From assembly GCA_902761365.1 (NCBI GenBank), contig CACWJZ010000008.1:1-56459 (forward strand): DNA of 56,459 bases, written 5' to 3'. This document shows, piece after piece, positions 1 through 56,459 of the stretch. The notes below the pieces were generated by a model. It searched no databases. It was not told the DNA's origin and saw only the letters and a list, made by a program, of their open reading frames with translations. Source of the stretch: an uncultured Eubacteriales bacterium. Lineage in GTDB: Bacteria > Bacillota > Clostridia > Christensenellales > CAG-138. A program made the position numbers and the translations under genes. The first letter of the stretch is position 1. Each line of letters begins with the position of its first letter.

Positions 1-597
1 GTTGGCCCGCTCGCCCTCGGAGTAGCGGATCTCACGGACGATCTTCAGCTCGTCGGTGAAGTAGTCGAACTGGGTCTGGACGTAGGTGAAGCCGTTGATG
101 CGGGAGATGATCTGGGCCGCGTCCTTGCCGAGGCCGTTGAGGATGACCCGGAGGGGCTGCTTGCGGACCTTGTTGGCGTTGCGGACGATGCCGATGGCGC
201 CCTCGGCGGCGGCGAAGGACTCGTGGCCGGCCAGGAAGGCGAAGCACTTGGATTCGTCGCTCAGCAGCATGGCGGCCAAATTGCCGTGGCCCAAGCCCAC
301 CTTGCGGTTCTCGGCCACGGACCCGTCGATGCAGAAGCTCTGCAGGCCGATCCCGATGTAGCGGGCGGCTTCCTCGGCGTTCTTCGCGCCGGCCTTCAGG
401 GCGATGGCGGCGCCCACACAGTAGGCCCAGCACACGTTCTCGAAGCAGATGGGCTGGATGCCCTTGGCGATCTCGTAGGGATCGAAGCCAGCGGCTTTGC
501 AGATTTCCCGGCACTCCTCCACGGAGCCGATGCCGTACTCTTTGATGACGCCATTGATCTTGGCGATGCGGCGGTCGTAATTCTCAAACAATGCCAT
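1..597 (-). CDS. GGGtGRT family protein (C-terminus outside window)
   Basis: The minus-strand reading frame starts with ATG at 597 behind a GGGAGG ribosome site and runs off the left edge, leaving 199 codons. The visible part begins MALFENYDRRIAKINGV and matches what I recall of the GGGtGRT family, a Clostridia family of unknown function of roughly 330 residues. The motif that names the family is not in the visible part and should lie in the missing C-terminus. It is 15 bases downstream of a NifU-like scaffold gene, the usual partner of this family, so the two are probably one transcript. A link to Fe-S metabolism is inferred from that pairing only. Confidence 0.8.
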   Translation of the reverse strand, partial: MALFENYDRRIAKINGVIKEYGIGSVEECREICKAAGFDPYEIAKGIQPICFENVCWAYCVGAAIALKAGAKNAEEAARYIGIGLQSFCIDGSVAENRKVGLGHGNLAAMLLSDESKCFAFLAGHESFAAAEGAIGIVRNANKVRKQPLRVILNGLGKDAAQIISRINGFTYVQTQFDYFTDELKIVREIRYSEGERAN

Positions 598-612
598 AGT
601 TGTGAACCTCCC

Positions 613-1305
613 TTATTCCTTGCGGGGATCGATGTACTTGACGGCCGCGTCCCACTGGCCATAGTGGCCGGTGGCCTTCTTGAGGGCCTCGGCGGGTTCG
701 ATGCCGGCCTTGATGAAATCCATCATCTTGCCCAGGCTGATGAACTCGTAGCCGATGATCTCGTTCTCGGCGTTCAGGGCCATGCGGGAGCAGTAACCCT
801 CCGTCATTTCCAGATACCGGGGACCCTTCTCACGGGTGGCGAACATGGTGCCGATCTGGGACCTGAGGCCCTTGCCCAGATCCTCCAGGGACGCGCCCAC
901 CAACAGGCCGTTGTCGGAGAAGGCGCTCTGGGTCCGGCCGTAGACGATCTGCAAAAACAGCTCCCGCATGGCGGTGTTGATGGCGTCGCACACGAGGTCG
1001 GTGTTCAGGGCCTCCAAGAGGGTCTTGCCGATGAGGATCTCCGAAGCCATGGCGGCGGAGTGGGTCATGCCGGAGCAGCCGATGGTCTCCACCAGGGCCT
1101 CCTCGATGATCCCGTCCTTCACGTTCAGCGTCAGCTTGCAGGCGCCCTGCTGGGGAGCGCACCAGCCGATGCCGTGGGTGAAGCCGGAGATGTCCGAAAT
1201 CTGCTTGGCCTGGACCCATTTGCCCTCCTCGGGGATGGGGGCCGGGCCATGGTATGCGCCCTTGGCGACGGGGCACATATGGGTGACTTCCGCGGTGTAA
1301 TTCAT
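613..1305 (-). CDS. NifU/IscU-like iron-sulfur cluster assembly scaffold protein
   Basis: The product is 230 residues and begins MNYTAEVTHMCPV. The ATG at 1305 follows a GGAGGAAA ribosome site; longer in-frame starts up to 1503 run through the repeat-bearing leader and are unlikely. The IscU/NifU N-terminal fold is recognised from the segments CKLTLNVKDG and ETIGCSGMTHSA, with further conserved Cys near GWCAPQQGAC and GYCSRM that could hold a cluster. It is longer than classical IscU (about 130 residues) because of a C-terminal extension of about 100 residues. This long form is the version found beside GGGtGRT genes. Cluster carriage is a family inference; the client protein is unknown. Confidence 0.8.
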   Translation of the reverse strand: MNYTAEVTHMCPVAKGAYHGPAPIPEEGKWVQAKQISDISGFTHGIGWCAPQQGACKLTLNVKDGIIEEALVETIGCSGMTHSAAMASEILIGKTLLEALNTDLVCDAINTAMRELFLQIVYGRTQSAFSDNGLLVGASLEDLGKGLRSQIGTMFATREKGPRYLEMTEGYCSRMALNAENEIIGYEFISLGKMMDFIKAGIEPAEALKKATGHYGQWDAAVKYIDPRKE

Positions 1306-1455
1306 GTATTTTCCTCCTTCAAGATGATGGGTGACGGGCCCGTGGGCGCCAGTCGAGTTCACGTTCGTTTGCCGGAGAAAACAGTCTTCTCCACTATTCT
1401 GTATACTACCAGAAAATCCGTTCAAATGCAAGAGCGGCTTTGCCACCCCGCCAAC

Positions 1456-1482
1456 GGGAGGGGCAAGCCCCTCCCCTACGGG
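1456..1482. repeat. Short palindromic dispersed repeat, copy 1
   Basis: A perfect 9-bp inverted repeat (GGGAGGGGC, then AA, then GCCCCTCCC) is followed by CTACGGG, in the 248-base gap between the scaffold gene and msrA. A second copy with a compensatory base-pair change lies at 39457-39482. The rest of this gap holds nothing else I can name. Confidence 0.6.
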
Positions 1483-1553
1483 ACCATGACGCGGCAGCGT
1501 CAAATCATCGAACGATCTGCGCCTGACGGCACATGAAACGGGTCCGATGGGCC

Positions 1554-2039
1554 TTATGACAGGTGCAGCTTGCTCTGCGGGATGTGGCAGTAGCCGCCGG
1601 GGTTCTTGTCCAGATACTTCTGGTGGTACTCCTCGGCGGGGAAGAAGTTTTTGAGGGGCAGCAGCTCCACCTTAAGGGGCGCGCCCACCTTCTGTGCCTC
1701 CCGGTCGAAGGCAGCCCGGAGGGCGGGGAGCTGGTCGGGGTCCGTGTAGTAAACGCCAGTCCGGTACTGGATGCCCTCGTCGCCGCCCTGCTTGTTGACG
1801 GACAGAGGGTCGATCACCAGGAAGTAGAGGTCCAGGAGCCGGTCCAACGACAGCCTCCCCTCGTCGTAGTCGATCCGCACCGTCTCGGCGTGACCGCTGT
1901 CGCGGCAGACCTCCTGATAGGTGGGGGCTTTGTCGGGGCCGTTGGCGTAGCCCACCTGGGTGGAAGCGACCCCCTCGAACTGATCGAAAAATTTCTGCAG
2001 GCCCCAGAAGCAGCCGCCGGCCAGATAGATGGTGCGCAT
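1554..2039 (-). CDS. msrA: Peptide-methionine (S)-S-oxide reductase MsrA
   Basis: This 161-residue protein reduces the S epimer of methionine sulfoxide in proteins or free, using thioredoxin. It has the MsrA core GGCFWG with catalytic Cys10, the segment QVGYANG, and the C-terminal block PAEEYHQKYL typical of the family. Length is normal for a single-domain MsrA. I chose ATG 2039 because it follows an AGGAGG site; the upstream in-frame ATG at 2084 lacks one. A promoter lies just upstream at 2075-2103. It looks monocistronic. Confidence 0.95.
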   Translation of the reverse strand: MRTIYLAGGCFWGLQKFFDQFEGVASTQVGYANGPDKAPTYQEVCRDSGHAETVRIDYDEGRLSLDRLLDLYFLVIDPLSVNKQGGDEGIQYRTGVYYTDPDQLPALRAAFDREAQKVGAPLKVELLPLKNFFPAEEYHQKYLDKNPGGYCHIPQSKLHLS

Positions 2040-2074
2040 GGAAAAACCTCCTTGTTTCGTATAGGACAGGCAGC

Positions 2075-2103
2075 AGTATATCACAGAAACCGGCCGCTTT
2101 CAA
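2075..2103 (-). promoter_or_regulatory. Sigma-A-type promoter of msrA
   Basis: Read on the minus strand: TTGAAA (2098-2103), a 17-base spacer, then TATACT (2075-2080), 36 bases before the msrA start. Confidence 0.65.
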
Positions 2104-2123
2104 TCGTCCGTCAAAAACAGACC

Positions 2124-2152
2124 TTGCGCTTTTGGGGCGATGTCGATATTAT
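2124..2152 (+). promoter_or_regulatory. Promoter of the 2186 lipoprotein gene
   Basis: TTGCGC (2124-2129), a 17-base spacer and TATTAT (2147-2152). The same TTGCGC -35 variant with a 17-base spacer appears in front of the gene at 5936. Confidence 0.5.
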
Positions 2153-2185
2153 GATAGTAGTTTTTTATCATCCATGGAGGTGCCT

Positions 2186-3067
2186 ATGAAACGGATCGCT
2201 CCTGTGCTGTTGTCGCTCCTGCTGCTGGCGGGTTGTTTGCTAATCCCCGGTCCCGGGCCCCTGGCGGAGAACGCCGGCCCCACCCCCGCCCCGGCGGACG
2301 GGCCCCAGGTGACGGGCCCCTTCCTCAGCTACCGATTCTTCGAGCAGGAGGGTTGGGAAAACCGGACCTCGGGCGTCATGTTCGAGGCGGATCTGGACCA
2401 GGACGGCGTGGCAGAGCCCGTTTCCTTCGCCCTGCGGACCGACGACTGGGCCACCGCCATCACCTGGGGCAAGAGCACCGTGGTCCTGGAAAGCGACGAG
2501 TTCGTGGAGGCGGCGGTGCTGGATCTGGACCCCGCGAGCCCCTTCTATAACCTGCTGGTGGTGGTGGACTACGGCTCCGACAGCTACGTGACCGTGGAGC
2601 TGCACCCGGAGAACGGGAAGCTGGTGCAGGGCACCATCATCGGCGGCAGCTGGACCTGGGAGGACGACCAGCTTTGGTTTTTCCAGCGCACGGACCTGCT
2701 GGGCACGGCTTCCGGGAAGCGGACCTACCGCGGGGACGACCTTCACCCGGACAGCGAGTGGCTCATCATGACCTACATCCCCACAGCGGAGGAGCTCACG
2801 GGCGAGCGGGAGGACCTGATCGAGTTCGGCACGCTCCTGCACACCATCCGGCCCGTGCCCTGCACCATCGACGGGCAACCGAGCCTCATCCCCGCGAACA
2901 CCTGCCTCTACCGGCTCCGGTTCCGGGAGGACGATGCGCTGATGGAGGTAGCCCTCCTGGACGGCACCGTGGCCCAGATCGCCTCCTCCTTGAGCGAGGA
3001 CGACTGGTACCTCATCGATGGCCGAGATATGACGGAGTATTTCGACAACCTGTTCTTTGCGGATTGA
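2186..3067 (+). CDS. Hypothetical lipoprotein
   Basis: A 293-residue protein with a lipoprotein signal peptide: MKR, a Leu-rich core and lipobox LAGC with Cys17 as lipidation site. A short Pro-rich stretch follows, then an acidic globular part of about 250 residues with segments such as FEADLDQDGVAEPVSF, which looks like a calcium-loop-like Asp pattern, and VVVDYGSDSYVTVEL. I do not recognise the family. The start at 2186 is set by GGAGG at 2176-2180 and by the lipobox position; an in-frame ATG at 2132 would lie between the -35 and -10. It is probably transcribed alone. Confidence 0.75.
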   Translation: MKRIAPVLLSLLLLAGCLLIPGPGPLAENAGPTPAPADGPQVTGPFLSYRFFEQEGWENRTSGVMFEADLDQDGVAEPVSFALRTDDWATAITWGKSTVVLESDEFVEAAVLDLDPASPFYNLLVVVDYGSDSYVTVELHPENGKLVQGTIIGGSWTWEDDQLWFFQRTDLLGTASGKRTYRGDDLHPDSEWLIMTYIPTAEELTGEREDLIEFGTLLHTIRPVPCTIDGQPSLIPANTCLYRLRFREDDALMEVALLDGTVAQIASSLSEDDWYLIDGRDMTEYFDNLFFAD

Positions 3068-3109
3068 TCGGTCCCCCGCATCACGGGGCACCGGCGGCAT
3101 GCCCGGGTA

Positions 3110-3138
3110 TTGACATCGGGGAGCGGATGTGATAAGAC
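3110..3138 (+). promoter_or_regulatory. Candidate promoter of the BMP-domain gene
   Basis: A perfect -35 TTGACA (3110-3115) with a 17-base spacer to a weak -10, TAAGAC (3133-3138). The poor -10 suggests an activator or a different -10 register. Confidence 0.4.
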
Positions 3139-3169
3139 ATAGCATCTTTGCAACGAAGGAAAGCATGCC

Positions 3170-5110
3170 ATGACGTGGAACGCACGAGAGGAATATGAGG
3201 CCGCTCTGAAGGAGGGCCAGAAGGAATACGCGAGGCTGACGGGCCTGGGGAAGGACCCCGGTCCGGCGGTCCTGGAGGAGCTGCTGCCGGATATAGGCAA
3301 GCTCACGGTCCAGGAGCTCCCGGCTCAGGAGATCCCCATGGACCGGATCGCCGGCACCCGGACCCGGGGCCGGACCTCGGCCCTGACGGCGGGGTTCTTG
3401 CCCCTGCTGCCGGAGGAGAGCGAGTTCGCCCAGAAGTGGATGTCCCTCTGCGACGCGAACCTCTCCGACACGGGCATCCGGGACCCCATCCTGTGCTATG
3501 AGTACCTGGGCAATTTCTACGTCCAGGAGGGCAACAAGCGGGTCAGCGTCCTCAAGCACTTCGGCACTACCCGGATCATGAGCGAGATCCGCCGCGTCCT
3601 GCCCGAAAAGAGCGACGACCCCCGCATCCGGGCCTACTACGAGTTCGTGGACTTCCACCGCCTGTCCGGCTCCTACGAGGTCCAGCTCCAGAAGCCCGGG
3701 GAGTACGCCCGGCTCCTCTCCGCTCTGGACAAGAAGCCCGGGGAGGTGTGGACCGAGGAGGAGCGCCGCCGGTTCTCCGCCCGGTATCATTATTTCAAGG
3801 AGGCCTTCGCCGCCCTGGGGGGCCAGGCCAAGGACCTCAAATGTGAGGACGCCCTGCTGCTGTGGCTCCGGGTCTACCCCTACGAGCAGCTGAGCGCCAT
3901 GACCGCCAAGGCGCTGAAGGAGTCGCTGCTGGGCCTCTGGGGAGACGTGCAGGCCACGGCGGATGCGGGCACCCCGCAGGTCAGGACCGTCCCGGAGGAG
4001 GAGCAGCAGAAGAGCCTCATCACCAAGCTCATCTCCCCCGCGCCCAAGCGGCTGAACATCGCCATGATCTACCAGCAGGACGAGGAGATCAGCACCTGGA
4101 CCAGGGGTCACGCCGAGGGGGCGGCCTACCTCAAGAGTGTCCTGGGCGAGCAGGTCACCGTCCGGGAGTACCGCCACGCCGACACCCCCGAGGAGACCCT
4201 GGCTCTGCTGGACCGGGCCGCAGAGGACGGGGCGGATTTGGTCTTCACCACCACGCCCCTGCTCCTGGGCCCCACCCTGAAGGCGGCGGTGAAGTATCCC
4301 AAGGTACGGTTCCTCAACTGCTCCGCGGGCAGCAACCTGTCCAGCGTCCGCAGCTACTACTGCCGCATCTACGAGGGCAAGTTCATCACGGGCCTCATCG
4401 CCGGGGCCATGGCCAAGAACGATCTCATCGGGTACGTGGCCTCCTATCCCATCCTGGGCGTGCCCGCCTCCATCAACGCCTTCGCCCTGGGCGCCCGCAT
4501 GACCAACCCCCGGGCCCGGGTGCTGCTGGAGTGGAGCTGCCTCGAGGGGAACGCGGTGGAGAAGCTCATCGCCCGAGGCGCCAAGGTCATCTCCAACCGG
4601 GACGTGCCCGTGCCCAACGCCCACTACATCGACCTGGGCGAATACGGCACCTACCTTATCGACGAAGCTGGCCGGCTTTCGCCGCTGGCCTCCCCCTGTT
4701 GGATGTGGGGGAAGCTCTACGAGAACCTGGTCCGCACGGTCCTCTCCGGCAGCTACGACCAGAAGAAGGCCCCCGAGGCCATCAACTACTGGTGGGGCAT
4801 GGACAGCGGGGTCATCGATGTGCAGATGACGGAGCTGGTGCCCGAGGGCATCCGGACCCTGGCCGCGTCTATGATGAACCAGATTCGGACCGGCGCCCTG
4901 CAGCCCTTCCAGCGGGAGCTGGTGAGTCAGGACGGCACCGTGAAGTACGATGGCAGCCGCGCCCCCGCCTCCCGGGAGCTGCTGACTATGGACTACCTTT
5001 CGGAGGTGGTGGAGGGACATATCCCCGCCTACGAAGAGCTGCTGCCCATGTCCCGGGCCCTGGTCCGAGAGCTGGGCCTCCATCCCGAGGACCTGCCGCC
5101 GGAGGTATAG
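3170..5110 (+). CDS. BMP-family (PnrA/Med-like) domain protein with ParB-like N-terminal region, no signal peptide
   Basis: The 646-residue product starts MTWNAREEYEAAL at an ATG behind AAGGAAA. There is no signal peptide or lipobox, so it should be cytoplasmic. Residues about 105-135 contain FYVQEGNKRVSVLKHFG, resembling the active segment of ParB/sulfiredoxin-like folds. Residues about 290-560 form a BMP/PnrA-type periplasmic-binding-protein domain (LNIAMIYQQDEEISTW; FITGLIAGAMAKND; IGYVASYPILG). BMP domains normally bind purine nucleosides as transporter lipoproteins; cytoplasmic members such as B. subtilis Med act in regulation. No ABC partner is adjacent. The next gene starts 2 bases after the stop, so they are coupled. 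Sensor function is inference. Confidence 0.75.
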   Translation: MTWNAREEYEAALKEGQKEYARLTGLGKDPGPAVLEELLPDIGKLTVQELPAQEIPMDRIAGTRTRGRTSALTAGFLPLLPEESEFAQKWMSLCDANLSDTGIRDPILCYEYLGNFYVQEGNKRVSVLKHFGTTRIMSEIRRVLPEKSDDPRIRAYYEFVDFHRLSGSYEVQLQKPGEYARLLSALDKKPGEVWTEEERRRFSARYHYFKEAFAALGGQAKDLKCEDALLLWLRVYPYEQLSAMTAKALKESLLGLWGDVQATADAGTPQVRTVPEEEQQKSLITKLISPAPKRLNIAMIYQQDEEISTWTRGHAEGAAYLKSVLGEQVTVREYRHADTPEETLALLDRAAEDGADLVFTTTPLLLGPTLKAAVKYPKVRFLNCSAGSNLSSVRSYYCRIYEGKFITGLIAGAMAKNDLIGYVASYPILGVPASINAFALGARMTNPRARVLLEWSCLEGNAVEKLIARGAKVISNRDVPVPNAHYIDLGEYGTYLIDEAGRLSPLASPCWMWGKLYENLVRTVLSGSYDQKKAPEAINYWWGMDSGVIDVQMTELVPEGIRTLAASMMNQIRTGALQPFQRELVSQDGTVKYDGSRAPASRELLTMDYLSEVVEGHIPAYEELLPMSRALVRELGLHPEDLPPEV

Positions 5111-5112
5111 CC

Positions 5113-5790
5113 ATGCGGATCTTAGCCGTGTCCGACGAGGAATGCCCCGCCCTCTGGGACCACTACCGGCCCGGGCGGCTGGACGGGTACGACCTGATCC
5201 TGTCCGCCGGGGATTTGAAGGCGGACTACCTGTCCTTTTTGGTGACCATGGCCCACGCGCCGGTGCTCTACGTCCATGGGAACCACGACGAGGGGTATGC
5301 CCGCCGCCCGCCGGAGGGCTGCGACTGCATCGACGACCAGCTGGTCGTCTTCCGGGGCCTGCGCATCCTGGGCCTGGGGGGCTGCCTCCAGTACCGGCCC
5401 GACGCGCCCTGGCAGTTCACGGAGCGGCAGATGGCCCGGCGCATCGCCCGGCTGCGCTTTGCCCTGCTGCGCGCCGGGGGCGTTGACCTGGTGGTGACCC
5501 ATGCGCCGCCCCTGGGTCTCGGGGACGGGGAGGATCTGCCCCACCGGGGGTTCCTGTGCCTGAAGGCGCTGCTGGACCGATACCATCCCCTGTACCTGGT
5601 CCACGGCCACGTGCACCTCAGGGGCTGGCCCCTGCCCGCGCGGGAGCTAAATTACGGCAGCACCCGGATCGTCAACGTCTCGGAGCGGTACGATTTGGAG
5701 CTCCCGGACCGGGCCTATGCCCCGGCGGACCGGTACGCCCTGCGCTACATCACCCGCCATCGGGAGCCGGAGAGCAAGACATATCTGTAA
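5113..5790 (+). CDS. Metallophosphoesterase family protein
   Basis: A 225-residue calcineurin-like phosphoesterase. Motifs in order are SDEE near the N-terminus, GDLK, GNHD, THAPP and HGHVH. The first motif is normally D-x-H; here it reads D-E-E, so the usual first-motif His is replaced by Glu. The start ATG 5113 lies 2 bases after the upstream stop, with GGAGGT inside the end of the upstream gene, so translation is coupled. The substrate is unknown. Pairing with a nucleoside-binding-type protein suggests a nucleotide or phosphoester substrate, but that is inference. Confidence 0.85.
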   Translation: MRILAVSDEECPALWDHYRPGRLDGYDLILSAGDLKADYLSFLVTMAHAPVLYVHGNHDEGYARRPPEGCDCIDDQLVVFRGLRILGLGGCLQYRPDAPWQFTERQMARRIARLRFALLRAGGVDLVVTHAPPLGLGDGEDLPHRGFLCLKALLDRYHPLYLVHGHVHLRGWPLPARELNYGSTRIVNVSERYDLELPDRAYAPADRYALRYITRHREPESKTYL

Positions 5791-5814
5791 GGAAGCCGCA
5801 AGGCTTTCTTTTTT
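5791..5814 (+). terminator. Rho-independent terminator
   Basis: A short stem, GGAAGCC/GGCTTTC around a GCAA loop, followed by TTCTTTTTT, immediately after the phosphoesterase stop. Confidence 0.75.
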
Positions 5815-5849
5815 CATAGGTAACAGGGACAAAACCGCCGAAATCCCTC

Positions 5850-5878
5850 TTGCGCCCGCCGCGGGAAAACTGTATACT
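5850..5878 (+). promoter_or_regulatory. Promoter of the secreted repeat protein gene
   Basis: TTGCGC (5850-5855), a 17-base spacer and TATACT (5873-5878), 57 bases before the ATG at 5936. Confidence 0.55.
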
Positions 5879-5935
5879 AATATTAAGAAAGTTCCTAACG
5901 ACATATCAAAAAAACACAGAGGGGGTAATCGAATC

Positions 5936-7993
5936 ATGAAGACCGGTGCTTTTCGGGTCAAACGGTGGATCAGCCTGGGGCTGTTGCTGGTTTTTGCTCT
6001 GTCCTTCGCTGTGCCCACCTTCGCCCTGCCCTACCGCTGGTATAAGAACGTCTATGTCCACAAGAACCCCAGCAAGATGACCTATAAGGTAGGGGAATAT
6101 ATGGACCTGGCCGGGCTTGAGCTATGGGGCGATGTGTACGACGAGAACGGTAATTTTGTGTTTACGAATGACGACATGAGTCACCTGGAATCTAAGTATT
6201 TCAAATATTCTCCTGCCCAGTTCACCAAAGCGGGCAAGCAGAAGGTGACTTTTAGTTGCTGGTGCGTCGCCAAGAGCGGTGAGCGCGAATGGCTCTCCAC
6301 CTCCATCACCGTGACAGTCAAGGAGGAGGAAGGGGACCCGCCCGTGGAGTGGTACACGGACATCTTTGTGGCGGCCCAGCCCAAGAAAACTATCTACACC
6401 GTGGGCGAGTCCTTCAAGACCTCGGGCTTGTCCCTGTCCGGCCACGTATACAACGCCCTGGACGGCAAGAAGCACACGGTGACCAAGCTGAGCCAGAAGG
6501 ACATGAAGATCTCCCCCACGAAGTTCACCAAGCCCGGCAAACAGGATGTGAAGCTGAGTCTGTATCTGTTGTCCAAGAGCGGCGAGCATAAGTGGTTCTC
6601 CACCACGGTTCAGGTCCTGGTGGAGAAGGCCGCCATCAAGATCACCAAGCACCCCTATGGGGAGACGGTGAACGTGGGTGGCGCCTGCAATTTCACCGCC
6701 CGGGCGGACAACATCGACAGCCGCCACTGGTTCTTCACCAAGGGTGACGCAGTGGTGGACTCTGTGGACGCCCCCGCCCACTTCCCGGGCCTTACCGTCT
6801 CCGGGACCACTGCTGAGAAGCTGAAGTTGTCCAACATCCCCGCCTCCTTGGACGGATGGGCTGTATATTGCGTGTTCTACGGCAGCGACACCTCCGCCTC
6901 CACGGACAAAGCTTCCATCTACGTCCTCTCCGGCGCGTCCACGACCGCGCCGTCCACCCAGGTTCCGGTCACACCTCCGCCTACGGCCGTGCCGCCTACC
7001 AAGGTTCCGGTCACACCTCCGCCTACGGCGGCGCCCGCTACAGCCGCGCCGACCAAGGCGTCGGCCTCCACATCTGACAAGCCTGCGACAGCCTACGTGG
7101 AGGGCATCCACTGCACCGTCAATGGCCAGAGCCGTGTCTCCATCCAAGGGACCACCACGGTCCAATGCCAAGCGGAGGACATTGCAGGCTTCGTCTTCGA
7201 TCACTGGGAGATCGACGGCGTGGCTGAGTACGGCATCGGCGCCAGCGCCTCCTTCACCGTATCCAAGGCCTGCGTGATCCGGGCCTACTATCACGAGCGC
7301 CGGGTCCTGCGGACCGTCAACTGCTACCTGCAGCTGCTAACCAAGAGCAACAACGCTTCCGGCGACAAGTACAAAGAATTCGACTTCGAGGAAGCCTATT
7401 ACAATCCCGTCACCAAAGCTTACTGCCCGGCGGGCACCCTCTCCTGCTACGTCACTGCCGTGATCCCCAAGAAGGCCCAAGTGGACTATTGGCTCATCAA
7501 CGGTGTAAAGTACCAGTTCCCTGCGAACAAAATCACCAAGTTCCGTATCCTGGACCTGAACGAGGCCACCACCATTGAGCCCGTCTTCAAGGGTAAGACC
7601 CCCACAAACGCCAACGCTCGGCCCGCCATCGCGCGGGAGCTGGAGAAGCAGGTGCTGCCGCGGATGATGCACTGCATCAACTGCTGGGGCCAGTTCATGA
7701 ACGCCTCCGGCAAACCATCGGGCAAGGAGTATACGGAGTTCAACTTCGACCAGACCTTCACCAATCCCGTGACCGGTAAGAGTCTGCCCGGAGGTCTGCT
7801 GGACATCTATATCGCCACCAAGGAGCCCCGCGGTCAAACGGTGGAAACCTGGATCATCAACAACGTCAAGTATCAGTTCCCCCAGCACGTGATCCAGTTC
7901 CGGGTCCTGGGGCTCGATGAGGACACCACCTACGAGGTCCGTTTCCGCAATGCGAGCTCCCCCACCCGCGTACCAGGCACCGTCTACCGGTAA
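5936..7993 (+). CDS. Secreted multi-repeat protein with Ig-like N-terminal repeats and Thr/Pro linker
   Basis: A 685-residue exported protein; the ATG at 5936 follows GAGGGGG. The signal peptide (about residues 1-31) ends near PTFALP. Two N-terminal repeats of about 95 residues share a W-Y-x(2)-Y/I-F-V pattern, YKVGEY/YTVGES and an FTKPGKQ-type block, and look like bacterial Ig-like modules. A third Ig-like module (about 210-320) is followed by a Thr/Pro/Ala linker (about 335-380). Two C-terminal repeats share FDFEEAYYNPVT/FNFDQTFTNPVT and INGVKYQFP/INNVKYQFP. There is no sortase motif and no catalytic motif. A surface or adhesive role is inference from the architecture. Confidence 0.75.
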   Translation: MKTGAFRVKRWISLGLLLVFALSFAVPTFALPYRWYKNVYVHKNPSKMTYKVGEYMDLAGLELWGDVYDENGNFVFTNDDMSHLESKYFKYSPAQFTKAGKQKVTFSCWCVAKSGEREWLSTSITVTVKEEEGDPPVEWYTDIFVAAQPKKTIYTVGESFKTSGLSLSGHVYNALDGKKHTVTKLSQKDMKISPTKFTKPGKQDVKLSLYLLSKSGEHKWFSTTVQVLVEKAAIKITKHPYGETVNVGGACNFTARADNIDSRHWFFTKGDAVVDSVDAPAHFPGLTVSGTTAEKLKLSNIPASLDGWAVYCVFYGSDTSASTDKASIYVLSGASTTAPSTQVPVTPPPTAVPPTKVPVTPPPTAAPATAAPTKASASTSDKPATAYVEGIHCTVNGQSRVSIQGTTTVQCQAEDIAGFVFDHWEIDGVAEYGIGASASFTVSKACVIRAYYHERRVLRTVNCYLQLLTKSNNASGDKYKEFDFEEAYYNPVTKAYCPAGTLSCYVTAVIPKKAQVDYWLINGVKYQFPANKITKFRILDLNEATTIEPVFKGKTPTNANARPAIARELEKQVLPRMMHCINCWGQFMNASGKPSGKEYTEFNFDQTFTNPVTGKSLPGGLLDIYIATKEPRGQTVETWIINNVKYQFPQHVIQFRVLGLDEDTTYEVRFRNASSPTRVPGTVYR

Positions 7994-8018
7994 TACTCTT
8001 TCCGGCAAAAACCCTCAA

Positions 8019-8051
8019 GGGCGGCAGACTATGTCTCTGCTGCCCTTTTTT
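8019..8051 (+). terminator. Rho-independent terminator
   Basis: Stem GGGCGGCAG/CTGCTGCCC (one G-U pair) followed by a T run at 8045-8051, 25 bases after the stop at 7993. Confidence 0.85.
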
Positions 8052-8094
8052 GCACCTGTTTCGGAAAAGTGCTGCGGAAAAACGGGCGTTCGCA

Positions 8095-8123
8095 TTGACT
8101 TTCCGCCCGCTTTTTGATATTAC
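8095..8123 (+). promoter_or_regulatory. Promoter of the MATE-HATPase gene
   Basis: TTGACT (8095-8100), a 17-base spacer and TATTAC (8118-8123). Transcription would begin near 8130, downstream of an in-frame ATG at 8124; this argues for translation from 8175. Confidence 0.6.
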
Positions 8124-8174
8124 ATGGGAGAGATTATTTCCGCATCCGCCGAGGATGGGAACAGGGAAACAGGT

Positions 8175-9926
8175 ATGATACGCAAGATATTCCGACAGAT
8201 GCTGGTAACGCAGATCCTGTCCGCCATGACGGTCATGCTCTGCATGCTGGTGGACAGCATGATGATCGGCCGCTTTTTGGGCGTGGACTCCATGACCGCC
8301 TACGGCCTCGCCAACCCGGTGCTGCTCGTCTTCGCCGCCTACGGGGCCATGCTCTCGGCGGGCATCCAGGTCATGTGCGGCAAGACCATGGGCGTGGGCG
8401 ACCGGGAGGGCACCGACGCCTGCTTTTCCGCCGCGGCGGTTCTGGCCCTCACCGTGTCCGTGGCGGGTATGGCGCTCATCCTGCTGCTGGTGAAGCCCGT
8501 GTGCACCCTCCTGGGCGCGGGGCGGCCCGGGCCCGACAACCCGGTGTTCTTCCTCACCCGGGATTATTTGAAAGGCTTCATCGTCGGCGCCCCGGCCTTC
8601 ATCGTGGCCCAGATCATGGTGCCGTTTTTGCAGATCTCCGGCAACCGTTTGCGCCTCGCCTTGGCGGTGGTGCTCATGACCGTCAGCGACATCGCCTTCG
8701 ACCTCCTCAACGTGTTCGTCTTCCACGGCGGGATGCTGGGCATGGGCCTTGCCTCCAGCTGCAGCTACTACCTGGCTTTGATAGTGGGCCTCGCCTACTT
8801 CTTCAAGAAGGACTGCCTGTTCCGGCTGAAGCTGAAGGCGGTGACCAAAAGGGTGTGCGCCGAGCTCTTCCGCTACGGCGTCCCCACCGTCATCAACTCC
8901 CTGGCCATGGTGGTGTTGGTCTTCGCCCTCAACAAGATCCTGCTGGGCGTGGGCGGCAACAAAGCCGTGGCCGCCTACTCCGTGATCTCCACCGTGGGGA
9001 ACATCTGCTACTGCTTCGGCTCCGGCGTGGCCCAGGTATCGCTCCTCCTGGCCGCCATCTTCTACAGCGACGAGGACAGGACCGCCATCTACACCCTGGT
9101 CCGGACCCAGACCTTTTATGCCGCCATCCTGGACGCGGCCCTGGTGGTGCTGGTGCTGCTGCTGGCGCCGGTGCTGGTGGGCCTGTTCTTGGAGGACCCC
9201 ACCGCCCGCGCTATGACCGTCCACGGGCTGCGGCTCTTCTCCTTCTCGCTCCTGCCCTGCTCGCTGAACACCACCTTCAAGAACTACTACCAGGGCGTGG
9301 ACCGGGTCCGGTTCACCAAGGCCATCTCCCTGCTGCAGAACGTGACCTTCCCGGTGCTGGCGGCCTTCCTGCTGAGCCGGCTCATGGGGATCAACGGCGT
9401 GTGGCTCAGCTTCCTGGGCGGGGAGCTGCTGACCATGGCCTTCATCTGCACGGTGGTCTGGAAAAAGAGCAACAAGCCCGCCTTCACCGCGGAGACCTTC
9501 GCCCTGCTCCCCCGGCTCTTCGGCGTGAAGCCCGGGGACATGATCGAGATGACGGTCCGCACCCCCCAGGAGGCGGAGGAGGCGTCCGTGCAGGCGGCGG
9601 CGTTCTGCAAGGCCCACGGGGAGAGCCCCCGCAACAGCATGCTCCTCTCCCTGTGCGTGGAGGAGATGGTCAACAACATCGTGGCGCACGGGTTCAAGGC
9701 GAATCGGACGGACCAGTGCGTGGACATCCGCATCCTCTTCAAGGACGGGCAGCGGATCATCCGCATCCGGGACAACTGTGTCAACTTCGACCCGGTGGAG
9801 TACCTGAAGCTCCACGAGAGCGACGATCCTTCGGCGCACATCGGCATCCGCATGGTCATGAAGATGGTCAAAAGCGCCAACTATGTGAACTCCCTGGGCC
9901 TCAACAACCTGACGTTGGTCCTGTGA
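8175..9926 (+). CDS. MATE family transporter fused to a C-terminal HATPase (RsbW-like) domain
   Basis: A 583-residue protein. Residues about 1-440 are a MATE efflux transporter with twelve predicted membrane segments (start MIRKIFRQMLVTQ; LVDSMMIGRFLGVDSM; a second half-repeat around GVPTVINSLAM). Residues about 455-583 are soluble and carry an N-box-like EEMVNNIVAHGF and a G1-like RIRDNCVNFDP followed by HIGIRMVMK, as in GHKL/anti-sigma kinases. I chose 8175 because the promoter -10 ends at 8123, which excludes ATG 8124. The ATPase domain could sense or regulate; no histidine-kinase dimerisation region is present. The ABC pair follows 36 bases downstream. Confidence 0.85.
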   Translation: MIRKIFRQMLVTQILSAMTVMLCMLVDSMMIGRFLGVDSMTAYGLANPVLLVFAAYGAMLSAGIQVMCGKTMGVGDREGTDACFSAAAVLALTVSVAGMALILLLVKPVCTLLGAGRPGPDNPVFFLTRDYLKGFIVGAPAFIVAQIMVPFLQISGNRLRLALAVVLMTVSDIAFDLLNVFVFHGGMLGMGLASSCSYYLALIVGLAYFFKKDCLFRLKLKAVTKRVCAELFRYGVPTVINSLAMVVLVFALNKILLGVGGNKAVAAYSVISTVGNICYCFGSGVAQVSLLLAAIFYSDEDRTAIYTLVRTQTFYAAILDAALVVLVLLLAPVLVGLFLEDPTARAMTVHGLRLFSFSLLPCSLNTTFKNYYQGVDRVRFTKAISLLQNVTFPVLAAFLLSRLMGINGVWLSFLGGELLTMAFICTVVWKKSNKPAFTAETFALLPRLFGVKPGDMIEMTVRTPQEAEEASVQAAAFCKAHGESPRNSMLLSLCVEEMVNNIVAHGFKANRTDQCVDIRILFKDGQRIIRIRDNCVNFDPVEYLKLHESDDPSAHIGIRMVMKMVKSANYVNSLGLNNLTLVL

Positions 9927-9962
9927 GCGCCCCCGGGTCAATCTGTTTGGAGGAGAAACGAT

Positions 9963-11321
9963 ATGGATGATGTAATGGTCGTATTTCAGTTGTGCCAAGG
10001 CTTGCTGAACTGGCTGCTATTCACCATCGGCCTTATGGGGATCCTGAGGAAGCTGAAGTATAAGCGCCCCTGGTACAGCTGGTTCACCGGCCTGCGGTAT
10101 TACGCTTTTGGCAGCGCTTTGGAGATGCCGGTGGCCGGCATGGTCTGCGGCGCCATGGAGTTCGGCATCCTGCTGATCTACATACTGCAGGTCATCCTCA
10201 CGGGCGAACGCGCCGACCTGTTTTTGACGCTGCTGCTGACAGTAGTCCAGCTCACCCTGTTCGTGTATGAGATACGCTTGGAGCTGCGCCTCATCTCCGT
10301 CTTCGGCTTGAAGAAGCGGTGGATCGTCCTCTTCCTCCTGTTCCAGAGGATCACCATGGTGGTCCTGGCCTTCTCCAAGCGCTATCAGCCCCTCCATGGC
10401 ATGAGCCTCACGGAGGAATGGGAGGCGGGCACCGCGCCAACAGCCATGGACGCGGCCATCTCCCGGCCAAAGGAGGCCACGACCAGCGGGCTCTCCATCG
10501 ATGTGCGGGAGCGCACGGCCAAGGATTTCGGCAAGAAGAAGTACCTGCTGAAGGACATCGCCATGGATATACCCAACGGCTCCTTCGTGCTACTGCTGGG
10601 GGGCTCCGGCGCCGGCAAGACCACCTTCGTGAATGCGGTGATCGGCTATGAAAAGGCCGACGCCACCATATCCCTGAACGGCTGCGACGTGTATAAACAC
10701 TACGACCAAATCAAGTACCGCATCGGGTTCGTGCCCCAGCAGAATCTGATCCGGGGCAGCGACACGGTCATGCGGACCGTAGGCGACGCCGCCCTCATGC
10801 GGCTGCCCAAGGACGTGAAACGGCCCCAGCGCAACGAAAAGATCCAGGAAGTGCTGGACCTGCTGGGCCTGACCGCCGGGAGCGATGGGCTGGTGTCCAA
10901 GAAATCCGGCGGACAGCTACGACGCATCTCCATCGCCATGGAGCTGGTGACGGACCCCGAGCTGTTCGTGCTCGATGAGCCCGACTCAGGCCTGGACGGC
11001 GTCATCGCCCGGGAGATCTTCACCAAGCTGAAGGCCATTGCCGACACGGGCAAGATCGTCATGGTCATCACCCACACGCCGGACAGGGTGATCGAGCTCT
11101 TCGACAAGGTGATCGTGTTGGCCAAGGATTCCGGTCGAGTGGGTCGGCTGGCCTTCTACGGCAGCCCCGACGAAGCCCGGGCCTTCTTCGGCAGGGACAC
11201 CATGGAGCAGATCGTCATGAGCGTCAACCGCAAGGAGGAAGGCGGCGACGGTCGGGCGGACGAATTCATAGAGAAATATGCTGAGCTCACGAACACCAGG
11301 GAAGGGGGTGCGGCGGCATGA
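9963..11321 (+). CDS. ABC transporter ATP-binding protein with N-terminal membrane region (ABCG-like)
   Basis: A 452-residue protein. Residues 1-145 hold four to five hydrophobic segments, unusual for a bacterial ATPase subunit. The ABC domain (about 180-400) has Walker A GGSGAGKTT (about 210), Q-loop FVPQQNL, signature KSGGQLRR (Lys in place of the usual Leu) and Walker B LFVLDEPDSGLD. The sequence is closest in feel to eukaryotic-type ABCG/White half transporters and to FHA-ABC exporters. Its TGA overlaps the ATG of the permease gene (ATGA), so the two are co-translated. The substrate is unknown. Confidence 0.85.
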   Translation: MDDVMVVFQLCQGLLNWLLFTIGLMGILRKLKYKRPWYSWFTGLRYYAFGSALEMPVAGMVCGAMEFGILLIYILQVILTGERADLFLTLLLTVVQLTLFVYEIRLELRLISVFGLKKRWIVLFLLFQRITMVVLAFSKRYQPLHGMSLTEEWEAGTAPTAMDAAISRPKEATTSGLSIDVRERTAKDFGKKKYLLKDIAMDIPNGSFVLLLGGSGAGKTTFVNAVIGYEKADATISLNGCDVYKHYDQIKYRIGFVPQQNLIRGSDTVMRTVGDAALMRLPKDVKRPQRNEKIQEVLDLLGLTAGSDGLVSKKSGGQLRRISIAMELVTDPELFVLDEPDSGLDGVIAREIFTKLKAIADTGKIVMVITHTPDRVIELFDKVIVLAKDSGRVGRLAFYGSPDEARAFFGRDTMEQIVMSVNRKEEGGDGRADEFIEKYAELTNTREGGAAA

Positions 11322-12262
11322 GCAAAACGGACGTGAAGCACAGGGGGCGCCTCGCCCAAACGGGCATCTATCTGGGCAAGCTGCTGCGCATGTTCGTATA
11401 CCAAAACGACTGGAAGGTCCTGCCCATAGGCGCGTTCATCGCGGCGGTGGTCACCTTCGTGGTGGGCCAGAACATGTTCGTTACCCAGGAGGGCACGTTC
11501 AACGGGGCCTTCGCCCTGACCTGTGTGTGCATCTGGAACGGGTTCTTCAACTCCATCCAGGTCATCTGCCGGGAGCGTCCCATCCTCAAGCGCGAGCACC
11601 GAGCGGGCCTGCACATCACCGCCTACGTGGCCTCCCACATGATCTATCAGCTCCTGCTGTGCGCTGCCCAGGCTGCAGTCACCATGTTCATCTGCAATCT
11701 GGTAGGCGTAAAATTCCCCGCCCAGGGGGTCGTGACCCGCTGGGGCATGGTGGACATGGGCATCACGTTTTTGCTGACCATTTACGCGGCGGATATGTTT
11801 GCCCTCATGATCTCCGCCATGGTGCGCAACACCACCACGGCCATGACGGTCATGCCATTCATGCTGATCTTTCAGCTAGTCTTTTCGGGGGCATTCTTCA
11901 ATCTGGAAGGCTTCTCCAAAAAGCTCACGGCCTTCACCATCTCCCGCTGGGGCATGGAGAGCGTCTGCACCATCGGACGGTATAACGAACAGCCCATGGT
12001 GACCCTGTGGAACACTCTGTTCAAATTCCGAAACGTGGAGTATATGGGCACGAAGCCGATCCTGTCCGTGCTGCAGCAGATCGAAAAGGACGGGAAGATG
12101 GGCGAATTTTTGCAGTGGTCGGGGCAGAACAACCAGAACGCGGCCTTTGTCAGCGAAGCGGGGAATCTTCTTTTGAACTGGGGGGCCCTGGTGGGCTTGC
12201 TGCTGCTCGCCGTAGTCGTGGCGGTGATTTCCCTGGAGTTCATCGACCGCGACAAGCGATAA
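11318..12262 (+). CDS. ABC-2 type (ABCG-like) transporter permease
   Basis: A 314-residue membrane protein of about six hydrophobic segments. The cytoplasmic loop CRERPILKREHRAGL matches the coupling-helix region of ABCG-type ABC2 permeases. The start overlaps the stop of the ATPase gene by four bases. Near residues 230-280 there is a larger hydrophilic loop before the last membrane helix, as in ABCG proteins. Together with the ATPase it probably forms an exporter. A terminator follows at 12301. Confidence 0.85.
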   Translation: MSKTDVKHRGRLAQTGIYLGKLLRMFVYQNDWKVLPIGAFIAAVVTFVVGQNMFVTQEGTFNGAFALTCVCIWNGFFNSIQVICRERPILKREHRAGLHITAYVASHMIYQLLLCAAQAAVTMFICNLVGVKFPAQGVVTRWGMVDMGITFLLTIYAADMFALMISAMVRNTTTAMTVMPFMLIFQLVFSGAFFNLEGFSKKLTAFTISRWGMESVCTIGRYNEQPMVTLWNTLFKFRNVEYMGTKPILSVLQQIEKDGKMGEFLQWSGQNNQNAAFVSEAGNLLLNWGALVGLLLLAVVVAVISLEFIDRDKR

Positions 12263-12300
12263 AGCCGCCACAAATGGCCGGACCCCTTCATTGATGATCT

Positions 12301-12333
12301 GAGGCGCGCGGGATGGTCCCGCGCCTCTTTTTT
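12301..12333 (+). terminator. Rho-independent terminator
   Basis: GC-rich hairpin GAGGCGCG…CGCGCCTC with a TGG loop region and a TTTTTT run, 38 bases after the permease stop. Confidence 0.85.
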
Positions 12334-12354
12334 ACCCCGTCACACTTTTTTTCA

Positions 12355-12383
12355 TTGTGTTTCCGGACGGGATTTTATATAAT
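12355..12383 (+). promoter_or_regulatory. Promoter of the L,D-transpeptidase gene
   Basis: A perfect -10 TATAAT (12378-12383) with a weak -35 TTGTGT (12355-12360) at 17 bases. The ATG lies 35 bases after the -10. Confidence 0.5.
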
Positions 12384-12417
12384 AAAACAATAATATCGTT
12401 CTGCGAAGGAGGATCCT

Positions 12418-13158
12418 ATGAAAAAAGTTGCTTCCATGATCGTCGCCCTGCTGCTCACCGTCGGTACCGGCATGGCCGCATTTGCCGCGGAGGAGCCCCC
12501 CGCCGACCTGCACGCCGACATTCAGCCGGTGGTGGATTCCCCGGCCTGGGTGGTCGCCCTGCCCGCCGCGCAGGAGGCCGACCAGCTGTTCGTGGTGGCC
12601 GGCATGGGCATGGATCTGACCACCGCCACCATCTCCCTCCATCAGAAGGACGAAAACGGGGTCTGGAAGCAGTTGCTGTCCACCCCCGGCTTCGTGGGCA
12701 AAAACGGCCTGTGCCTGGACAAGGACCATCGGGAGGGCTGCGGGCAGACGCCCATAGGGGTCTATCATTTCAACAAGGCCTTCGGCATCGCCGCCGATCC
12801 CGGCTGCGCCCTCCCCTACGTGCAGGTGGACGACAACACCTACTGGTCCGGGGACCCCGGCGAGCACTACAACGAGATGGTGGACATCCGTGACTACCCG
12901 AACCTGCTGCTGGACGACAGCGAGCACATCGTGGACTACGAGTACCAGTATCAGTACTGCCTCAACATCAGCTTCAACGAGGAGGGGACCCCGGGCCGGG
13001 GCTCCGCCATCTTCCTCCACTGCTTTGGCCCCCTCAAGCCCTACACCGGCGGGTGCGTGGCGGTGCCGGAGAACATTATGAAGCTGATTATAAAGACCGT
13101 GCGGCCGGACTGCGTGGTGGTGATCGACACCTTCGCGAACATGAACGGCAGCTTCTGA
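12418..13158 (+). CDS. L,D-transpeptidase (YkuD-type) family secreted protein
   Basis: A 246-residue exported protein: signal peptide of about 24 residues ending FAAEE, then a single YkuD-like catalytic domain. The active-site block is FLHCFGPLKPYTGGCVAVP, with His201 and nucleophile Cys213; the usual S/T-H-G-C is T-G-G-C here. TPIGVYHF is the typical entry strand of the domain. These enzymes cross-link tetrapeptide stems (3-3 bonds), or anchor proteins or hydrolyse in some subfamilies. The start follows AGGAGG. The SpoIIE-type gene starts 61 bases later and the VanX/VanY fusion is 2.3 kb downstream on the same strand. Confidence 0.8.
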   Translation: MKKVASMIVALLLTVGTGMAAFAAEEPPADLHADIQPVVDSPAWVVALPAAQEADQLFVVAGMGMDLTTATISLHQKDENGVWKQLLSTPGFVGKNGLCLDKDHREGCGQTPIGVYHFNKAFGIAADPGCALPYVQVDDNTYWSGDPGEHYNEMVDIRDYPNLLLDDSEHIVDYEYQYQYCLNISFNEEGTPGRGSAIFLHCFGPLKPYTGGCVAVPENIMKLIIKTVRPDCVVVIDTFANMNGSF

Positions 13159-13219
13159 TGGCATTTGGACCGCCTCCACGACCATCGAAAGACGCCCCAC
13201 AGGAGGGAAGGAAGACCCC

Positions 13220-15253
13220 ATGAAACGGCTGAAACAACATGTGACCGTCAAAAGCATCACCGGCATCGTGGCGCTGCTGGTGCTGTTCTCCGTGATCGTC
13301 AGCATCATCGGTTATCGGACCTTCACCAACGCCCTGCTGAACCAGTACGCGGAAGGCGCCTTCCTCACGGCCCAGACCGCCGCCGAGCTGGTGGACGCGA
13401 ATCGGATGGACGAGTATGCCCAGAGCGGCGGCACCACCCCGGAATACCTGGCGGTGTGGAACCGGCTGGACCACCTGTGCAACACCTCCGGGTCCACCTT
13501 CATCTACGTGATCGAGCCAGACCGGTCCGACTACGGGCACATCACCTTCCTGTTCTCCACCATCGACCACGACAGCCCCTACACGAAATACGACTTCGGC
13601 TTCCTGCGGGAGACCACCAACGACGAGTACCGAGCCAAGTACCGGGCCCTCTACGAGCTGGCGACGGACCGGGAGCTGGTGATCCGGGATAAGGGCAACA
13701 TCGAGACCGACTCCCACATCACCGCCATGATGGGCCTCAAGGGGTCCGACGGCCAGGTGAAGGGGATCCTCTGCGTCCAGCGGCAGATGGACATTTTGAC
13801 CGGGGTGCGCAACACCTTCCTCAACAAGGTGGCCCTGGCGATGATCGGCCTCATGCTCCTGGTCATCATCGGCCAGAGCGTGTACCTCCACCGGGTGCTG
13901 CTGCGGCCCCTGAACCTGATCACCGAGGAGGCCGCCCGCTTCTCCACGGAGAACAAGGCCGCCGAGCACAAGCTCCAGGAGAGCATCCGCAACCGGGACG
14001 AGATCGGGAAGCTGGCCGCCTCCGTGGATCGGATGGAGGAGCAGATCGAGACCTACATCGCGGACATCACCCAGATCACCGCCGAGCGGGAGCGGATCAG
14101 CACGGAGCTCTCCTTGGCCACCCGCATCCAGGCGGCCTTCATCCCCCATCTGTTCCCCCCCTTCCCCGACCGGCCTGAGTTCGCCCTCTACGCCACCATG
14201 GACCCGGCCAAGGAGGTGGGCGGCGACTTCTACGACTTCTTCCTCATCGACGAGGACCATCTGGGCCTGGTCATGGCCGACGTGTCCGGCAAGGGCGTGC
14301 CGGCGGCCCTGTTCATGATGGCCTCCAAGATCATCCTGCAGAGCTGCGCCATGCTGGGCCAGGGCCCGGCCGCCATCCTCACCAAGACCAATGAGGCCAT
14401 CTGCTCCAACAACCAGGAGGGCATGTTCGTCACGGTGTGGCTGGGCATCTTGGAGATCTCCACCGGCAAGCTCCGTGCGGCCAACGCCGGCCACGAGTAC
14501 CCGGTGCTCAAGCCCGCGGACGGGGATTTCGCCCTGCTGAAGGACAAGCACGGCTTCGTCATCGGCGGCATGAGCGGCGTGCGGTATCGGGAGTACGAGC
14601 TCCAGCTGACGCCGGGCGCCAAGCTCTTCGTGTACACGGACGGCGTGCCTGAGGCCAGCAACGCCCGCAACGAGCTCTTCGGCACCGAGCGGATGCTTTC
14701 CGCCCTGAACGAGCGCGCCGACGGAACGCCGGAGGACATTCTCGCCACCGTGCGCCGGGCCGTGGACGGCTTCGTCCAGGAGGCGGAGCAGTTCGACGAC
14801 CTCACCATGCTGTGCCTCGAATACAAGGGCCCCCAGGCCGCGCCCGCCCGGGAGCTGACCGTGGACGCCGCGGTGGAAAATATCCCCGCGGTGACGGCCT
14901 TCGTGGAAGCGCAGCTGGACGCCGTGGACTGTTCCCCCAAGGCCCGTGGGCAGCTGAGCATGGCCATCGACGAGATCGTGGCCAACATCGCCCAGTACGC
15001 CTACGCGCCGGAGGTGGGCCCCGTCACGGTGCGCTTCGCCTTCGACGAGGGGACCAGGACCGCCACGCTCACCTTCCTGGACAAGGGATTGCCCTACAAC
15101 CCCCTGGAGAAGGCGGACCCGGACGTGAGCCTGTCCGCCGAGGACAGGCCCATCGGGGGCCTGGGCATCTTCCTGGTGAAGAAGACCATGGACGGCATGG
15201 CCTACGCCTACAAGCACGGCCAGAACGTCCTGACCATACAGAAGCGGCTCTAA
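13220..15253 (+). CDS. Membrane sensor with SpoIIE/RsbU-type PP2C phosphatase and C-terminal HATPase domain
   Basis: A 677-residue protein. TM1 (about 13-35) and TM2 (about 205-228) flank an extracellular sensor region of about 170 residues. A HAMP-like linker (about 228-290) leads into a PP2C phosphatase (about 300-530) with EVGGDFYDF, ADVSGKG, NAGHEYP and YTDGVPEA, including the metal-binding Asp residues. A HATPase_c domain (about 545-677) has AIDEIVANIAQYAY, FLDKGLPYNP and GGLGIFLVKK. Such proteins control partner-switching cascades; phosphatase and anti-sigma-like kinase in one chain suggests both arms are fused. No anti-anti-sigma or sigma gene is nearby. RBS AGGAGGGAAGG precedes it. 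Confidence 0.9.
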   Translation: MKRLKQHVTVKSITGIVALLVLFSVIVSIIGYRTFTNALLNQYAEGAFLTAQTAAELVDANRMDEYAQSGGTTPEYLAVWNRLDHLCNTSGSTFIYVIEPDRSDYGHITFLFSTIDHDSPYTKYDFGFLRETTNDEYRAKYRALYELATDRELVIRDKGNIETDSHITAMMGLKGSDGQVKGILCVQRQMDILTGVRNTFLNKVALAMIGLMLLVIIGQSVYLHRVLLRPLNLITEEAARFSTENKAAEHKLQESIRNRDEIGKLAASVDRMEEQIETYIADITQITAERERISTELSLATRIQAAFIPHLFPPFPDRPEFALYATMDPAKEVGGDFYDFFLIDEDHLGLVMADVSGKGVPAALFMMASKIILQSCAMLGQGPAAILTKTNEAICSNNQEGMFVTVWLGILEISTGKLRAANAGHEYPVLKPADGDFALLKDKHGFVIGGMSGVRYREYELQLTPGAKLFVYTDGVPEASNARNELFGTERMLSALNERADGTPEDILATVRRAVDGFVQEAEQFDDLTMLCLEYKGPQAAPARELTVDAAVENIPAVTAFVEAQLDAVDCSPKARGQLSMAIDEIVANIAQYAYAPEVGPVTVRFAFDEGTRTATLTFLDKGLPYNPLEKADPDVSLSAEDRPIGGLGIFLVKKTMDGMAYAYKHGQNVLTIQKRL

Positions 15254-15266
15254 GGCCGCCCCCTGA

Positions 15267-15431
15267 GCCGGGCGGACGGGCGGACGCTGCACGGCTGAAT
15301 GCGCGCGGCCCGCCCGATACCACGTGAAGATCCTCTCCGTGCCGGAGGGCTGGGCCCTGAGCGGCGACGCGGAATGGGACACCGAGCCCTACGGCCAGAT
15401 CTTCTGGGTCCCCTTTACGAAGGTCCAATAA
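15267..15431 (+). pseudogene. Likely 3' remnant of a protein gene
   Basis: An open frame without ATG ends in TAA at 15429-15431 and reads ...YHVKILSVPEGWALSGDAE... and ...EPYGQIFWVPFTKVQ. It looks protein-like in composition but has no ribosome site; the only alternative start is a GTG at 15324. I read it as the tail of a decayed gene. The start coordinate is only where the frame opens. Confidence 0.4.
15291..15309. repeat. 19-bp dispersed repeat, copy 1
   Basis: ACGGCTGAATGCGCGCGGC. It is found again at 30938-30956 with one change (A to G), each time followed within 25 bases by GATACC. Both copies sit in gaps downstream of plus-strand genes. Confidence 0.5.
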
Positions 15432-15468
15432 TCATCGGCAATACTTGACAACAAGGAGCATATGAACC

Positions 15469-18408
15469 ATGAACGAAGCACCGAAACCCACGAACCGCTG
15501 GAAATCAATCGCCATCGTCGCCCTCGTCGTCGCTCTGATCGCCTGCGGCGCGGTGGTGTACCTGCTGAACCGGCCCGTCCCCGAGACGCCGGTGTTGACC
15601 AGCATCGACCGGCCTGCGCTCCAGGCGGAGCCCCAGGCCGAGCCCACGGCGGAGCCCCCCTCCGCGCTCCAGGCGGAGCCCCAGGCTGAGCCCACGGCGG
15701 AGCCCATTTTCGACGTTACCGAGGTGCCCAAGCCCGCCGAAGCGCCCCTGTCCCTGTGGACCGACGGGGCCCTGGCCAGGGAGTCCCTGCAGGCGTACAT
15801 GGACATGATCACCTCCGACGGCGTGGGCTACATCCCGCCGGAGGATCGGATCGCGGTGTTCGATCTGGACGGGACCCTGTTCTGCGAGACGGACCCGGTC
15901 TACTTCGACTACAGCCTCCTCCTCTACCGGGTGACCCAGGACGAAGACTATAAGGACAAGGCCAGCGACTTTGAGCGGGAGACCGCCCGGAAGATCCAGG
16001 AGATGATCCTCACCGGCAAGTCCGCCCAGGGTCTGGAGGTGGACCACGGCAAGTGCGTGGCCTCCGCTTTCGCGGGCATGACCATCCCCGAGTTCGAGGC
16101 CTACTGCAAGAAGTTCCGGGAGCTGCCCGCCCGGGGCTATGAGGGCATGACCATCGGCGAGGGCTTCTACCGGCCCATGCTCCAGGTGGTGGACTACCTG
16201 GTGGCCAACGACTTCAAGGTCTACGTGGTCAGCGGCACGGATCGGCTCATCGTTCGGGGCATCGTGAAGGATTCCCTGCTGAAGGTCCCCATGGAGCAGA
16301 TCATCGGCTCCGACGAGACGCTGGTGGCCCGGCAGCAGGGAGACGCGGACGGCCTCGACTACGTGTTCACCAAGGGGGACGACGTGGTCCTGGGCGGTGA
16401 GTTCATCGTGAAGAACCTGAAGATGAACAAGGTCACCGTGATCCTCCAGGAGATCGGCAAGCAGCCGGTCCTCTCCTTCGGCAACAGCACGGGCGACGCC
16501 AGCATGGCCGAGTTCGTGACCAACAACAACCCCTACCCCAGCATGGCCTTCATGCTCTGCTGCGACGACGAGGTCCGGGAGAACGGCAGCGCCACGAAGG
16601 CCGAGAAGATGGCGAAGCTCTGCGCGGAGTTTGACTGGGTGCCCATCTCCATGAAGGACGACTGGACCACCATCTACGGGGACGGCGTCACGCGCAAGGC
16701 CACCCCCGACAGCGTGATCTTCGACATCCCGGAGAAGGTGCAGGAGAGCGACGTGAAGCTCTCCGACGATGCCTCCGACTTCGTGCTGCTCTCCGAGGCG
16801 GTGCCCGACGCCATTTTGGAGATCCGCTACTACTCCACCTATAACTTCATCGGCGACAGGATCGACGGCTACGAGGAGCCTCTGGCCCTGCTCACCAAGG
16901 AGGCCGCCGCGGCCCTTCGGGAGGTCAGCGACGAGCTGCTGACAAAGGGCTACCGGCTGAAGATCTTCGACGCCTACCGGCCCCAGCGGGCGGTGACCAA
17001 CTTTATGAACTGGGCCCTCGATCCGGACGACGCCCGCATGAAGGAGTACTTCTACCCCGAGCTTGAGAAGGACGTGCTCTTCCCCCAGGGCTATATCGCC
17101 GAGCATTCCGGCCACAGCCGGGGCAGCACCGTGGATCTGACCCTCTTCGACATGCGGACGGAGCGGGAGGTGGACATGGGCGGCACCTTCGACTACTTCG
17201 GCCAGCTGAGCCACCCGGACTACACCGAGATCACCGCCGAGCAGTACGCCATGCGGATGCTCCTTCGGGAGGTCATGCTCAAGCACGGCTTCAAGCCCCT
17301 GGAGGAGGAGTGGTGGCACTTCACCCTGAACGATGAGCCCTTCCCTGACACCTACTTCACCTTCCCCGTCAACAGCGAATCCGTTCCCCCCTTCGACCCA
17401 GCCGCCATGCCCGCCAACACCGCCGCCCCCGTCCAGGACGAGATGGCCCGGCCGACGAGCGCCCCAGCGGACATCGACTACCTGGCCCTGGTGAACAAGG
17501 TCAGCGCCCTGCCCGAGGGCTGGGAGGACGCCCTCAAGACCGTGACCGTCACCAACTCCGTGAACGACGCGGTGACGGTGGAGCAGAAGGCCTATGACGC
17601 CTACCTGAAGCTGAAGGACGATCTTGAAAAGAACGACGGGATCTACCTGGAGCTGGATTCCGCCTTCCGGAGCGTGGCTCAGCAGGAAGACATCATGACC
17701 CGCTTCATCGAGAAGTACGGCGAGGACTACGCCACCAAGACCGTGGCCCAGCCCGGCTACTCCGAGCACCACACGGGCCTTGCCCTGGACCTCTACTTCA
17801 AGCTGAAGAACGAGGACGGCACCTTCACCGATGTCTACCACAACGAGGACATGGAGAAGGCGGAATATACGCCCATCTGGGAGAAGATCCACAGCAAACT
17901 GGCCGACTACGGCTTCATCCTCCGCTACTTGCCCGGCCTCGAGCACATCACCGGCTACCGCCACGAGCTCTGGCACATCCGCTACGTGGACAGCGTGGAG
18001 GTCGCCAAAGCGATCATGGCCGAGCCCGCCATGACCCTGGAGGAGTACCTGAAGGGCCAGCGGGCGCCGGAGGCCGCCATCGACCTTAGCGGCAGCGCCC
18101 TCTACTCCCCCGAGGAGCTCACGGACGCCATGTTGGCCGTCAAGTGCAAGTTCGCCGCCTTTGCGGGCTGCGAGCTCCACAGCATCCGCTACGGCGGGGA
18201 CGAGGCCGCCACGGAGGAGAATCTGGCCTGGCTGAATTCTCATAAGGAGAAGGCCAGCTATACCAAGGTCATGAAGCTGTTGACAAACTTCCATACCGAC
18301 GCGGACATCATGGGCGCCTGGGAGCCCGATCAGGAGTACACCGACTACCAGTGGTGGCTGGGCTTCAACGCCAAGGGTGAGTGGGAGATCGTCGACTGGG
18401 GCTATTGA
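15469..18408 (+). CDS. Extracellular HAD phosphatase - VanX D,D-dipeptidase - VanY D,D-carboxypeptidase fusion protein
   Basis: A 979-residue protein. The N-terminus is basic, then hydrophobic (about 13-33) with a lipobox-like LIAC at 23-26, so it is membrane- or lipid-anchored outside the cell. Next come a Pro/Glu linker with two 16-residue repeats, then a HAD domain (about 130-400; FDLDGTLF, VVSGTDR, SFGNSTGDAS). A VanX/M15D domain follows (about 440-645; DAYRPQ, HSRGSTVDL, EEWWHF, giving the His/Asp/His zinc site and catalytic Glu). A VanY/M15B domain (about 665-850) has LDSAFRS, YSEHHTGLALDL and HELWHIRYV. A C-terminal domain (about 870-979) is unrecognised. All motif residues are intact. 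ATG 15469 follows AAGGAG; the ATG at 15462 is out of frame. Confidence 0.9.
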   Translation: MNEAPKPTNRWKSIAIVALVVALIACGAVVYLLNRPVPETPVLTSIDRPALQAEPQAEPTAEPPSALQAEPQAEPTAEPIFDVTEVPKPAEAPLSLWTDGALARESLQAYMDMITSDGVGYIPPEDRIAVFDLDGTLFCETDPVYFDYSLLLYRVTQDEDYKDKASDFERETARKIQEMILTGKSAQGLEVDHGKCVASAFAGMTIPEFEAYCKKFRELPARGYEGMTIGEGFYRPMLQVVDYLVANDFKVYVVSGTDRLIVRGIVKDSLLKVPMEQIIGSDETLVARQQGDADGLDYVFTKGDDVVLGGEFIVKNLKMNKVTVILQEIGKQPVLSFGNSTGDASMAEFVTNNNPYPSMAFMLCCDDEVRENGSATKAEKMAKLCAEFDWVPISMKDDWTTIYGDGVTRKATPDSVIFDIPEKVQESDVKLSDDASDFVLLSEAVPDAILEIRYYSTYNFIGDRIDGYEEPLALLTKEAAAALREVSDELLTKGYRLKIFDAYRPQRAVTNFMNWALDPDDARMKEYFYPELEKDVLFPQGYIAEHSGHSRGSTVDLTLFDMRTEREVDMGGTFDYFGQLSHPDYTEITAEQYAMRMLLREVMLKHGFKPLEEEWWHFTLNDEPFPDTYFTFPVNSESVPPFDPAAMPANTAAPVQDEMARPTSAPADIDYLALVNKVSALPEGWEDALKTVTVTNSVNDAVTVEQKAYDAYLKLKDDLEKNDGIYLELDSAFRSVAQQEDIMTRFIEKYGEDYATKTVAQPGYSEHHTGLALDLYFKLKNEDGTFTDVYHNEDMEKAEYTPIWEKIHSKLADYGFILRYLPGLEHITGYRHELWHIRYVDSVEVAKAIMAEPAMTLEEYLKGQRAPEAAIDLSGSALYSPEELTDAMLAVKCKFAAFAGCELHSIRYGGDEAATEENLAWLNSHKEKASYTKVMKLLTNFHTDADIMGAWEPDQEYTDYQWWLGFNAKGEWEIVDWGY
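15616..15705 (+). repeat. 48-bp tandem repeat inside the fusion gene linker
   Basis: Two copies with a 48-base period starting at 15616 and 15664, nearly identical, encode ALQAEPQAEPTAEP twice in the extracellular linker. A copy-number-variable spacer is likely. Confidence 0.8.
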
Positions 18409-18422
18409 GCGCCAATGAAACT

Positions 18423-18776
18423 AAAGCGGCTGTCTCAAAACAGCTTTCATGTTTCTGAGCTATGAATAAATACTTGTCATCCTGACCGAGGGAGCGAAAA
18501 CGCAAGGATCATACTCGAATAGAGACATGAGCGACCGAGTGGAAGGACCTCTGAACGGAAAAGCTTGTAGCGGAGATACGCAGTTCGCTACGACCAGTAC
18601 CGTTCTGAGATCCCTCCGCTCGGTCGCTTCTGCATCAATACGGTCAAGTTTTTCTCTGTGCGCTTCCTCGGTCGGGATGACAATGAGGGTATAAAAATGA
18701 CGGCATTTGATCCTAGCAATGAACCAGCCACCATTTTTTCGTATTTGCGGGTGTTTCTTACTGAGACAGCCGCTTT
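18423..18776. mobile_element. MITE-like element with nested inverted repeats
   Basis: This fills the only gene-free stretch above 300 bases (18409-18825). A perfect 15-bp terminal inverted repeat AAAGCGGCTGTCTCA (18423-18437) matches its complement at 18762-18776. Inside it, TGTCATCCTGACCGAG (18475-18490) pairs with 18667-18682 with one mismatch. No transposase is encoded; short frames inside are not protein-like. The right terminal repeat is followed by T residues and may also act as a terminator. I see no convincing target-site duplication. Confidence 0.6.
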
Positions 18777-18825
18777 TTTGCACATTGATCTGGGGCGTCC
18801 CCTGCCGCTTCTGCGTTGGCGGGCC

Positions 18826-21800
18826 TCAGGCCTCCATGCCGGCGGGCCGGTCGCTGACGGCGGGCTCGTCCACGGCGGGCTGGGGCTTCTTGTCCCGGCG
18901 GAGCAGGTCGTAGAGGACGGGGACGATGAAGATGGTCATGAGGGTGGCGTAGGTGAGGCCGCCGATGCACACGATGGCCACGGGCTGGATGATCTCCGCC
19001 CCGGTGCCCAGGCCTAACCCCAGGGGCAGCAGGCCCAATATGGTGGTCAGGGCCGTCATAAGCACGGGCCGGATGCGCATGGTGGCCGCCTTCACGATGG
19101 CCTCCCGCTTGGGAAGGCCATCCTCCCGCAGGCGGTTGGCGCAGTCCACCAGCACGATGCCGTTGTTGACCACCACGCCCACCAGCATGATCATGCCCAC
19201 CATGGACACGATGCTCATGTGGAAGTCGGTGACGAGCAGGCCCAAGAACCCGCCTGCGAAGCTGAGAGGCACGGTCAAAATCACGATAAAGGGGCTCAGC
19301 AGCGACTGGAACTGGGCCACCATGATGAGGTAGATGATGAGCACGCCCAAAAGGAGCATGAAGAACAGGTCCCGCATGGCGTCCATGATGGTCTCGTTCT
19401 CGCCCGCGTACTCCACCTGGCACCCGGCGGGCAGCTGCACCTCCTGGATGGCCCGGCGGGCGTCGGCGGACACCAATGTCACGTTGTAGCCGTCGACCAC
19501 GGTGGCGGTGACGGAGATGTAGCGCCGCTGCTCCAGCCGGTGGATGGAGGACAGGGTCTCGCTTTCGGTGAGGGTGATGATTTCCATGAGAGGCACCTCC
19601 TCGGTGGTGCCGTCCCGCTTGGTGGCATTCAGGGTCATCTTCTCCAGCTTCTGCCGGTCCGTCTCCCCGTTGGCCGAATGGATGGTGGCCGAGAGGGCGG
19701 CGGTGCTGGTGGTGACCTGGGTGGCGCTGACGCTGCTGGTCAGCTCCTGGACGATGGCCATGTATACCTGGGCGGTGGTCAAGTTGTGCTCGATGGCCTT
19801 CTCCTTGTCCACGGTGATGTGCAGAGCCGGAGAGGTCTCCTCCGCCCCGCCGCTGATCTCCTTGAGACCCTCCACCGTCTTGAGCTTCTCCGCCACGGCC
19901 TGGGCCGCGGTCCGAAGGTCCGTGAGGTCGTTGGAATAGATGTTCATGGTGAAGCCGCCGCTTTGGAGCATGTTGCTCATGCTCATGGTGGACACGGTGG
20001 TCACCTCGAAGTCCGCGTACCGCTTGAAGGGCTCCAGGACCCGGCGAATGTCCTTCGTGGCCTCGATGCTGCTGTAGCCGCTGTTCTCGTCCACCAGGGC
20101 GTAGACCGTGATCTGGTCGTCGCCGCCGCCGGAGGAGAGGCCCACCAGGCTCTCCATGCCGCCGTTGATCATGCCGCCGATGTCCGTGAGATGGGGCACA
20201 CTCTCCATGGCGTACATCATCTCGTCCGCCAGGAAGCAGCGGTCGGAGAAGGTGTAGTCCTCCGGCGCATTCACGGTGATGGAGATCTGGGTGCCGCCGC
20301 TTTCGGGGAAGTATTCAAAGCCCTGCTTCAGGGAGTACCAGGCGGACCCGCCCAGGATGGCTAAGGCGAGCAGCAGCGCCAGCGCCCGGTGGCGCAGGTG
20401 GAAGCGGACCGTCCCCTCGAAGGCGCCCATCAGCTTTCGGGCCAGCTTGCTCATGGGCCGGACCTCTCGCCGCAGGAGCCCCTGGGCCATGGCCGGAATC
20501 ACGGTGAGGGCCACGATGAGGCTGGCCATGAGGGAGTAGGTGATGGTCAGGATCATGTCCATGAACACCTGCCTGGTGAGGCCATGGACGAAGAGGATGG
20601 GTACGAAGACGCAGATGGTAGTCAGTGTGGAGGCGGTGATGGCCCCCATGACCTCCTTCGCCCCCTGGATGGCGGCCTCCCGAGGCGCCACCCCCTCGGC
20701 CCGCAGCCGGTAGATGTTCTCGATGACCACGATGGAGTTGTCCACCAGCATGCCGATCCCGATGGCGAGGCCCGCCATGGAGATCACGTTCATGGTGACC
20801 CCGGAGAAGTACATGAGCACCAGGGCAAAGAGCACGGACACGGGGATGGAGATGCCCACGGCGAAGGTGGGCCGGATGTCCCGGAGGAACAGGAACAGGA
20901 TGAGGATGGCCAAGGCGCCGCCCAAAAGGAGGCTCTGGATCACGGCGGACATGGCCATGTGGATGTAGTCCCCCTGGTCCATGAGGGCCACGAACTGCAG
21001 GCCCGGGTACTGCTTCTCCAGCTCCCGGAAGCGGCTGTCGATATTGTCCGCCACGGTGGCGGTGGCGTAGGCACTTTGGCGGGTGAAGGTGAGCAGGACC
21101 CCGTTTTCCCCGTTGATGCGGGCGTAGGTGGTGTCGCCGTTGTCCGCGATGTGCACGTCGGCCACGTCACCCAGGCGAATCACGTCCACGTCGTCCAGGC
21201 CCAGGGACAGGATGGCCACGTTTTCCAAAGCCTCCACGCCCTTGACCTTGTCGCCCACGTTCACGATCCAGCTCACGTCCCCGTCGGACAGATACCCGGC
21301 GGGCATTTCAAAGTTCTGGGCCTGCAGGAGCTGAGCCACCAGCTCCTTGGTGAAGACCCCGTGCAGATCCGCCGCGCTCTTGGCGTCGGACAGCTGGTCC
21401 AGGGCCTCGTGCATGGCGTCGTCCAGGGCCTGCTGGCTGTCGTTCAGCTCCGCCTCCCCGTCCTCGATCTGTTGGCGTCCCTCGTCGATCTGCTTCTGGG
21501 CGTCGGCGAGCCGACCATTCACGCTGCCCTTCTGATGGGACAGCTCCTTGTAGCCGGCCTCCACCTGGGCAAGGCCCGCCTTGGCCTCCGCCAGCTTCCC
21601 GTCCAGCAGGGCGATGGTGTCGTCGATGTGCTCCAACTGCTGGATGAGCCCGGGCAGCTGGGCCCGGGTGACGCCGTACTGGCTAAGCTGCCCGTCGATG
21701 GCCGCCAGCTGCCGGTTCACCTCGTCCAGGGCTGCCTGGACCGGCGCCAAAGCCGCCGCCTGCTCCTCCGGGGATAGATCGCTGTTGCCCGTGATTTGGG

Positions 21801-22749
21801 CGATAGTCGCCTCCAGCTCCGCCTTCTTGCCCTCCAGCTGGCGGATGGCGGACTGCAGCGACCGCAGGGCCGGGAGCTTATTCTGGGCGTCCTCCTTCTG
21901 CTTGAGCAGCTGCTCCCGCTGCTTCTTCATGGTGTCGATGGCCGCCTCCAGCTCTGCCTTGGTGCTGTCCAGCTTCTTCTTGGCCTTGCGAAAGGCGCGG
22001 TTGGCCTCCGCCCGGCCGGTCTCCAGCTCCTCCTCCCCCTTTTCGAGCTCGCTCTTGGCGTCCTCCAGCTCCTGTCGGCCCTCGTCGATCTGCTGCTGCC
22101 CCTCGTCGATCTTGTCGAAGCCCTCCTGGGCCGCCTCATCGATGGAGCCGAAGAGCTTTTCGTTCAGCCGGTCGATCTTTTCCTTGTTGAGCTCGATCTC
22201 GATCCGCTCCGCCACCAGGCCCGTGGCGTTCACCGAAGCCACGCCGTTGGTGCCCTCCAGGGCGGGCAGCAGGGTTTCGCTGGCGAAGCCCGACAGGCCG
22301 ATGGGGTCCATGTCCTTGTAGTGGACCGCCGCCACCACCGTGGGGATCAGATCCGTGGACAGCTCCAGGGCGGTGGGGTTGCCCACGGCCTCGGGCCAGT
22401 CGCTCTTGAGCTTCGTGACCGCCTGCTGGATGTCCAGCATGGCCCTGTCCACGTTCACCGTGTCCTCGAAGGTCAGGTACACCACGGACACGTTCTCCGA
22501 GGAAACGGAGTTGATCTGCTTGAGATCGTCCAGGGCCGCCAGAGACTGCTCCAGGGGCTTCGTGACGGTGGTCTCCACCTCCTCCGGGGCCGCGCCCACA
22601 TAGCTGGTGATCAGGACGATGTAGGGGAAGCTCATCTTGGGCAGCAGATCCGGGGTCATCCTGGTCACGGAGACCGCGCCCAAGACCAGGACCAATATGA
22701 CCGCCACCAACACGGTGAAGGGCTTTTTAACGCTGTACTTGGAGATCAT
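18826..22749 (-). CDS. RND (HAE1/AcrB-like) efflux pump with large coiled-coil insertion
   Basis: A 1307-residue inner-membrane RND permease. It starts MISKYSVKKPFTVLV, with the porter N-terminus SYVGAAPEEVE, then TM blocks with the proton-relay region GIGMLVDNSIVVIENI (a D-N motif) and the second half VGMIMLVGVVVNNGIVLVD. The usual length is 1030-1065 residues. The excess is an insertion of about 250 residues (about 205-455) in the first porter loop, made of Glu/Lys/Gln heptads (IDEGQQQIDEGRQELEDAK) predicted as an antiparallel coiled coil. There is no membrane-fusion-protein gene beside it. In a monoderm the coiled coil may reach the wall. The substrate is unknown; SwrC of B. subtilis is the closest known type. 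Confidence 0.9.
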   Translation of the reverse strand: MISKYSVKKPFTVLVAVILVLVLGAVSVTRMTPDLLPKMSFPYIVLITSYVGAAPEEVETTVTKPLEQSLAALDDLKQINSVSSENVSVVYLTFEDTVNVDRAMLDIQQAVTKLKSDWPEAVGNPTALELSTDLIPTVVAAVHYKDMDPIGLSGFASETLLPALEGTNGVASVNATGLVAERIEIELNKEKIDRLNEKLFGSIDEAAQEGFDKIDEGQQQIDEGRQELEDAKSELEKGEEELETGRAEANRAFRKAKKKLDSTKAELEAAIDTMKKQREQLLKQKEDAQNKLPALRSLQSAIRQLEGKKAELEATIAQITGNSDLSPEEQAAALAPVQAALDEVNRQLAAIDGQLSQYGVTRAQLPGLIQQLEHIDDTIALLDGKLAEAKAGLAQVEAGYKELSHQKGSVNGRLADAQKQIDEGRQQIEDGEAELNDSQQALDDAMHEALDQLSDAKSAADLHGVFTKELVAQLLQAQNFEMPAGYLSDGDVSWIVNVGDKVKGVEALENVAILSLGLDDVDVIRLGDVADVHIADNGDTTYARINGENGVLLTFTRQSAYATATVADNIDSRFRELEKQYPGLQFVALMDQGDYIHMAMSAVIQSLLLGGALAILILFLFLRDIRPTFAVGISIPVSVLFALVLMYFSGVTMNVISMAGLAIGIGMLVDNSIVVIENIYRLRAEGVAPREAAIQGAKEVMGAITASTLTTICVFVPILFVHGLTRQVFMDMILTITYSLMASLIVALTVIPAMAQGLLRREVRPMSKLARKLMGAFEGTVRFHLRHRALALLLALAILGGSAWYSLKQGFEYFPESGGTQISITVNAPEDYTFSDRCFLADEMMYAMESVPHLTDIGGMINGGMESLVGLSSGGGDDQITVYALVDENSGYSSIEATKDIRRVLEPFKRYADFEVTTVSTMSMSNMLQSGGFTMNIYSNDLTDLRTAAQAVAEKLKTVEGLKEISGGAEETSPALHITVDKEKAIEHNLTTAQVYMAIVQELTSSVSATQVTTSTAALSATIHSANGETDRQKLEKMTLNATKRDGTTEEVPLMEIITLTESETLSSIHRLEQRRYISVTATVVDGYNVTLVSADARRAIQEVQLPAGCQVEYAGENETIMDAMRDLFFMLLLGVLIIYLIMVAQFQSLLSPFIVILTVPLSFAGGFLGLLVTDFHMSIVSMVGMIMLVGVVVNNGIVLVDCANRLREDGLPKREAIVKAATMRIRPVLMTALTTILGLLPLGLGLGTGAEIIQPVAIVCIGGLTYATLMTIFIVPVLYDLLRRDKKPQPAVDEPAVSDRPAGMEA

Positions 22750-22823
22750 AGGCCGCTCCCCTGTATATGATGCACTATTCTATCAGAAACCGGGCCGTAC
22801 ATTGTGAAAGGGATGTGAAAAAT

Positions 22824-22856
22824 GCAAGCCGCCAAAGGCTTTTTTTGACGGCTTGC
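22824..22856 (-). terminator. Terminator of the hyp operon
   Basis: A 13-bp stem with one mismatch and a short loop, followed on the minus strand by ATTTTT. It lies 11 bases past the hypA stop and before the RND gene. Confidence 0.75.
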
Positions 22857-22867
22857 GCAGGTGTAGC

Positions 22868-23212
22868 TTATTCGACCTCTATCTCCTTGATGATGCACTC
22901 GTTGCCCCGGAGGAGCCAGGTCTCGCCGCTGTGGCAGTAGGGACATTCCCGGCCGTAGGTGATTGTGGGGTAGGTCTTCTCGCAGGAGGCGCAGAAGGTC
23001 ACGGCGGGGATGGTCTCAAGCTCCAGCTCCGCCGTTTCGAGGACCGGGTGGCGCCGGCGGAAGTAGTTCCAGCAATCGGTGAAGTAGTCCGTCATAATGC
23101 CGGACACCTCCCCCACCTGCAGCGTCACCCGGAGGATCTTTTGGATGTCCTGCTCCCGGGCCGTTTCCTCTAAGGATTTAGCGAGGTGCAGGATGATGCC
23201 CATCTCGTGCAT
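22868..23212 (-). CDS. hypA: HypA-type nickel metallochaperone
   Basis: A 114-residue protein starting MHEMGI; His2 is the nickel ligand in this family. The zinc site is the two Cys pairs CASC and CPYC in the C-terminal half. HypA delivers nickel to [NiFe]-hydrogenase with HypB. It is the last gene of a minus-strand operon: hypB, oxidoreductase, hypA, with a 3-base gap after the oxidoreductase stop. No hydrogenase subunit or hypCDEF gene is in the window. Confidence 0.9.
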   Translation of the reverse strand: MHEMGIILHLAKSLEETAREQDIQKILRVTLQVGEVSGIMTDYFTDCWNYFRRRHPVLETAELELETIPAVTFCASCEKTYPTITYGRECPYCHSGETWLLRGNECIIKEIEVE

Positions 23213-23215
23213 GGT

Positions 23216-26020
23216 TTATTCAGGGATCCACTCGGTGGGCTCCTTCTTGCCGAAGAGGATCTTGCCCGCCCGCTTGATGGCGTAGGCCCCCACCTTGCCC
23301 ATCTTGTCCTCGCAGCGGACCATGGTGGACGCCTCGGGCAGATCCCGGGTGAGGTGGATGGCGTCGAACTCGCACCGGGTGGTGCACAGGCCGCATCCGA
23401 TGCAGCGGTTGTAGTCCACCACGGACGCGCCGCAGCTCAAGCAGCGGTTCGCCTCCGCCTTCACCTGCGCCTCCGTGAAGGGGAGCCGGGTGTCGGAGAA
23501 GGTGGTCTTGGGCACCACGCCGGTCTCGCCGGGGACCTGGCGCTTGGCGTGGTCGTAGTCGGGCAGCTGGATGTCGTCCTTGTTGAGCTCCTTGAACTCC
23601 CTCAAATCCCGGGCGATGGTCATGGACTGGCCGGGATGGACGAACCGGTGCATGGACTCGCAGGCCTTCTTGCCGTCGGCGATGGCGTCGATGGCGAAGC
23701 GGGCCCCGTGCTCGATGTCGCCGCCGGCGAAGATGTCCGGCTCGGCGGTCTCGAAGGTGATGGGATCGACCACCACGGTGCCGTTCTTGCGGAGCTCCAC
23801 CTTGGTATCCTTGAGCATGTCGCCCCAAATGGCCGCCTGGCCGATGGCCTGCAGGACGTGACTGCAGGGGATGGTGACGGTCTCATGCTCGTCGTATTCC
23901 GGGCTGAACCGGTGCTGCTCGTCGTAGACCCGGGTGCACCGCTTGAACACCACGCCCACGACCTGGCCGGCCTCGGTCAAGATCTCCTTGGGGCCCCAGC
24001 CGTTCAGCACCTCGATGCCCTCGGCCTTGGCCTCCTTCACCTCGTCGTCGGCGGCGGGCATCTCGTCCGCGCCCTCGAGGCAGAGCATGGTGACCTTGCC
24101 GGTGGCGGCCCGGACCGCGGTGCGCGCCACGTCCACGGCTACGTTCCCGCCGCCCACCACCACCACGTCGCCGTCAAGGCGGAGGGTGTTGTCGTTGCAG
24201 ATGCGGCGGAGGAAGCTGACGCCGGATTCCACGCCCTGGGCGTCCTCCCCGGGCACGCCCGCTTTGCGGCCGTCCTGCAGGCCGATGGCCAGATAGAAGG
24301 CCTTGTAGCCCTCGTCCCGCAGCTGCTGGATGGTCACGTCACGGCCCACCTCCACGCCGCAGCGGAACTCCACGCCCATGGTGCGCAGCACGTCGATCTC
24401 CGCGTTCAGCACGTCCTTCTCCAACCGGAAGGAGGGGATGCCGTGGCGGAGCATGCCGCCGGGGGCGGGCTCCTTTTCAAATATGGTCACGTCGTAGCCC
24501 CGGGTCCTCAGATAGTAGGCGCAGGAGAGGCCCGCGGGGCCGGCGCCGATGATGGCCATTTTATAGTCCGGGCCCCACATGCCGCCGTCGTCCTTCTCGC
24601 AGAGGGGGACGAAGCGGTCCTCCGCCTTCAGCTCCTGGGCGGCGATGAACTTCTTGATCTCGTCGATGGCCAGCGGCTCGTCCACGGTCCCCCTCGTGCA
24701 GGCGTCCTCGCAGCGCCGGTTGCAGATGGCGCCGCAGACGGCGGGCAGGGGGTTATCCTGCTTGATGAGCTTCAGGGCGTCCCGATACCGGCCCTCCTTC
24801 GCGAGCTGGATGTAGCCCTGGATGGCCAGGTGCGCCGGGCAGGCGGTCTTGCAGGGGGCGGTGCCGGAGTCGTAGCAGTTGATCTTGGCGTCGTTCCGGT
24901 AGTTGGGGTTCCACTTGTCGGCGCCCCATTTGCGGGCGTCGGGGAGCTCCGTCAGGGGGTAGGCCATGCCGCTGCCGTCCTTCTTGCACAGCTTCTGGCC
25001 CAGCTTGGCCGCGCCCACGGGGCAGACCTCCACGCACTTGCCGCAGGCCACGCACTTGGTCCTGTCCACATGGGCCCGGTAGGCGGAGCGGGACATGTTG
25101 GGGGTGTTGTAGAGCTGGCTGGTGCGGATGGCGTTGCACACGCCCGGCGCACAGTTGCAGATGGCGACGATCTTGTCCTCGCCGTCGATGTTGGTGATCT
25201 GATGGACGAAGCCGTGGCGCTCGGCCCGCTCCAAGATCTCCAGGGCCTCTTCATAGGTGATGTAGCGGCCCATGCCCTTCTCCACGCAGTACTCGGCCAT
25301 GTCGCCCACGCCCATGCAGAACTCGCCGTTGATCTCGCCGCTGCCCTCGCCCCGCATGGTCTGCTGCTTGCGGCAGGTACACTGGCCCACGGAGTACTTG
25401 TCGTACTTGTTGAGCCAGTGGGAGATGTGCTCCACGCTCACGGACTTGTTCTCGTGCTCGATGGCCTTCTCCACGGGGATCACGTGCATGCCCACGCCGC
25501 TGCCGCCCAGGGGGATCATCTGGGTGATGCCCTCGAGGGGCATCTGGGTCATCAGGTTGAAGAAGGTGGCCAGCTGCGGGTGCTCGCTGGTCAGCTGGTC
25601 GTTCATCATCATGAACTCGGCCGAGCCGGGCACGAAGATGGGCACGTTGTACTGCCGGTGATGGTCCTCGTTCTCCCGGTTCATCTCGAGGACGCCCACC
25701 CAGCAGAGGTGCTTCACCATTTTCTCCGTGTCCTCTAAGGACATGTTGTTCATCTTGGCCAGAGTGGGGGCGTCGTAGGGCACCCGGGTCTTCTTGAAGT
25801 TCAGGAGGAACTTAACCTCCTCCTTGGTGAGCACCGCGTCCAAGGCCCAGTACTCCGGGTCGTCCGTCTTCAGGGTGTGGGTGTACTTCTGCAGATACCT
25901 GTCCGTGATCATGGTGCCCAGCTGCAATATCAGCTTCGCCTTCTCCGGGTCCTGGGGCTTGTAGTTGGGGTCCTGCCTGAAATCCCGTTCGTTGGTCAGC
26001 CGGTTCTTTTGCTCCTTCAT
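23216..26020 (-). CDS. GltD-like FAD/NAD(P) oxidoreductase with multiple Fe-S motifs
   Basis: A 934-residue flavoprotein. The N-terminal region (about 1-310) has Cys motifs CTCRKQ and CNCAPGVC and no family I can name. Next come a ferredoxin motif CVACGKCVEVCP (about 323), then a GltD-type Fe-S domain (CKTACPAHLAIQGY; CNRRCEDAC), an FAD Rossmann fold (IIGAGPAGLSCAYY, about 490), an NAD(P) Rossmann fold (VVGGGNVAVDVA, about 623), GGDIEHG, and a C-terminal bacterial ferredoxin (CLSCGA; CIGCGLCTTRC). It probably moves electrons between NAD(P)H and ferredoxin-like clusters. It sits between hypB (18-base gap) and hypA (3-base gap), so it is in one operon with nickel chaperones. The RBS is GGAG. 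Confidence 0.85.
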   Translation of the reverse strand: MKEQKNRLTNERDFRQDPNYKPQDPEKAKLILQLGTMITDRYLQKYTHTLKTDDPEYWALDAVLTKEEVKFLLNFKKTRVPYDAPTLAKMNNMSLEDTEKMVKHLCWVGVLEMNRENEDHHRQYNVPIFVPGSAEFMMMNDQLTSEHPQLATFFNLMTQMPLEGITQMIPLGGSGVGMHVIPVEKAIEHENKSVSVEHISHWLNKYDKYSVGQCTCRKQQTMRGEGSGEINGEFCMGVGDMAEYCVEKGMGRYITYEEALEILERAERHGFVHQITNIDGEDKIVAICNCAPGVCNAIRTSQLYNTPNMSRSAYRAHVDRTKCVACGKCVEVCPVGAAKLGQKLCKKDGSGMAYPLTELPDARKWGADKWNPNYRNDAKINCYDSGTAPCKTACPAHLAIQGYIQLAKEGRYRDALKLIKQDNPLPAVCGAICNRRCEDACTRGTVDEPLAIDEIKKFIAAQELKAEDRFVPLCEKDDGGMWGPDYKMAIIGAGPAGLSCAYYLRTRGYDVTIFEKEPAPGGMLRHGIPSFRLEKDVLNAEIDVLRTMGVEFRCGVEVGRDVTIQQLRDEGYKAFYLAIGLQDGRKAGVPGEDAQGVESGVSFLRRICNDNTLRLDGDVVVVGGGNVAVDVARTAVRAATGKVTMLCLEGADEMPAADDEVKEAKAEGIEVLNGWGPKEILTEAGQVVGVVFKRCTRVYDEQHRFSPEYDEHETVTIPCSHVLQAIGQAAIWGDMLKDTKVELRKNGTVVVDPITFETAEPDIFAGGDIEHGARFAIDAIADGKKACESMHRFVHPGQSMTIARDLREFKELNKDDIQLPDYDHAKRQVPGETGVVPKTTFSDTRLPFTEAQVKAEANRCLSCGASVVDYNRCIGCGLCTTRCEFDAIHLTRDLPEASTMVRCEDKMGKVGAYAIKRAGKILFGKKEPTEWIPE

Positions 26021-26038
26021 GCGCCTCGCTCCTTTGCT

Positions 26039-26698
26039 TTATTTCTTCCAATCCTCAATGGCTCTCGCGAGCCAGTTTTCCCACGCCTCGAACCCGTCCC
26101 CGGTCTTCGACGACACCTCGAAGATCTCAATATTCGGGTTCAGCCCCCTGGCCCGCCGCTTGCAGGCCTCGAAATCGAAGTCGAAATAGGGGGCCACGTC
26201 CGTCTTGGTCAGGACGAGCACGTCGCTGACGGTGAACATGAGGGGGTATTTCAGGGGCTTGTCGTCCCCCTCAGGCACGCTCAGGAGCATGACCTTCTTC
26301 CCGGCGCCGGTGTCGAACTCCGCGGGGCAGATGAGGTTCCCCACGTTCTCCAAAACCACCAGGTCGAAATGCTCCTCCCCCAGCTCATGAAGGGCCGCCC
26401 GGGTCATGCCCGCGTCCATGTGGCACATGCCGCCGGTGTGGGCCTGGACCGCCTTCGCCCCCAGCTTCTCGATGCGCCGGGCGTCCACGTCGGAGTCCAC
26501 GTCCGCCTCCATGACGGCGATGCGGAACCTATCCTTCATGTCCCGGATGGTCCGCTCCAAAAGGGTGGTCTTTCCCGCCCCCGGGGACGCCATGAGGTTG
26601 ATGAGCAGCGTGCCCTTTTCCTTCAGTTCGCCCCGCAAAACCTCCGCGTCCCGATCGTTGGACGCGGTGACGGTCTCCTTCAGCTCGATGATGCGCAT
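26039..26698 (-). CDS. hypB: HypB nickel-inserting GTPase
   Basis: A 219-residue SIMIBI-class GTPase. The P-loop is ASPGAGKTT; the metal-binding segment at the dimer interface is GGMCHMDAGM (Cys and His); later motifs are VVLENVGNLICP and TKTDV. The N-terminal His-rich or CxxCGC nickel-storage extension found in some HypB proteins is absent. I chose ATG 26698 because GGGAAAGGGAA lies just upstream; ATG 26716 has no ribosome site. First gene of the hypB-oxidoreductase-hypA operon. Confidence 0.92.
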   Translation of the reverse strand: MRIIELKETVTASNDRDAEVLRGELKEKGTLLINLMASPGAGKTTLLERTIRDMKDRFRIAVMEADVDSDVDARRIEKLGAKAVQAHTGGMCHMDAGMTRAALHELGEEHFDLVVLENVGNLICPAEFDTGAGKKVMLLSVPEGDDKPLKYPLMFTVSDVLVLTKTDVAPYFDFDFEACKRRARGLNPNIEIFEVSSKTGDGFEAWENWLARAIEDWKK

Positions 26699-26835
26699 AG
26701 TATTCCCTTTCCCCATTTTTCTCTGTTTATATTGTAAAGGACTCTCCCGGAAAACGCAAGAGCGAGTGTGGGAAACATCCTGGCGCGGGGCGTTGCCGCC
26801 GTTGACATTTTTTATATATTCCGCGCTCCTCCCCC

Positions 26836-26864
26836 TTGATTATTGGATGGAACGCCATTATAAT
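26836..26864 (+). promoter_or_regulatory. Promoter of the ferric-type ABC importer operon
   Basis: TTGATT (26836-26841), a 17-base spacer and a perfect TATAAT (26859-26864). The ATG follows 45 bases after the -10. Confidence 0.75.
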
Positions 26865-26872
26865 GCGAATTA

Positions 26873-26884
26873 GGGTATATACCC
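26873..26884 (+). promoter_or_regulatory. Operator-like palindrome at the transcription start
   Basis: A perfect 12-bp palindrome GGGTATATACCC begins 8 bases after the -10, where a repressor would block initiation. Its half-sites resemble the TATACCC/GGGTATA arms in the copA promoter but overlap in the opposite order. Confidence 0.4.
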
Positions 26885-26909
26885 AAATCGTAGAAGAAGG
26901 AGAAGAAAC

Positions 26910-27998
26910 ATGAAGAAAGTACTTGCAACGATGCTGGCGCTGGTGATGGTGTTCGCGCTGGTCCCGGCGGTTTTTGCGGAAGAACCGGCCATTCCCGAAG
27001 AGCTGATCGCGGCCGCCAAGGCCGAGGGTGAGCTGGTGGTCTATGGGTCCTGCGAAGAGGACTATCTGGCCGCTGCCTGCGCCAATTTCGAAAAGATCTA
27101 TGGCATCAAGACCAGCTATCAGCGCATGTCCACCGGTGAGGTCCCTGCCAAGATTGCCGAGGAGAAGGGCAAGCCCTCCGCGGACGTTTGGTTCGGCGGC
27201 ACCAACAACCCCTATGACACCGCCGCTGCGGACGGCCTGCTGGACAACAGCTACGTGCCCGTGAATGCCGCTCACCTGCTCAAGGATATGTACAAAGATC
27301 CCAACGGCTACTGGTACGGCATCTACACCGGCCTGCTGGGCTTCATGGTCAACAAGCCCGAGCTGGAGCGCCTGGGCCTCGAAGCGCCCAAGACCTGGGA
27401 CGATCTGCTCAAGCCCGAGTACAAGGGCCTGATCTGGCTGTCCAACTACAACACCGCCGGCACCCCCAAGCTGGTCGCCAACCTGATGATCCAGCTCAAG
27501 GGCCATGACGAGGGCATCCAGTACCTGGTGGACCTGGACAAGAACGTCCAGATCTACACCAAGTCCGGTTCCGGCCCGTCCAAGAACGTGGGCACCGGCG
27601 AGTGCGTCATCGGCATCGGCTTCCTCCACGACGGCATCACCCAGATCGTGGACAACGGCTATGACAACGTGGAGCTGATCGTTCCCGCCGACGGCACCGC
27701 CTGCGAGATCGGCCCCGTGGCCATCTTCCAGGGTGCGGCCCATCCCAATGCCGCGAAGCTGTTCATGGAGTACGCTCTGACCCCCGACTGCGTGGAGCTG
27801 GCCGCCCAGAACGGTTCCTATCAGTTCCTGGTGATCGACAACGCCCAGCAGCCCGAAGTGGCCGCCAAGTTCGGCCTCGATCCCTCCCTGGTGTGGGATG
27901 GCTATGACTTCGCCAAGGCCGTGACCGACACCAAGCAGAACGTGGAGGACGTGATGGCTGCCCTCAACGGCGGCGACGATCGGTTCAAGACCGAGTAA
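26910..27998 (+). CDS. Ferric-iron-type ABC transporter substrate-binding protein
   Basis: A 362-residue exported binding protein: Sec signal peptide of about 23 residues (ending VFAEE), no lipobox Cys. The start of the mature domain, GELVVYGSCEEDYLAAACANFEK, fits the FbpA/AfuA-like extracellular solute-binding family (SBP_bac_6/13 type); the ligand could also be an organophosphonate or thiamine-like compound. Conserved stretches are YGIYTGLLGFMVNK and KTWDDLLKPEYKG. It is the first gene of a three-gene importer. An intervening terminator at 28031 suggests more of this mRNA than of the membrane subunits. RBS GAAGGAGAAG. Confidence 0.85.
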   Translation: MKKVLATMLALVMVFALVPAVFAEEPAIPEELIAAAKAEGELVVYGSCEEDYLAAACANFEKIYGIKTSYQRMSTGEVPAKIAEEKGKPSADVWFGGTNNPYDTAAADGLLDNSYVPVNAAHLLKDMYKDPNGYWYGIYTGLLGFMVNKPELERLGLEAPKTWDDLLKPEYKGLIWLSNYNTAGTPKLVANLMIQLKGHDEGIQYLVDLDKNVQIYTKSGSGPSKNVGTGECVIGIGFLHDGITQIVDNGYDNVELIVPADGTACEIGPVAIFQGAAHPNAAKLFMEYALTPDCVELAAQNGSYQFLVIDNAQQPEVAAKFGLDPSLVWDGYDFAKAVTDTKQNVEDVMAALNGGDDRFKTE

Positions 27999-28030
27999 CC
28001 TGACGGGAATTCACGCTTATCGGTAAGCGG

Positions 28031-28060
28031 GTCCCCGCCCTCCGGGGCGGGGACTTTCTT
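28031..28060 (+). terminator. Intra-operon hairpin/terminator
   Basis: Strong GC stem GTCCCCGCC/GGCGGGGAC followed by TTTCTTTATT, between the binding-protein and permease genes. Partial termination would give excess binding protein. Confidence 0.75.
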
Positions 28061-28092
28061 TATTACAACAACGAAAACAAGGAGGCTACCCT

Positions 28093-29808
28093 ATGGCAAA
28101 AACCGCTCAGGGTGCGGCGCTGGACCGGAAGAAGCTCATGGCCGATCCCATCATGGTGACGACCATCGTGCTGCTCATCACCTTCCTAACGCTGTTCATC
28201 CTCTATCCTTTGGTGATCCTGCTGGTGGACAGCGTGCTCATGGACGGCCATGTGACGCTGGATGTCTTCAAGCGGATCATGAACATGCCCACCTTTACCC
28301 GGGCCATCTCCAACACCCTGAAGGTCGGCTTCGTGGTGGGCATCCTCTCCACGCTGATCGGCTTGCTGTTCGCCTATGTGGAGGTCTACGTCCGCATGAA
28401 CAAGCTGGCGGGCGGCCTCTTCAAGGTGGTCTCCATGCTGCCCGTGGTGTCTCCGCCCTTCGTGCTGAGCTTGTCCATGATCATGCTCTTCGGCAAGGCG
28501 GGCCTCATCACCCGGTTCCTGCTGGGCATCTACGACAACAACGTGTACGGCTATTGGGGCATCGTCATCGTGCAGACCCTCACCTTCTTCCCCGTCTGCT
28601 ACATGATGATGAAGGGCCTCTTAAAGAACATCGACCCCTCCTTGGAGGAAGCGGCCCGGGACATGGGCGCTTCCCGCTGGAAGGTGTTCACCAGCGTCAC
28701 CCTGCCCCTGCTCCTGCCGGGCCTCGGCAACGCCTTTTTGGTGACCTTCATCGAGTCCATCGCCGACTTTGCGAACCCCATGATCATCGGCGGCAGCTAT
28801 GATACGTTGGCCACCACCATCTACCTCCAGATCACCGGCGCCTACGACAAGCAGGGCGCGGCGGCCATGGCCGTGGTGCTGTTGTGCATCACGCTGCTCA
28901 TGTTCGCGGTGCAGAAATACTATCTGGAGTCCAAGACCGCCGCCACCTTGACGGGCAAGGCCTCCCGGGCCCGGATGCTCATCGAGGATCGGTCCGTCAC
29001 CATCCCCCTCACCGTCCTCTGCTCCCTGGCGGCCATCTTCGTCATCGGCATGTACGTCTGCGTGCCCATCGGCGCCCTGTTCCCCACCTGGGGCTACAAG
29101 TTCACGCCTCTGACCTTCAAGTGGTTCCAGCAGGTGTTCCAACGATACCACGGCCTCAAGGCCTTCAAGGACTCCTTCATCCTTTCCCTCATCGCCTCGC
29201 CCATCACGGCCCTGCTCAGCATGATCATCTCTTACCTGGTGGTCAAGCGGAACTTCCGGGGCAAGGGCTTCATCGAGGCGGTGTCCATGCTGGCCATGGC
29301 CGTGCCCGGCACGGTGTTGGGCGTGGGCTATATCCGGGGCTACTCCCAGGGCCTGTTCCATACGGGAGCGCTGGATTTCATCTATAACAGCGCGGCCATC
29401 CTCATCATCGTCTTTGTGGTCCGAAGCCTGCCCACGGGCACCCGGAGCGGCATCTCCGCCCTCCGACAGATCGACAAGAGCATCGAGGAAAGCGCTTACG
29501 ACATGGGCGCGGACAGCTTCAAGGTGTTTATGACCGTGACGCTGCCCCTCATCAAGGATTCGTTCCTGAGCGGTCTCGTCACGGCGTTCGTCCGCTCCAT
29601 CACCGCCATCTCCGCCATCATCCTGCTGGTGACGCCCTCGTTCCTGCTCATCACCGTGCAGATCAACGAGTTCGCGGAGAAGGGCGCCTTCAGCATCGCC
29701 TGCGCCTTTGCCACCATACTGATCCTGATCACGTACGGCTCAGTGCTGCTCATGAACCTTGTCATGAAATTCTTCGGTACCAGCAGAAAAATAAAGGAGG
29801 ACGCATAA
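28093..29808 (+). CDS. Ferric-iron-type ABC transporter permease (two fused permease domains)
   Basis: A 571-residue membrane protein with twelve predicted membrane segments. Two BPD_transp_1 halves each have an EAA-type loop: EEAARDMGASRWKVF (about residue 194) and EESAYDMGADSFKVF (about 465). This two-in-one arrangement is typical of FbpB/ThiP-type importers. The start follows AAGGAGG. It is four bases from the ATPase gene, so they are co-translated. Confidence 0.9.
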   Translation: MAKTAQGAALDRKKLMADPIMVTTIVLLITFLTLFILYPLVILLVDSVLMDGHVTLDVFKRIMNMPTFTRAISNTLKVGFVVGILSTLIGLLFAYVEVYVRMNKLAGGLFKVVSMLPVVSPPFVLSLSMIMLFGKAGLITRFLLGIYDNNVYGYWGIVIVQTLTFFPVCYMMMKGLLKNIDPSLEEAARDMGASRWKVFTSVTLPLLLPGLGNAFLVTFIESIADFANPMIIGGSYDTLATTIYLQITGAYDKQGAAAMAVVLLCITLLMFAVQKYYLESKTAATLTGKASRARMLIEDRSVTIPLTVLCSLAAIFVIGMYVCVPIGALFPTWGYKFTPLTFKWFQQVFQRYHGLKAFKDSFILSLIASPITALLSMIISYLVVKRNFRGKGFIEAVSMLAMAVPGTVLGVGYIRGYSQGLFHTGALDFIYNSAAILIIVFVVRSLPTGTRSGISALRQIDKSIEESAYDMGADSFKVFMTVTLPLIKDSFLSGLVTAFVRSITAISAIILLVTPSFLLITVQINEFAEKGAFSIACAFATILILITYGSVLLMNLVMKFFGTSRKIKEDA

Positions 29809-29812
29809 CGCT

Positions 29813-30889
29813 ATGGCTAAGGAGAAAAAAGGCGTACGCCTGGAGCATATTTCCAAGATCTATAAGGACCCCAAGACCAAGAAGGACTTCTACGCCGTGA
29901 AGGACACCAACCTGGAGATCGAGCCCGGCTCCTTCGTGACGTTGCTGGGCCCCTCGGGTTGCGGCAAGACCACCACGCTCAGAATGATCGCGGGCTTTGA
30001 GAGCCCCGACGAGGGCGAGATCTATCTGGGTGACGAGCCCATCAACGCCCTGACCCCCAACAAGCGGGACACGGCCATGGTGTTTCAGAGCTACGCTCTG
30101 CTCCCCCACTACAACATCTTCGACAACGTGGCCTACGGCTTGAAGATCCGCAAGGTCCCCAAGGAGGAGATCAAGGAGCGGGTCACCAACATCCTGGCGT
30201 TGGTGGGCCTCGAAGGCATGGAGAGCCGCATGACCAACCAGCTCTCCGGCGGCCAGCAGCAGCGCGTGGCCCTGGCCCGCGCGTTGGTGATGGAGCCCGG
30301 CGTGCTGCTCTTCGACGAGCCCCTTTCCAACCTGGATGCCAAGCTTAGGGTGTCCATGCGGACCGAGATCCGCCGCATCCAGCAGCGGGCGGGCATCACC
30401 GCCGTGTACGTGACCCATGACCAGAGCGAGGCCATGGCCCTCTCCGACAAGATCATCGTCATGGAGAAGGGCCTCGTCTCCCAGATGGGCACCCCCCAGG
30501 AGATCTACTACCACCCCAAGAACAAGTTCGTGGCCGACTTCATCGGCGACGCCAACTTCCTGGATGGCCGGATGCTCCGCCACGAGGGCGACGTGGGCGT
30601 GGTGGATGTGAACGGCGTGGAGGTCAAGGTGGCGGAAGCCACCAACGTGGCCGACGGCGCCGACACCACGGTGGTCCTGCGTCCCGAATCCACCATGCTG
30701 CGGGACGAGGGCTACTTCCCCGTGGAGGTCGTGGTGTCCAACTTCATGGGCGCCTACCAGCTCTACCATGTGATGCTGGGCAACGTGAAGCTCATCATCC
30801 ACGAGTACAACCCCAAGGACAAGAAGATCTACCAGGCCGGCGAAACCGCCTACATCGACTTCGCCCCCGGCGATGCCCACTGCATCTAA
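29813..30889 (+). CDS. ABC transporter ATP-binding protein of the ferric-type importer
   Basis: A 358-residue CUT/FbpC-type ATPase. Walker A is GPSGCGKTT, the Q-loop MVFQSYALLPH, the signature LSGGQQQR, Walker B LLFDEPLSNLD, and the switch His TVYVTHDQ-like in AVYVTHDQSEA. A C-terminal TOBE-like region (about 245-358) follows. The RBS AAAGGAGG lies in the end of the permease gene. It energises the upstream permease. A perfect 13-bp terminator follows at once. Confidence 0.93.
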   Translation: MAKEKKGVRLEHISKIYKDPKTKKDFYAVKDTNLEIEPGSFVTLLGPSGCGKTTTLRMIAGFESPDEGEIYLGDEPINALTPNKRDTAMVFQSYALLPHYNIFDNVAYGLKIRKVPKEEIKERVTNILALVGLEGMESRMTNQLSGGQQQRVALARALVMEPGVLLFDEPLSNLDAKLRVSMRTEIRRIQQRAGITAVYVTHDQSEAMALSDKIIVMEKGLVSQMGTPQEIYYHPKNKFVADFIGDANFLDGRMLRHEGDVGVVDVNGVEVKVAEATNVADGADTTVVLRPESTMLRDEGYFPVEVVVSNFMGAYQLYHVMLGNVKLIIHEYNPKDKKIYQAGETAYIDFAPGDAHCI

Positions 30890-30896
30890 TGATTTC

Positions 30897-30930
30897 AAAG
30901 GGGAGGAACGTTGTTCCTCCCCTTTGGTTT
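30897..30930 (+). terminator. Terminator of the ABC importer operon
   Basis: A perfect 13-bp stem AAAGGGGAGGAAC with a 3-base loop; the 3' arm ends TTT and is followed by GGTTTT. Confidence 0.75.
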
Positions 30931-30937
30931 TCCGCCG

Positions 30938-30956
30938 ACGGCTGAGTGCGCGCGGC
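30938..30956. repeat. 19-bp dispersed repeat, copy 2
   Basis: ACGGCTGAGTGCGCGCGGC; it differs from 15291-15309 at one base. Confidence 0.5.
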
Positions 30957-30994
30957 TGCACCGCGCTTGTGATACCGTATATAAGCCTGTTTCA

Positions 30995-31021
30995 AAGGTC
31001 GGTCCTGCCGGCCTTCTTTTT
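30995..31021 (+). terminator. Second terminator-like hairpin
   Basis: AAGGTCGG/CCGGCCTT stem (one G-U) with a 5-base loop, then CTTTTT. Tandem with the terminator at 30897. Confidence 0.65.
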
Positions 31022-31035
31022 GTCGCAAAAAACGG

Positions 31036-31064
31036 TGGAAATCCTTTTCGTTTACGGGTATAAT
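31036..31064 (+). promoter_or_regulatory. Promoter of the flavin reductase gene
   Basis: TGGAAA (31036-31041), a 17-base spacer and a perfect TATAAT (31059-31064). Confidence 0.5.
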
Positions 31065-31093
31065 GGGGAAAAGATGTGTCAGGAGGACGAACC

Positions 31094-31561
31094 ATGCAAG
31101 TCGATCCCTTCACCAAATTCAAACAGGACTGGGCGCTGCTGACGGCGGGGACGGAGGATCATTTCAACAGCATGACCATCGGCTGGGGCGCCCTGGGCAC
31201 CGTGTGGAACAAGGACGTGCTCACGGTCTACGTGCGGCCGGACCGGTACACCTGGCGGTTTCTGAAGGACAGCGACACCTTCACTGTTTCCTTCTTTCCC
31301 GAGCGCTGCCGCCAGGCCCTGACGATCATGGGTACCCTGTCCGGCCGGGACGGGGACAAGGTGGCCGCCGCCGGGCTCACGCCCCGGTTCCTGCCCCAGG
31401 GCATCACCTTTGAGGAGGCCGCGGAGACCTTCGTCTGCCGGAAGATCTACATGGCGCCCATGGCCTACGAGGACGTGCCGCCCGTGGCCCAGCGCATCTA
31501 TCAGAACGGCGTCCAGCCCCACTGGATCATCATGGGCGAGGTGGCGGAGCATCTTCACTGA
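31094..31561 (+). CDS. Flavin reductase family protein (FMN-binding split barrel)
   Basis: A 155-residue protein with the flavin-reductase-like fold: MTIGWGALGTVWNKDVLTVYVRP, then FTVSFFPERCRQALTIMG and GDKVAAAGLT. It would bind FMN and reduce flavin or an attached redox partner. ATG 31094 follows AGGAGG; the in-frame ATG at 31076 would include the ribosome site. A glutaredoxin-like gene starts 16 bases after the stop, so the three genes 31094-32518 form one unit. Confidence 0.85.
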   Translation: MQVDPFTKFKQDWALLTAGTEDHFNSMTIGWGALGTVWNKDVLTVYVRPDRYTWRFLKDSDTFTVSFFPERCRQALTIMGTLSGRDGDKVAAAGLTPRFLPQGITFEEAAETFVCRKIYMAPMAYEDVPPVAQRIYQNGVQPHWIIMGEVAEHLH

Positions 31562-31577
31562 CGGGAAAGGAGCGCCC

Positions 31578-31859
31578 ATGCGCGAGATCGAGATCTTTTA
31601 TCTGACCGGCTGCCCCTACTGCGACAACGCCCGGCGGGCCGTGGCAGAGCTCATGCAGGAGGAGTCTGCCTACCGGGGCCTGGCCCTGCGCTGGATCGAG
31701 GAGAACGAGGAGAAGGCCCTGGCCGACAGCTACGACTACTACCGGGTGCCCTCGGTGTTTTTCGAGGGGGACAAGCTCTACGAGTGCTCGCCCCGCCACG
31801 GCTACGGGGCCATCAAGGCCCACCTGCGGGCGGCCTTCGACCAGGCCCTGGCCTCATGA
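31578..31859 (+). CDS. Glutaredoxin-like thiol oxidoreductase
   Basis: A 93-residue thioredoxin-fold protein with a classical dithiol glutaredoxin site CPYC (GCPYCDNARRA, about residues 12-15) and the cis-Pro segment RVPSVFFEGDKLYE. Its substrate is unknown. The RBS is AAAGGAG. Its stop TGA overlaps the ATG of the next gene. Confidence 0.85.
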   Translation: MREIEIFYLTGCPYCDNARRAVAELMQEESAYRGLALRWIEENEEKALADSYDYYRVPSVFFEGDKLYECSPRHGYGAIKAHLRAAFDQALAS

Positions 31860-32518
31860 GCGGGCTTCGCTACAAATGCCTGGTGCTGGACCACGACGAC
31901 ACGGTCATGGACAGCACCCGGCTCATCCACCATCCCGCCTTCTTGGTCTATCTCAACAAGGCGCGGCCGGGGACGACCATCAGCCTGGAGGAATACTTCC
32001 GGGTGAACTTCCACCCGGGCTTCTTGGAGTACTGCGAGCAGGTCCTCCGCCTCACCCCGGCGGAGCTGGAGGAGGAGATGGCGGTGTGGACCGGGTATGT
32101 GGCCACCCACGTGCCCCGGGCCTTCCCCGGCATGAAGGAGCTCATGGCCGAGCAACTTCGGCGGGGCGGGTCCATCGCCGTGATCTCCCACTCCCTGCGG
32201 GAGAACATCCTCCGGGACTATCGGGCCAACGGGCTGCCCGAGCCCTCCATGGTCTTCGGCTGGGAGCTGCCCCGGGAGCAGCGCAAGCCCAATCCCTACG
32301 CCCTGGATCAGCTCATGGCGTGCATGGACCTGGGGCCTGAGGACATGCTGGTTGTGGACGACCTCAAGCCCGGCTACGACATGGCGAAGCAGCGCCGCGT
32401 CCCCTTCGCCGCCGCGGGCTGGGCCTACGACGTGCCGGAGATCCGCGCCTTTCTGCAGCAGAACTGCCCGTTGTACTTCGACACCACGGAGGGGCTGTAT
32501 CGGTATCTGTTTGAATAG
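31856..32518 (+). CDS. HAD family hydrolase
   Basis: A 220-residue HAD phosphatase. Motif I is DHDDT (nucleophile and acid Asp), with a helical cap (about 20-90), motif II VISHS, motif III lysine in REQRKPNP, and motif IV VVDDLKPG. It is closest to phosphoglycolate-phosphatase-type HADs; the substrate cannot be named. It overlaps the glutaredoxin gene by four bases (ATGA), so the two are translationally coupled. Confidence 0.88.
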   Translation: MSGLRYKCLVLDHDDTVMDSTRLIHHPAFLVYLNKARPGTTISLEEYFRVNFHPGFLEYCEQVLRLTPAELEEEMAVWTGYVATHVPRAFPGMKELMAEQLRRGGSIAVISHSLRENILRDYRANGLPEPSMVFGWELPREQRKPNPYALDQLMACMDLGPEDMLVVDDLKPGYDMAKQRRVPFAAAGWAYDVPEIRAFLQQNCPLYFDTTEGLYRYLFE

Positions 32519-32563
32519 AGAAAGAAGGCCTGCGCCAGTCTTGAAAAGGCGCCAAAGTCATAG

Positions 32564-32605
32564 AAAGAGGCAACGCTTTCGCGAAAAAAGCATTGCCTCT
32601 TCTTA
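32564..32605 (+). terminator. Terminator, possibly bidirectional
   Basis: A stem of 15-16 bp with one mismatch (AAAGAGGCAACGCTTT pairing with AAAGCATTGCCTCTT). It lies between the HAD gene and the convergent 32630 gene and can serve both. Confidence 0.7.
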
Positions 32606-32629
32606 CATTTCTCCGTTTGCGCCGCTTCC

Positions 32630-32857
32630 CTAATAGAAGATCGGAATATCCCCTTCGATGCCAAATTTTTGTTTGAAGGCGTCCAGGTCCGCGGGGGTGC
32701 GGATCAGGGACACCTCCCGGAAGCGGCCCGTCGCCTTCTCCCGGAACCCGACCACCTTCTCCCCCGTACAGATGCTGCTGCGGATCGCCGGTTCCAGCAG
32801 CGCCCGATCATAGGCCTCTGCGGGGGCCTTTTTTGTTTTCAGCCAGGAAAAGAGCAT
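32630..32857 (-). CDS. Small conserved protein in the csoR operon
   Basis: A 75-residue protein with a basic N-terminus, a single Cys in SICTGEKVVGF and the block GRFREVSLIRTPADLDAFKQKFGI. I recall similar small proteins beside CsoR or copper genes in Clostridia (sometimes mislabelled aspartate dehydrogenase), but I cannot assign a function. The start follows GGGGGTAAGG and lies 10 bases after the csoR stop, so it shares the csoR transcript. Confidence 0.65.
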   Translation of the reverse strand: MLFSWLKTKKAPAEAYDRALLEPAIRSSICTGEKVVGFREKATGRFREVSLIRTPADLDAFKQKFGIEGDIPIFY

Positions 32858-32867
32858 CCTTACCCCC

Positions 32868-33173
32868 TCACTTCATGAGCTTTTGCAGCGTGTCCATGAG
32901 CTCGTCCACCACCTGGTCGTTCCCGGCGCGGATGTCGTTCACCACGCAGGAGCGGATGTGGTCCCCCAGCAGCTCCCGGTTGAAGGCGTTCAGGGCCGCG
33001 CTGACCGCCGCGCTCTGGATCAGGATGTCCGTGCAGTAGGCCCCCTTCTCCACCATGGCCCGGATGCCCCGGACCTGGCCCTCGATGCGGCTCAGCCGGT
33101 GGATGAGGCTGCGGTATTCCGCCTCCGTGCGCTCCTTTTTCTTGCCCGAGCAGCAGCAATCCATCTCTTCCAT
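32868..33173 (-). CDS. csoR: CsoR-type copper-sensing transcriptional repressor
   Basis: A 101-residue four-helix repressor (DUF156). The Cu(I) ligands follow the CsoR spacing exactly: Cys in GAYCTDIL, 24 residues, His in GDHIRS, three residues, Cys in SCVV. The N-terminus carries an extra CCCSGKKK stretch. I chose ATG 33173 because of the GAGG at about 9 bases; ATG 33209 lacks a site. Its likely targets are the copA promoter (operator 36511-36529) and copZ. It has its own promoter at 33205-33234. Confidence 0.92.
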   Translation of the reverse strand: MEEMDCCCSGKKKERTEAEYRSLIHRLSRIEGQVRGIRAMVEKGAYCTDILIQSAAVSAALNAFNRELLGDHIRSCVVNDIRAGNDQVVDELMDTLQKLMK

Positions 33174-33204
33174 GGTCTTGGTCCTCTTTCCCTTCGTTTG
33201 TATG

Positions 33205-33234
33205 AGCATACCACGGGCGATTTGCCCCTGTCAA
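33205..33234 (-). promoter_or_regulatory. Promoter of csoR
   Basis: Read on the minus strand: TTGACA (33229-33234), an 18-base spacer and TATGCT (33205-33210). It lacks the TATACCC…GGGTATA box of copA. Confidence 0.65.
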
Positions 33235-33247
33235 CGCTCTTTCACCC

Positions 33248-33276
33248 TTGACAAGGGCCCCGGGACCCGCCATACT
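33248..33276 (+). promoter_or_regulatory. Promoter of the SDR gene
   Basis: TTGACA (33248-33253), a 17-base spacer and CATACT (33271-33276), divergent from the csoR promoter 13 bases away. Confidence 0.65.
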
Positions 33277-33307
33277 GCAAGGGAAGATCGGAAAGGACGG
33301 AACGAAC

Positions 33308-34081
33308 ATGAAACGGATCGCGGTGATCACCGGCGCTTCCAGCGGCATGGGCCGCCGGTTCGCCGAAACCTGCAGCGAGATGGGCCCCTTCGACGAGATC
33401 TGGGTCATCGCCCGGAGCAGGGACAAGCTGGAAACGTTGAAAGAAACGGCCCCCTACCCCGTGCGGGTGCTGGCCATGGACCTGACGGATCGAAGAAGCT
33501 TCGAGACCTACGCCGCCGCCCTTCAGGCGGAGCCGGTGGAGGTCCCCCTGCTGGTGAACGCGGCGGGCTTCGGCAAATTCCGGGCGGTCATGGACACACC
33601 TCTGGAGGTGAACCTGAACATGGCGGACCTGAACTGCCAGGCCGTCCAGGCCATGTGCCAGCTGACGGTGCCCCACATGCCCGCGGGCAGCCGCATCATC
33701 AACATCGCCTCCGTGGCCGCCTATCAGCCTATCCCCTACATCGACGTGTATGGGGCCAGCAAGGCCTTCGTGCTGAGCTACAGCCGGGCCCTGAACCGGG
33801 AGCTGAAGGGCCGGGGCATCGGCGTCACGGCGGTGTGCCCCTTCTGGACCAGAACCGCCTTCTTCGACCGGGCCATCGACCCGGACCGGGAGCCGGTGGT
33901 GAAGCACTACGCCGCCATGTACGATCCCAAGGACGTGGTGGCCCAGGCCTGGCGAGACGCCAAGCGGGGCCGAGACATGAGCCGGTTCGGCGCCGTGGCC
34001 CGCTTCCAGGGGGTCCTTGCCAAGCTCCTGCCCCACAGCTTCGTCATGAGCTATTGGATGCGCCAGCAGAAGCTGTCGTGA
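33308..34081 (+). CDS. Short-chain dehydrogenase/reductase (SDR)
   Basis: A 257-residue classical SDR. The cofactor loop is TGASSGMG, then DLTD, NAAG, and the active-site Ser (INIASVAAY) with Tyr and Lys in VYGASKAF. It reduces or oxidises an unknown alcohol/ketone with NAD(P). ATG 33308 lies behind AAAGGACGG; an in-frame ATG at 33248 would coincide with the -35. It is divergent from csoR, but nothing else links it to copper. Confidence 0.9.
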   Translation: MKRIAVITGASSGMGRRFAETCSEMGPFDEIWVIARSRDKLETLKETAPYPVRVLAMDLTDRRSFETYAAALQAEPVEVPLLVNAAGFGKFRAVMDTPLEVNLNMADLNCQAVQAMCQLTVPHMPAGSRIINIASVAAYQPIPYIDVYGASKAFVLSYSRALNRELKGRGIGVTAVCPFWTRTAFFDRAIDPDREPVVKHYAAMYDPKDVVAQAWRDAKRGRDMSRFGAVARFQGVLAKLLPHSFVMSYWMRQQKLS

Positions 34082-34110
34082 CCCCCTCAGCCGTAGCTTT
34101 TTTCTCAAAT

Positions 34111-34137
34111 CGCAAATGATCTGGCACCTTTATTGGC
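34111..34137. repeat. 27-bp gene-end repeat, copy A
   Basis: Begins CGCAAATGATCTGGC. It matches 51609-51635 at 24 of 27 bases. Past the 3' end of the minus-strand gene at 34166. Confidence 0.6.
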
Positions 34138-34144
34138 CGTCTGG

Positions 34145-34167
34145 AAGCCCCTTCGGGGGCTTTTTTT
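34145..34167 (+). terminator. Bidirectional terminator
   Basis: AAGCCCC-TTCG-GGGGCTT tetraloop hairpin followed by TTTTTTT. It also overlaps the end of the convergent minus-strand gene. Confidence 0.8.
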
Positions 34168-36364
34168 ATGCCCGTTTTTTCCGGTGCAGCAGGCGGAACA
34201 GCGCGTACAGGAGCCCTAGCAGGATGGACCCCAGGCCGCCCAGGAACAGGAACCCGGCATAGTTCGATACCTCGGCCCGCTCCTCCGGCGGCGGCGTGGG
34301 CGTGGGCGAAGATCTCGCCAATTCGGGGCCGTCGCTGGGGCCGGGGCTGCCGTCCGGCTTCGGGTCGTCGTCTGACGCCGGGCTGCCGTCCGGCTTAGCC
34401 GGGATCATGTCCTCATCCATCGTTGGCTGCGAGGTCCCATGCAAGCCCGGCATTGGGGACGCCGGGGGCGTGACAGACGGCGCAGGCGTGGGCGTTGCCG
34501 TTGCGGTCGGGGCAGGGGTCAGCGTGGGCGTAGGCGTAGGGGTAGGTGTCGGCGTTGGCGTGGGTGTAGGCGTTGGTGTCGGGGTCGGCGTTGGTGTAGG
34601 CGTAGGAGTTGGTGTTGGGGTCGGGGTTGGGGTTGGGGTTGGCGTAGGAGTTGGTGTTGGGGTTGGTGTCGAGGTTGGGGTAGGTGTCGGCGCTGGGGTT
34701 GGCGTTGGCTTAGGGGTAGGCGTAGGCTTAGGGGTAGGCGTAGGCTTAAGCGTCGGCGTCGGTTTCGGGGTTCGTGTGGGTTTCGGCGTCGGAGTCGGCG
34801 TCGGCGTTGGCTTAGGGGTAGGCGTAGGCTTGGGCGTGGGTGTAGGCTTCGGGGTTCGTGTAGGTTTTGGCGTGGGTGTGGGTGTCGGCGTCGGAGTCGG
34901 CGTAGGCTTCGGCGTTGGTTTTGGTGTAGGCGTTGACGTAGGTTTCGCCGTCGGCGTCGACTTAGGCGTCGGTGTCGGTGTGGGTGTCGGCGTCGACTTA
35001 GGCGTTGGCTTGGGTGTAGGCGTTGGCGTAGGTTTCGCCGTCGGCGTCGACTTAGGCGTCGGTGTCGGTGTTAGCTTTGGCGTCGGAGTCGAAGTCGGTG
35101 TCGGCGTGCGAGTTGGTTTAGGTGTCGGGGTCAGTTTCGGCGTGCGAGTTGGTTTAGGTGTCGGAGTTGGTTTCGGTGTGCGAGTAGATTTCGGCGTTGA
35201 CGTTGGTTTCGGTGTGCGAGTAGGTTTCGGCGTTGTCGTTGGTTTCGGCGTGCGAGTAGGTTTCGGCGGCACCATCGGTGTCGCAGACGGCAAGGCTGAA
35301 TGGGTCGGGGTGGAAATCGGCGTCTCTGTAGGCGCTTGCGTGTGCATTGCCGTTGATGTAGGCGCAGGCGATGTCGTCGAGACAGGTGCTGGCGTAATCG
35401 CGGGCGAAGGATCGTGGCTGTCTGTGGGCGTGGAGGCTGGCGCCGGATCGTGGGTCTCTGCAGGCGAGGACGTAGGGGCGGGCACATGGGTACCCGTGGG
35501 CGAGGACGTAGGCGCAGGCCCTTGGGTGCTCGTAGGCGAGGACGTAGGCGCAGGCCCTTGGGTGCTCGTAGGTGAGGATGTAGGCGCAGGCCCTTGGGTA
35601 CCCGTGGGCGAGGAAGAAGGATTGGCCGACGCGCCTGGGCCTGGATCTGGTCCCGGACCTGGACCTGGATCTGGATCAGGGGTGGCTGTGGGCACCGGCG
35701 CGACCGTAGGCGCAGGGGTCGGCGACGGCGCGGGCGTGTCGGCAGGGGTCGGAGCGGTGGTCGGGTCCGGCGTAGCCGTAGGGGGCGGCGTGGGCGTGGG
35801 CAGTGACGTGGGCGTGGGCGTCGGTTCAGGCGTGGGCGTGGCCGCAGGCTTAGGATCGCTGAGGATGATGCGGCCATTTTTGTTGGCGGAAAGAACGCCT
35901 GTGACCACAAGAGGTTGGTCGTCCTCGAATTCATCCAGCGGGTGGAGAAACTGGATGTTGGCGGCCAGGAACTCGGCCTTGGTAGCCTTGACCTTGACCT
36001 TCACCGCCATCAGGTCGTCATCGAGCTGGGAGAGGGTGGCGGAGACGGTGGTGGCGGACGCGCCGGAATCGGAGATGGAGACGATCATGGCGTCGGTGAT
36101 CTCCGGGATCCGGTAGCCACCCTGCTTGTAGATCATGGCCGTGCCGGTCACTTTGACCACCTTTTTCGTATGGATCGCCTCCACCAGAGCCGGATCGTTG
36201 GAGCTGTCCAGATAGACCAGCTTGCCTTCCCGACCGTCCTGCAGATAGACGGTCTTCCCGCTTTTATATGTGACCTGACCGGTGAAGCTGGTCTCCGCTG
36301 CCGTATAGCAAAAAGGGGACACCACCAACAGCAACGCCACCAACAGGGCCACAATCCGTTTCAT
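34166..36364 (-). CDS. Surface protein with OB-like N-terminal domain and very long Thr/Pro-rich stalk
   Basis: A 732-residue exported protein. A signal peptide (about 1-24, ending YTAAE) precedes an N-terminal domain (about 25-155; [28 protein letters not shown]) that looks like an OB fold. A stalk of about 500 residues follows: first 13-residue Ser/Pro repeats ([12 protein letters not shown]), then long [12 protein letters not shown] runs. A single membrane helix near the C-terminus ends in LLHRKKRA, with no LPXTG; the anchor is a stop-transfer helix. ATG 36364 is preceded by GGAGA; the longer ATG 36376 is not. A cell-wall-spanning stalk is inferred. Confidence 0.75.
34480..35860 (-). repeat. 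Pro/Thr-codon tandem repeat region
   Basis: Simple-sequence coding repeat: on the plus strand, runs of GTNGGN triplets. It includes four or more GGGG tracts spaced by two bases at 34617-34640, a canonical G-quadruplex pattern on the template strand, and 39-bp units around 35460-35630. Prone to slippage and misassembly. Confidence 0.85.
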
Positions 36365-36405
36365 ATGCGTCTCCAAAATAGAAATAGTATCGATTTTGTA
36401 TAATT

Positions 36406-36434
36406 AGTATATCGCATGAAAGACTGTATTTCAA
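36406..36434 (-). promoter_or_regulatory. Promoter of the Pro/Thr-rich surface protein gene
   Basis: Read on the minus strand: TTGAAA (36429-36434), a 17-base spacer and TATACT (36406-36411), 42 bases before the ATG. Confidence 0.7.
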
Positions 36435-36504
36435 CAAAAAAATGGCAAAACCGATGCGCTCGCTCGGATGCCGTTCCTCCATCCCCGCGAACCGTTTTTG
36501 GGGA

Positions 36505-36533
36505 TTGACATATACCCCCCATGGGTATACTAT
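36505..36533 (+). promoter_or_regulatory. copA promoter with CsoR-type operator
   Basis: The -35 is TTGACA (36505-36510). The -10 is TACTAT (36528-36533) at 17 bases, or TATACT (36526-36531). Exactly between them lies the perfect inverted repeat TATACCCCCCATGGGTATA (36511-36529), with 7-bp arms TATACCC/GGGTATA around CCCAT. This fits known CsoR operators; repression by occlusion with release by Cu(I) is the expected mode. Confidence 0.85.
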
Positions 36534-36575
36534 AGGGGCAACGAGAGGCGGCCTGGCCGCAGAAAAGGAATGGAT

Positions 36576-39101
36576 ATGAAGCAATACGATGTGACGGGCA
36601 TGAGCTGCGCGGCCTGCAGCGCCCGGGTGGAGAAGGCCGTGAACGGGGTCGAGGGGGTCACCGCCTGCGCGGTGAGCCTGCTCACCAACTCCATGGGCGT
36701 GGAGGGGGACGTGGCCCCGGAGAAGATCATCCAGGCTGTGGAGGCGGCGGGCTACGGCTGCCGGGAGAAGGGCGCGGCGAAGAAGGTGGACCATGCCGCC
36801 GAGGAGGAGGCGCTGAAGGATCGGGAGACGCCAGTGCTGAAGCGGCGGCTCCTGTGGTCGCTGGGCTTTCTGCTGGTCCTGATGTACTTCTCCATGGGCC
36901 ATCATATGTGGGGCTGGCCCATCCCCGCCTGGTTCGAGGGGAACCACGTGGCCATGGGCCTCGTGCAGATGGTCCTCTCCGCCATCATCCTGCTCATCAA
37001 CAAGAAGTTTTTCGTCAGCGGCTTCACCAGCCTCCTCCATCGGGCGCCCAACATGGACACCCTGGTGGCCATGGGCTCCGGGGTCTCCTTCGTGTACAGC
37101 GTGGTGATCCTGTTTGGCATGACGGACGCGGTGGCCAAGGGCGACGGCGAACGGACCATGGCCCTCATGAACAGCTTCTACTTCGAGTCCGCCGCCATGA
37201 TATTGACCCTCATCACCGTGGGCAAGATGCTGGAAGCCCGCTCCAAGGGAAAAACCACCGACGCCCTCCGCAGCCTTATGAAGCTGGCCCCCAAGACCGC
37301 CGTGGTGGCCCGGGACGGGCAGGAGGTGGAGGTGCCCATCGAGGAGGTCCAGACCGGCGACGTGTTCGTGGTGCGGCCCGGGGAGAACGTGCCCGTGGAC
37401 GGCGTGGTCCTGGAGGGCCACAGTGCCGTGAACGAGGCAGCCCTCACCGGCGAGAGCATCCCCGTGGACAAAGGTGAGGGCGACAGCGTCTCCGCCGCCA
37501 CCGTGAACCAATCTGGCTTCCTCCGCTGCCGGGCCACCCGGGTGGGCGAGGACACCACCCTGAGCCAGATCATCCACATGGTCAGCGACGCCGCCGCCAC
37601 CAAGGCCCCCATCGCCAAGGTGGCCGACAAGGTTTCTGGCGTGTTCGTGCCCGCCATCTTGGGCGTCGCGGCGGTGGTGTTCGTCCTGTGGCTAGCCCTA
37701 GGGCAGCCCTTCGCCTACGCGCTCAGCCGGGCCATCACCGTGCTGGTCATCTCCTGCCCCTGCGCCATGGGCCTCGCCACCCCGGTGGCCATCATGGTGG
37801 GCAACGGCAAGGGCGCCAAGAACGGCATCCTGTTCAAGAACGCCGTGTCGTTGGAGCAGACGGGCAAGACGGACATCGTCGTCCTCGACAAGACCGGCAC
37901 CATTACCACCGGGGAGCCCAGGGTGACGGACATCGTTCCCGCGGCGGGTGTGGGGGAAAACGAGCTGCTGACGTTGGCCTACGCCTTGGAGAAAAAGAGC
38001 GAGCACCCCTTAGCCAAGGCCATCCTACAGCGGGGCGACGAGCTGGGGCTCCATGCCGCGGAAGTCACCGACTTTACGGCCCTGCCCGGCAATGGCCTCA
38101 CCGCCAGGCTGAGCGGCGACACCCTTTCCGGCGGGAACCTGACCTTTATTGCGAACCGGTGCCCCGTGCCCGAGGACGTTCGCACTGCCGCAGAACAGTT
38201 GGCGGAGCAGGGCAAGACACCCCTGTTCTTCGCCAAAAACGATGCCCTCCTGGGCGTCGTCGCCGTGGCAGACGTGATGAAACCGGACAGCGCCCAGGCG
38301 GTGAAAGAATTGCAGAACATGGGCATCCGGGTGGTTATGCTCACCGGCGACAACCCCCGTACGGCCAAGGCCATCGGCGATCAGGCGGGGGTGGATCGGG
38401 TCATCGCGGGGGTCCTCCCCGACGGGAAGGAGAAGGTGGTCCGGGAGCTGAAAAACCTGGGCAAGGTGGCCATGGTGGGCGACGGCATCAACGACGCTCC
38501 GGCCCTCATGCGAGCGGATATGGGCATCGCCATCGGCGCGGGCACGGACGTAGCCATGGACGCGGCGGACGTGGTGCTCATGAAGAGCAGCCTTTTGGAC
38601 GTGCCGGCGGCCATCCGGCTCAGCCGGGCGACCCTTCGCAACATCCGGGAGAACCTTTTCTGGGCCTTCTTCTACAACTGCATCGGCATCCCCATCGCGG
38701 CGGGTCTGATCCCGGGGGTCACCCTGGCGCCCATGTTCGGCGCGGCGGCCATGAGCCTATCGAGCTTCTGCGTGGTCACCAACGCCCTGCGGCTGAACCT
38801 CTTCAAGATGCACGACGGCCGGCGGGACCGGCCCAAGAAGCAGCCCGTGACCCTGCCGGAGCAGCCCGTCGCGGAGGAAAAGCCGGCCTTTGCCGAGAGG
38901 ACCATGCGCATCACCGGCATGATGTGCGAGCACTGCGAGGCCGCCGTGAAGGGGGCGTTGGAGAAGGTGCTCGGCGTCAGGGAGGCCACGGCCAGCCACG
39001 AGGCGGGCACGGCCCGGGTGGTGCTGGCAGGGCCGGTCTCCGACGAGGCGCTGAGAAAGGCCGTGGAGGCCATCGGCTACCTCGTGGACGGGGTGGACTG
39101 A
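36576..39101 (+). CDS. copA: Copper-translocating P1B-type ATPase CopA
   Basis: An 841-residue P-type ATPase exporting Cu(I). The N-terminal heavy-metal domain has GMSCAACS. The membrane CPC site is SCPCAMGLATP, the phosphorylation site DKTGT, then HPLAKAI (HP motif), MLTGDNPRTA and GDGINDAPAL. A second heavy-metal domain is at the C-terminus (GMMCEHCEAA, about residue 775) rather than in tandem at the N-terminus. I prefer ATG 36576 because AAAGGA sits six bases upstream; the ATG at 36570 directly abuts it. Controlled by the CsoR operator; copZ follows 77 bases later. Confidence 0.95.
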   Translation: MKQYDVTGMSCAACSARVEKAVNGVEGVTACAVSLLTNSMGVEGDVAPEKIIQAVEAAGYGCREKGAAKKVDHAAEEEALKDRETPVLKRRLLWSLGFLLVLMYFSMGHHMWGWPIPAWFEGNHVAMGLVQMVLSAIILLINKKFFVSGFTSLLHRAPNMDTLVAMGSGVSFVYSVVILFGMTDAVAKGDGERTMALMNSFYFESAAMILTLITVGKMLEARSKGKTTDALRSLMKLAPKTAVVARDGQEVEVPIEEVQTGDVFVVRPGENVPVDGVVLEGHSAVNEAALTGESIPVDKGEGDSVSAATVNQSGFLRCRATRVGEDTTLSQIIHMVSDAAATKAPIAKVADKVSGVFVPAILGVAAVVFVLWLALGQPFAYALSRAITVLVISCPCAMGLATPVAIMVGNGKGAKNGILFKNAVSLEQTGKTDIVVLDKTGTITTGEPRVTDIVPAAGVGENELLTLAYALEKKSEHPLAKAILQRGDELGLHAAEVTDFTALPGNGLTARLSGDTLSGGNLTFIANRCPVPEDVRTAAEQLAEQGKTPLFFAKNDALLGVVAVADVMKPDSAQAVKELQNMGIRVVMLTGDNPRTAKAIGDQAGVDRVIAGVLPDGKEKVVRELKNLGKVAMVGDGINDAPALMRADMGIAIGAGTDVAMDAADVVLMKSSLLDVPAAIRLSRATLRNIRENLFWAFFYNCIGIPIAAGLIPGVTLAPMFGAAAMSLSSFCVVTNALRLNLFKMHDGRRDRPKKQPVTLPEQPVAEEKPAFAERTMRITGMMCEHCEAAVKGALEKVLGVREATASHEAGTARVVLAGPVSDEALRKAVEAIGYLVDGVD

Positions 39102-39103
39102 AA

Positions 39104-39149
39104 TATACCCCCGGCCACCGTTGACGGACGGGGCAAAGGGGTATACAAT
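39104..39149 (+). promoter_or_regulatory. copZ promoter with spaced CsoR-like half-sites
   Basis: TTGACG (39121-39126), a 17-base spacer and TACAAT (39144-39149). TATACCCC (39104-39111) lies upstream and GGGGTATA (39138-39145) overlaps the -10. The arms are the copA half-sites but 26 bases apart, so binding here is less certain. It gives copZ its own start in addition to read-through from copA. Confidence 0.6.
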
Positions 39150-39178
39150 ACCAGTACGATATTATGGAGGAAACGAAC

Positions 39179-39385
39179 ATGAAGACTCTGAATCTGAAGG
39201 TCGATGGCATGAAGTGCGGCGGTTGCTCCGCCCGGCTTCAGCGGGTCCTGGAGGCCCTGCCCCAGGTGGTGAGCTGCAAGGCCGACCACGTGACCAAGAC
39301 CGTGGAGCTGGTCCTCGGGGAGGACCTGCCTTTGGACGCCATCGTCAAGGCGGTCGAGGGCGCCGGCTTCAAGGTGATCGAATAA
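39179..39385 (+). CDS. copZ: CopZ-type copper chaperone
   Basis: A 68-residue single heavy-metal-associated domain with metal site GMKCGGCSARL (M-x-C-x-x-C) near residues 11-15. It carries Cu(I) to CopA and CsoR. The start follows GGAGGAAAC. Directly downstream of copA with its own promoter and a terminator after it. Confidence 0.92.
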   Translation: MKTLNLKVDGMKCGGCSARLQRVLEALPQVVSCKADHVTKTVELVLGEDLPLDAIVKAVEGAGFKVIE

Positions 39386-39400
39386 GCGTTGGAGAGACAG

Positions 39401-39430
39401 CAGGAGAGGCGCCCCCTCTCCTGTTTCTGT
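39401..39430 (+). terminator. Terminator after copZ
   Basis: 9-bp stem CAGGAGAGG/CCTCTCCTG followed by TTTCTGT. Confidence 0.65.
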
Positions 39431-39456
39431 GTTCGTCAGAGGAAGCTTCGGACCGC

Positions 39457-39482
39457 GGGATGGGCAAGCCCATCCCCTACGG
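39457..39482. repeat. Short palindromic dispersed repeat, copy 2
   Basis: GGGATGGGC-AA-GCCCATCCC followed by CTACGG. Relative to 1456-1482 the fifth stem pair changes from G-C to T-A on both arms, so the hairpin is kept. Confidence 0.6.
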
Positions 39483-39488
39483 CGGTAT

Positions 39489-39574
39489 GCAGCTTTCCGC
39501 AGGGGCCGCGGCTTGCCCGGCCCGAGACCGCGCGGCACGCAGTTTCCCGCAGGGACCGCGGCTTGCCCGGCCCG
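39489..39574. repeat. Two 36-bp direct repeats, 50-bp period
   Basis: Copies at 39489-39524 and 39539-39574 differ at three bases. Each holds CCGCGGCTTGCCCGGCCCG. They sit immediately after the palindromic repeat in the copZ-cyuA gap. Confidence 0.65.
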
Positions 39575-39609
39575 TATGGCTGCCAAGTTTACAAAAAAGG
39601 GAGGACACT

Positions 39610-40905
39610 ATGTTCGATCGGAACGATCCCGCGTATGCGGCGTACATCCGCATCCTGGAAGCGGAGCTGATCCCCGCCACGGGCTGCACGGAGCCCATCG
39701 CCATCGCCTACGGGGCGGCCAAAGCGCGCCAGGCCCTGGGGGCGCTGCCGGAGCGGGTCCGGGTGGAATGCAGCGGCAACATCATCAAGAACGTGAAGAG
39801 CGTGGTGGTGCCCAACACCGGGTACCTGCGGGGTATCGAGGCCGCCGCCGCCGCGGGCCTGGTGGCCGGGGACCCGGACGTGCAGCTGCAGGTGATCTCC
39901 CACGTGTCCGAGAAGGATCAGAGCGCCATCCGCGCCTACCGGGACAGCCACCCCATGGAGGTGGTCCCCTACCCCGGGGACAAGGTCTTCTATATCGCCA
40001 TCACGGTCTGGGCCGGGACCGACAGCGCCCGGGTGGTCATCGAGGACTTCCACACCAACATCACCCGCGTGGAGAAGAACGGCGTCTGCCTCTTCGCTTT
40101 GGAGGGCGACTGCCCGGGGCAGGGAGAGGCCGACGAGGCGCCGGAGTACGACCTTTTGAGCGTGGAGCGGATCATCGACTTTGCGGACCATGTGGACCTG
40201 TTCGATGTGGAAGTGGTGTTGGAACGACAGATCGAATACAACACCGCCATCTCCCGGGAGGGGCTCACCCATGATTGGGGCGCCCGGATCGGCCAGACCC
40301 TGCTTGAAGCCCAGGGACACGGCGTGCGCGTCCGGGCCAAGGCCGCGGCGGCCGCGGGGTCTGACGCCCGCATGAGCGGGTGCGAGATGCCCGTGGTCAT
40401 CGTCTCCGGCAGCGGGAACCAGGGCATGACCGCCAGCCTCCCCGTCATCGAGTACGCGAAGGAGCTGAAGGTGAGCCGGGAAAAGCTGCTGCGGGCGCTG
40501 GTGGTGTCGAACCTTATCACCATCCACCAGAAGACCAGCATCGGCCGGCTCAGCGCCTTCTGCGGCGCGGTCAGCGCGGGCTGCGGGGCCGCGGCGGGCA
40601 TCGCGTATCTTCACGGGGACGGGTATGAGGTCATCGCCCACACCATCGTGAACACTCTGGCCATCCTCTCCGGCATGGTCTGCGACGGGGCCAAGCCCTC
40701 CTGCGCGGGGAAGATCGCCATGGCCGTGGAGGCCGGGCTCATGGGGTACGAGATGTACACCCACGGCCAAAACCAGTTCTTCTCCGGCGAAGGCATCGTG
40801 AAGAAGGGCGTGGACAACACCATCCGCACCGTGGGCCGCATGGCTCGGGAGGGCATGCGCGACACGGACCGGGAGATCTTGGACATCATGACGGAAAGCT
40901 GTTAG
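39610..40905 (+). CDS. cyuA: L-cysteine desulfidase family protein CyuA
   Basis: A 431-residue member of the CyuA/UPF0597 (serine dehydratase alpha-like) family, which converts cysteine to pyruvate, ammonia and sulfide through an oxygen-sensitive [4Fe-4S] cluster. A family Cys lies in PATGCTEP (Cys26), with others in SGCEMP, FCGAVSAGCGAAAG and MVCDGAKPSCAGK. SGNIIKNVKSV and GSGNQGM are typical. ATG 39610 follows GGGAGG. No cyuP transporter is adjacent. Confidence 0.9.
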   Translation: MFDRNDPAYAAYIRILEAELIPATGCTEPIAIAYGAAKARQALGALPERVRVECSGNIIKNVKSVVVPNTGYLRGIEAAAAAGLVAGDPDVQLQVISHVSEKDQSAIRAYRDSHPMEVVPYPGDKVFYIAITVWAGTDSARVVIEDFHTNITRVEKNGVCLFALEGDCPGQGEADEAPEYDLLSVERIIDFADHVDLFDVEVVLERQIEYNTAISREGLTHDWGARIGQTLLEAQGHGVRVRAKAAAAAGSDARMSGCEMPVVIVSGSGNQGMTASLPVIEYAKELKVSREKLLRALVVSNLITIHQKTSIGRLSAFCGAVSAGCGAAAGIAYLHGDGYEVIAHTIVNTLAILSGMVCDGAKPSCAGKIAMAVEAGLMGYEMYTHGQNQFFSGEGIVKKGVDNTIRTVGRMAREGMRDTDREILDIMTESC

Positions 40906-40930
40906 CGGATTTATTGAAAGCTATGCACTT

Positions 40931-40964
40931 TTTCTTTGAAAAGAAAAGGTGCCCAGAAGAACTT
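40931..40964. repeat. Dispersed repeat, AAAGGTGC…AGAACTT type, copy 1
   Basis: A TTTCTTTGAAAAGAAA near-palindrome followed by AGGTGCCCAGAAGAACTT. Related to 48621-48653. Confidence 0.45.
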
Positions 40965-40974
40965 CAGAACAAAA

Positions 40975-41020
40975 AAGCTTAAGGAGCGGTTCATATTAGC
41001 CCCTTAAGCTTCTCTTTTTT
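40975..41020 (+). terminator. Terminator after cyuA
   Basis: Perfect 10-bp stem AAGCTTAAGG/CCTTAAGCTT with a 17-base loop and CTCTTTTTT tail. Confidence 0.75.
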
Positions 41021-41022
41021 GC

Positions 41023-41058
41023 GCCGCTTTTTCTCTTCACAGAAGAGAAAAAAGCGGC
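41023..41058 (-). terminator. Terminator of the M3 peptidase gene
   Basis: A stem of about 16 bp with GCCGC base and A/T upper part around an ACA loop; followed on the minus strand by GCAAAAAA. It works with the 40975 hairpin between the convergent genes. Confidence 0.6.
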
Positions 41059-41069
41059 AGAAGAGATGG

Positions 41070-42764
41070 TTAATACCTGTCCTGGATCTCCTCGATCACG
41101 TGATTCACGGAGGCGGCCACGGTGCCGTCATGGAAGGGGTTGAGAAGGTCGCCCAGCTCCAGGAGCTCGAAGTAGCCCCTGGTGCCGCCGGCACGGCAGA
41201 GCCTGAGATAGTCCGTCCAGGCCTTCTTGCGGTCGGTCTTCATGCGGCCGTAGTACTGGAAGGCGCACATCTGCGCCAGGGCGTAGTCGATGTAGTAGAA
41301 GGGGTAGAGGAAGATGTGCTGCTTCTGCATCCAGAACCCGCCCTCCTCTAAGAAGGGCTCCCCGTCGTAGTCCCGCCAGGGCATGTACTCCTTCTCGATC
41401 TCGCGCCACACCTGCCGCCGCTGATGGGCGTCCAGGTCCGGCTGTTCGTACATCCTATGCTGGAACTCGTCCACCACGCACATGTAGGGGATCACGCTGA
41501 TGGCGCCGATGAGGTGGGCCGTCAAATACTTCTCGCTGTTCTCCCCAAAGAAGCTCTTCATCCAGGGGTAGGCGAAGTGCTCCATGGTCATGGAGTGGAT
41601 CTCGTTGATCTCGGAGGTGGACCCGGAGAGCATGCTCACGGGGATGGACCGCATGGCCAGATACCCCTGGAAGGCGTGGCCCGCCTCGTGGGTCAGCACG
41701 TCCACGTCGGCGCTGGTGCCATTGAAGTTGCTGAAGATGAAGGGTGCCTGGTAGTTGGGGAACCGGGTCATGTACCCGCCCATGCGCTTGCCGGGCCGGG
41801 TCTCCAGGTCGAACAGATGGTACTTCACCATGAACTCGAAGAACTCGCCGGTCTCGGGGCTCATCTCCTTGTACATGGTCAGCGCCTTTTGGACCAGCTC
41901 CTCCATGGTGCCCTCCGGGTCCGCGTTTCCCTCGGGGAAGATCAGGGCCTCGTCGTAGTACCGGAGCTTGTCCACGCCCAACAGCTGCCGCTGTCGCTCC
42001 CGGATGGCGGCCACGGCGGGGGTCACGATCTCCTTCACCTGCTGCCGGAAGCGAGCCGCGTCGTCCTTGGTGTAGTCGAACCGGCGGCGCTCCAAATAGG
42101 CAAGGTCCGTATAGCTTTCAAAGCCCAGGGTGTGGGCCATCTTGTCCCTCAGGTGCACCAGCTCGTCATACTCTGCGTCCAGCTGGGAGCTGATCTTCTC
42201 GTACAGGGCCGCCCAGGCGTGGAAGGCCTCCTTCCGCTCCTGTCGGTCCGGGCTCTCCATGTGCTTCAACAGCCCGTAGAAGTTGCACTGCTCGCCGCGG
42301 AACTCCGTCACCGCTAGGGCACTGTCCTTCTGGTACTGCTGGCACAGGTCCCCTTCCCGGATCACGTCGGGGATGATCCGCTCATCCGAGGTCTTGAGCC
42401 CGGCGTCGATGAGCCGGAACATCTGCCGGCCGAACTCCGCCTCGAACCGGGGCCGGAAGGGGCTGGCGGCCAGGGCCTCCTGGTACGCCTTCCTGAGGGG
42501 GATCAAAGACGCGTTCTGCTCCCGGAGCCACTTCATCTCGCCGTCGTAATAGGCGTCGGTGGTGTCGATGGTGTTGCGCACGGAGCAAAGCACGGCCATG
42601 GTGGCCCGCTGTTCCTCCGCATCCTGCAGTGTGAAGAAGGCGCTGCGGGCCTCCTCATAGGTGGCGGCGCTCCTGAGCTTTTCGATGGTCTGCTGATAGG
42701 CGGCCTTCAACGCCTCCATGTCCGGACGCGCATAGGGCATCTCCTGAAACGGTACCATATTCAT
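41070..42764 (-). CDS. M3 family oligoendopeptidase (PepF-like)
   Basis: A 564-residue cytoplasmic zinc peptidase that degrades short peptides. The zinc motif is HEAGH in LTHEAGHAFQGY (about residue 354), with the third ligand region STSEINEIHSMTMEHF. Length and motifs match the PepF/M3 family. The start ATG 42764 follows GGGGGAAAG. Monocistronic by its terminators. Confidence 0.93.
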   Translation of the reverse strand: MNMVPFQEMPYARPDMEALKAAYQQTIEKLRSAATYEEARSAFFTLQDAEEQRATMAVLCSVRNTIDTTDAYYDGEMKWLREQNASLIPLRKAYQEALAASPFRPRFEAEFGRQMFRLIDAGLKTSDERIIPDVIREGDLCQQYQKDSALAVTEFRGEQCNFYGLLKHMESPDRQERKEAFHAWAALYEKISSQLDAEYDELVHLRDKMAHTLGFESYTDLAYLERRRFDYTKDDAARFRQQVKEIVTPAVAAIRERQRQLLGVDKLRYYDEALIFPEGNADPEGTMEELVQKALTMYKEMSPETGEFFEFMVKYHLFDLETRPGKRMGGYMTRFPNYQAPFIFSNFNGTSADVDVLTHEAGHAFQGYLAMRSIPVSMLSGSTSEINEIHSMTMEHFAYPWMKSFFGENSEKYLTAHLIGAISVIPYMCVVDEFQHRMYEQPDLDAHQRRQVWREIEKEYMPWRDYDGEPFLEEGGFWMQKQHIFLYPFYYIDYALAQMCAFQYYGRMKTDRKKAWTDYLRLCRAGGTRGYFELLELGDLLNPFHDGTVAASVNHVIEEIQDRY

Positions 42765-42838
42765 GTTCTTTCCCCCTTTGGTTTGATGGTTTGATAGTAA
42801 ATAAAATCGGTCTCCCTGTCAAGGGCCCGAGGGCGCTC

Positions 42839-43738
42839 TCACCGGCCCGGCTTTCGGTGGTAGTCCTCCCCGTACCGGATGCTCTCGCCGCTGCTCTCGA
42901 TGAGCTCCGTGACGGTGACAAGGTCATACCCCTGCGCCTGCAGCCAGGGGATCACCTCCCTGAGGGCGGTGACGGTGGTGGGCAGCCGATCGTGGAAGAG
43001 GAGGATGGCCCCGTCCTTGGCCTCCTTCTGCACGGTCTTCAGGATGGTCCGCGGGTTCTTGTTGCTCCAGTCCCGGGTGTCCACGGACCAGCGGATGCTG
43101 GCCACGTTGGCGGCCTTGCAGGCCCGGCGCACAGCCTTGTTCAGGTTCCCGAAGGGCGGCCGCAGCAGGTGCGGGTCATAGCCGCCGTCAATCTGGGCGG
43201 AGATGAGGGCCCGCATCCGCTCGATGCGCTTGGTGTTGCTGGCGGTGGAGAGGCGGGTCAAATCCGCGTGGGTGAGATCGTGCATGCCGATGTCGCAGCC
43301 TAAATCCAGCATCCGCTGCAGGATGGGCCGCGTCTTCTGGTTGAGGCTCTTGCCGATGACGAAGAAGGTGCCCTTGGCCCCGTACTGCTCCAGCAGGTCC
43401 AGCACCTGGGCCGTGTACTCCGTGGGCCCGTCGTCGAAGGTCAGGGCCACCATGGGCCGGTCCGGGTCCGGGGTGGGCTCCGGGGTGGGCGTGGGCGCCG
43501 GGGTGGCCGTGGGCACGGGCGTGGGCGCCAGCGTGGCGGTGGGCGTGGGCCGGGGCGTCATGGTGGCCACGGGCGTCTGCGCGTCCACCAGGATGGTCTG
43601 GGGCGGCGCCAGGGTGGCAACCGCCATATGGGGCGTGGGCGTGGGCGATGCCGCCAGGGCGGACGCGGACACCTCTCCTCCGCAGCCCCATAGCAGCAGC
43701 GGCACCAACAACATGAGCAACAATCGTTTCATACCCAT
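42839..43738 (-). CDS. Polysaccharide deacetylase (NodB) lipoprotein
   Basis: A 299-residue lipoprotein: signal with LLWGC lipobox (Cys19), then a Thr/Pro/Ala linker (about 40-90) and a NodB domain (about 92-285). Motifs: ALTFDDGPTEYT (catalytic Asp pair), MHDLTHADL (zinc His pair), LRPPFG, WSVDTRDW and LLFHDRLP. It would deacetylate peptidoglycan or another GlcNAc polymer outside the cell. ATG 43738 or 43732 could be the start; I see no strong ribosome site at either. The Thr/Pro linker style matches the other surface proteins here. Confidence 0.88.
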   Translation of the reverse strand: MGMKRLLLMLLVPLLLWGCGGEVSASALAASPTPTPHMAVATLAPPQTILVDAQTPVATMTPRPTPTATLAPTPVPTATPAPTPTPEPTPDPDRPMVALTFDDGPTEYTAQVLDLLEQYGAKGTFFVIGKSLNQKTRPILQRMLDLGCDIGMHDLTHADLTRLSTASNTKRIERMRALISAQIDGGYDPHLLRPPFGNLNKAVRRACKAANVASIRWSVDTRDWSNKNPRTILKTVQKEAKDGAILLFHDRLPTTVTALREVIPWLQAQGYDLVTVTELIESSGESIRYGEDYHRKPGR

Positions 43739-43785
43739 AGAATACCACGTTTCCCGGCAAATATCACTCAAAAGCTTTCAAAAAA

Positions 43786-43811
43786 GCCCCTTTTCCCGCA
43801 GGAGAAGGGGC
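43786..43811 (-). terminator. Terminator of the TrkA-C gene
   Basis: GCCCCTT/AAGGGGC stem; on the minus strand it is followed by TTTTTT. 18 bases past the stop. Confidence 0.7.
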
Positions 43812-43829
43812 AAAGAGCCGTTTTTGGGC

Positions 43830-44543
43830 CTACTGCTCGCTGAACCGCTCCCGGGCGTGGAAGGCCCGGCTGATGGTGGCGTAGTCCCCGAAGACCGTGA
43901 GCTTGTCCCCGGGCCGGAAGACCGTGTGGGCGCTGGCGGGCTCGGCCTTGCCGCCCTTGGGCTCCACCAGCATGACCAGGATGCCGTAATCCGGCTTGAG
44001 GCCCGACTCCGACAGGGGCTTGTTTTGAAATGCCTCCGGCACCTCGTTCAAGGTCACCTGGGCGATGGTCTCCTGGCCGATGTAGTCCATGAGCCAGATG
44101 GTGTTGGCGATATCCTTATGGACGATGCGCCCCGCCAGCTTCTCGATGAGCCGGTCGCCCCAGGCCCGGACCTTCGGCACCCGCATGAAGGCCACGATGA
44201 ACAGGATGGCCAGCAGAGGGATGATGCTGCTGACCAAATCCGCGGCCAGCTCCGACACCTTCAGGGAGAAGAACACGTTGATGAACGCGGACACGATGGT
44301 GATGTTGAACACGTACCCGAAGAGCATGGTGATCCTGGCGAGGCGCCGCCGCGACCGGGTGGTCAGCAGCAGCTCGCTCTCATGGGTGGTGAAGCCGCAG
44401 CCCGTCAGCAGGGAGATCACCTGGAACCGAGCCTTGTCGTCGGGCAGGCCCGTGAAGCGAAAGAGCATGGCGAACAGCTCCGAAATGACCCAGTAGCCCA
44501 GAATGATCAGCGCGAACAGAGAAAACGCGAGATAGATATTCAT
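43830..44543 (-). CDS. Membrane protein with C-terminal RCK_C (TrkA-C) domain
   Basis: A 237-residue protein. The N-terminal half has three membrane helices (about 5-25, 70-95, 105-122) separated by a basic loop (FTTHESELLLTTRSRRRLAR). The C-terminal part (about 150-225) is an RCK_C domain (IAQVTLNEVPEAFQNKPLSESGL, FRPGDKLTVFGDYATI), which in other proteins binds cyclic di-AMP or nucleotides. It does not contain a full channel or transporter. RBS AGGAGGGG. Possible c-di-AMP-responsive partner of a potassium system; inference. Confidence 0.8.
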   Translation of the reverse strand: MNIYLAFSLFALIILGYWVISELFAMLFRFTGLPDDKARFQVISLLTGCGFTTHESELLLTTRSRRRLARITMLFGYVFNITIVSAFINVFFSLKVSELAADLVSSIIPLLAILFIVAFMRVPKVRAWGDRLIEKLAGRIVHKDIANTIWLMDYIGQETIAQVTLNEVPEAFQNKPLSESGLKPDYGILVMLVEPKGGKAEPASAHTVFRPGDKLTVFGDYATISRAFHARERFSEQ

Positions 44544-44567
44544 GTCGCCCCTCCTTATGATACCCCC

Positions 44568-44579
44568 ATGGTATACCAT
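44568..44579. promoter_or_regulatory. 12-bp palindrome upstream of the TrkA-C gene
   Basis: ATGGTATACCAT, preceded by GATACCCCC. It lies 25 bases before the TrkA-C start, near where a minus-strand promoter should be; part of it could be the -10. Confidence 0.3.
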
Positions 44580-44625
44580 TTTTCCCGTTCGGGCAAGAAA
44601 AACCTGCACAAATCCGTCGCGGCCA

Positions 44626-44654
44626 TTGCAAAGGACGGGGATGTGTGCGACAAT
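44626..44654 (+). promoter_or_regulatory. Promoter of the 44688 operon
   Basis: TTGCAA (44626-44631), a 17-base spacer and GACAAT (44649-44654). Confidence 0.45.
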
Positions 44655-44687
44655 AGGGGCAGAATATACGAAATGAGGGAGGGCACC

Positions 44688-45359
44688 ATGACGAAGCGGC
44701 TGTTTTGGCAGGCCATGGGCAAGTTCTGGCTGGGCGTGCTGGGGGTGGGGGCGCTGATCTTCCTGCCCGCGGGCACGTTGCAATTCGGGCAGGGGTGGCT
44801 CCTCATGGGGGTCCTGTTTGTGCCCATGTTTTTGGCGGGGCTGTTCCTGATGGCCAAGGACCCGGACCGGCTTCGGCGGCGGCTGGACGCCCGGGAGAAG
44901 GAGATGACCCAGAAGCGGGTGCTGGCCCTGTCGGGGCTCATGTTCCTCACCGCCTTCGTGCTGGCGGGGCTCAGCTTCCGGTTCGGCTTTCTCCGGTTTC
45001 CCGGATGGGTCAGCATCCTGGGCGCCGTCCTGTTCCTGCTGGGGTACGTGCTCTATGCCTTCGTGCTGAAAGAGAACGCCTACCTCGCCAGGACCATCCA
45101 GGTGGAGCAGGGACAGAAGGTGGTGGACACGGGCCTCTACGGCGTCGTCCGCCACCCCATGTACGCCGCCACGCTCCTGCTGTTTTTGTCCATGCCCCTC
45201 ATTTTAGGCTCGCTCCTGGCGTTCCTCGTGATGCTGGTCTACCCCTTCCTCATCGCCCGCCGCATCCAAAATGAGGAGCAGGTGCTCCTGCGGGAGCTGC
45301 CGGGGTACGGGGCGTATCGGCAGAAGGTCCGCTGGCGGATGATCCCCTACGTTTGGTGA
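44688..45359 (+). CDS. Isoprenylcysteine carboxyl methyltransferase-like membrane protein
   Basis: A 223-residue membrane protein with about five helices and the C-terminal ICMT/PEMT signature GLYGVVRHPMYAA, then EEQVLLRELPGY. Bacterial members methylate unknown lipids or small molecules using SAM. The start follows GAGGGAGGG. Its stop is 11 bases from the ATG of the amidohydrolase; first of four tightly packed genes. Confidence 0.85.
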   Translation: MTKRLFWQAMGKFWLGVLGVGALIFLPAGTLQFGQGWLLMGVLFVPMFLAGLFLMAKDPDRLRRRLDAREKEMTQKRVLALSGLMFLTAFVLAGLSFRFGFLRFPGWVSILGAVLFLLGYVLYAFVLKENAYLARTIQVEQGQKVVDTGLYGVVRHPMYAATLLLFLSMPLILGSLLAFLVMLVYPFLIARRIQNEEQVLLRELPGYGAYRQKVRWRMIPYVW

Positions 45360-45370
45360 AGGAGGAAACT

Positions 45371-46570
45371 ATGGAACCATCGTTCTTTTCCCTTGACGAA
45401 GCGCGGCAGCTGCTGCGGGCGCCCCTGACGGCCCTGCGGCACGAGCTCCACGCCCATCCCGAGCGAAGCGGTCAGGAGGTGGAGACCACCCGGCGGCTGC
45501 GGGCGCTGCTCTCCCAGCCGCCCTTTGAGCTGCTGCCCCTGCCGGTGGAGACCGGACTCGTGGCCCGCATCCGGGGGAACGGCCCCGGAAAGCGGGTGGC
45601 CATCCGGGCGGACATGGACGCCCTGCCCGTGCAGGAGTGGGCCGGGAACCTCCTCCAGTCCCAGGTCCCCGGGGTCATGCACGCCTGCGGCCACGACATG
45701 CACATGTCCTTTGCCTACGGGGCGGGGCTGCTGCTGGGCCGCCATCGGGACAGCTTCCCGGGCGAGGTGCTGCTGATCTTCCAGCCTGCGGAGGAGACCG
45801 GCGAGGGCGCCCAGCGGATGGTGGACGCGGGGGTCTTTGAGCGATACCCCGTGGACTACATCGTGGGCGGCCACGTGAAGCCGGAGCTGCCGGAGGGCCA
45901 GATCAGCGTCCGCACGGGCCCCGTCATGGCGGCCCTGGACGGCATCCGCATCGACATCTTGGGCAAGGGCGGCCACGGGGCCTGCCCCCACGCCTGCCGG
46001 GACCCCATCGTGGCGGCGTCCGCCGTGGTGCTGGCCCTGCAGACCGTGGTCAGCCGGACCACCGAGCCCAGCAAGACCTGCGTCCTGTCCATCTGCTGCA
46101 TCCACGGCGGCGAGACCGACAACGTGATCCCGGACCGGGTGGTCCTGGAGGGAACGCTGCGGACCGTGGACCGGGAGCAGCGGATCGCCTGTATCGACCG
46201 GCTGCGGACCATCGCCGTCAGCACCGCCGCGGCCATGGGCTGTGAGGCCAATGTGCTGATCCACCGGGGCATGCCCCTGGTGGTGAACGACGAGGGCACC
46301 ACAGAGATCTGTCGCGCCCGGGCCACGGCCCTGCTGGGGGCCGACCAGGTCACGGTCCTGCCGGTGGACACCGTGTCCGAGGACTTCTCCGTCTTCGCCC
46401 AGCAGGTCCCCGGCTGCTTCATCCACGTGGGCACCCGGGCGCCCGGGACGGACTTTTACCCCCTGCACAGCGACCGGTTCTGCCCCTCCGACGAGCTGCT
46501 GCCCCTGGGGGCGGCGATCTACGCGGAGATGGCTATGGGGCTGCTGCACGAACGGGAGGAAAGGCGATGA
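45371..46570 (+). CDS. M20 family amidohydrolase/peptidase
   Basis: A 399-residue metallohydrolase of the M20D type (N-acyl amino acid or hippurate hydrolase-like). Metal ligands lie in MHACGHDMHMS and PAEETGEG (catalytic Glu). The dimerisation domain is in the middle (GKGGHGACPH). It cleaves an acyl or peptidyl amide; the substrate is unknown. ATG 45371 follows AGGAGG and its TGA overlaps the next ATG by four bases. Confidence 0.9.
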   Translation: MEPSFFSLDEARQLLRAPLTALRHELHAHPERSGQEVETTRRLRALLSQPPFELLPLPVETGLVARIRGNGPGKRVAIRADMDALPVQEWAGNLLQSQVPGVMHACGHDMHMSFAYGAGLLLGRHRDSFPGEVLLIFQPAEETGEGAQRMVDAGVFERYPVDYIVGGHVKPELPEGQISVRTGPVMAALDGIRIDILGKGGHGACPHACRDPIVAASAVVLALQTVVSRTTEPSKTCVLSICCIHGGETDNVIPDRVVLEGTLRTVDREQRIACIDRLRTIAVSTAAAMGCEANVLIHRGMPLVVNDEGTTEICRARATALLGADQVTVLPVDTVSEDFSVFAQQVPGCFIHVGTRAPGTDFYPLHSDRFCPSDELLPLGAAIYAEMAMGLLHEREERR

Positions 46571-46971
46571 CCATTCAGGAACTGTTTTTAGAGAAGGATT
46601 ACAACTGTGCTGAAACGGTGCTGCTGTGGGCCAACGAGCGGTACGGGCTCCGCGTGGCCCCGGAGGATGTGGCCCTGGTCAGCGGCTTCGGCGGGGGCCT
46701 GGGCTGCGGGGAGACCTGCGGCGCCCTGCTGGGGGCCATGGCCGCCCTATCCAAGGCCCTGGTCCGGGAGCGGGCCCACGCCACCCCGGCCTTTCGGGAG
46801 GCCTGCGCCGAGCTGGTGGGCCGGTTCCGGGCGGATCTGGGCAGCATCCAGTGCGAGGAACTGAAGGAAAAATACCGCCGGCCCGACGTGCGCTGCCTCT
46901 TCGTGGTGGAGCGGGCCGCGGCGGTGCTGGACGACTGTCTGCGAGCGTTGGAGGAAACGACCCATGCCTGA
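46567..46971 (+). CDS. C_GCAxxG_C_C family redox protein
   Basis: A 134-residue protein with the family pattern: Cys in DYNCAETVL, the core GCGETCGALLGA, and later Cys in REACAEL, IQCEEL, RCLF and DDCLRA. The family is linked to redox proteins of unknown function in anaerobes. It overlaps the upstream gene by 4 bases and the downstream gene by 8. Confidence 0.85.
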   Translation: MTIQELFLEKDYNCAETVLLWANERYGLRVAPEDVALVSGFGGGLGCGETCGALLGAMAALSKALVRERAHATPAFREACAELVGRFRADLGSIQCEELKEKYRRPDVRCLFVVERAAAVLDDCLRALEETTHA

Positions 46972-48598
46972 TCCCTTCGCCTTCGACCCCCTGTCCCAGC
47001 GGTACCCCTCCCAGCGCTTCCCCCTCTACGCCCGGGGCGGCATGGTGAACTGCTCCTGCCCCCAGGCGGCCGCGGCGGGCCTGGAGGTCCTGCGCCGGGG
47101 CGGCAACGCCGTGGACGCGGCGGTGGCGGCGGCCGCCACCCTGACCGTGGCGGAGCCCACAGCCAACGGCATCGGCTCCGACGCCTTTGCCCTGGTCTGG
47201 TCCGAGAAGGACAAACGCCTCTTCGGCCTCAACGCCAGCGGCCCCGCGCCCCAGCTTTTGTCCGTGGACCGGGTGCAAGCCGACGGGCGGGCGGCGGACG
47301 GCCGGATGCCCCTCAGGGGCTGGACCCCCGTCACCGTGCCCGGGGCCCCCGGGGCCTGGGCGGCCCTGAACGGCCGCTTTGGGCGGCTGAGCCTTTCGGA
47401 GGATCTGGCCCCCGCCGTGGGCTATGCCCGGGACGGCTATCCCTGCGGGCCGAACATCGCCGCCATGTGGCAGCGCTCCGTGGACATCTTTTCCAAGGCC
47501 CTGACCGGGCCGGAGTATGGGCCCTGGTTCCACACCTTCGCCCCGGACGGCCGGGCGCCCCGGGCGGGCGAGATGGTGTATCTTCCGGACCATGCCGCCA
47601 CCCTGCAGCAGATCGGCGAGACCGACGCCGAGGCCTTCTACCGGGGGGACATCGCCCGCCGCATCGATGCCCAGAGCCGCCGGGACGGGGGGTATATCCG
47701 CTATGAGGACCTGGCCGCCTTCCAGCCCCGGTGGGTGGAGCCCATTTCGGTGAATTACCGGGGCTTCGACGTGTGCGAGATCCCGCCCAACGGCCAGGGC
47801 ATCGCGGCACTAATGGCGCTCAACATCCTGAAGGAGTTCACCTTCACGGACCGGGACGGCGTAGAGACGATCCATCGGCAGCTGGAGGCCATGAAGATGG
47901 CCTTTGCGGACGCCTTCCGGTACGTGACCGACCCGGACAGGATGGAGCTCGACTATCACGACCTGCTCTCCCCCGCCTACGGGGCCATGCGGGCCCGGGA
48001 GATGACGGACAGGGCCCAGGTCTGGACCCATCGGCTCCCGCCCAAGAGCGGCACGGTGTACCTCTGCTGCGCCGACGGGGAGGGGAACATGGTCTCCTAC
48101 ATCCAGTCTAACTACATGGGCTTCGGCTCCGGCATCGTGGTGGAGGGCACCGGGATTTCCCTCCAGAACCGGGGCGCGGACTTCTCCCTGGACCCCGCCG
48201 CAGCCAACCGGCTGGAGCCCGGGAAGCGGACCTATCACACCATCATCCCCGGCTTTTTGATGCAGGGCGGGCGGCCCGTGGGCCCCTTCGGGGTCATGGG
48301 CGCGTACATGCAGCCCCAGGGGCACGTGCAGGTGGCCATGAACTACATCGACTTCCACCTGGACCCCCAGCAGGCTCTGGACGCCCCCCGCTGGCAGTGG
48401 CTCCGGGACGGGACCGTCACCGTGGAGCGCCGCTTCGCCCCGGAGCTGATCCCGGCCCTCCGGCGCCTGGGCCACGACGTGCGCTTGGACCCCAACACCC
48501 CCAGCTTTGGCCGGGGGCAGATGATCGTGCGCCTCCCCAGCGGCGTGCTGGTGGGCGGCACCGAGTCCCGCACGGACAGCAATATAGCTTGTTTTTAG
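46964..48598 (+). CDS. ggt: Gamma-glutamyltransferase family protein
   Basis: A 544-residue Ntn-hydrolase-type enzyme that splits or transfers gamma-glutamyl groups. The large-chain signature is GGNAVDAAVAAAATL; the autoprocessing site and catalytic Thr is Thr364 in SGTVYLCCAD, which is where the two chains should be cut. No signal peptide, so it is cytoplasmic, like B. subtilis YwrD-type members. It overlaps the C_GCAxxG_C_C gene by 8 bases. With the amidohydrolase upstream it may salvage gamma-glutamyl or S-conjugate amino acids; inference. Confidence 0.9.
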   Translation: MPDPFAFDPLSQRYPSQRFPLYARGGMVNCSCPQAAAAGLEVLRRGGNAVDAAVAAAATLTVAEPTANGIGSDAFALVWSEKDKRLFGLNASGPAPQLLSVDRVQADGRAADGRMPLRGWTPVTVPGAPGAWAALNGRFGRLSLSEDLAPAVGYARDGYPCGPNIAAMWQRSVDIFSKALTGPEYGPWFHTFAPDGRAPRAGEMVYLPDHAATLQQIGETDAEAFYRGDIARRIDAQSRRDGGYIRYEDLAAFQPRWVEPISVNYRGFDVCEIPPNGQGIAALMALNILKEFTFTDRDGVETIHRQLEAMKMAFADAFRYVTDPDRMELDYHDLLSPAYGAMRAREMTDRAQVWTHRLPPKSGTVYLCCADGEGNMVSYIQSNYMGFGSGIVVEGTGISLQNRGADFSLDPAAANRLEPGKRTYHTIIPGFLMQGGRPVGPFGVMGAYMQPQGHVQVAMNYIDFHLDPQQALDAPRWQWLRDGTVTVERRFAPELIPALRRLGHDVRLDPNTPSFGRGQMIVRLPSGVLVGGTESRTDSNIACF

Positions 48599-48620
48599 TG
48601 GAATATAATACAGCACGCAC

Positions 48621-48653
48621 CTTTCTTGAAAGAAAGGTGCAGCCAAAGAACTT
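48621..48653. repeat. Dispersed repeat, AAAGGTGC…AGAACTT type, copy 2
   Basis: CTTTCTTGAAAGAAAGGTGC (48621-48640) followed by AGCCAAAGAACTT; related to 40931-40964. Both copies follow a plus-strand stop. Confidence 0.45.
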
Positions 48654-48707
48654 TATTTGGGATAAAAAGGACAGCTAACAGCAGTTGATTTCCTGTGAAA
48701 GATTGAT

Positions 48708-48733
48708 GGCGGACGATCTGAGGATCGTCCGCC
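48708..48733. terminator. Hairpin between convergent genes
   Basis: Perfect 11-bp stem GGCGGACGATC with a TGAG loop. It has no proper T run on either strand, so termination is uncertain. Confidence 0.4.
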
Positions 48734-48778
48734 AGTTTGGTGTATCGATATGGTTTTGGGATCAGAGAGGGGGAGCGT

Positions 48779-49939
48779 TTACAGCTGCTTGAGGATATAC
48801 GCCTTCACCTTGTCCAGTTTGCTGTACTTCCAGGCGCCCTCCTCGGCGGTGTGGGCGAAGGGGACGATCACATGGAAGTCCATGTGGGTGCCCTCGAAGT
48901 AGCCGTCGGGCTCGGTGCTGAAAAAGTATCCGTCCCAGACGTCCTGAGGCGCGTTGGTGAACCGGTCCGGCTCCAGGTAGATCATCTTGCGCATGTCCTC
49001 CGCCACGAAGGCCTTGGCCGCCAGCGGCGACAGCAGGGCATACTCGCCCGCGGGGATGTTGGTGAAGATGTCCGGCAAGGGTGCCTCCACGATCTTCTCC
49101 GGACCGCGGATGATCTGGATGCCCATGGCCTCGAAGTCCAGCTTCTCCTCGGTGAAGATCAGCTTCAGCAGCACGCCCACGTCCGTGTACAGGTGGGCCC
49201 GCTGGTAGTTGGTGTCGAAGATGAAGTTGCCCAGGGAGTAGAAGATGGCCTTGCCGTCGGGGAACAGCTCGTAGTTCTCGGGCACGTGGGGATGGTGGGC
49301 CACCACCACATCCGCCCCCAGCTCCAGATACCGGAGATACCGGTCCCGGGTGTAGGGGCTGGGCATGCTGGTGAACTCCTCGCCGCCGTGGGAGACCACC
49401 ACGCACCAGCGGCACTTCGCCTTCACCTCGTCGATGCGGCGCTTGATGTAGTCCATGTCGTCCCAGCGGAAGATGCCGGGCTCCGTGGCGGTGGCGGGGA
49501 TGCACTCGGCCATGTAGGCCACGCCGAACATGCCGATGCCGCCGGCTTCATCGAGATAAATGGGCTCCGACGCCTCCACCTCATTGAGGCCCGCGCCGAT
49601 GGTCAAACAGCCCATCTCCTGGGCGATCTTCCGGGTGCTGATGACGCCCTCCTTGCCCGCGTCCATGGTGTGGTTGTTGCCCACGCACCAGATATCCGCG
49701 TGCATGTCCTTCAATACCTTGGTGGCGGCGGGGTTCATGGCGTGGAAGAACACGCCCCGGCTGCCGTCGTCCACGGCATCGATGAGGGCCCCCTCCACGT
49801 TGGCGGCCACGTGGTCCGCCCCATGGAAGAAGTCCAGGATGGGCTGGGAAAGGAGCGCATCGTCCTCCCAGCGGTGGTCCATATACCGGTCGAAGCCGAT
49901 GTCGCCGGTGAATACGATGGAAGTCTTGTCCTTGCTCAT
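48779..49939 (-). CDS. CapA family metallophosphatase-fold protein
   Basis: A 386-residue protein with the PGA_cap fold: FTGDIGFDRYMD, ANVEGALID, WCVGNNHTMDAG, VVVSHGGEEF and VVVAHHPHVPE supply the metal site. There is no signal peptide or membrane helix, unlike CapA of poly-gamma-glutamate capsules, and no capB/capC neighbours. It is probably a cytoplasmic phosphoesterase or peptide hydrolase. The gene follows pepD on the minus strand with a 10-base gap, so they share a transcript. Confidence 0.85.
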   Translation of the reverse strand: MSKDKTSIVFTGDIGFDRYMDHRWEDDALLSQPILDFFHGADHVAANVEGALIDAVDDGSRGVFFHAMNPAATKVLKDMHADIWCVGNNHTMDAGKEGVISTRKIAQEMGCLTIGAGLNEVEASEPIYLDEAGGIGMFGVAYMAECIPATATEPGIFRWDDMDYIKRRIDEVKAKCRWCVVVSHGGEEFTSMPSPYTRDRYLRYLELGADVVVAHHPHVPENYELFPDGKAIFYSLGNFIFDTNYQRAHLYTDVGVLLKLIFTEEKLDFEAMGIQIIRGPEKIVEAPLPDIFTNIPAGEYALLSPLAAKAFVAEDMRKMIYLEPDRFTNAPQDVWDGYFFSTEPDGYFEGTHMDFHVIVPFAHTAEEGAWKYSKLDKVKAYILKQL

Positions 49940-49949
49940 GCTGTCCTCC

Positions 49950-51389
49950 TTACTTCAGGCGCCTGAGGGTCTCCAACGCCAGCTGCCAGGTCCGTTCTGT
50001 GGAGGCGATGTGCAGCCGCTCCCGGGGGGTGTGGATGTTGGTCAGATCCGGCCCGAAGGAGATGCAGTCCAGGTCCGGCATCTTGCCCGACAGGATCCCG
50101 CATTCCAGGCCCGCGTGCAGGGCTGCCACCTTGGGCTCCTCGCCGTAGACCGCCCGGAAGGCCTCCACCATCACGTCCCTGAGGTGGGAATCGGGCCGAT
50201 ACTGCCAGGCGGAGTAGGAGGCGGGGATGTCCACCGTGCCGCCCAGAGCTTTCGTCAGGGTGATGACCTTCTCCGTGGTCTCGGCGGCCTGGGAGTTGAC
50301 GCTGGAGCGGATCATGAACCAGCCCACCACCGAGTCGCCCTCGGTGTAGACCCGGCCCAGGTTCAAGGAGGTCTGGACCAGCCCGGGCACCTCCGCGCTC
50401 ATCATCTGGACCCCGTTGGGAGCGCAGAACAGGAAGGCCGCCACCCGGCGGGTGCTGTCCGCGTCCAGTGCGACCAGCTCGCTGTCGGTGGGCTTCAGCG
50501 AAACCCGGATGTCGGGATCGGCGGTCCGATACTCGTTCGATAGAGCGTCGCCCAGGGCCTTCGCCGCCGCCTGCGCCGCGCCGAAGTCCTTCACGGCCAC
50601 CAGCGCCCGGGCGTCCCGGGGAATGGCGTTGTCCTTGGCGCCGCCGGTGACGGTGACGAGCCTCGTTTCCGTGACGTTAGATAGTGCCGTCAACGCCCGA
50701 CCCATAAGGATGTTGGCATTGGCCCGGCCCTTGTGGATCTCCTCGCCGGAGTGGCCGCCCATCAGCCCGTCCACGGTGAGCTCGCAGACCGTGCCATCAT
50801 ACGCCGCCCGGCTCACGGGCAGGGTGCAGACCGCCCGGGTGGAGCCCGCGCAGCTGACGGTGAGCACCTTCTCCTCCTCGGAGTCGATGTTCAGCAGATA
50901 CTTGGCGGTGAGGTCCGAGGCGTCCAGGCCCCGGGCGCCCAGCATGCCCACCTCCTCGTCCACGGTGAACAGGCACTCCAAGGGCGCGTGGGGGATGCTG
51001 TCATCGTCCAAAATGGCCAGGGCCATGGCTACGGCGATGCCGTCGTCGCCGCCCAGGGTGGTGCCCCGGGCGCCCACCAGATCGCCCTCCACGAACAGGT
51101 CCAGCCCCTCCTTCTCCATGTCCTTGGGGCAGTCCGCGTCCTTCTCGGCCACCATGTCCATGTGGCCCTGGAGCATGACCGTGGGGGCGTTCTCATAGCC
51201 CGCCGTAGGCGCCTTCCAGATGATCACGTTGTTGAGCTCGTCCTGACGGTACTTCAGCCGCCGGCTCTCGGCGAACGCTACCAGATAGTCGCTGATGGCC
51301 TTGGTGTTGTGGGAGCCGTGGGGAATGGCGCACAGCTCCTCGAAGAAGCGGAAGACGTTTTGCGGCTGCAAGCTGGATAAAATACCCAT
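49950..51389 (-). CDS. pepD: Aminoacyl-histidine dipeptidase PepD, copy 1
   Basis: A 479-residue M20-type dipeptidase of broad specificity (Xaa-His, beta-Ala-His). Metal ligands: QGHMDMV, GGDDGIAVAM and FTVDEEVGM, plus the C-terminal HAGLECG. The start ATG 51389 follows AAGGAG; the ATG at 51416 would include the ribosome site. A paralogue of exactly the same length lies at 53089-54528, on the other side of a broken transporter gene. Confidence 0.93.
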   Translation of the reverse strand: MGILSSLQPQNVFRFFEELCAIPHGSHNTKAISDYLVAFAESRRLKYRQDELNNVIIWKAPTAGYENAPTVMLQGHMDMVAEKDADCPKDMEKEGLDLFVEGDLVGARGTTLGGDDGIAVAMALAILDDDSIPHAPLECLFTVDEEVGMLGARGLDASDLTAKYLLNIDSEEEKVLTVSCAGSTRAVCTLPVSRAAYDGTVCELTVDGLMGGHSGEEIHKGRANANILMGRALTALSNVTETRLVTVTGGAKDNAIPRDARALVAVKDFGAAQAAAKALGDALSNEYRTADPDIRVSLKPTDSELVALDADSTRRVAAFLFCAPNGVQMMSAEVPGLVQTSLNLGRVYTEGDSVVGWFMIRSSVNSQAAETTEKVITLTKALGGTVDIPASYSAWQYRPDSHLRDVMVEAFRAVYGEEPKVAALHAGLECGILSGKMPDLDCISFGPDLTNIHTPRERLHIASTERTWQLALETLRRLK

Positions 51390-51413
51390 AGTGAAACTCT
51401 CCTTTTCCTTTCT

Positions 51414-51540
51414 CATTCTCTCCCTCCGTCACTCGCAGCAAGCTGCTCGTACCACCTCCCTCATCAGAGGGAGGCCGTCCACGCCAGCGGCGACCTCCCC
51501 TTGTGAGGGGAGGTGGTGCGCAGCACCGAAGGGGCAGTTT
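51414..51540. repeat. Palindromic dispersed repeat (CCTCCCTC…GAGGGAGG type)
   Basis: Two hairpins, CCTCCCTC/GAGGGAGG (51455-51474) and ACCTCCCC/GGGGAGGT (51493-51514), are nested in an outer 10-bp pairing ACCACCTCCC (51451-51460) with 51508-51517. This resembles the large palindromic repeats scattered through many Clostridia genomes. It splits the pepD promoter region from the transporter gene. Confidence 0.6.
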
Positions 51541-51551
51541 CCTCGCTATAT

Positions 51552-51592
51552 AACACGATGCAAGTGAAAGCTCACTTGCATCGCGTCGTGTT
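51552..51592 (-). terminator. Long hairpin past the DUF819 gene
   Basis: Perfect 12-bp stem CGATGCAAGTGA/TCACTTGCATCG with a 4-base AAGC loop; the AACACGA/TCGTGTT arms offer an alternative extension. On the minus strand it is followed by TTATATAG only, so termination is plausible but not sure. Confidence 0.5.
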
Positions 51593-51608
51593 GTTCATTT
51601 GTTCCCGA

Positions 51609-51635
51609 CGCAAATGATCTGGCGTCTTTATCGGC
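51609..51635. repeat. 27-bp gene-end repeat, copy B
   Basis: 24 of 27 bases match 34111-34137. It ends 5 bases before the stop codon of the minus-strand DUF819 gene, i.e. just past its 3' end. Confidence 0.6.
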
Positions 51636-51640
51636 AGCCT

Positions 51641-52802
51641 TTAGCCGAAGATGGACATCAGGTAACCAACGCCGATGCCGCCGAAGGTGCCGACCACGTA
51701 GCCCATGAGGGCCATGAGGACGCCCACGGAGACCAGGGAGCCGGAGTAGGAACCGGCCAGGATGGGGGCGGAAGCCGTGCCGCCGATGTTGGCCAGGGAG
51801 GCAACGCCGCTGGTGAACATATCGAGCTTGAACAGCTTGGCAGCGCCCAGCATCAGCAGGCCGTGAATCAGCAGGATGACGAAGCCCGCCACGATCCACC
51901 AAGCCATGCCCGCCTCGAAGAGCTCCATGAAGGAGGCGCGGGAGGCGATGAGGCCGATGACCATGTACAGCATGATGTTGGAGAGCTCGGTGGAGCCGGC
52001 GGAGGACCAGGCCGATGATGGAGACCAGCACGATCCGGTAGGTGGCCACGTCAAAGATCTGGAGCCAGCTGGGGGCAGCGTTCCGAAGGGCGGTGCCCAG
52101 GTTGGTGCAGACGGCGGAGACGAAGAGGGCGAGGCCCAGCAGGAAGATCAGAGAGGGGAAGTCCACCTTCTTGGTCTTGGCCTGAGCGAACTCGGCGTCA
52201 AGACGGGTGGAGACTTCGTCCAGGACCTTGGTGTCGGCCTTGACCCACTTGTTGAACTTGGGCGCCAGGGTGATGGCCCAGAGCAGGAACATGACCCAGA
52301 TGGAGTAATCGATGGAGTCCACGATGGACGCACCGGCCAGCTGCGCTTCCGTGGCCTGCAGGGCGTCAGCCACGGCGACCAGGTTGCCCGAGCCGCCCAT
52401 CCAGCTGCCGCAGAGAGCACCGAGGCCGCGCCAGGCGCCTTCGCCCAGCAGGGGGTGCATGATGGCATAGGTGGCCACGAAGCCGATGGCGATGGTGATG
52501 GTGGCGGTGAAGAAGCCCAGCAGCATCTTGGGCCCCAGCTTCAGGATCTGACGGATGTCGCAGCGGAGCAACATGACGAAGATCATGGCGTACAGGATCG
52601 GGTTGCGCAGGGCGCTGTAGGCCTCCTTGGTGGCTGCGGTGTCCCAGAGCTTGAAGGTGCAGCCCAGCATGCCGATGAGGTACAGGAGCACCACCGGGGG
52701 CACGTACTCGAAGAACTTCCACTTGGTCAGCTTCTGCGCGCCGACCAGCAAGCCGGCGATCAGCACCAGCGTCGCAAAATAGGTAAAGCCATTGGTAATC
52801 AT
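51641..52802 (-). pseudogene. DUF819 (YjcL-like) membrane transporter, frameshifted
   Basis: The N-terminal 265 codons (MITNGFTYFATLVLIAGL to SIIGLVL) and the C-terminal 118 codons (AGSTELSNIMLYMVIG to YLMSIFG) both match one membrane protein of the DUF819 family but lie in different frames; the shift is at about 51991-52010. After it the first frame is Arg/His-rich nonsense to 51546. About 10-14 residues normally joining the halves appear missing, so a short deletion not divisible by three is likely. It has a perfect promoter, an intact ribosome site (AAGGGAGGG) and is flanked by two PepD genes. A sequencing or assembly error cannot be excluded. Confidence 0.8.
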
Positions 52803-52919
52803 AGGATACCCTCCCTTTGATGTTGTTTTTCTATCCCAAAGCCCCGGCTTTTTGGGGCTCAGTGACCCATAAGAATCCCCGCAGAATGTGTCACCAGCGT
52901 GAACTCTATGACTTTTTTA

Positions 52920-52948
52920 AGTATAATCCTGTATAGTATATATGTCAA
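52920..52948 (-). promoter_or_regulatory. Strong promoter with long leader for the DUF819 gene
   Basis: Read on the minus strand: TTGACA (52943-52948), a 17-base spacer and TATACT (52920-52925). The leader of about 110 bases contains an AGCCCC/GGGGCT hairpin near 52840-52860. Confidence 0.8.
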
Positions 52949-53005
52949 TAAATGAACGTCAAAAAACCGAAACGAATGCAGCTTTTTGCGAAGCAGGCAA
53001 AAAAA

Positions 53006-53029
53006 GCGGAACAGCCAAGGCCGTTCCGC
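53006..53029 (-). terminator. Terminator of pepD copy 2
   Basis: GCGGAACGGCC/GGCTGTTCCGC stem (one G-U) with a 2-base loop, followed on the minus strand by a T run (52999-53005). Confidence 0.85.
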
Positions 53030-53051
53030 GAATAACCAAAAAGAATTCAGC

Positions 53052-53078
53052 CGCAAATGGTCTGCCGCCTTTTACGAC
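53052..53078. repeat. 27-bp gene-end repeat, copy C (diverged)
   Basis: 21 of 27 bases match copy B. It lies 10 bases past the 3' end of pepD copy 2 and before its terminator. Confidence 0.5.
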
Positions 53079-53088
53079 AGCCTGCGTT

Positions 53089-54528
53089 TTACTTTAACCG
53101 CCGCAGGGTCTCCCTGAGGAGGGCCCAGGTGCGCCAGGTGGAGGAGATGAGGAGCCGCTCCCGGGGGGTGTGGACGTTGACGACCTCCGGGCCGAAGGAG
53201 ATGCTGTCCAACTCCGGCATCTTGCCGGAGAGGATGCCGCATTCCAGGCTGGCGTGGAGAGCCGCGATCCGGGGCTCCGTGCCGTAGACCGTGTGGAAGG
53301 CGTCCGTGACCACCTCCCGAAGGTGGGAGTGGGGCCGGTACTGCCAGGCGGAATAGGATGCCGGGATGGTGGCTTCGCCGCCCAGGGCCCGGGTCAGGGC
53401 CATGACCCGATGGGCAGTCTCCGCGGCCTGGGAGTTGATGCTGGAGCGGACCATGAACCGGGACACCACCTTGTCGTCCTCCGTGTAGACCATGGCGAAG
53501 TTCAGGGAGGTCTGGACCAGGCCCGGCACCTCCGCGCTCATCATCTGGACCCCGTTGGGGGCGCAGAACAGGAAGGTGGCCGCCCGGCGGGTGCTGTCCT
53601 CGTCCATGGGCTCGAAGCTGCTGCGGGTGGGGAACAGCCGCACCCGGACCTTGCTCTCCGTGGCCCGATACTCGTTCTCCAAAGTCGCCGCCAGCTCCTT
53701 GGCCACCGCCTTGGCCGCATCCGGGTCCTTGACGGCGATGAGGGCCGCCGCGTCCCGGGGGATGGTGTTGTCCTTGGCGCCGCCGGAGACGGTCAACAGC
53801 CTGAGCTCCGTCCGGTCCATGATCTCCATAAGGGCCCGGCCCATCAGGTGGTTGGCGTTGGCCCGGCCCCGGTGGATGTCCTCGCCGGAGTGGCCGCCGA
53901 TGAACCCGTCCACCATGAGGGCGCAGACCTTCCCCTCAAAATGCGCCCGCTTTACGGGCAGGGTGCTGACCACCCGGGTGGACCCGGCGCAGCTCACCGT
54001 GAGCACCCGCTCGTCCATGGAATCCAGATTGATCAGGAATTTAGCCTTCAGGTCCGACACGTCCAGAGCCCGGACGCCCTGCAGGCCCACCTCCTCGTCG
54101 GCGGTGAACACGCATTCCAGGGGCCCGTGCTGCAGCTGATCGTCGTCCAGGGCCGCCAGCATCATGGCCACGCCGATGCCGTCGTCCGCACCCAGGGTGG
54201 TGCCGCGGGCGCCGATCTCGTCCCCGTCCACGAAGACCTCCGGGCCGTCCTGGTCCGTGTTCCGGGCGCAGTCCCGCTCCTTCTCCACCAGCATGTCCAT
54301 ATGCCCCTGGAGCATGACCGTGGGCGCGCCCTCGTAGCCGGGGGCGGCGTCCTTCCAGATGACGACGTTGTTGGCCTCGTCCCGGCGATACCGGAGGCCG
54401 CGCGCCTGGGCGAAGGCCACCAGGTACTCGCTGACGGGGCCCGTGTGGTGGGACCCCCGGGGGATGGCGCACAGGGACTCAAAGAACCCAAATACCGCTT
54501 TCGGCTCCAGGCCGGACAAAACACCCAT
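53089..54528 (-). CDS. pepD: Aminoacyl-histidine dipeptidase PepD, copy 2
   Basis: A 479-residue paralogue of copy 1 with the same motifs (QGHMDML, GADDGIGVAM, FTADEEVGL, HASLECG) and the same ends (ILSSLQPQ versus VLSGLEPK; ETLRRLK at both C-termini). The blocks FCAPNGVQMMSAEVPGL and SYSAWQYRP are identical in both. It follows AGGAGG. Duplication followed by divergence is clear; the difference in specificity is unknown. Confidence 0.93.
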   Translation of the reverse strand: MGVLSGLEPKAVFGFFESLCAIPRGSHHTGPVSEYLVAFAQARGLRYRRDEANNVVIWKDAAPGYEGAPTVMLQGHMDMLVEKERDCARNTDQDGPEVFVDGDEIGARGTTLGADDGIGVAMMLAALDDDQLQHGPLECVFTADEEVGLQGVRALDVSDLKAKFLINLDSMDERVLTVSCAGSTRVVSTLPVKRAHFEGKVCALMVDGFIGGHSGEDIHRGRANANHLMGRALMEIMDRTELRLLTVSGGAKDNTIPRDAAALIAVKDPDAAKAVAKELAATLENEYRATESKVRVRLFPTRSSFEPMDEDSTRRAATFLFCAPNGVQMMSAEVPGLVQTSLNFAMVYTEDDKVVSRFMVRSSINSQAAETAHRVMALTRALGGEATIPASYSAWQYRPHSHLREVVTDAFHTVYGTEPRIAALHASLECGILSGKMPELDSISFGPEVVNVHTPRERLLISSTWRTWALLRETLRRLK

Positions 54529-54605
54529 AGGTCGAATCCTCCTTATATAACAGTATCATAGCACAGGCCGGATAAAAAGGAAAGGGATGTTTTTCTCCCC
54601 AGAGG

Positions 54606-55598
54606 TCAGTGGGACGCGTTGGACGCGGCGGCGCTGGAGGCTGCCGAGCTGGCGACGACGGCGCACAGAAGGGCCTGCTGGGCCGCGATCATGGCCAGGG
54701 TCGCCTGCTGGGCGGCGGCGTTTACCACCTCCATCTGCCGGTCGGGCAGGGAGAGGAGCATGGCCGCGTGCATCATGCGGGTCCGGCGGTCCAGGCCGAA
54801 GACGCCCTTGTACCCCTTCTGCTGGGCCAGGAGCCCGTCCAGGTCCATGATCCCCCGGACCAGCTCCTCCTCCGACGCCGTCCCCAGGGACAGGGCCGCC
54901 AGGATGGGCAGCTGCCGGTCCTTGCCGTACTTGCCGCCGGCGTTCTGGATGCCGTCGAAGAGGGCGATCATCCGGCGGACCTTCTCCTCCGGCGTCTTTG
55001 GGGACAGGGCCAGCACGTGGGAGGCGGACTGGAGCCCGTCGCCCTTGGGGAAGCGTTCGTCCAGCAGGCGATAGCAGGTCTCCATGTCGTCGATGAGCTC
55101 GTCGTCGGTCCGCTGGCTCTCGGCAAGGAGCAGGGCAAAGACGCTGTCCTCCTGGCCGGTCAGGAAGGGATGCTCCTTCTTCATGCGCTGGTAGAGGCCC
55201 TTGCCCCGGGCGGCCAGGGCGGCGAGGTCCTCCTCCCGCCCCCCGTCGGACAGAAGCAGGGCCGCCAACGCCAGGTATTCGGAACCGAAGAAGGATCCCT
55301 TCAGCAGGGCGTAACCGCGCTGGGTCCGCTCCCACCGATCCTCCGGATCGTCCCCCGCCGCCAGCATGCAGATGAGGGGCAGGCGGATGTTCCCCCGGAA
55401 GCTGGAGAAGGGGCCCGTGGTGCTCTTCACCAGGGCCTTGCAGCGCTCCAGCTGCGCCGCTTCCACGGGCCTGTCCGCCGCCAGGAAGATCTGGGCGCAG
55501 ATGGGGTAGGTATAGTCGTTCTCCCACCGGAAGACGGCGCGGACCGCGTCGCGCGCTTCGATGAACCGGGCCACCAGTTCCTCAGGATTCGTATGCAT
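54606..55598 (-). CDS. DUF4003 family protein
   Basis: A 330-residue, mostly helical, soluble protein starting MHTNPEELVARFIEARDAV. Conserved blocks are WENDYTYPICAQIFL, STTGPFSSFRG and KKEHPFLTGQEDS, matching what I recall of DUF4003. The C-terminal 40 residues are Ala/Ser-rich. Function unknown. It lies 77 bases from the pepD copy 2 start on the same strand. RBS AGGAGG. Confidence 0.8.
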   Translation of the reverse strand: MHTNPEELVARFIEARDAVRAVFRWENDYTYPICAQIFLAADRPVEAAQLERCKALVKSTTGPFSSFRGNIRLPLICMLAAGDDPEDRWERTQRGYALLKGSFFGSEYLALAALLLSDGGREEDLAALAARGKGLYQRMKKEHPFLTGQEDSVFALLLAESQRTDDELIDDMETCYRLLDERFPKGDGLQSASHVLALSPKTPEEKVRRMIALFDGIQNAGGKYGKDRQLPILAALSLGTASEEELVRGIMDLDGLLAQQKGYKGVFGLDRRTRMMHAAMLLSLPDRQMEVVNAAAQQATLAMIAAQQALLCAVVASSAASSAAASNASH

Positions 55599-55744
55599 AG
55601 GGACCTCCTGTCAACATCTTATTTATAATATGATACCACAACCGGCGCGGATAGAAAAGGGGGCGCTGCAAACTGCCGCGTCCCCACCCCGCGGCCCCTG
55701 GGGGAAAGTGGCAAAACAAATTTCGTGAAAAACCGTTGTTTTGG

Positions 55745-55773
55745 TTTACAAATCGCGTCGCTTTTGGTATGCT
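55745..55773 (+). promoter_or_regulatory. Promoter of the rnf operon
   Basis: TTTACA (55745-55750), a 17-base spacer and TATGCT (55768-55773). TGGTAT (55766-55771) and ATACCA (55785-55790) form a spaced inverted repeat over the -10 and start site, a possible operator. The rest of the 257-base gap is leader. Confidence 0.7.
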
Positions 55774-55855
55774 GATGAAGAGTATACCATTGCTCGGTCT
55801 GTTTTTCGCGCCGTGATGCGGCGTGACACTATTTGGAACAAAGGAGGGATCGAAT

Positions 55856-56459
55856 GTGAGGGACACGTTTCGCGGCGGTGTGCATCCTAAGGAACGCAAG
55901 GAGCTGAGCAAGGAAGCATCGCTGCGCGTATTCGACGCCAAGGGGGAGATGGTCTTCCCCCTGGCCCAGCACATCGGCAAACCGGCCAAGGCCATCGTCA
56001 AGAAGGGCGATGCGGTGCTGGTGGGCCAGTGCATCGGGGCGGCGGACGGCTTCGTCTCCGCCAACGTCATCTCGTCCTGCTCGGGCACGGTGAAGGCGGT
56101 GGAGAAGCGCCGCACCATCGCCGGCGTCCTGCAGGAGTGCGTGGTGATCGACAACGACGGCCAGTACACCGAGACCGGCACCTTCGGGACGCGGCAGGAC
56201 ATCTCCGCCATCACCAACGAGGAGATCCTGCGCCGGGTGGCCGCCGCGGGCATCACGGGCCTGGGCGGCGCGGGCTTCCCCACCCATGTGAAGCTGGCCC
56301 CCAAGGAGCCCCTGAAGATCAAGTACCTGATCGCTAACGGCGCCGAGTGCGAGCCCTACATCACCTGCAACGACCAGCTCATGCGGGGCTACGGCAAAGA
56401 GATCGTGGAGGGCATGGAGATCATGCTCCGGCTCTTCCCCAACGCCGAGGGCGTCATCG
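55856..56459 (+). CDS. rnfC: Electron transport complex subunit RnfC (start; 3' end outside window)
   Basis: The visible 201 codons begin V(M)RDTFRGGVHPKERK and match the RnfC N-terminus. The barrel-sandwich region around HIGKPAKAIVKKGDAVLVGQCIG is followed by the NADH/FMN-domain segment GITGLGGAGFPTHVKLAP and then ANGAECEPYITCND. Rnf couples ferredoxin oxidation to NAD+ reduction and pumps Na+ or H+. The start is GTG 55856, with AAGGAGGG at 55841-55848. The ATG at 55854 is followed at once by TGA and cannot encode the protein. Confidence 0.93.
   Translation, partial: MRDTFRGGVHPKERKELSKEASLRVFDAKGEMVFPLAQHIGKPAKAIVKKGDAVLVGQCIGAADGFVSANVISSCSGTVKAVEKRRTIAGVLQECVVIDNDGQYTETGTFGTRQDISAITNEEILRRVAAAGITGLGGAGFPTHVKLAPKEPLKIKYLIANGAECEPYITCNDQLMRGYGKEIVEGMEIMLRLFPNAEGVI

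Follow-up and report, generated by a model that had tools for sequence, protein, structure and literature searches.

A putative surface-anchored HAD-VanX-VanY fusion protein and its exported VanX relatives, largely from ruminant gut bacteria

Organization of the fusion gene

The window, i.e., the whole stretch of DNA analysed here (56,459 nucleotides of contig CACWJZ010000008.1, uncultured Eubacteriales bacterium), contains a gene for a multimodular protein, the features of which are as follows, together with a neighbouring gene of relevance.

12418..13158, + strand: gene of the YkuD type (L,D-transpeptidase family), lying two genes upstream of the fusion gene and encoding a signal-like N-terminus (Pfam 21.5 bits, just below the cut-off of 23.4)
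15469..18408, + strand: HAD-VanX-VanY-CTD fusion gene (ATG start, 979 aa, uninterrupted ORF)
15505..15567, + strand: hydrophobic segment, aa 13-33, containing LIAC; probable signal anchor, N-terminus inside and the rest outside (sequence; AF helix 9-33; same segment in sister proteins)
15571..15744, + strand: Pro/Ala/Glu/Thr-rich stalk (24-bp tandem repeat at 15624-15705; low pLDDT)
15745..16704, + strand: HAD-IB phosphatase domain, aa 93-412 (Pfam; 32-row alignment; 4ovy fold match, E 1.6e-12)
16741..17388, + strand: VanX-type D-Ala-D-Ala dipeptidase domain, aa 425-640 (Pfam, solved relatives, residue alignment, fold match)
17389..17469, + strand: Pro/Ala/Thr-rich linker at the fusion junction (DNA matches to loci L001 and L008 end and begin around it)
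17470..18066, + strand: VanY/LdcB-type carboxypeptidase domain, aa 668-866 (Pfam, solved relatives, alignment, fold match)
18067..18405, + strand: C-terminal domain (CTD), aa 867-979 (present with VanY in nine aligned relatives)

An earlier note, made from the sequence alone, had described a single 979-residue chain uniting three enzymes. The ORF was borne out exactly, with no internal stop, and a Pfam search placed HAD, Peptidase_M15 and VanY above their cut-offs. The catalytic motifs that it had claimed were all located, intact: DLDGT (aa 132) and GNSTGD (aa 338) in the HAD part, AYRP (aa 502), HSRGSTVD (aa 549) and EWWH (aa 614) in the VanX part, and SEHHTGLALD (aa 765) and HELWH (aa 832) in the VanY part. 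Beyond the three enzymes first noted, a fourth domain (aa 867-979) follows VanY. The full-chain model was of middling quality (mean pLDDT 61.3, with the VanY part matching at a low TM-score), and VanY-CTD was therefore modelled apart (mean pLDDT 83.8).

The N-terminus had been proposed to be a membrane or lipobox-like anchor. Its export-type character stands, but LIAC (aa 23) sits within a hydrophobic helix of about 21 residues. In sister HAD-VanX proteins, this segment has the look of a single-pass signal anchor, which we favour; a lipoprotein is possible, though less likely.

The HAD, VanX and VanY domains

The HAD domain is recognized by PF12710 at aa 129-348 (30.6 bits, cut-off 27), and it has a solved relative in 4ovy (E 1.7e-24), which carries Planctomyces limnophilus in its entry title, is described simply as a HAD hydrolase and shares the HAD motifs. 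The HAD-IB motifs DxDGT, SGT, K and GNSxGD are present, and alignment residues D40, D42, S163, K223 and D251 (aa 132, 134, 255, 315 and 343 of the fusion protein) are invariant in 32 rows. Of these rows, 22 match NCBIfam TIGR01488 at E 0.01; the fusion protein's own domain matches no HAD-IB model. The suggestion that phosphorylcholine might be a substrate has a weak basis: phosphorylcholine phosphatase (PchP, 4as2) shares the HAD motifs, but the match does not extend over the whole profile, covering positions 99-200 of 318 (E 1.6e-4, versus 9.2e-42 for the whole-domain match to 4ovy).

In the VanX part, Peptidase_M15 (PF01427) was identified at aa 435-634 (136.4 bits, cut-off 27). A solved relative, Enterococcus faecium VanX (1r44, E 1.4e-44), has the same fold and the same catalytic and substrate residues at 40% identity (Foldseek alignment). 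The zinc ligands, catalytic Glu and Arg (H549, D556, H617, E614 and R504) and the dipeptide-binding positions (Y454, S547 and D575) are kept; we take their roles and numbering from VanX (Arg71, and Tyr21, Ser114 and Asp142, respectively). All eight are conserved in each of the 48 exported and 31 cytosolic rows. By its residues and Pfam match, the domain is a predicted D-Ala-D-Ala dipeptidase. E. faecium VanX is cytoplasmic and belongs to the vanHAX operon, whereas the fusion protein is probably anchored and its VanX domain scores 206 bits against the NCBIfam VanX equivalog model, below the required 320. Comparison with the sister HAD-VanX gene L001 gives dN/dS ratios of about 0.19 (HAD) and 0.09 (VanX), values which indicate that both domains are under purifying selection.

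The VanY part matches PF02557 at aa 703-840 (101.7 bits, cut-off 25), and LdcB-type 4mph is a solved relative (E 7.4e-20). Its zinc motif, SxHxxGxAxD ... ExxH, is complete (H767, D774, E833 and H836, from the motif places). Fold and motif are common to the LdcB/VanY/VanXY M15B carboxypeptidases (4mph, 4ox3, 5hnm and 4mus); unlike these, the VanY of the fusion protein is followed by a further domain at the C-terminus and is joined to VanX and HAD. Scores lie under the curated NCBIfam cut-offs for VanXY (92.6/250), LdcB (80.7/275) and VanY (45.8/400 and 49.1/425 bits). The C-terminal domain has no Pfam match, and its weak similarity to the NTF2/ketosteroid-isomerase-like 3bb9 (E 0.012) does not justify a name. 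The earlier note had made its proposal depend on superposition of the zinc ligands on VanX and VanY structures. Agreement was seen at the level of the fold, for the VanX part (full model) and the VanY part (separate model), and, for the active-site residues of VanX, at the level of the sequence alignment.

Family names alone would suggest glycopeptide resistance, wherein VanY shortens pentapeptides and VanX eliminates D-Ala-D-Ala, and an outside VanY could indeed reduce the D-Ala-D-Ala ends bound by glycopeptides. An exported VanX, however, would be out of reach of the cytosolic dipeptide pool, and both the VanX and VanXY scores are below the NCBIfam cut-offs. The sole D-Ala ligase found in the assembly (69% complete) has a D-Ala-type motif and lies on contig C2, the fusion gene being on C8; it keeps the Tyr typical of D-Ala-D-Ala ligases. 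The earlier remark that no vanA is present is consistent with this. With an anchor segment in place of a cytoplasmic location, and no D-Ala-D-Lac ligase alongside, the VanX of glycopeptide resistance was rejected as an identity; the fusion gene is probably not part of a resistance operon, and we consider a resistance function very improbable.

The fusion junction

A 91% DNA match to L001 stops at 17384, and a 73% match to the stand-alone VanY gene L008 starts at 17472; the VanY part is similar to a gene standing alone in another Lachnospiraceae MAG. Complete HAD-VanX genes without VanY occur in two sister genomes, and no second full HAD-VanX-VanY chain was seen among genomes of the genus (12), the family (103) and the order (396). 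Close relatives of the source bacterium are of ruminant gut origin.

That an assembly artefact joined two genes might be suspected, as the triple chain occurs in one assembly only, a repeat element follows the stop codon at a distance of about 60 bp, and codon usage in the CTD taken by itself (113 codons) is at a distance of 0.13. Yet the repeat is outside the ORF, the Pro/Ala/Thr linker is in frame, and the GC3 of the VanY (0.935) and CTD (0.894) parts matches that of the window's genes. VanY and CTD together are at an RSCU distance of 0.058 from these genes, compared to 0.115-0.216 for six foreign relatives. The earlier note had named an assembly join of separate genes as a danger to its proposal; codon usage speaks against a foreign join, and a foreign chimera was rejected as unlikely. 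This evidence bears on a foreign join; two genes of the same genome may have been joined. Overall, we give an artefact scarcely any credence.

The exported VanX clade

One strongly supported branch separates an exported from a cytosolic VanX clade. Export-like N-termini (a strong hydrophobic stretch before the first domain, by our own hydropathy threshold, as distinct from a signal-peptide predictor) occur in 54 of the 56 exported-clade ORFs versus none of 20 cytosolic ones. An extracellular VanX, which the earlier note had regarded as odd, is thus not exceptional in itself: export-like N-termini are the rule in this clade, and the periplasmic PcgL has been published. PcgL, a single-domain, VanX-like protein, is reportedly the Salmonella periplasmic D-Ala-D-Ala dipeptidase studied by Hilbert et al. 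(1999). The exported clade spans Bacillota and Succinivibrionaceae, in several families, largely of the ruminant gut. Among the titles and abstract openings listed, mostly from outside subscription journals, we found no work on exported VanX in the rumen; nor did the literature search yield a paper on VanX and a YkuD domain together.

About half of the exported VanX proteins (27/56) carry at least one further module, be it HAD, DUF3089, YkuD, acetolactate decarboxylase (AAL) or VanY, and the order varies (HAD-VanX, VanX-HAD, YkuD-VanX, VanX-YkuD, AAL-VanX and HAD-DUF3089-VanX). The VanX tree, with 9 architectures among its 48 exported rows, requires at least 12 architecture changes. The fusion protein is one arrangement in a set of exported enzyme modules, variously fused and rearranged in such bacteria. 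Since similarity to the whole fusion protein was used to collect the loci, HAD-VanX fusions are over-represented in these counts; YkuD, DUF3089 and AAL were absent from the query. Three of the 56 ORFs (L002, L003 and L062) are incomplete. A tyrosine phosphatase is also found among the fusion partners.

VanY accompanies exported VanX in two of the 56 loci, the fusion gene and L062. The HAD and VanX reading frames of L062 are incomplete, so that it counts solely as module co-location, and its identification as the same three enzymes in neighbouring genes was rejected.

Phages and plasmids were rejected as the main vehicle of these modules. Phages gave two weak records of 50,697, and no confirmed relative was found in viral contigs. 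Among 72,556 plasmids, 458 match (401 of them Enterococcus), but only one at 60% identity or above (60.4%).

Genomic neighbours and rival functions

Elsewhere, members of the same subfamily as the upstream YkuD gene occur fused to exported VanX or in its vicinity. Such a YkuD is fused or lies within 5 kb in 16 of 56 exported VanX loci, versus none of 23 cytosolic VanX and none of 24 HAD-only loci; flank lengths differ among loci, and the HAD-only loci were scanned whole. These counts include L207 and omit L200, which is on the same contig as L039 (hence 16 rather than 15, and 23 rather than 24). Among the close same-strand neighbours of exported VanX (43 of 89 flanking ORFs), YkuD is commonest (4/43), followed by families with two each and a mixed remainder. 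In L014, VanX, YkuD and HAD are consecutive genes, and in L008 a VanY-CTD gene adjoins HAD. On plasmid pSRC1 of the cultured Selenomonas ruminantium, the gene for a VanX having a signal-like N-terminus (M15 peptidase WP_014431147.1) is 2.5 kb away from that of an L,D-transpeptidase (WP_014431142.1), and ABC transporter genes follow. An exported-type VanX and the same YkuD subfamily thus share a neighbourhood, although here, unlike in the fusion, the genes are separate, no HAD or VanY occurs in the 8.7 kb seen, and identity is 60%.

Neither HAD nor DUF3089 is confined to the surroundings of exported VanX: HAD lies within 5 kb of 20/56 exported and 5/24 cytosolic VanX loci, and DUF3089 of 7/56 and 3/24, respectively. 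Some of the cytosolic genes with HAD or DUF3089 nearby adjoin an exported VanX gene.

This lack of specificity, the mixed and permuted partners and the repeated architecture changes would all be expected if unrelated secreted enzymes merely shared one export signal and surface anchor, each domain acting on its own nutrient. Such a bundle does not readily account for YkuD, which recurs both fused to and as a separate neighbour of exported VanX and is near no cytosolic VanX or HAD-only gene, and we regard it as somewhat doubtful.

The YkuD association would also suit remodelling of the cell's own wall, with VanY/LdcB and YkuD setting stem-peptide length and cross-link type and exported VanX clearing the released D-Ala-D-Ala. 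The VanY fold matches LdcB, VanY and VanXY structures, and a membrane anchor would hold the enzymes at the wall. On the other hand, 40 of the 56 exported VanX loci are without such a YkuD within 5 kb of the available flanks, 54 are without VanY, and the HAD part is left unexplained; this function appears unlikely.

Proposed role in D-Ala salvage

Our best reading, held tentatively, is surface salvage of D-Ala from cell-wall fragments rather than glycopeptide resistance. With the chain kept outside the membrane by its signal anchor and stalk, the VanY/LdcB domain would trim terminal D-Ala off the stem peptides of peptidoglycan, whether from the cell's own wall or from lysed neighbours. Free D-Ala-D-Ala would be split into two D-Ala by the VanX domain, and the HAD domain would dephosphorylate a phosphate monoester of some kind; the cell would then take up the small products. 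A released dipeptide as substrate, as the earlier note had suggested, would fit this scheme. We infer the substrates, the D,D versus L,D preference, the uptake and a single purpose for the three activities.

In favour of salvage are the conserved VanX residues, the export-like N-termini, the 27 fusions, the YkuD association, the L014 and L008 gene orders, purifying selection, the pSRC1 neighbourhood and the Tyr of the sole ligase found. There is also a precedent: according to PMC3760250, Salmonella PcgL is a periplasmic D-Ala-D-Ala dipeptidase that confers growth on D-Ala-D-Ala. Like the predicted activity of the fusion VanX, it lies outside the cytoplasm, though in a Gram-negative periplasm rather than in a membrane-anchored multi-enzyme chain of Bacillota. 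Against salvage are the presence of HAD and DUF3089 near cytosolic VanX, the rarity of VanY with VanX (2/56 loci), the lack of a demonstrated D-Ala transporter or catabolic gene beside the fusion gene, and the restriction of the triple chain to one 69%-complete assembly. Moreover, no obvious connection with D-Ala is seen for acetolactate decarboxylase, DUF3089 and tyrosine phosphatase; a common anchor may therefore be all that the modules share.

More broadly, horizontally passed exported modules in at least two phyla of ruminant gut bacteria might sustain an extracellular D-Ala-D-Ala economy, in which YkuD or VanY would free D-Ala or D-Ala-D-Ala from stem peptides and exported VanX would destroy the dipeptide, the modules being repeatedly fused into surface multi-enzymes. 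We offer this as a rather speculative extension; if true, it would represent a new pathway of peptidoglycan salvage or remodelling. Resistance is the context in which VanX and VanY genes are mainly known, and exported VanX could cause false vancomycin-resistance calls in rumen metagenomes. The VanX kin described here form an exported, well conserved clade that recombines with other exported enzymes and, if acting on extracellular D-Ala-D-Ala, would show how rumen bacteria recover wall material.

Modular organization of the fusion protein

The features considered here are as follows.

8124-9926, a single 600-aa ORF joining a MatE-type transporter to a HATPase_c_2 domain at the C-terminus (region 87% identical in DNA to sister locus L002)
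12418-13158 (+), L,D-transpeptidase family (YkuD) gene, two genes upstream of the fusion gene
13220-15253, HAMP-SpoIIE phosphatase, the gene immediately before the fusion gene; the same chain ends in a HATPase domain of its own
15469-18408, fusion gene, an uninterrupted ORF
18470-18690, MITE-like repeat of 221 bp with inverted ends, ~60 bp beyond the fusion-gene stop (38 match rows in the assembly, self and reverse-strand rows counted, at roughly 22 distinct places)
18826-22749, 1307-aa RND transporter of the AcrB type, here encoded by a member of the Bacillota, its best Pfam stretch beginning only at residue 468 and a second stretch lying separately
43203-45359, 718-aa ORF with an isoprenylcysteine/phospholipid methyltransferase-like domain at its C-terminus

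The motifs named in the earlier note were all located in the fusion ORF, and a domain search bore out its three enzymes, the HAD, Peptidase_M15 (VanX) and VanY domains all exceeding the Pfam cut-offs. Relatives of solved structure are 1r44 (VanX), LdcB-type proteins and 4ovy, the entry name of which says only HAD hydrolase. A fourth segment (CTD, aa 867-979) has no match in the Pfam search and co-occurs with VanY in all nine other VanY relatives aligned. The N-terminus has a basic start followed by a hydrophobic stretch (aa 13-33), which is helical in the predicted structure; the same form of anchor is kept in the sister HAD-VanX proteins, and a lipobox-like start was recognised by eye in six of the nine VanY-CTD relatives.

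Origin of the chain

In a set of 12 genus genomes that includes the window's own, two carry complete HAD-VanX genes that stop after VanX (L001 in G009 and L207 in G004). In G003 and G005 the HAD-VanX gene breaks off at the end of a contig or at a stretch of N, and these were therefore not counted as lacking VanY; G008 has a HAD-DUF3089-VanX arrangement. Positions 15742-17384 are 91% identical in DNA to L001, and the stretch from 17472 to just beyond the stop matches (73%) the stand-alone VanY gene of L008, a VanY-CTD gene with a lipoprotein-type start and a HAD gene immediately downstream. From these sister genes and the two separate matches, the protein reads as a genus-type HAD-VanX to which a VanY-CTD module would have been added.

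The earlier note had allowed that the chain might be an assembly join of separate genes. GC3 is 0.935 in the VanY part and 0.894 in the CTD part, compared with 0.641-0.804 in five relatives (L008, L009, L013, L021 and L019), and the codon-usage distance of VanY plus CTD to five neighbouring window genes is 0.058 (0.13 for the short CTD by itself), against 0.115 to 0.216 for six relatives. This agreement with the window genes rather than the relatives argues against a foreign join, which appears unlikely. The proposed survey for the same architecture revealed no second VanX-VanY chain in 12 genus, 103 family (queried with VanX only) and 396 order genomes (queried with VanX-VanY); the source assembly is 69% complete.

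A clade of exported VanX proteins

The VanX sample comprised the window, L001-L080 (the best 80 of 208 relatives) and six extra genome loci. With a threshold of 75% identity to the window VanX, 56 exported ORFs were obtained, each at least 79.5% identical to it. A strongly hydrophobic stretch precedes the first domain in 54 of them (exceptions L052 and L076) and in none of 20 cytosolic-type relatives; 22 of the 56 bear a lipobox-like pattern there. In a 79-row tree (quick search, midpoint root), 48 exported and 31 cytosolic rows fall on either side of a single branch with SH-aLRT 100. The exported rows share 75-100% identity (median 83%) among themselves and the cytosolic rows 72-100% (median 79%); across the two groups it is 58-69%. 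An even draw of 398 phylum genomes gave only one other genome with a match close to the identity level of the exported ORFs, G779 (81%), the next being 68%. Exported and cytosolic genes directly adjoin in L004, L034 and L039, a hint that both forms deal with the same substrate, one on each side of the membrane.

Module arrangements of the 56 exported VanX ORFs
VanX without other modelled module (including L062 and L064, which bear other Pfam domains): 29
HAD-VanX: 8
YkuD-VanX: 6
HAD-DUF3089-VanX: 5
VanX-YkuD: 3
AAL-VanX (AAL, acetolactate decarboxylase): 2
HAD-VanX-VanY-CTD: 1
DUF3089-VanX: 1
VanX-HAD: 1

Partner parts identified by Pfam are DUF3089, acetolactate decarboxylase, YkuD, fn3, the SAM-hydroxide adenosyltransferase C-terminal domain and tyrosine phosphatase. 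The acetolactate decarboxylase fusions (L065 8966-10654 and L074 1610-3274) have a lipobox-like start, and one is from Eubacterium ruminantium FB3002. At L062 9863-12550, HAD, VanY-CTD and VanX modules are adjacent, HAD and VanX being incomplete, and VanX runs on into an alpha/beta hydrolase.

Association with L,D-transpeptidases

A YkuD of one subfamily, 61-80% identical to the window's 12418-13158 gene, is fused to the exported VanX or lies no more than 5 kb away in 16 of the 56 loci; it was near none of 23 cytosolic VanX loci and in none of 24 HAD-only loci (one-sided Fisher p 0.0019; pooled, 1.9e-5; values that serve as a guide only, since the loci are mutually related and their flanks vary). 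HAD (20/56 exported vs 5/24 cytosolic loci) and DUF3089 (7/56 vs 3/24) tell the two groups apart less well. VanX, YkuD and HAD are consecutive in L014, and VanX-YkuD fusions at 66-68% VanX identity are also present at L167 and L168, from two genomes that belong to a different family within the phylum. In the cultured rumen bacterium Selenomonas ruminantium TAM6421, plasmid pSRC1 (L212, 123198-131863) encodes a VanX (60%) whose start is signal-like; a YkuD of the same kind lies 2.5 kb away, and ABC transporter genes come next.

Hosts and transfer

By record name, exported VanX occurs in Lachnospiraceae, Oscillospiraceae, Eubacteriaceae, Erysipelotrichaceae and four Succinivibrionaceae genomes. 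Over the 35 labelled rows of the tree, a minimum of nine changes of family is needed, where four would suffice, and horizontal transfer is the likely reason. It need not be recent, since synonymous sites between the window and Ruminobacter genes are saturated. One of six scanned neighbours on the Ruminobacter contig exceeds the curated cut-off for Bcr/CflA PRK11102, in line with a genuine contig though no proof of it; a holin-like gene (TIGR01593) lies near an exported VanX of Ruminobacter (L066 2341-2763). A ruminant host or stomach is named in 40 of 80 record titles; a further 22 are of the RUG or RGIG series and 5 of the RUI series, and 13 give no such indication.

Predicted activity and known enzymes

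All VanX catalytic and substrate residues checked are conserved in the alignment. The VanY-CTD model (mean pLDDT 83.8) matches VanXYc, LdcB and VanY structures about equally, and so would fit either a D,D or an L,D preference. The HAD domain may be placed in HAD-IB through its relatives: TIGR01488 is matched by 22 of 32 aligned HAD rows, the window's own row giving no match at the same threshold. Selection on the HAD and VanX parts is purifying.

A precedent for a D-Ala-D-Ala dipeptidase acting outside the cytoplasm is Salmonella PcgL, which PMC3760250 describes as serving growth on D-Ala-D-Ala; PMC7933661, too, calls PcgL a D-Ala-D-Ala dipeptidase, and PMC6403190 describes VanX, VanY and VanXY specificities. 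PMC6868206, PMC3335776 and PMC7641745, the last of which cites PcgL, contributed nothing decisive. The vanHAX survey of PMC9689679 excluded metagenome-assembled genomes and loci without any one of the three genes, so the exported clade would escape it.

The HAD-VanX-VanY fusion is real and its arrangement unusual; the novelty is a new combination, the component enzyme kinds being already known. The part most worth following is the wider exported, recombining VanX clade and its link to YkuD.
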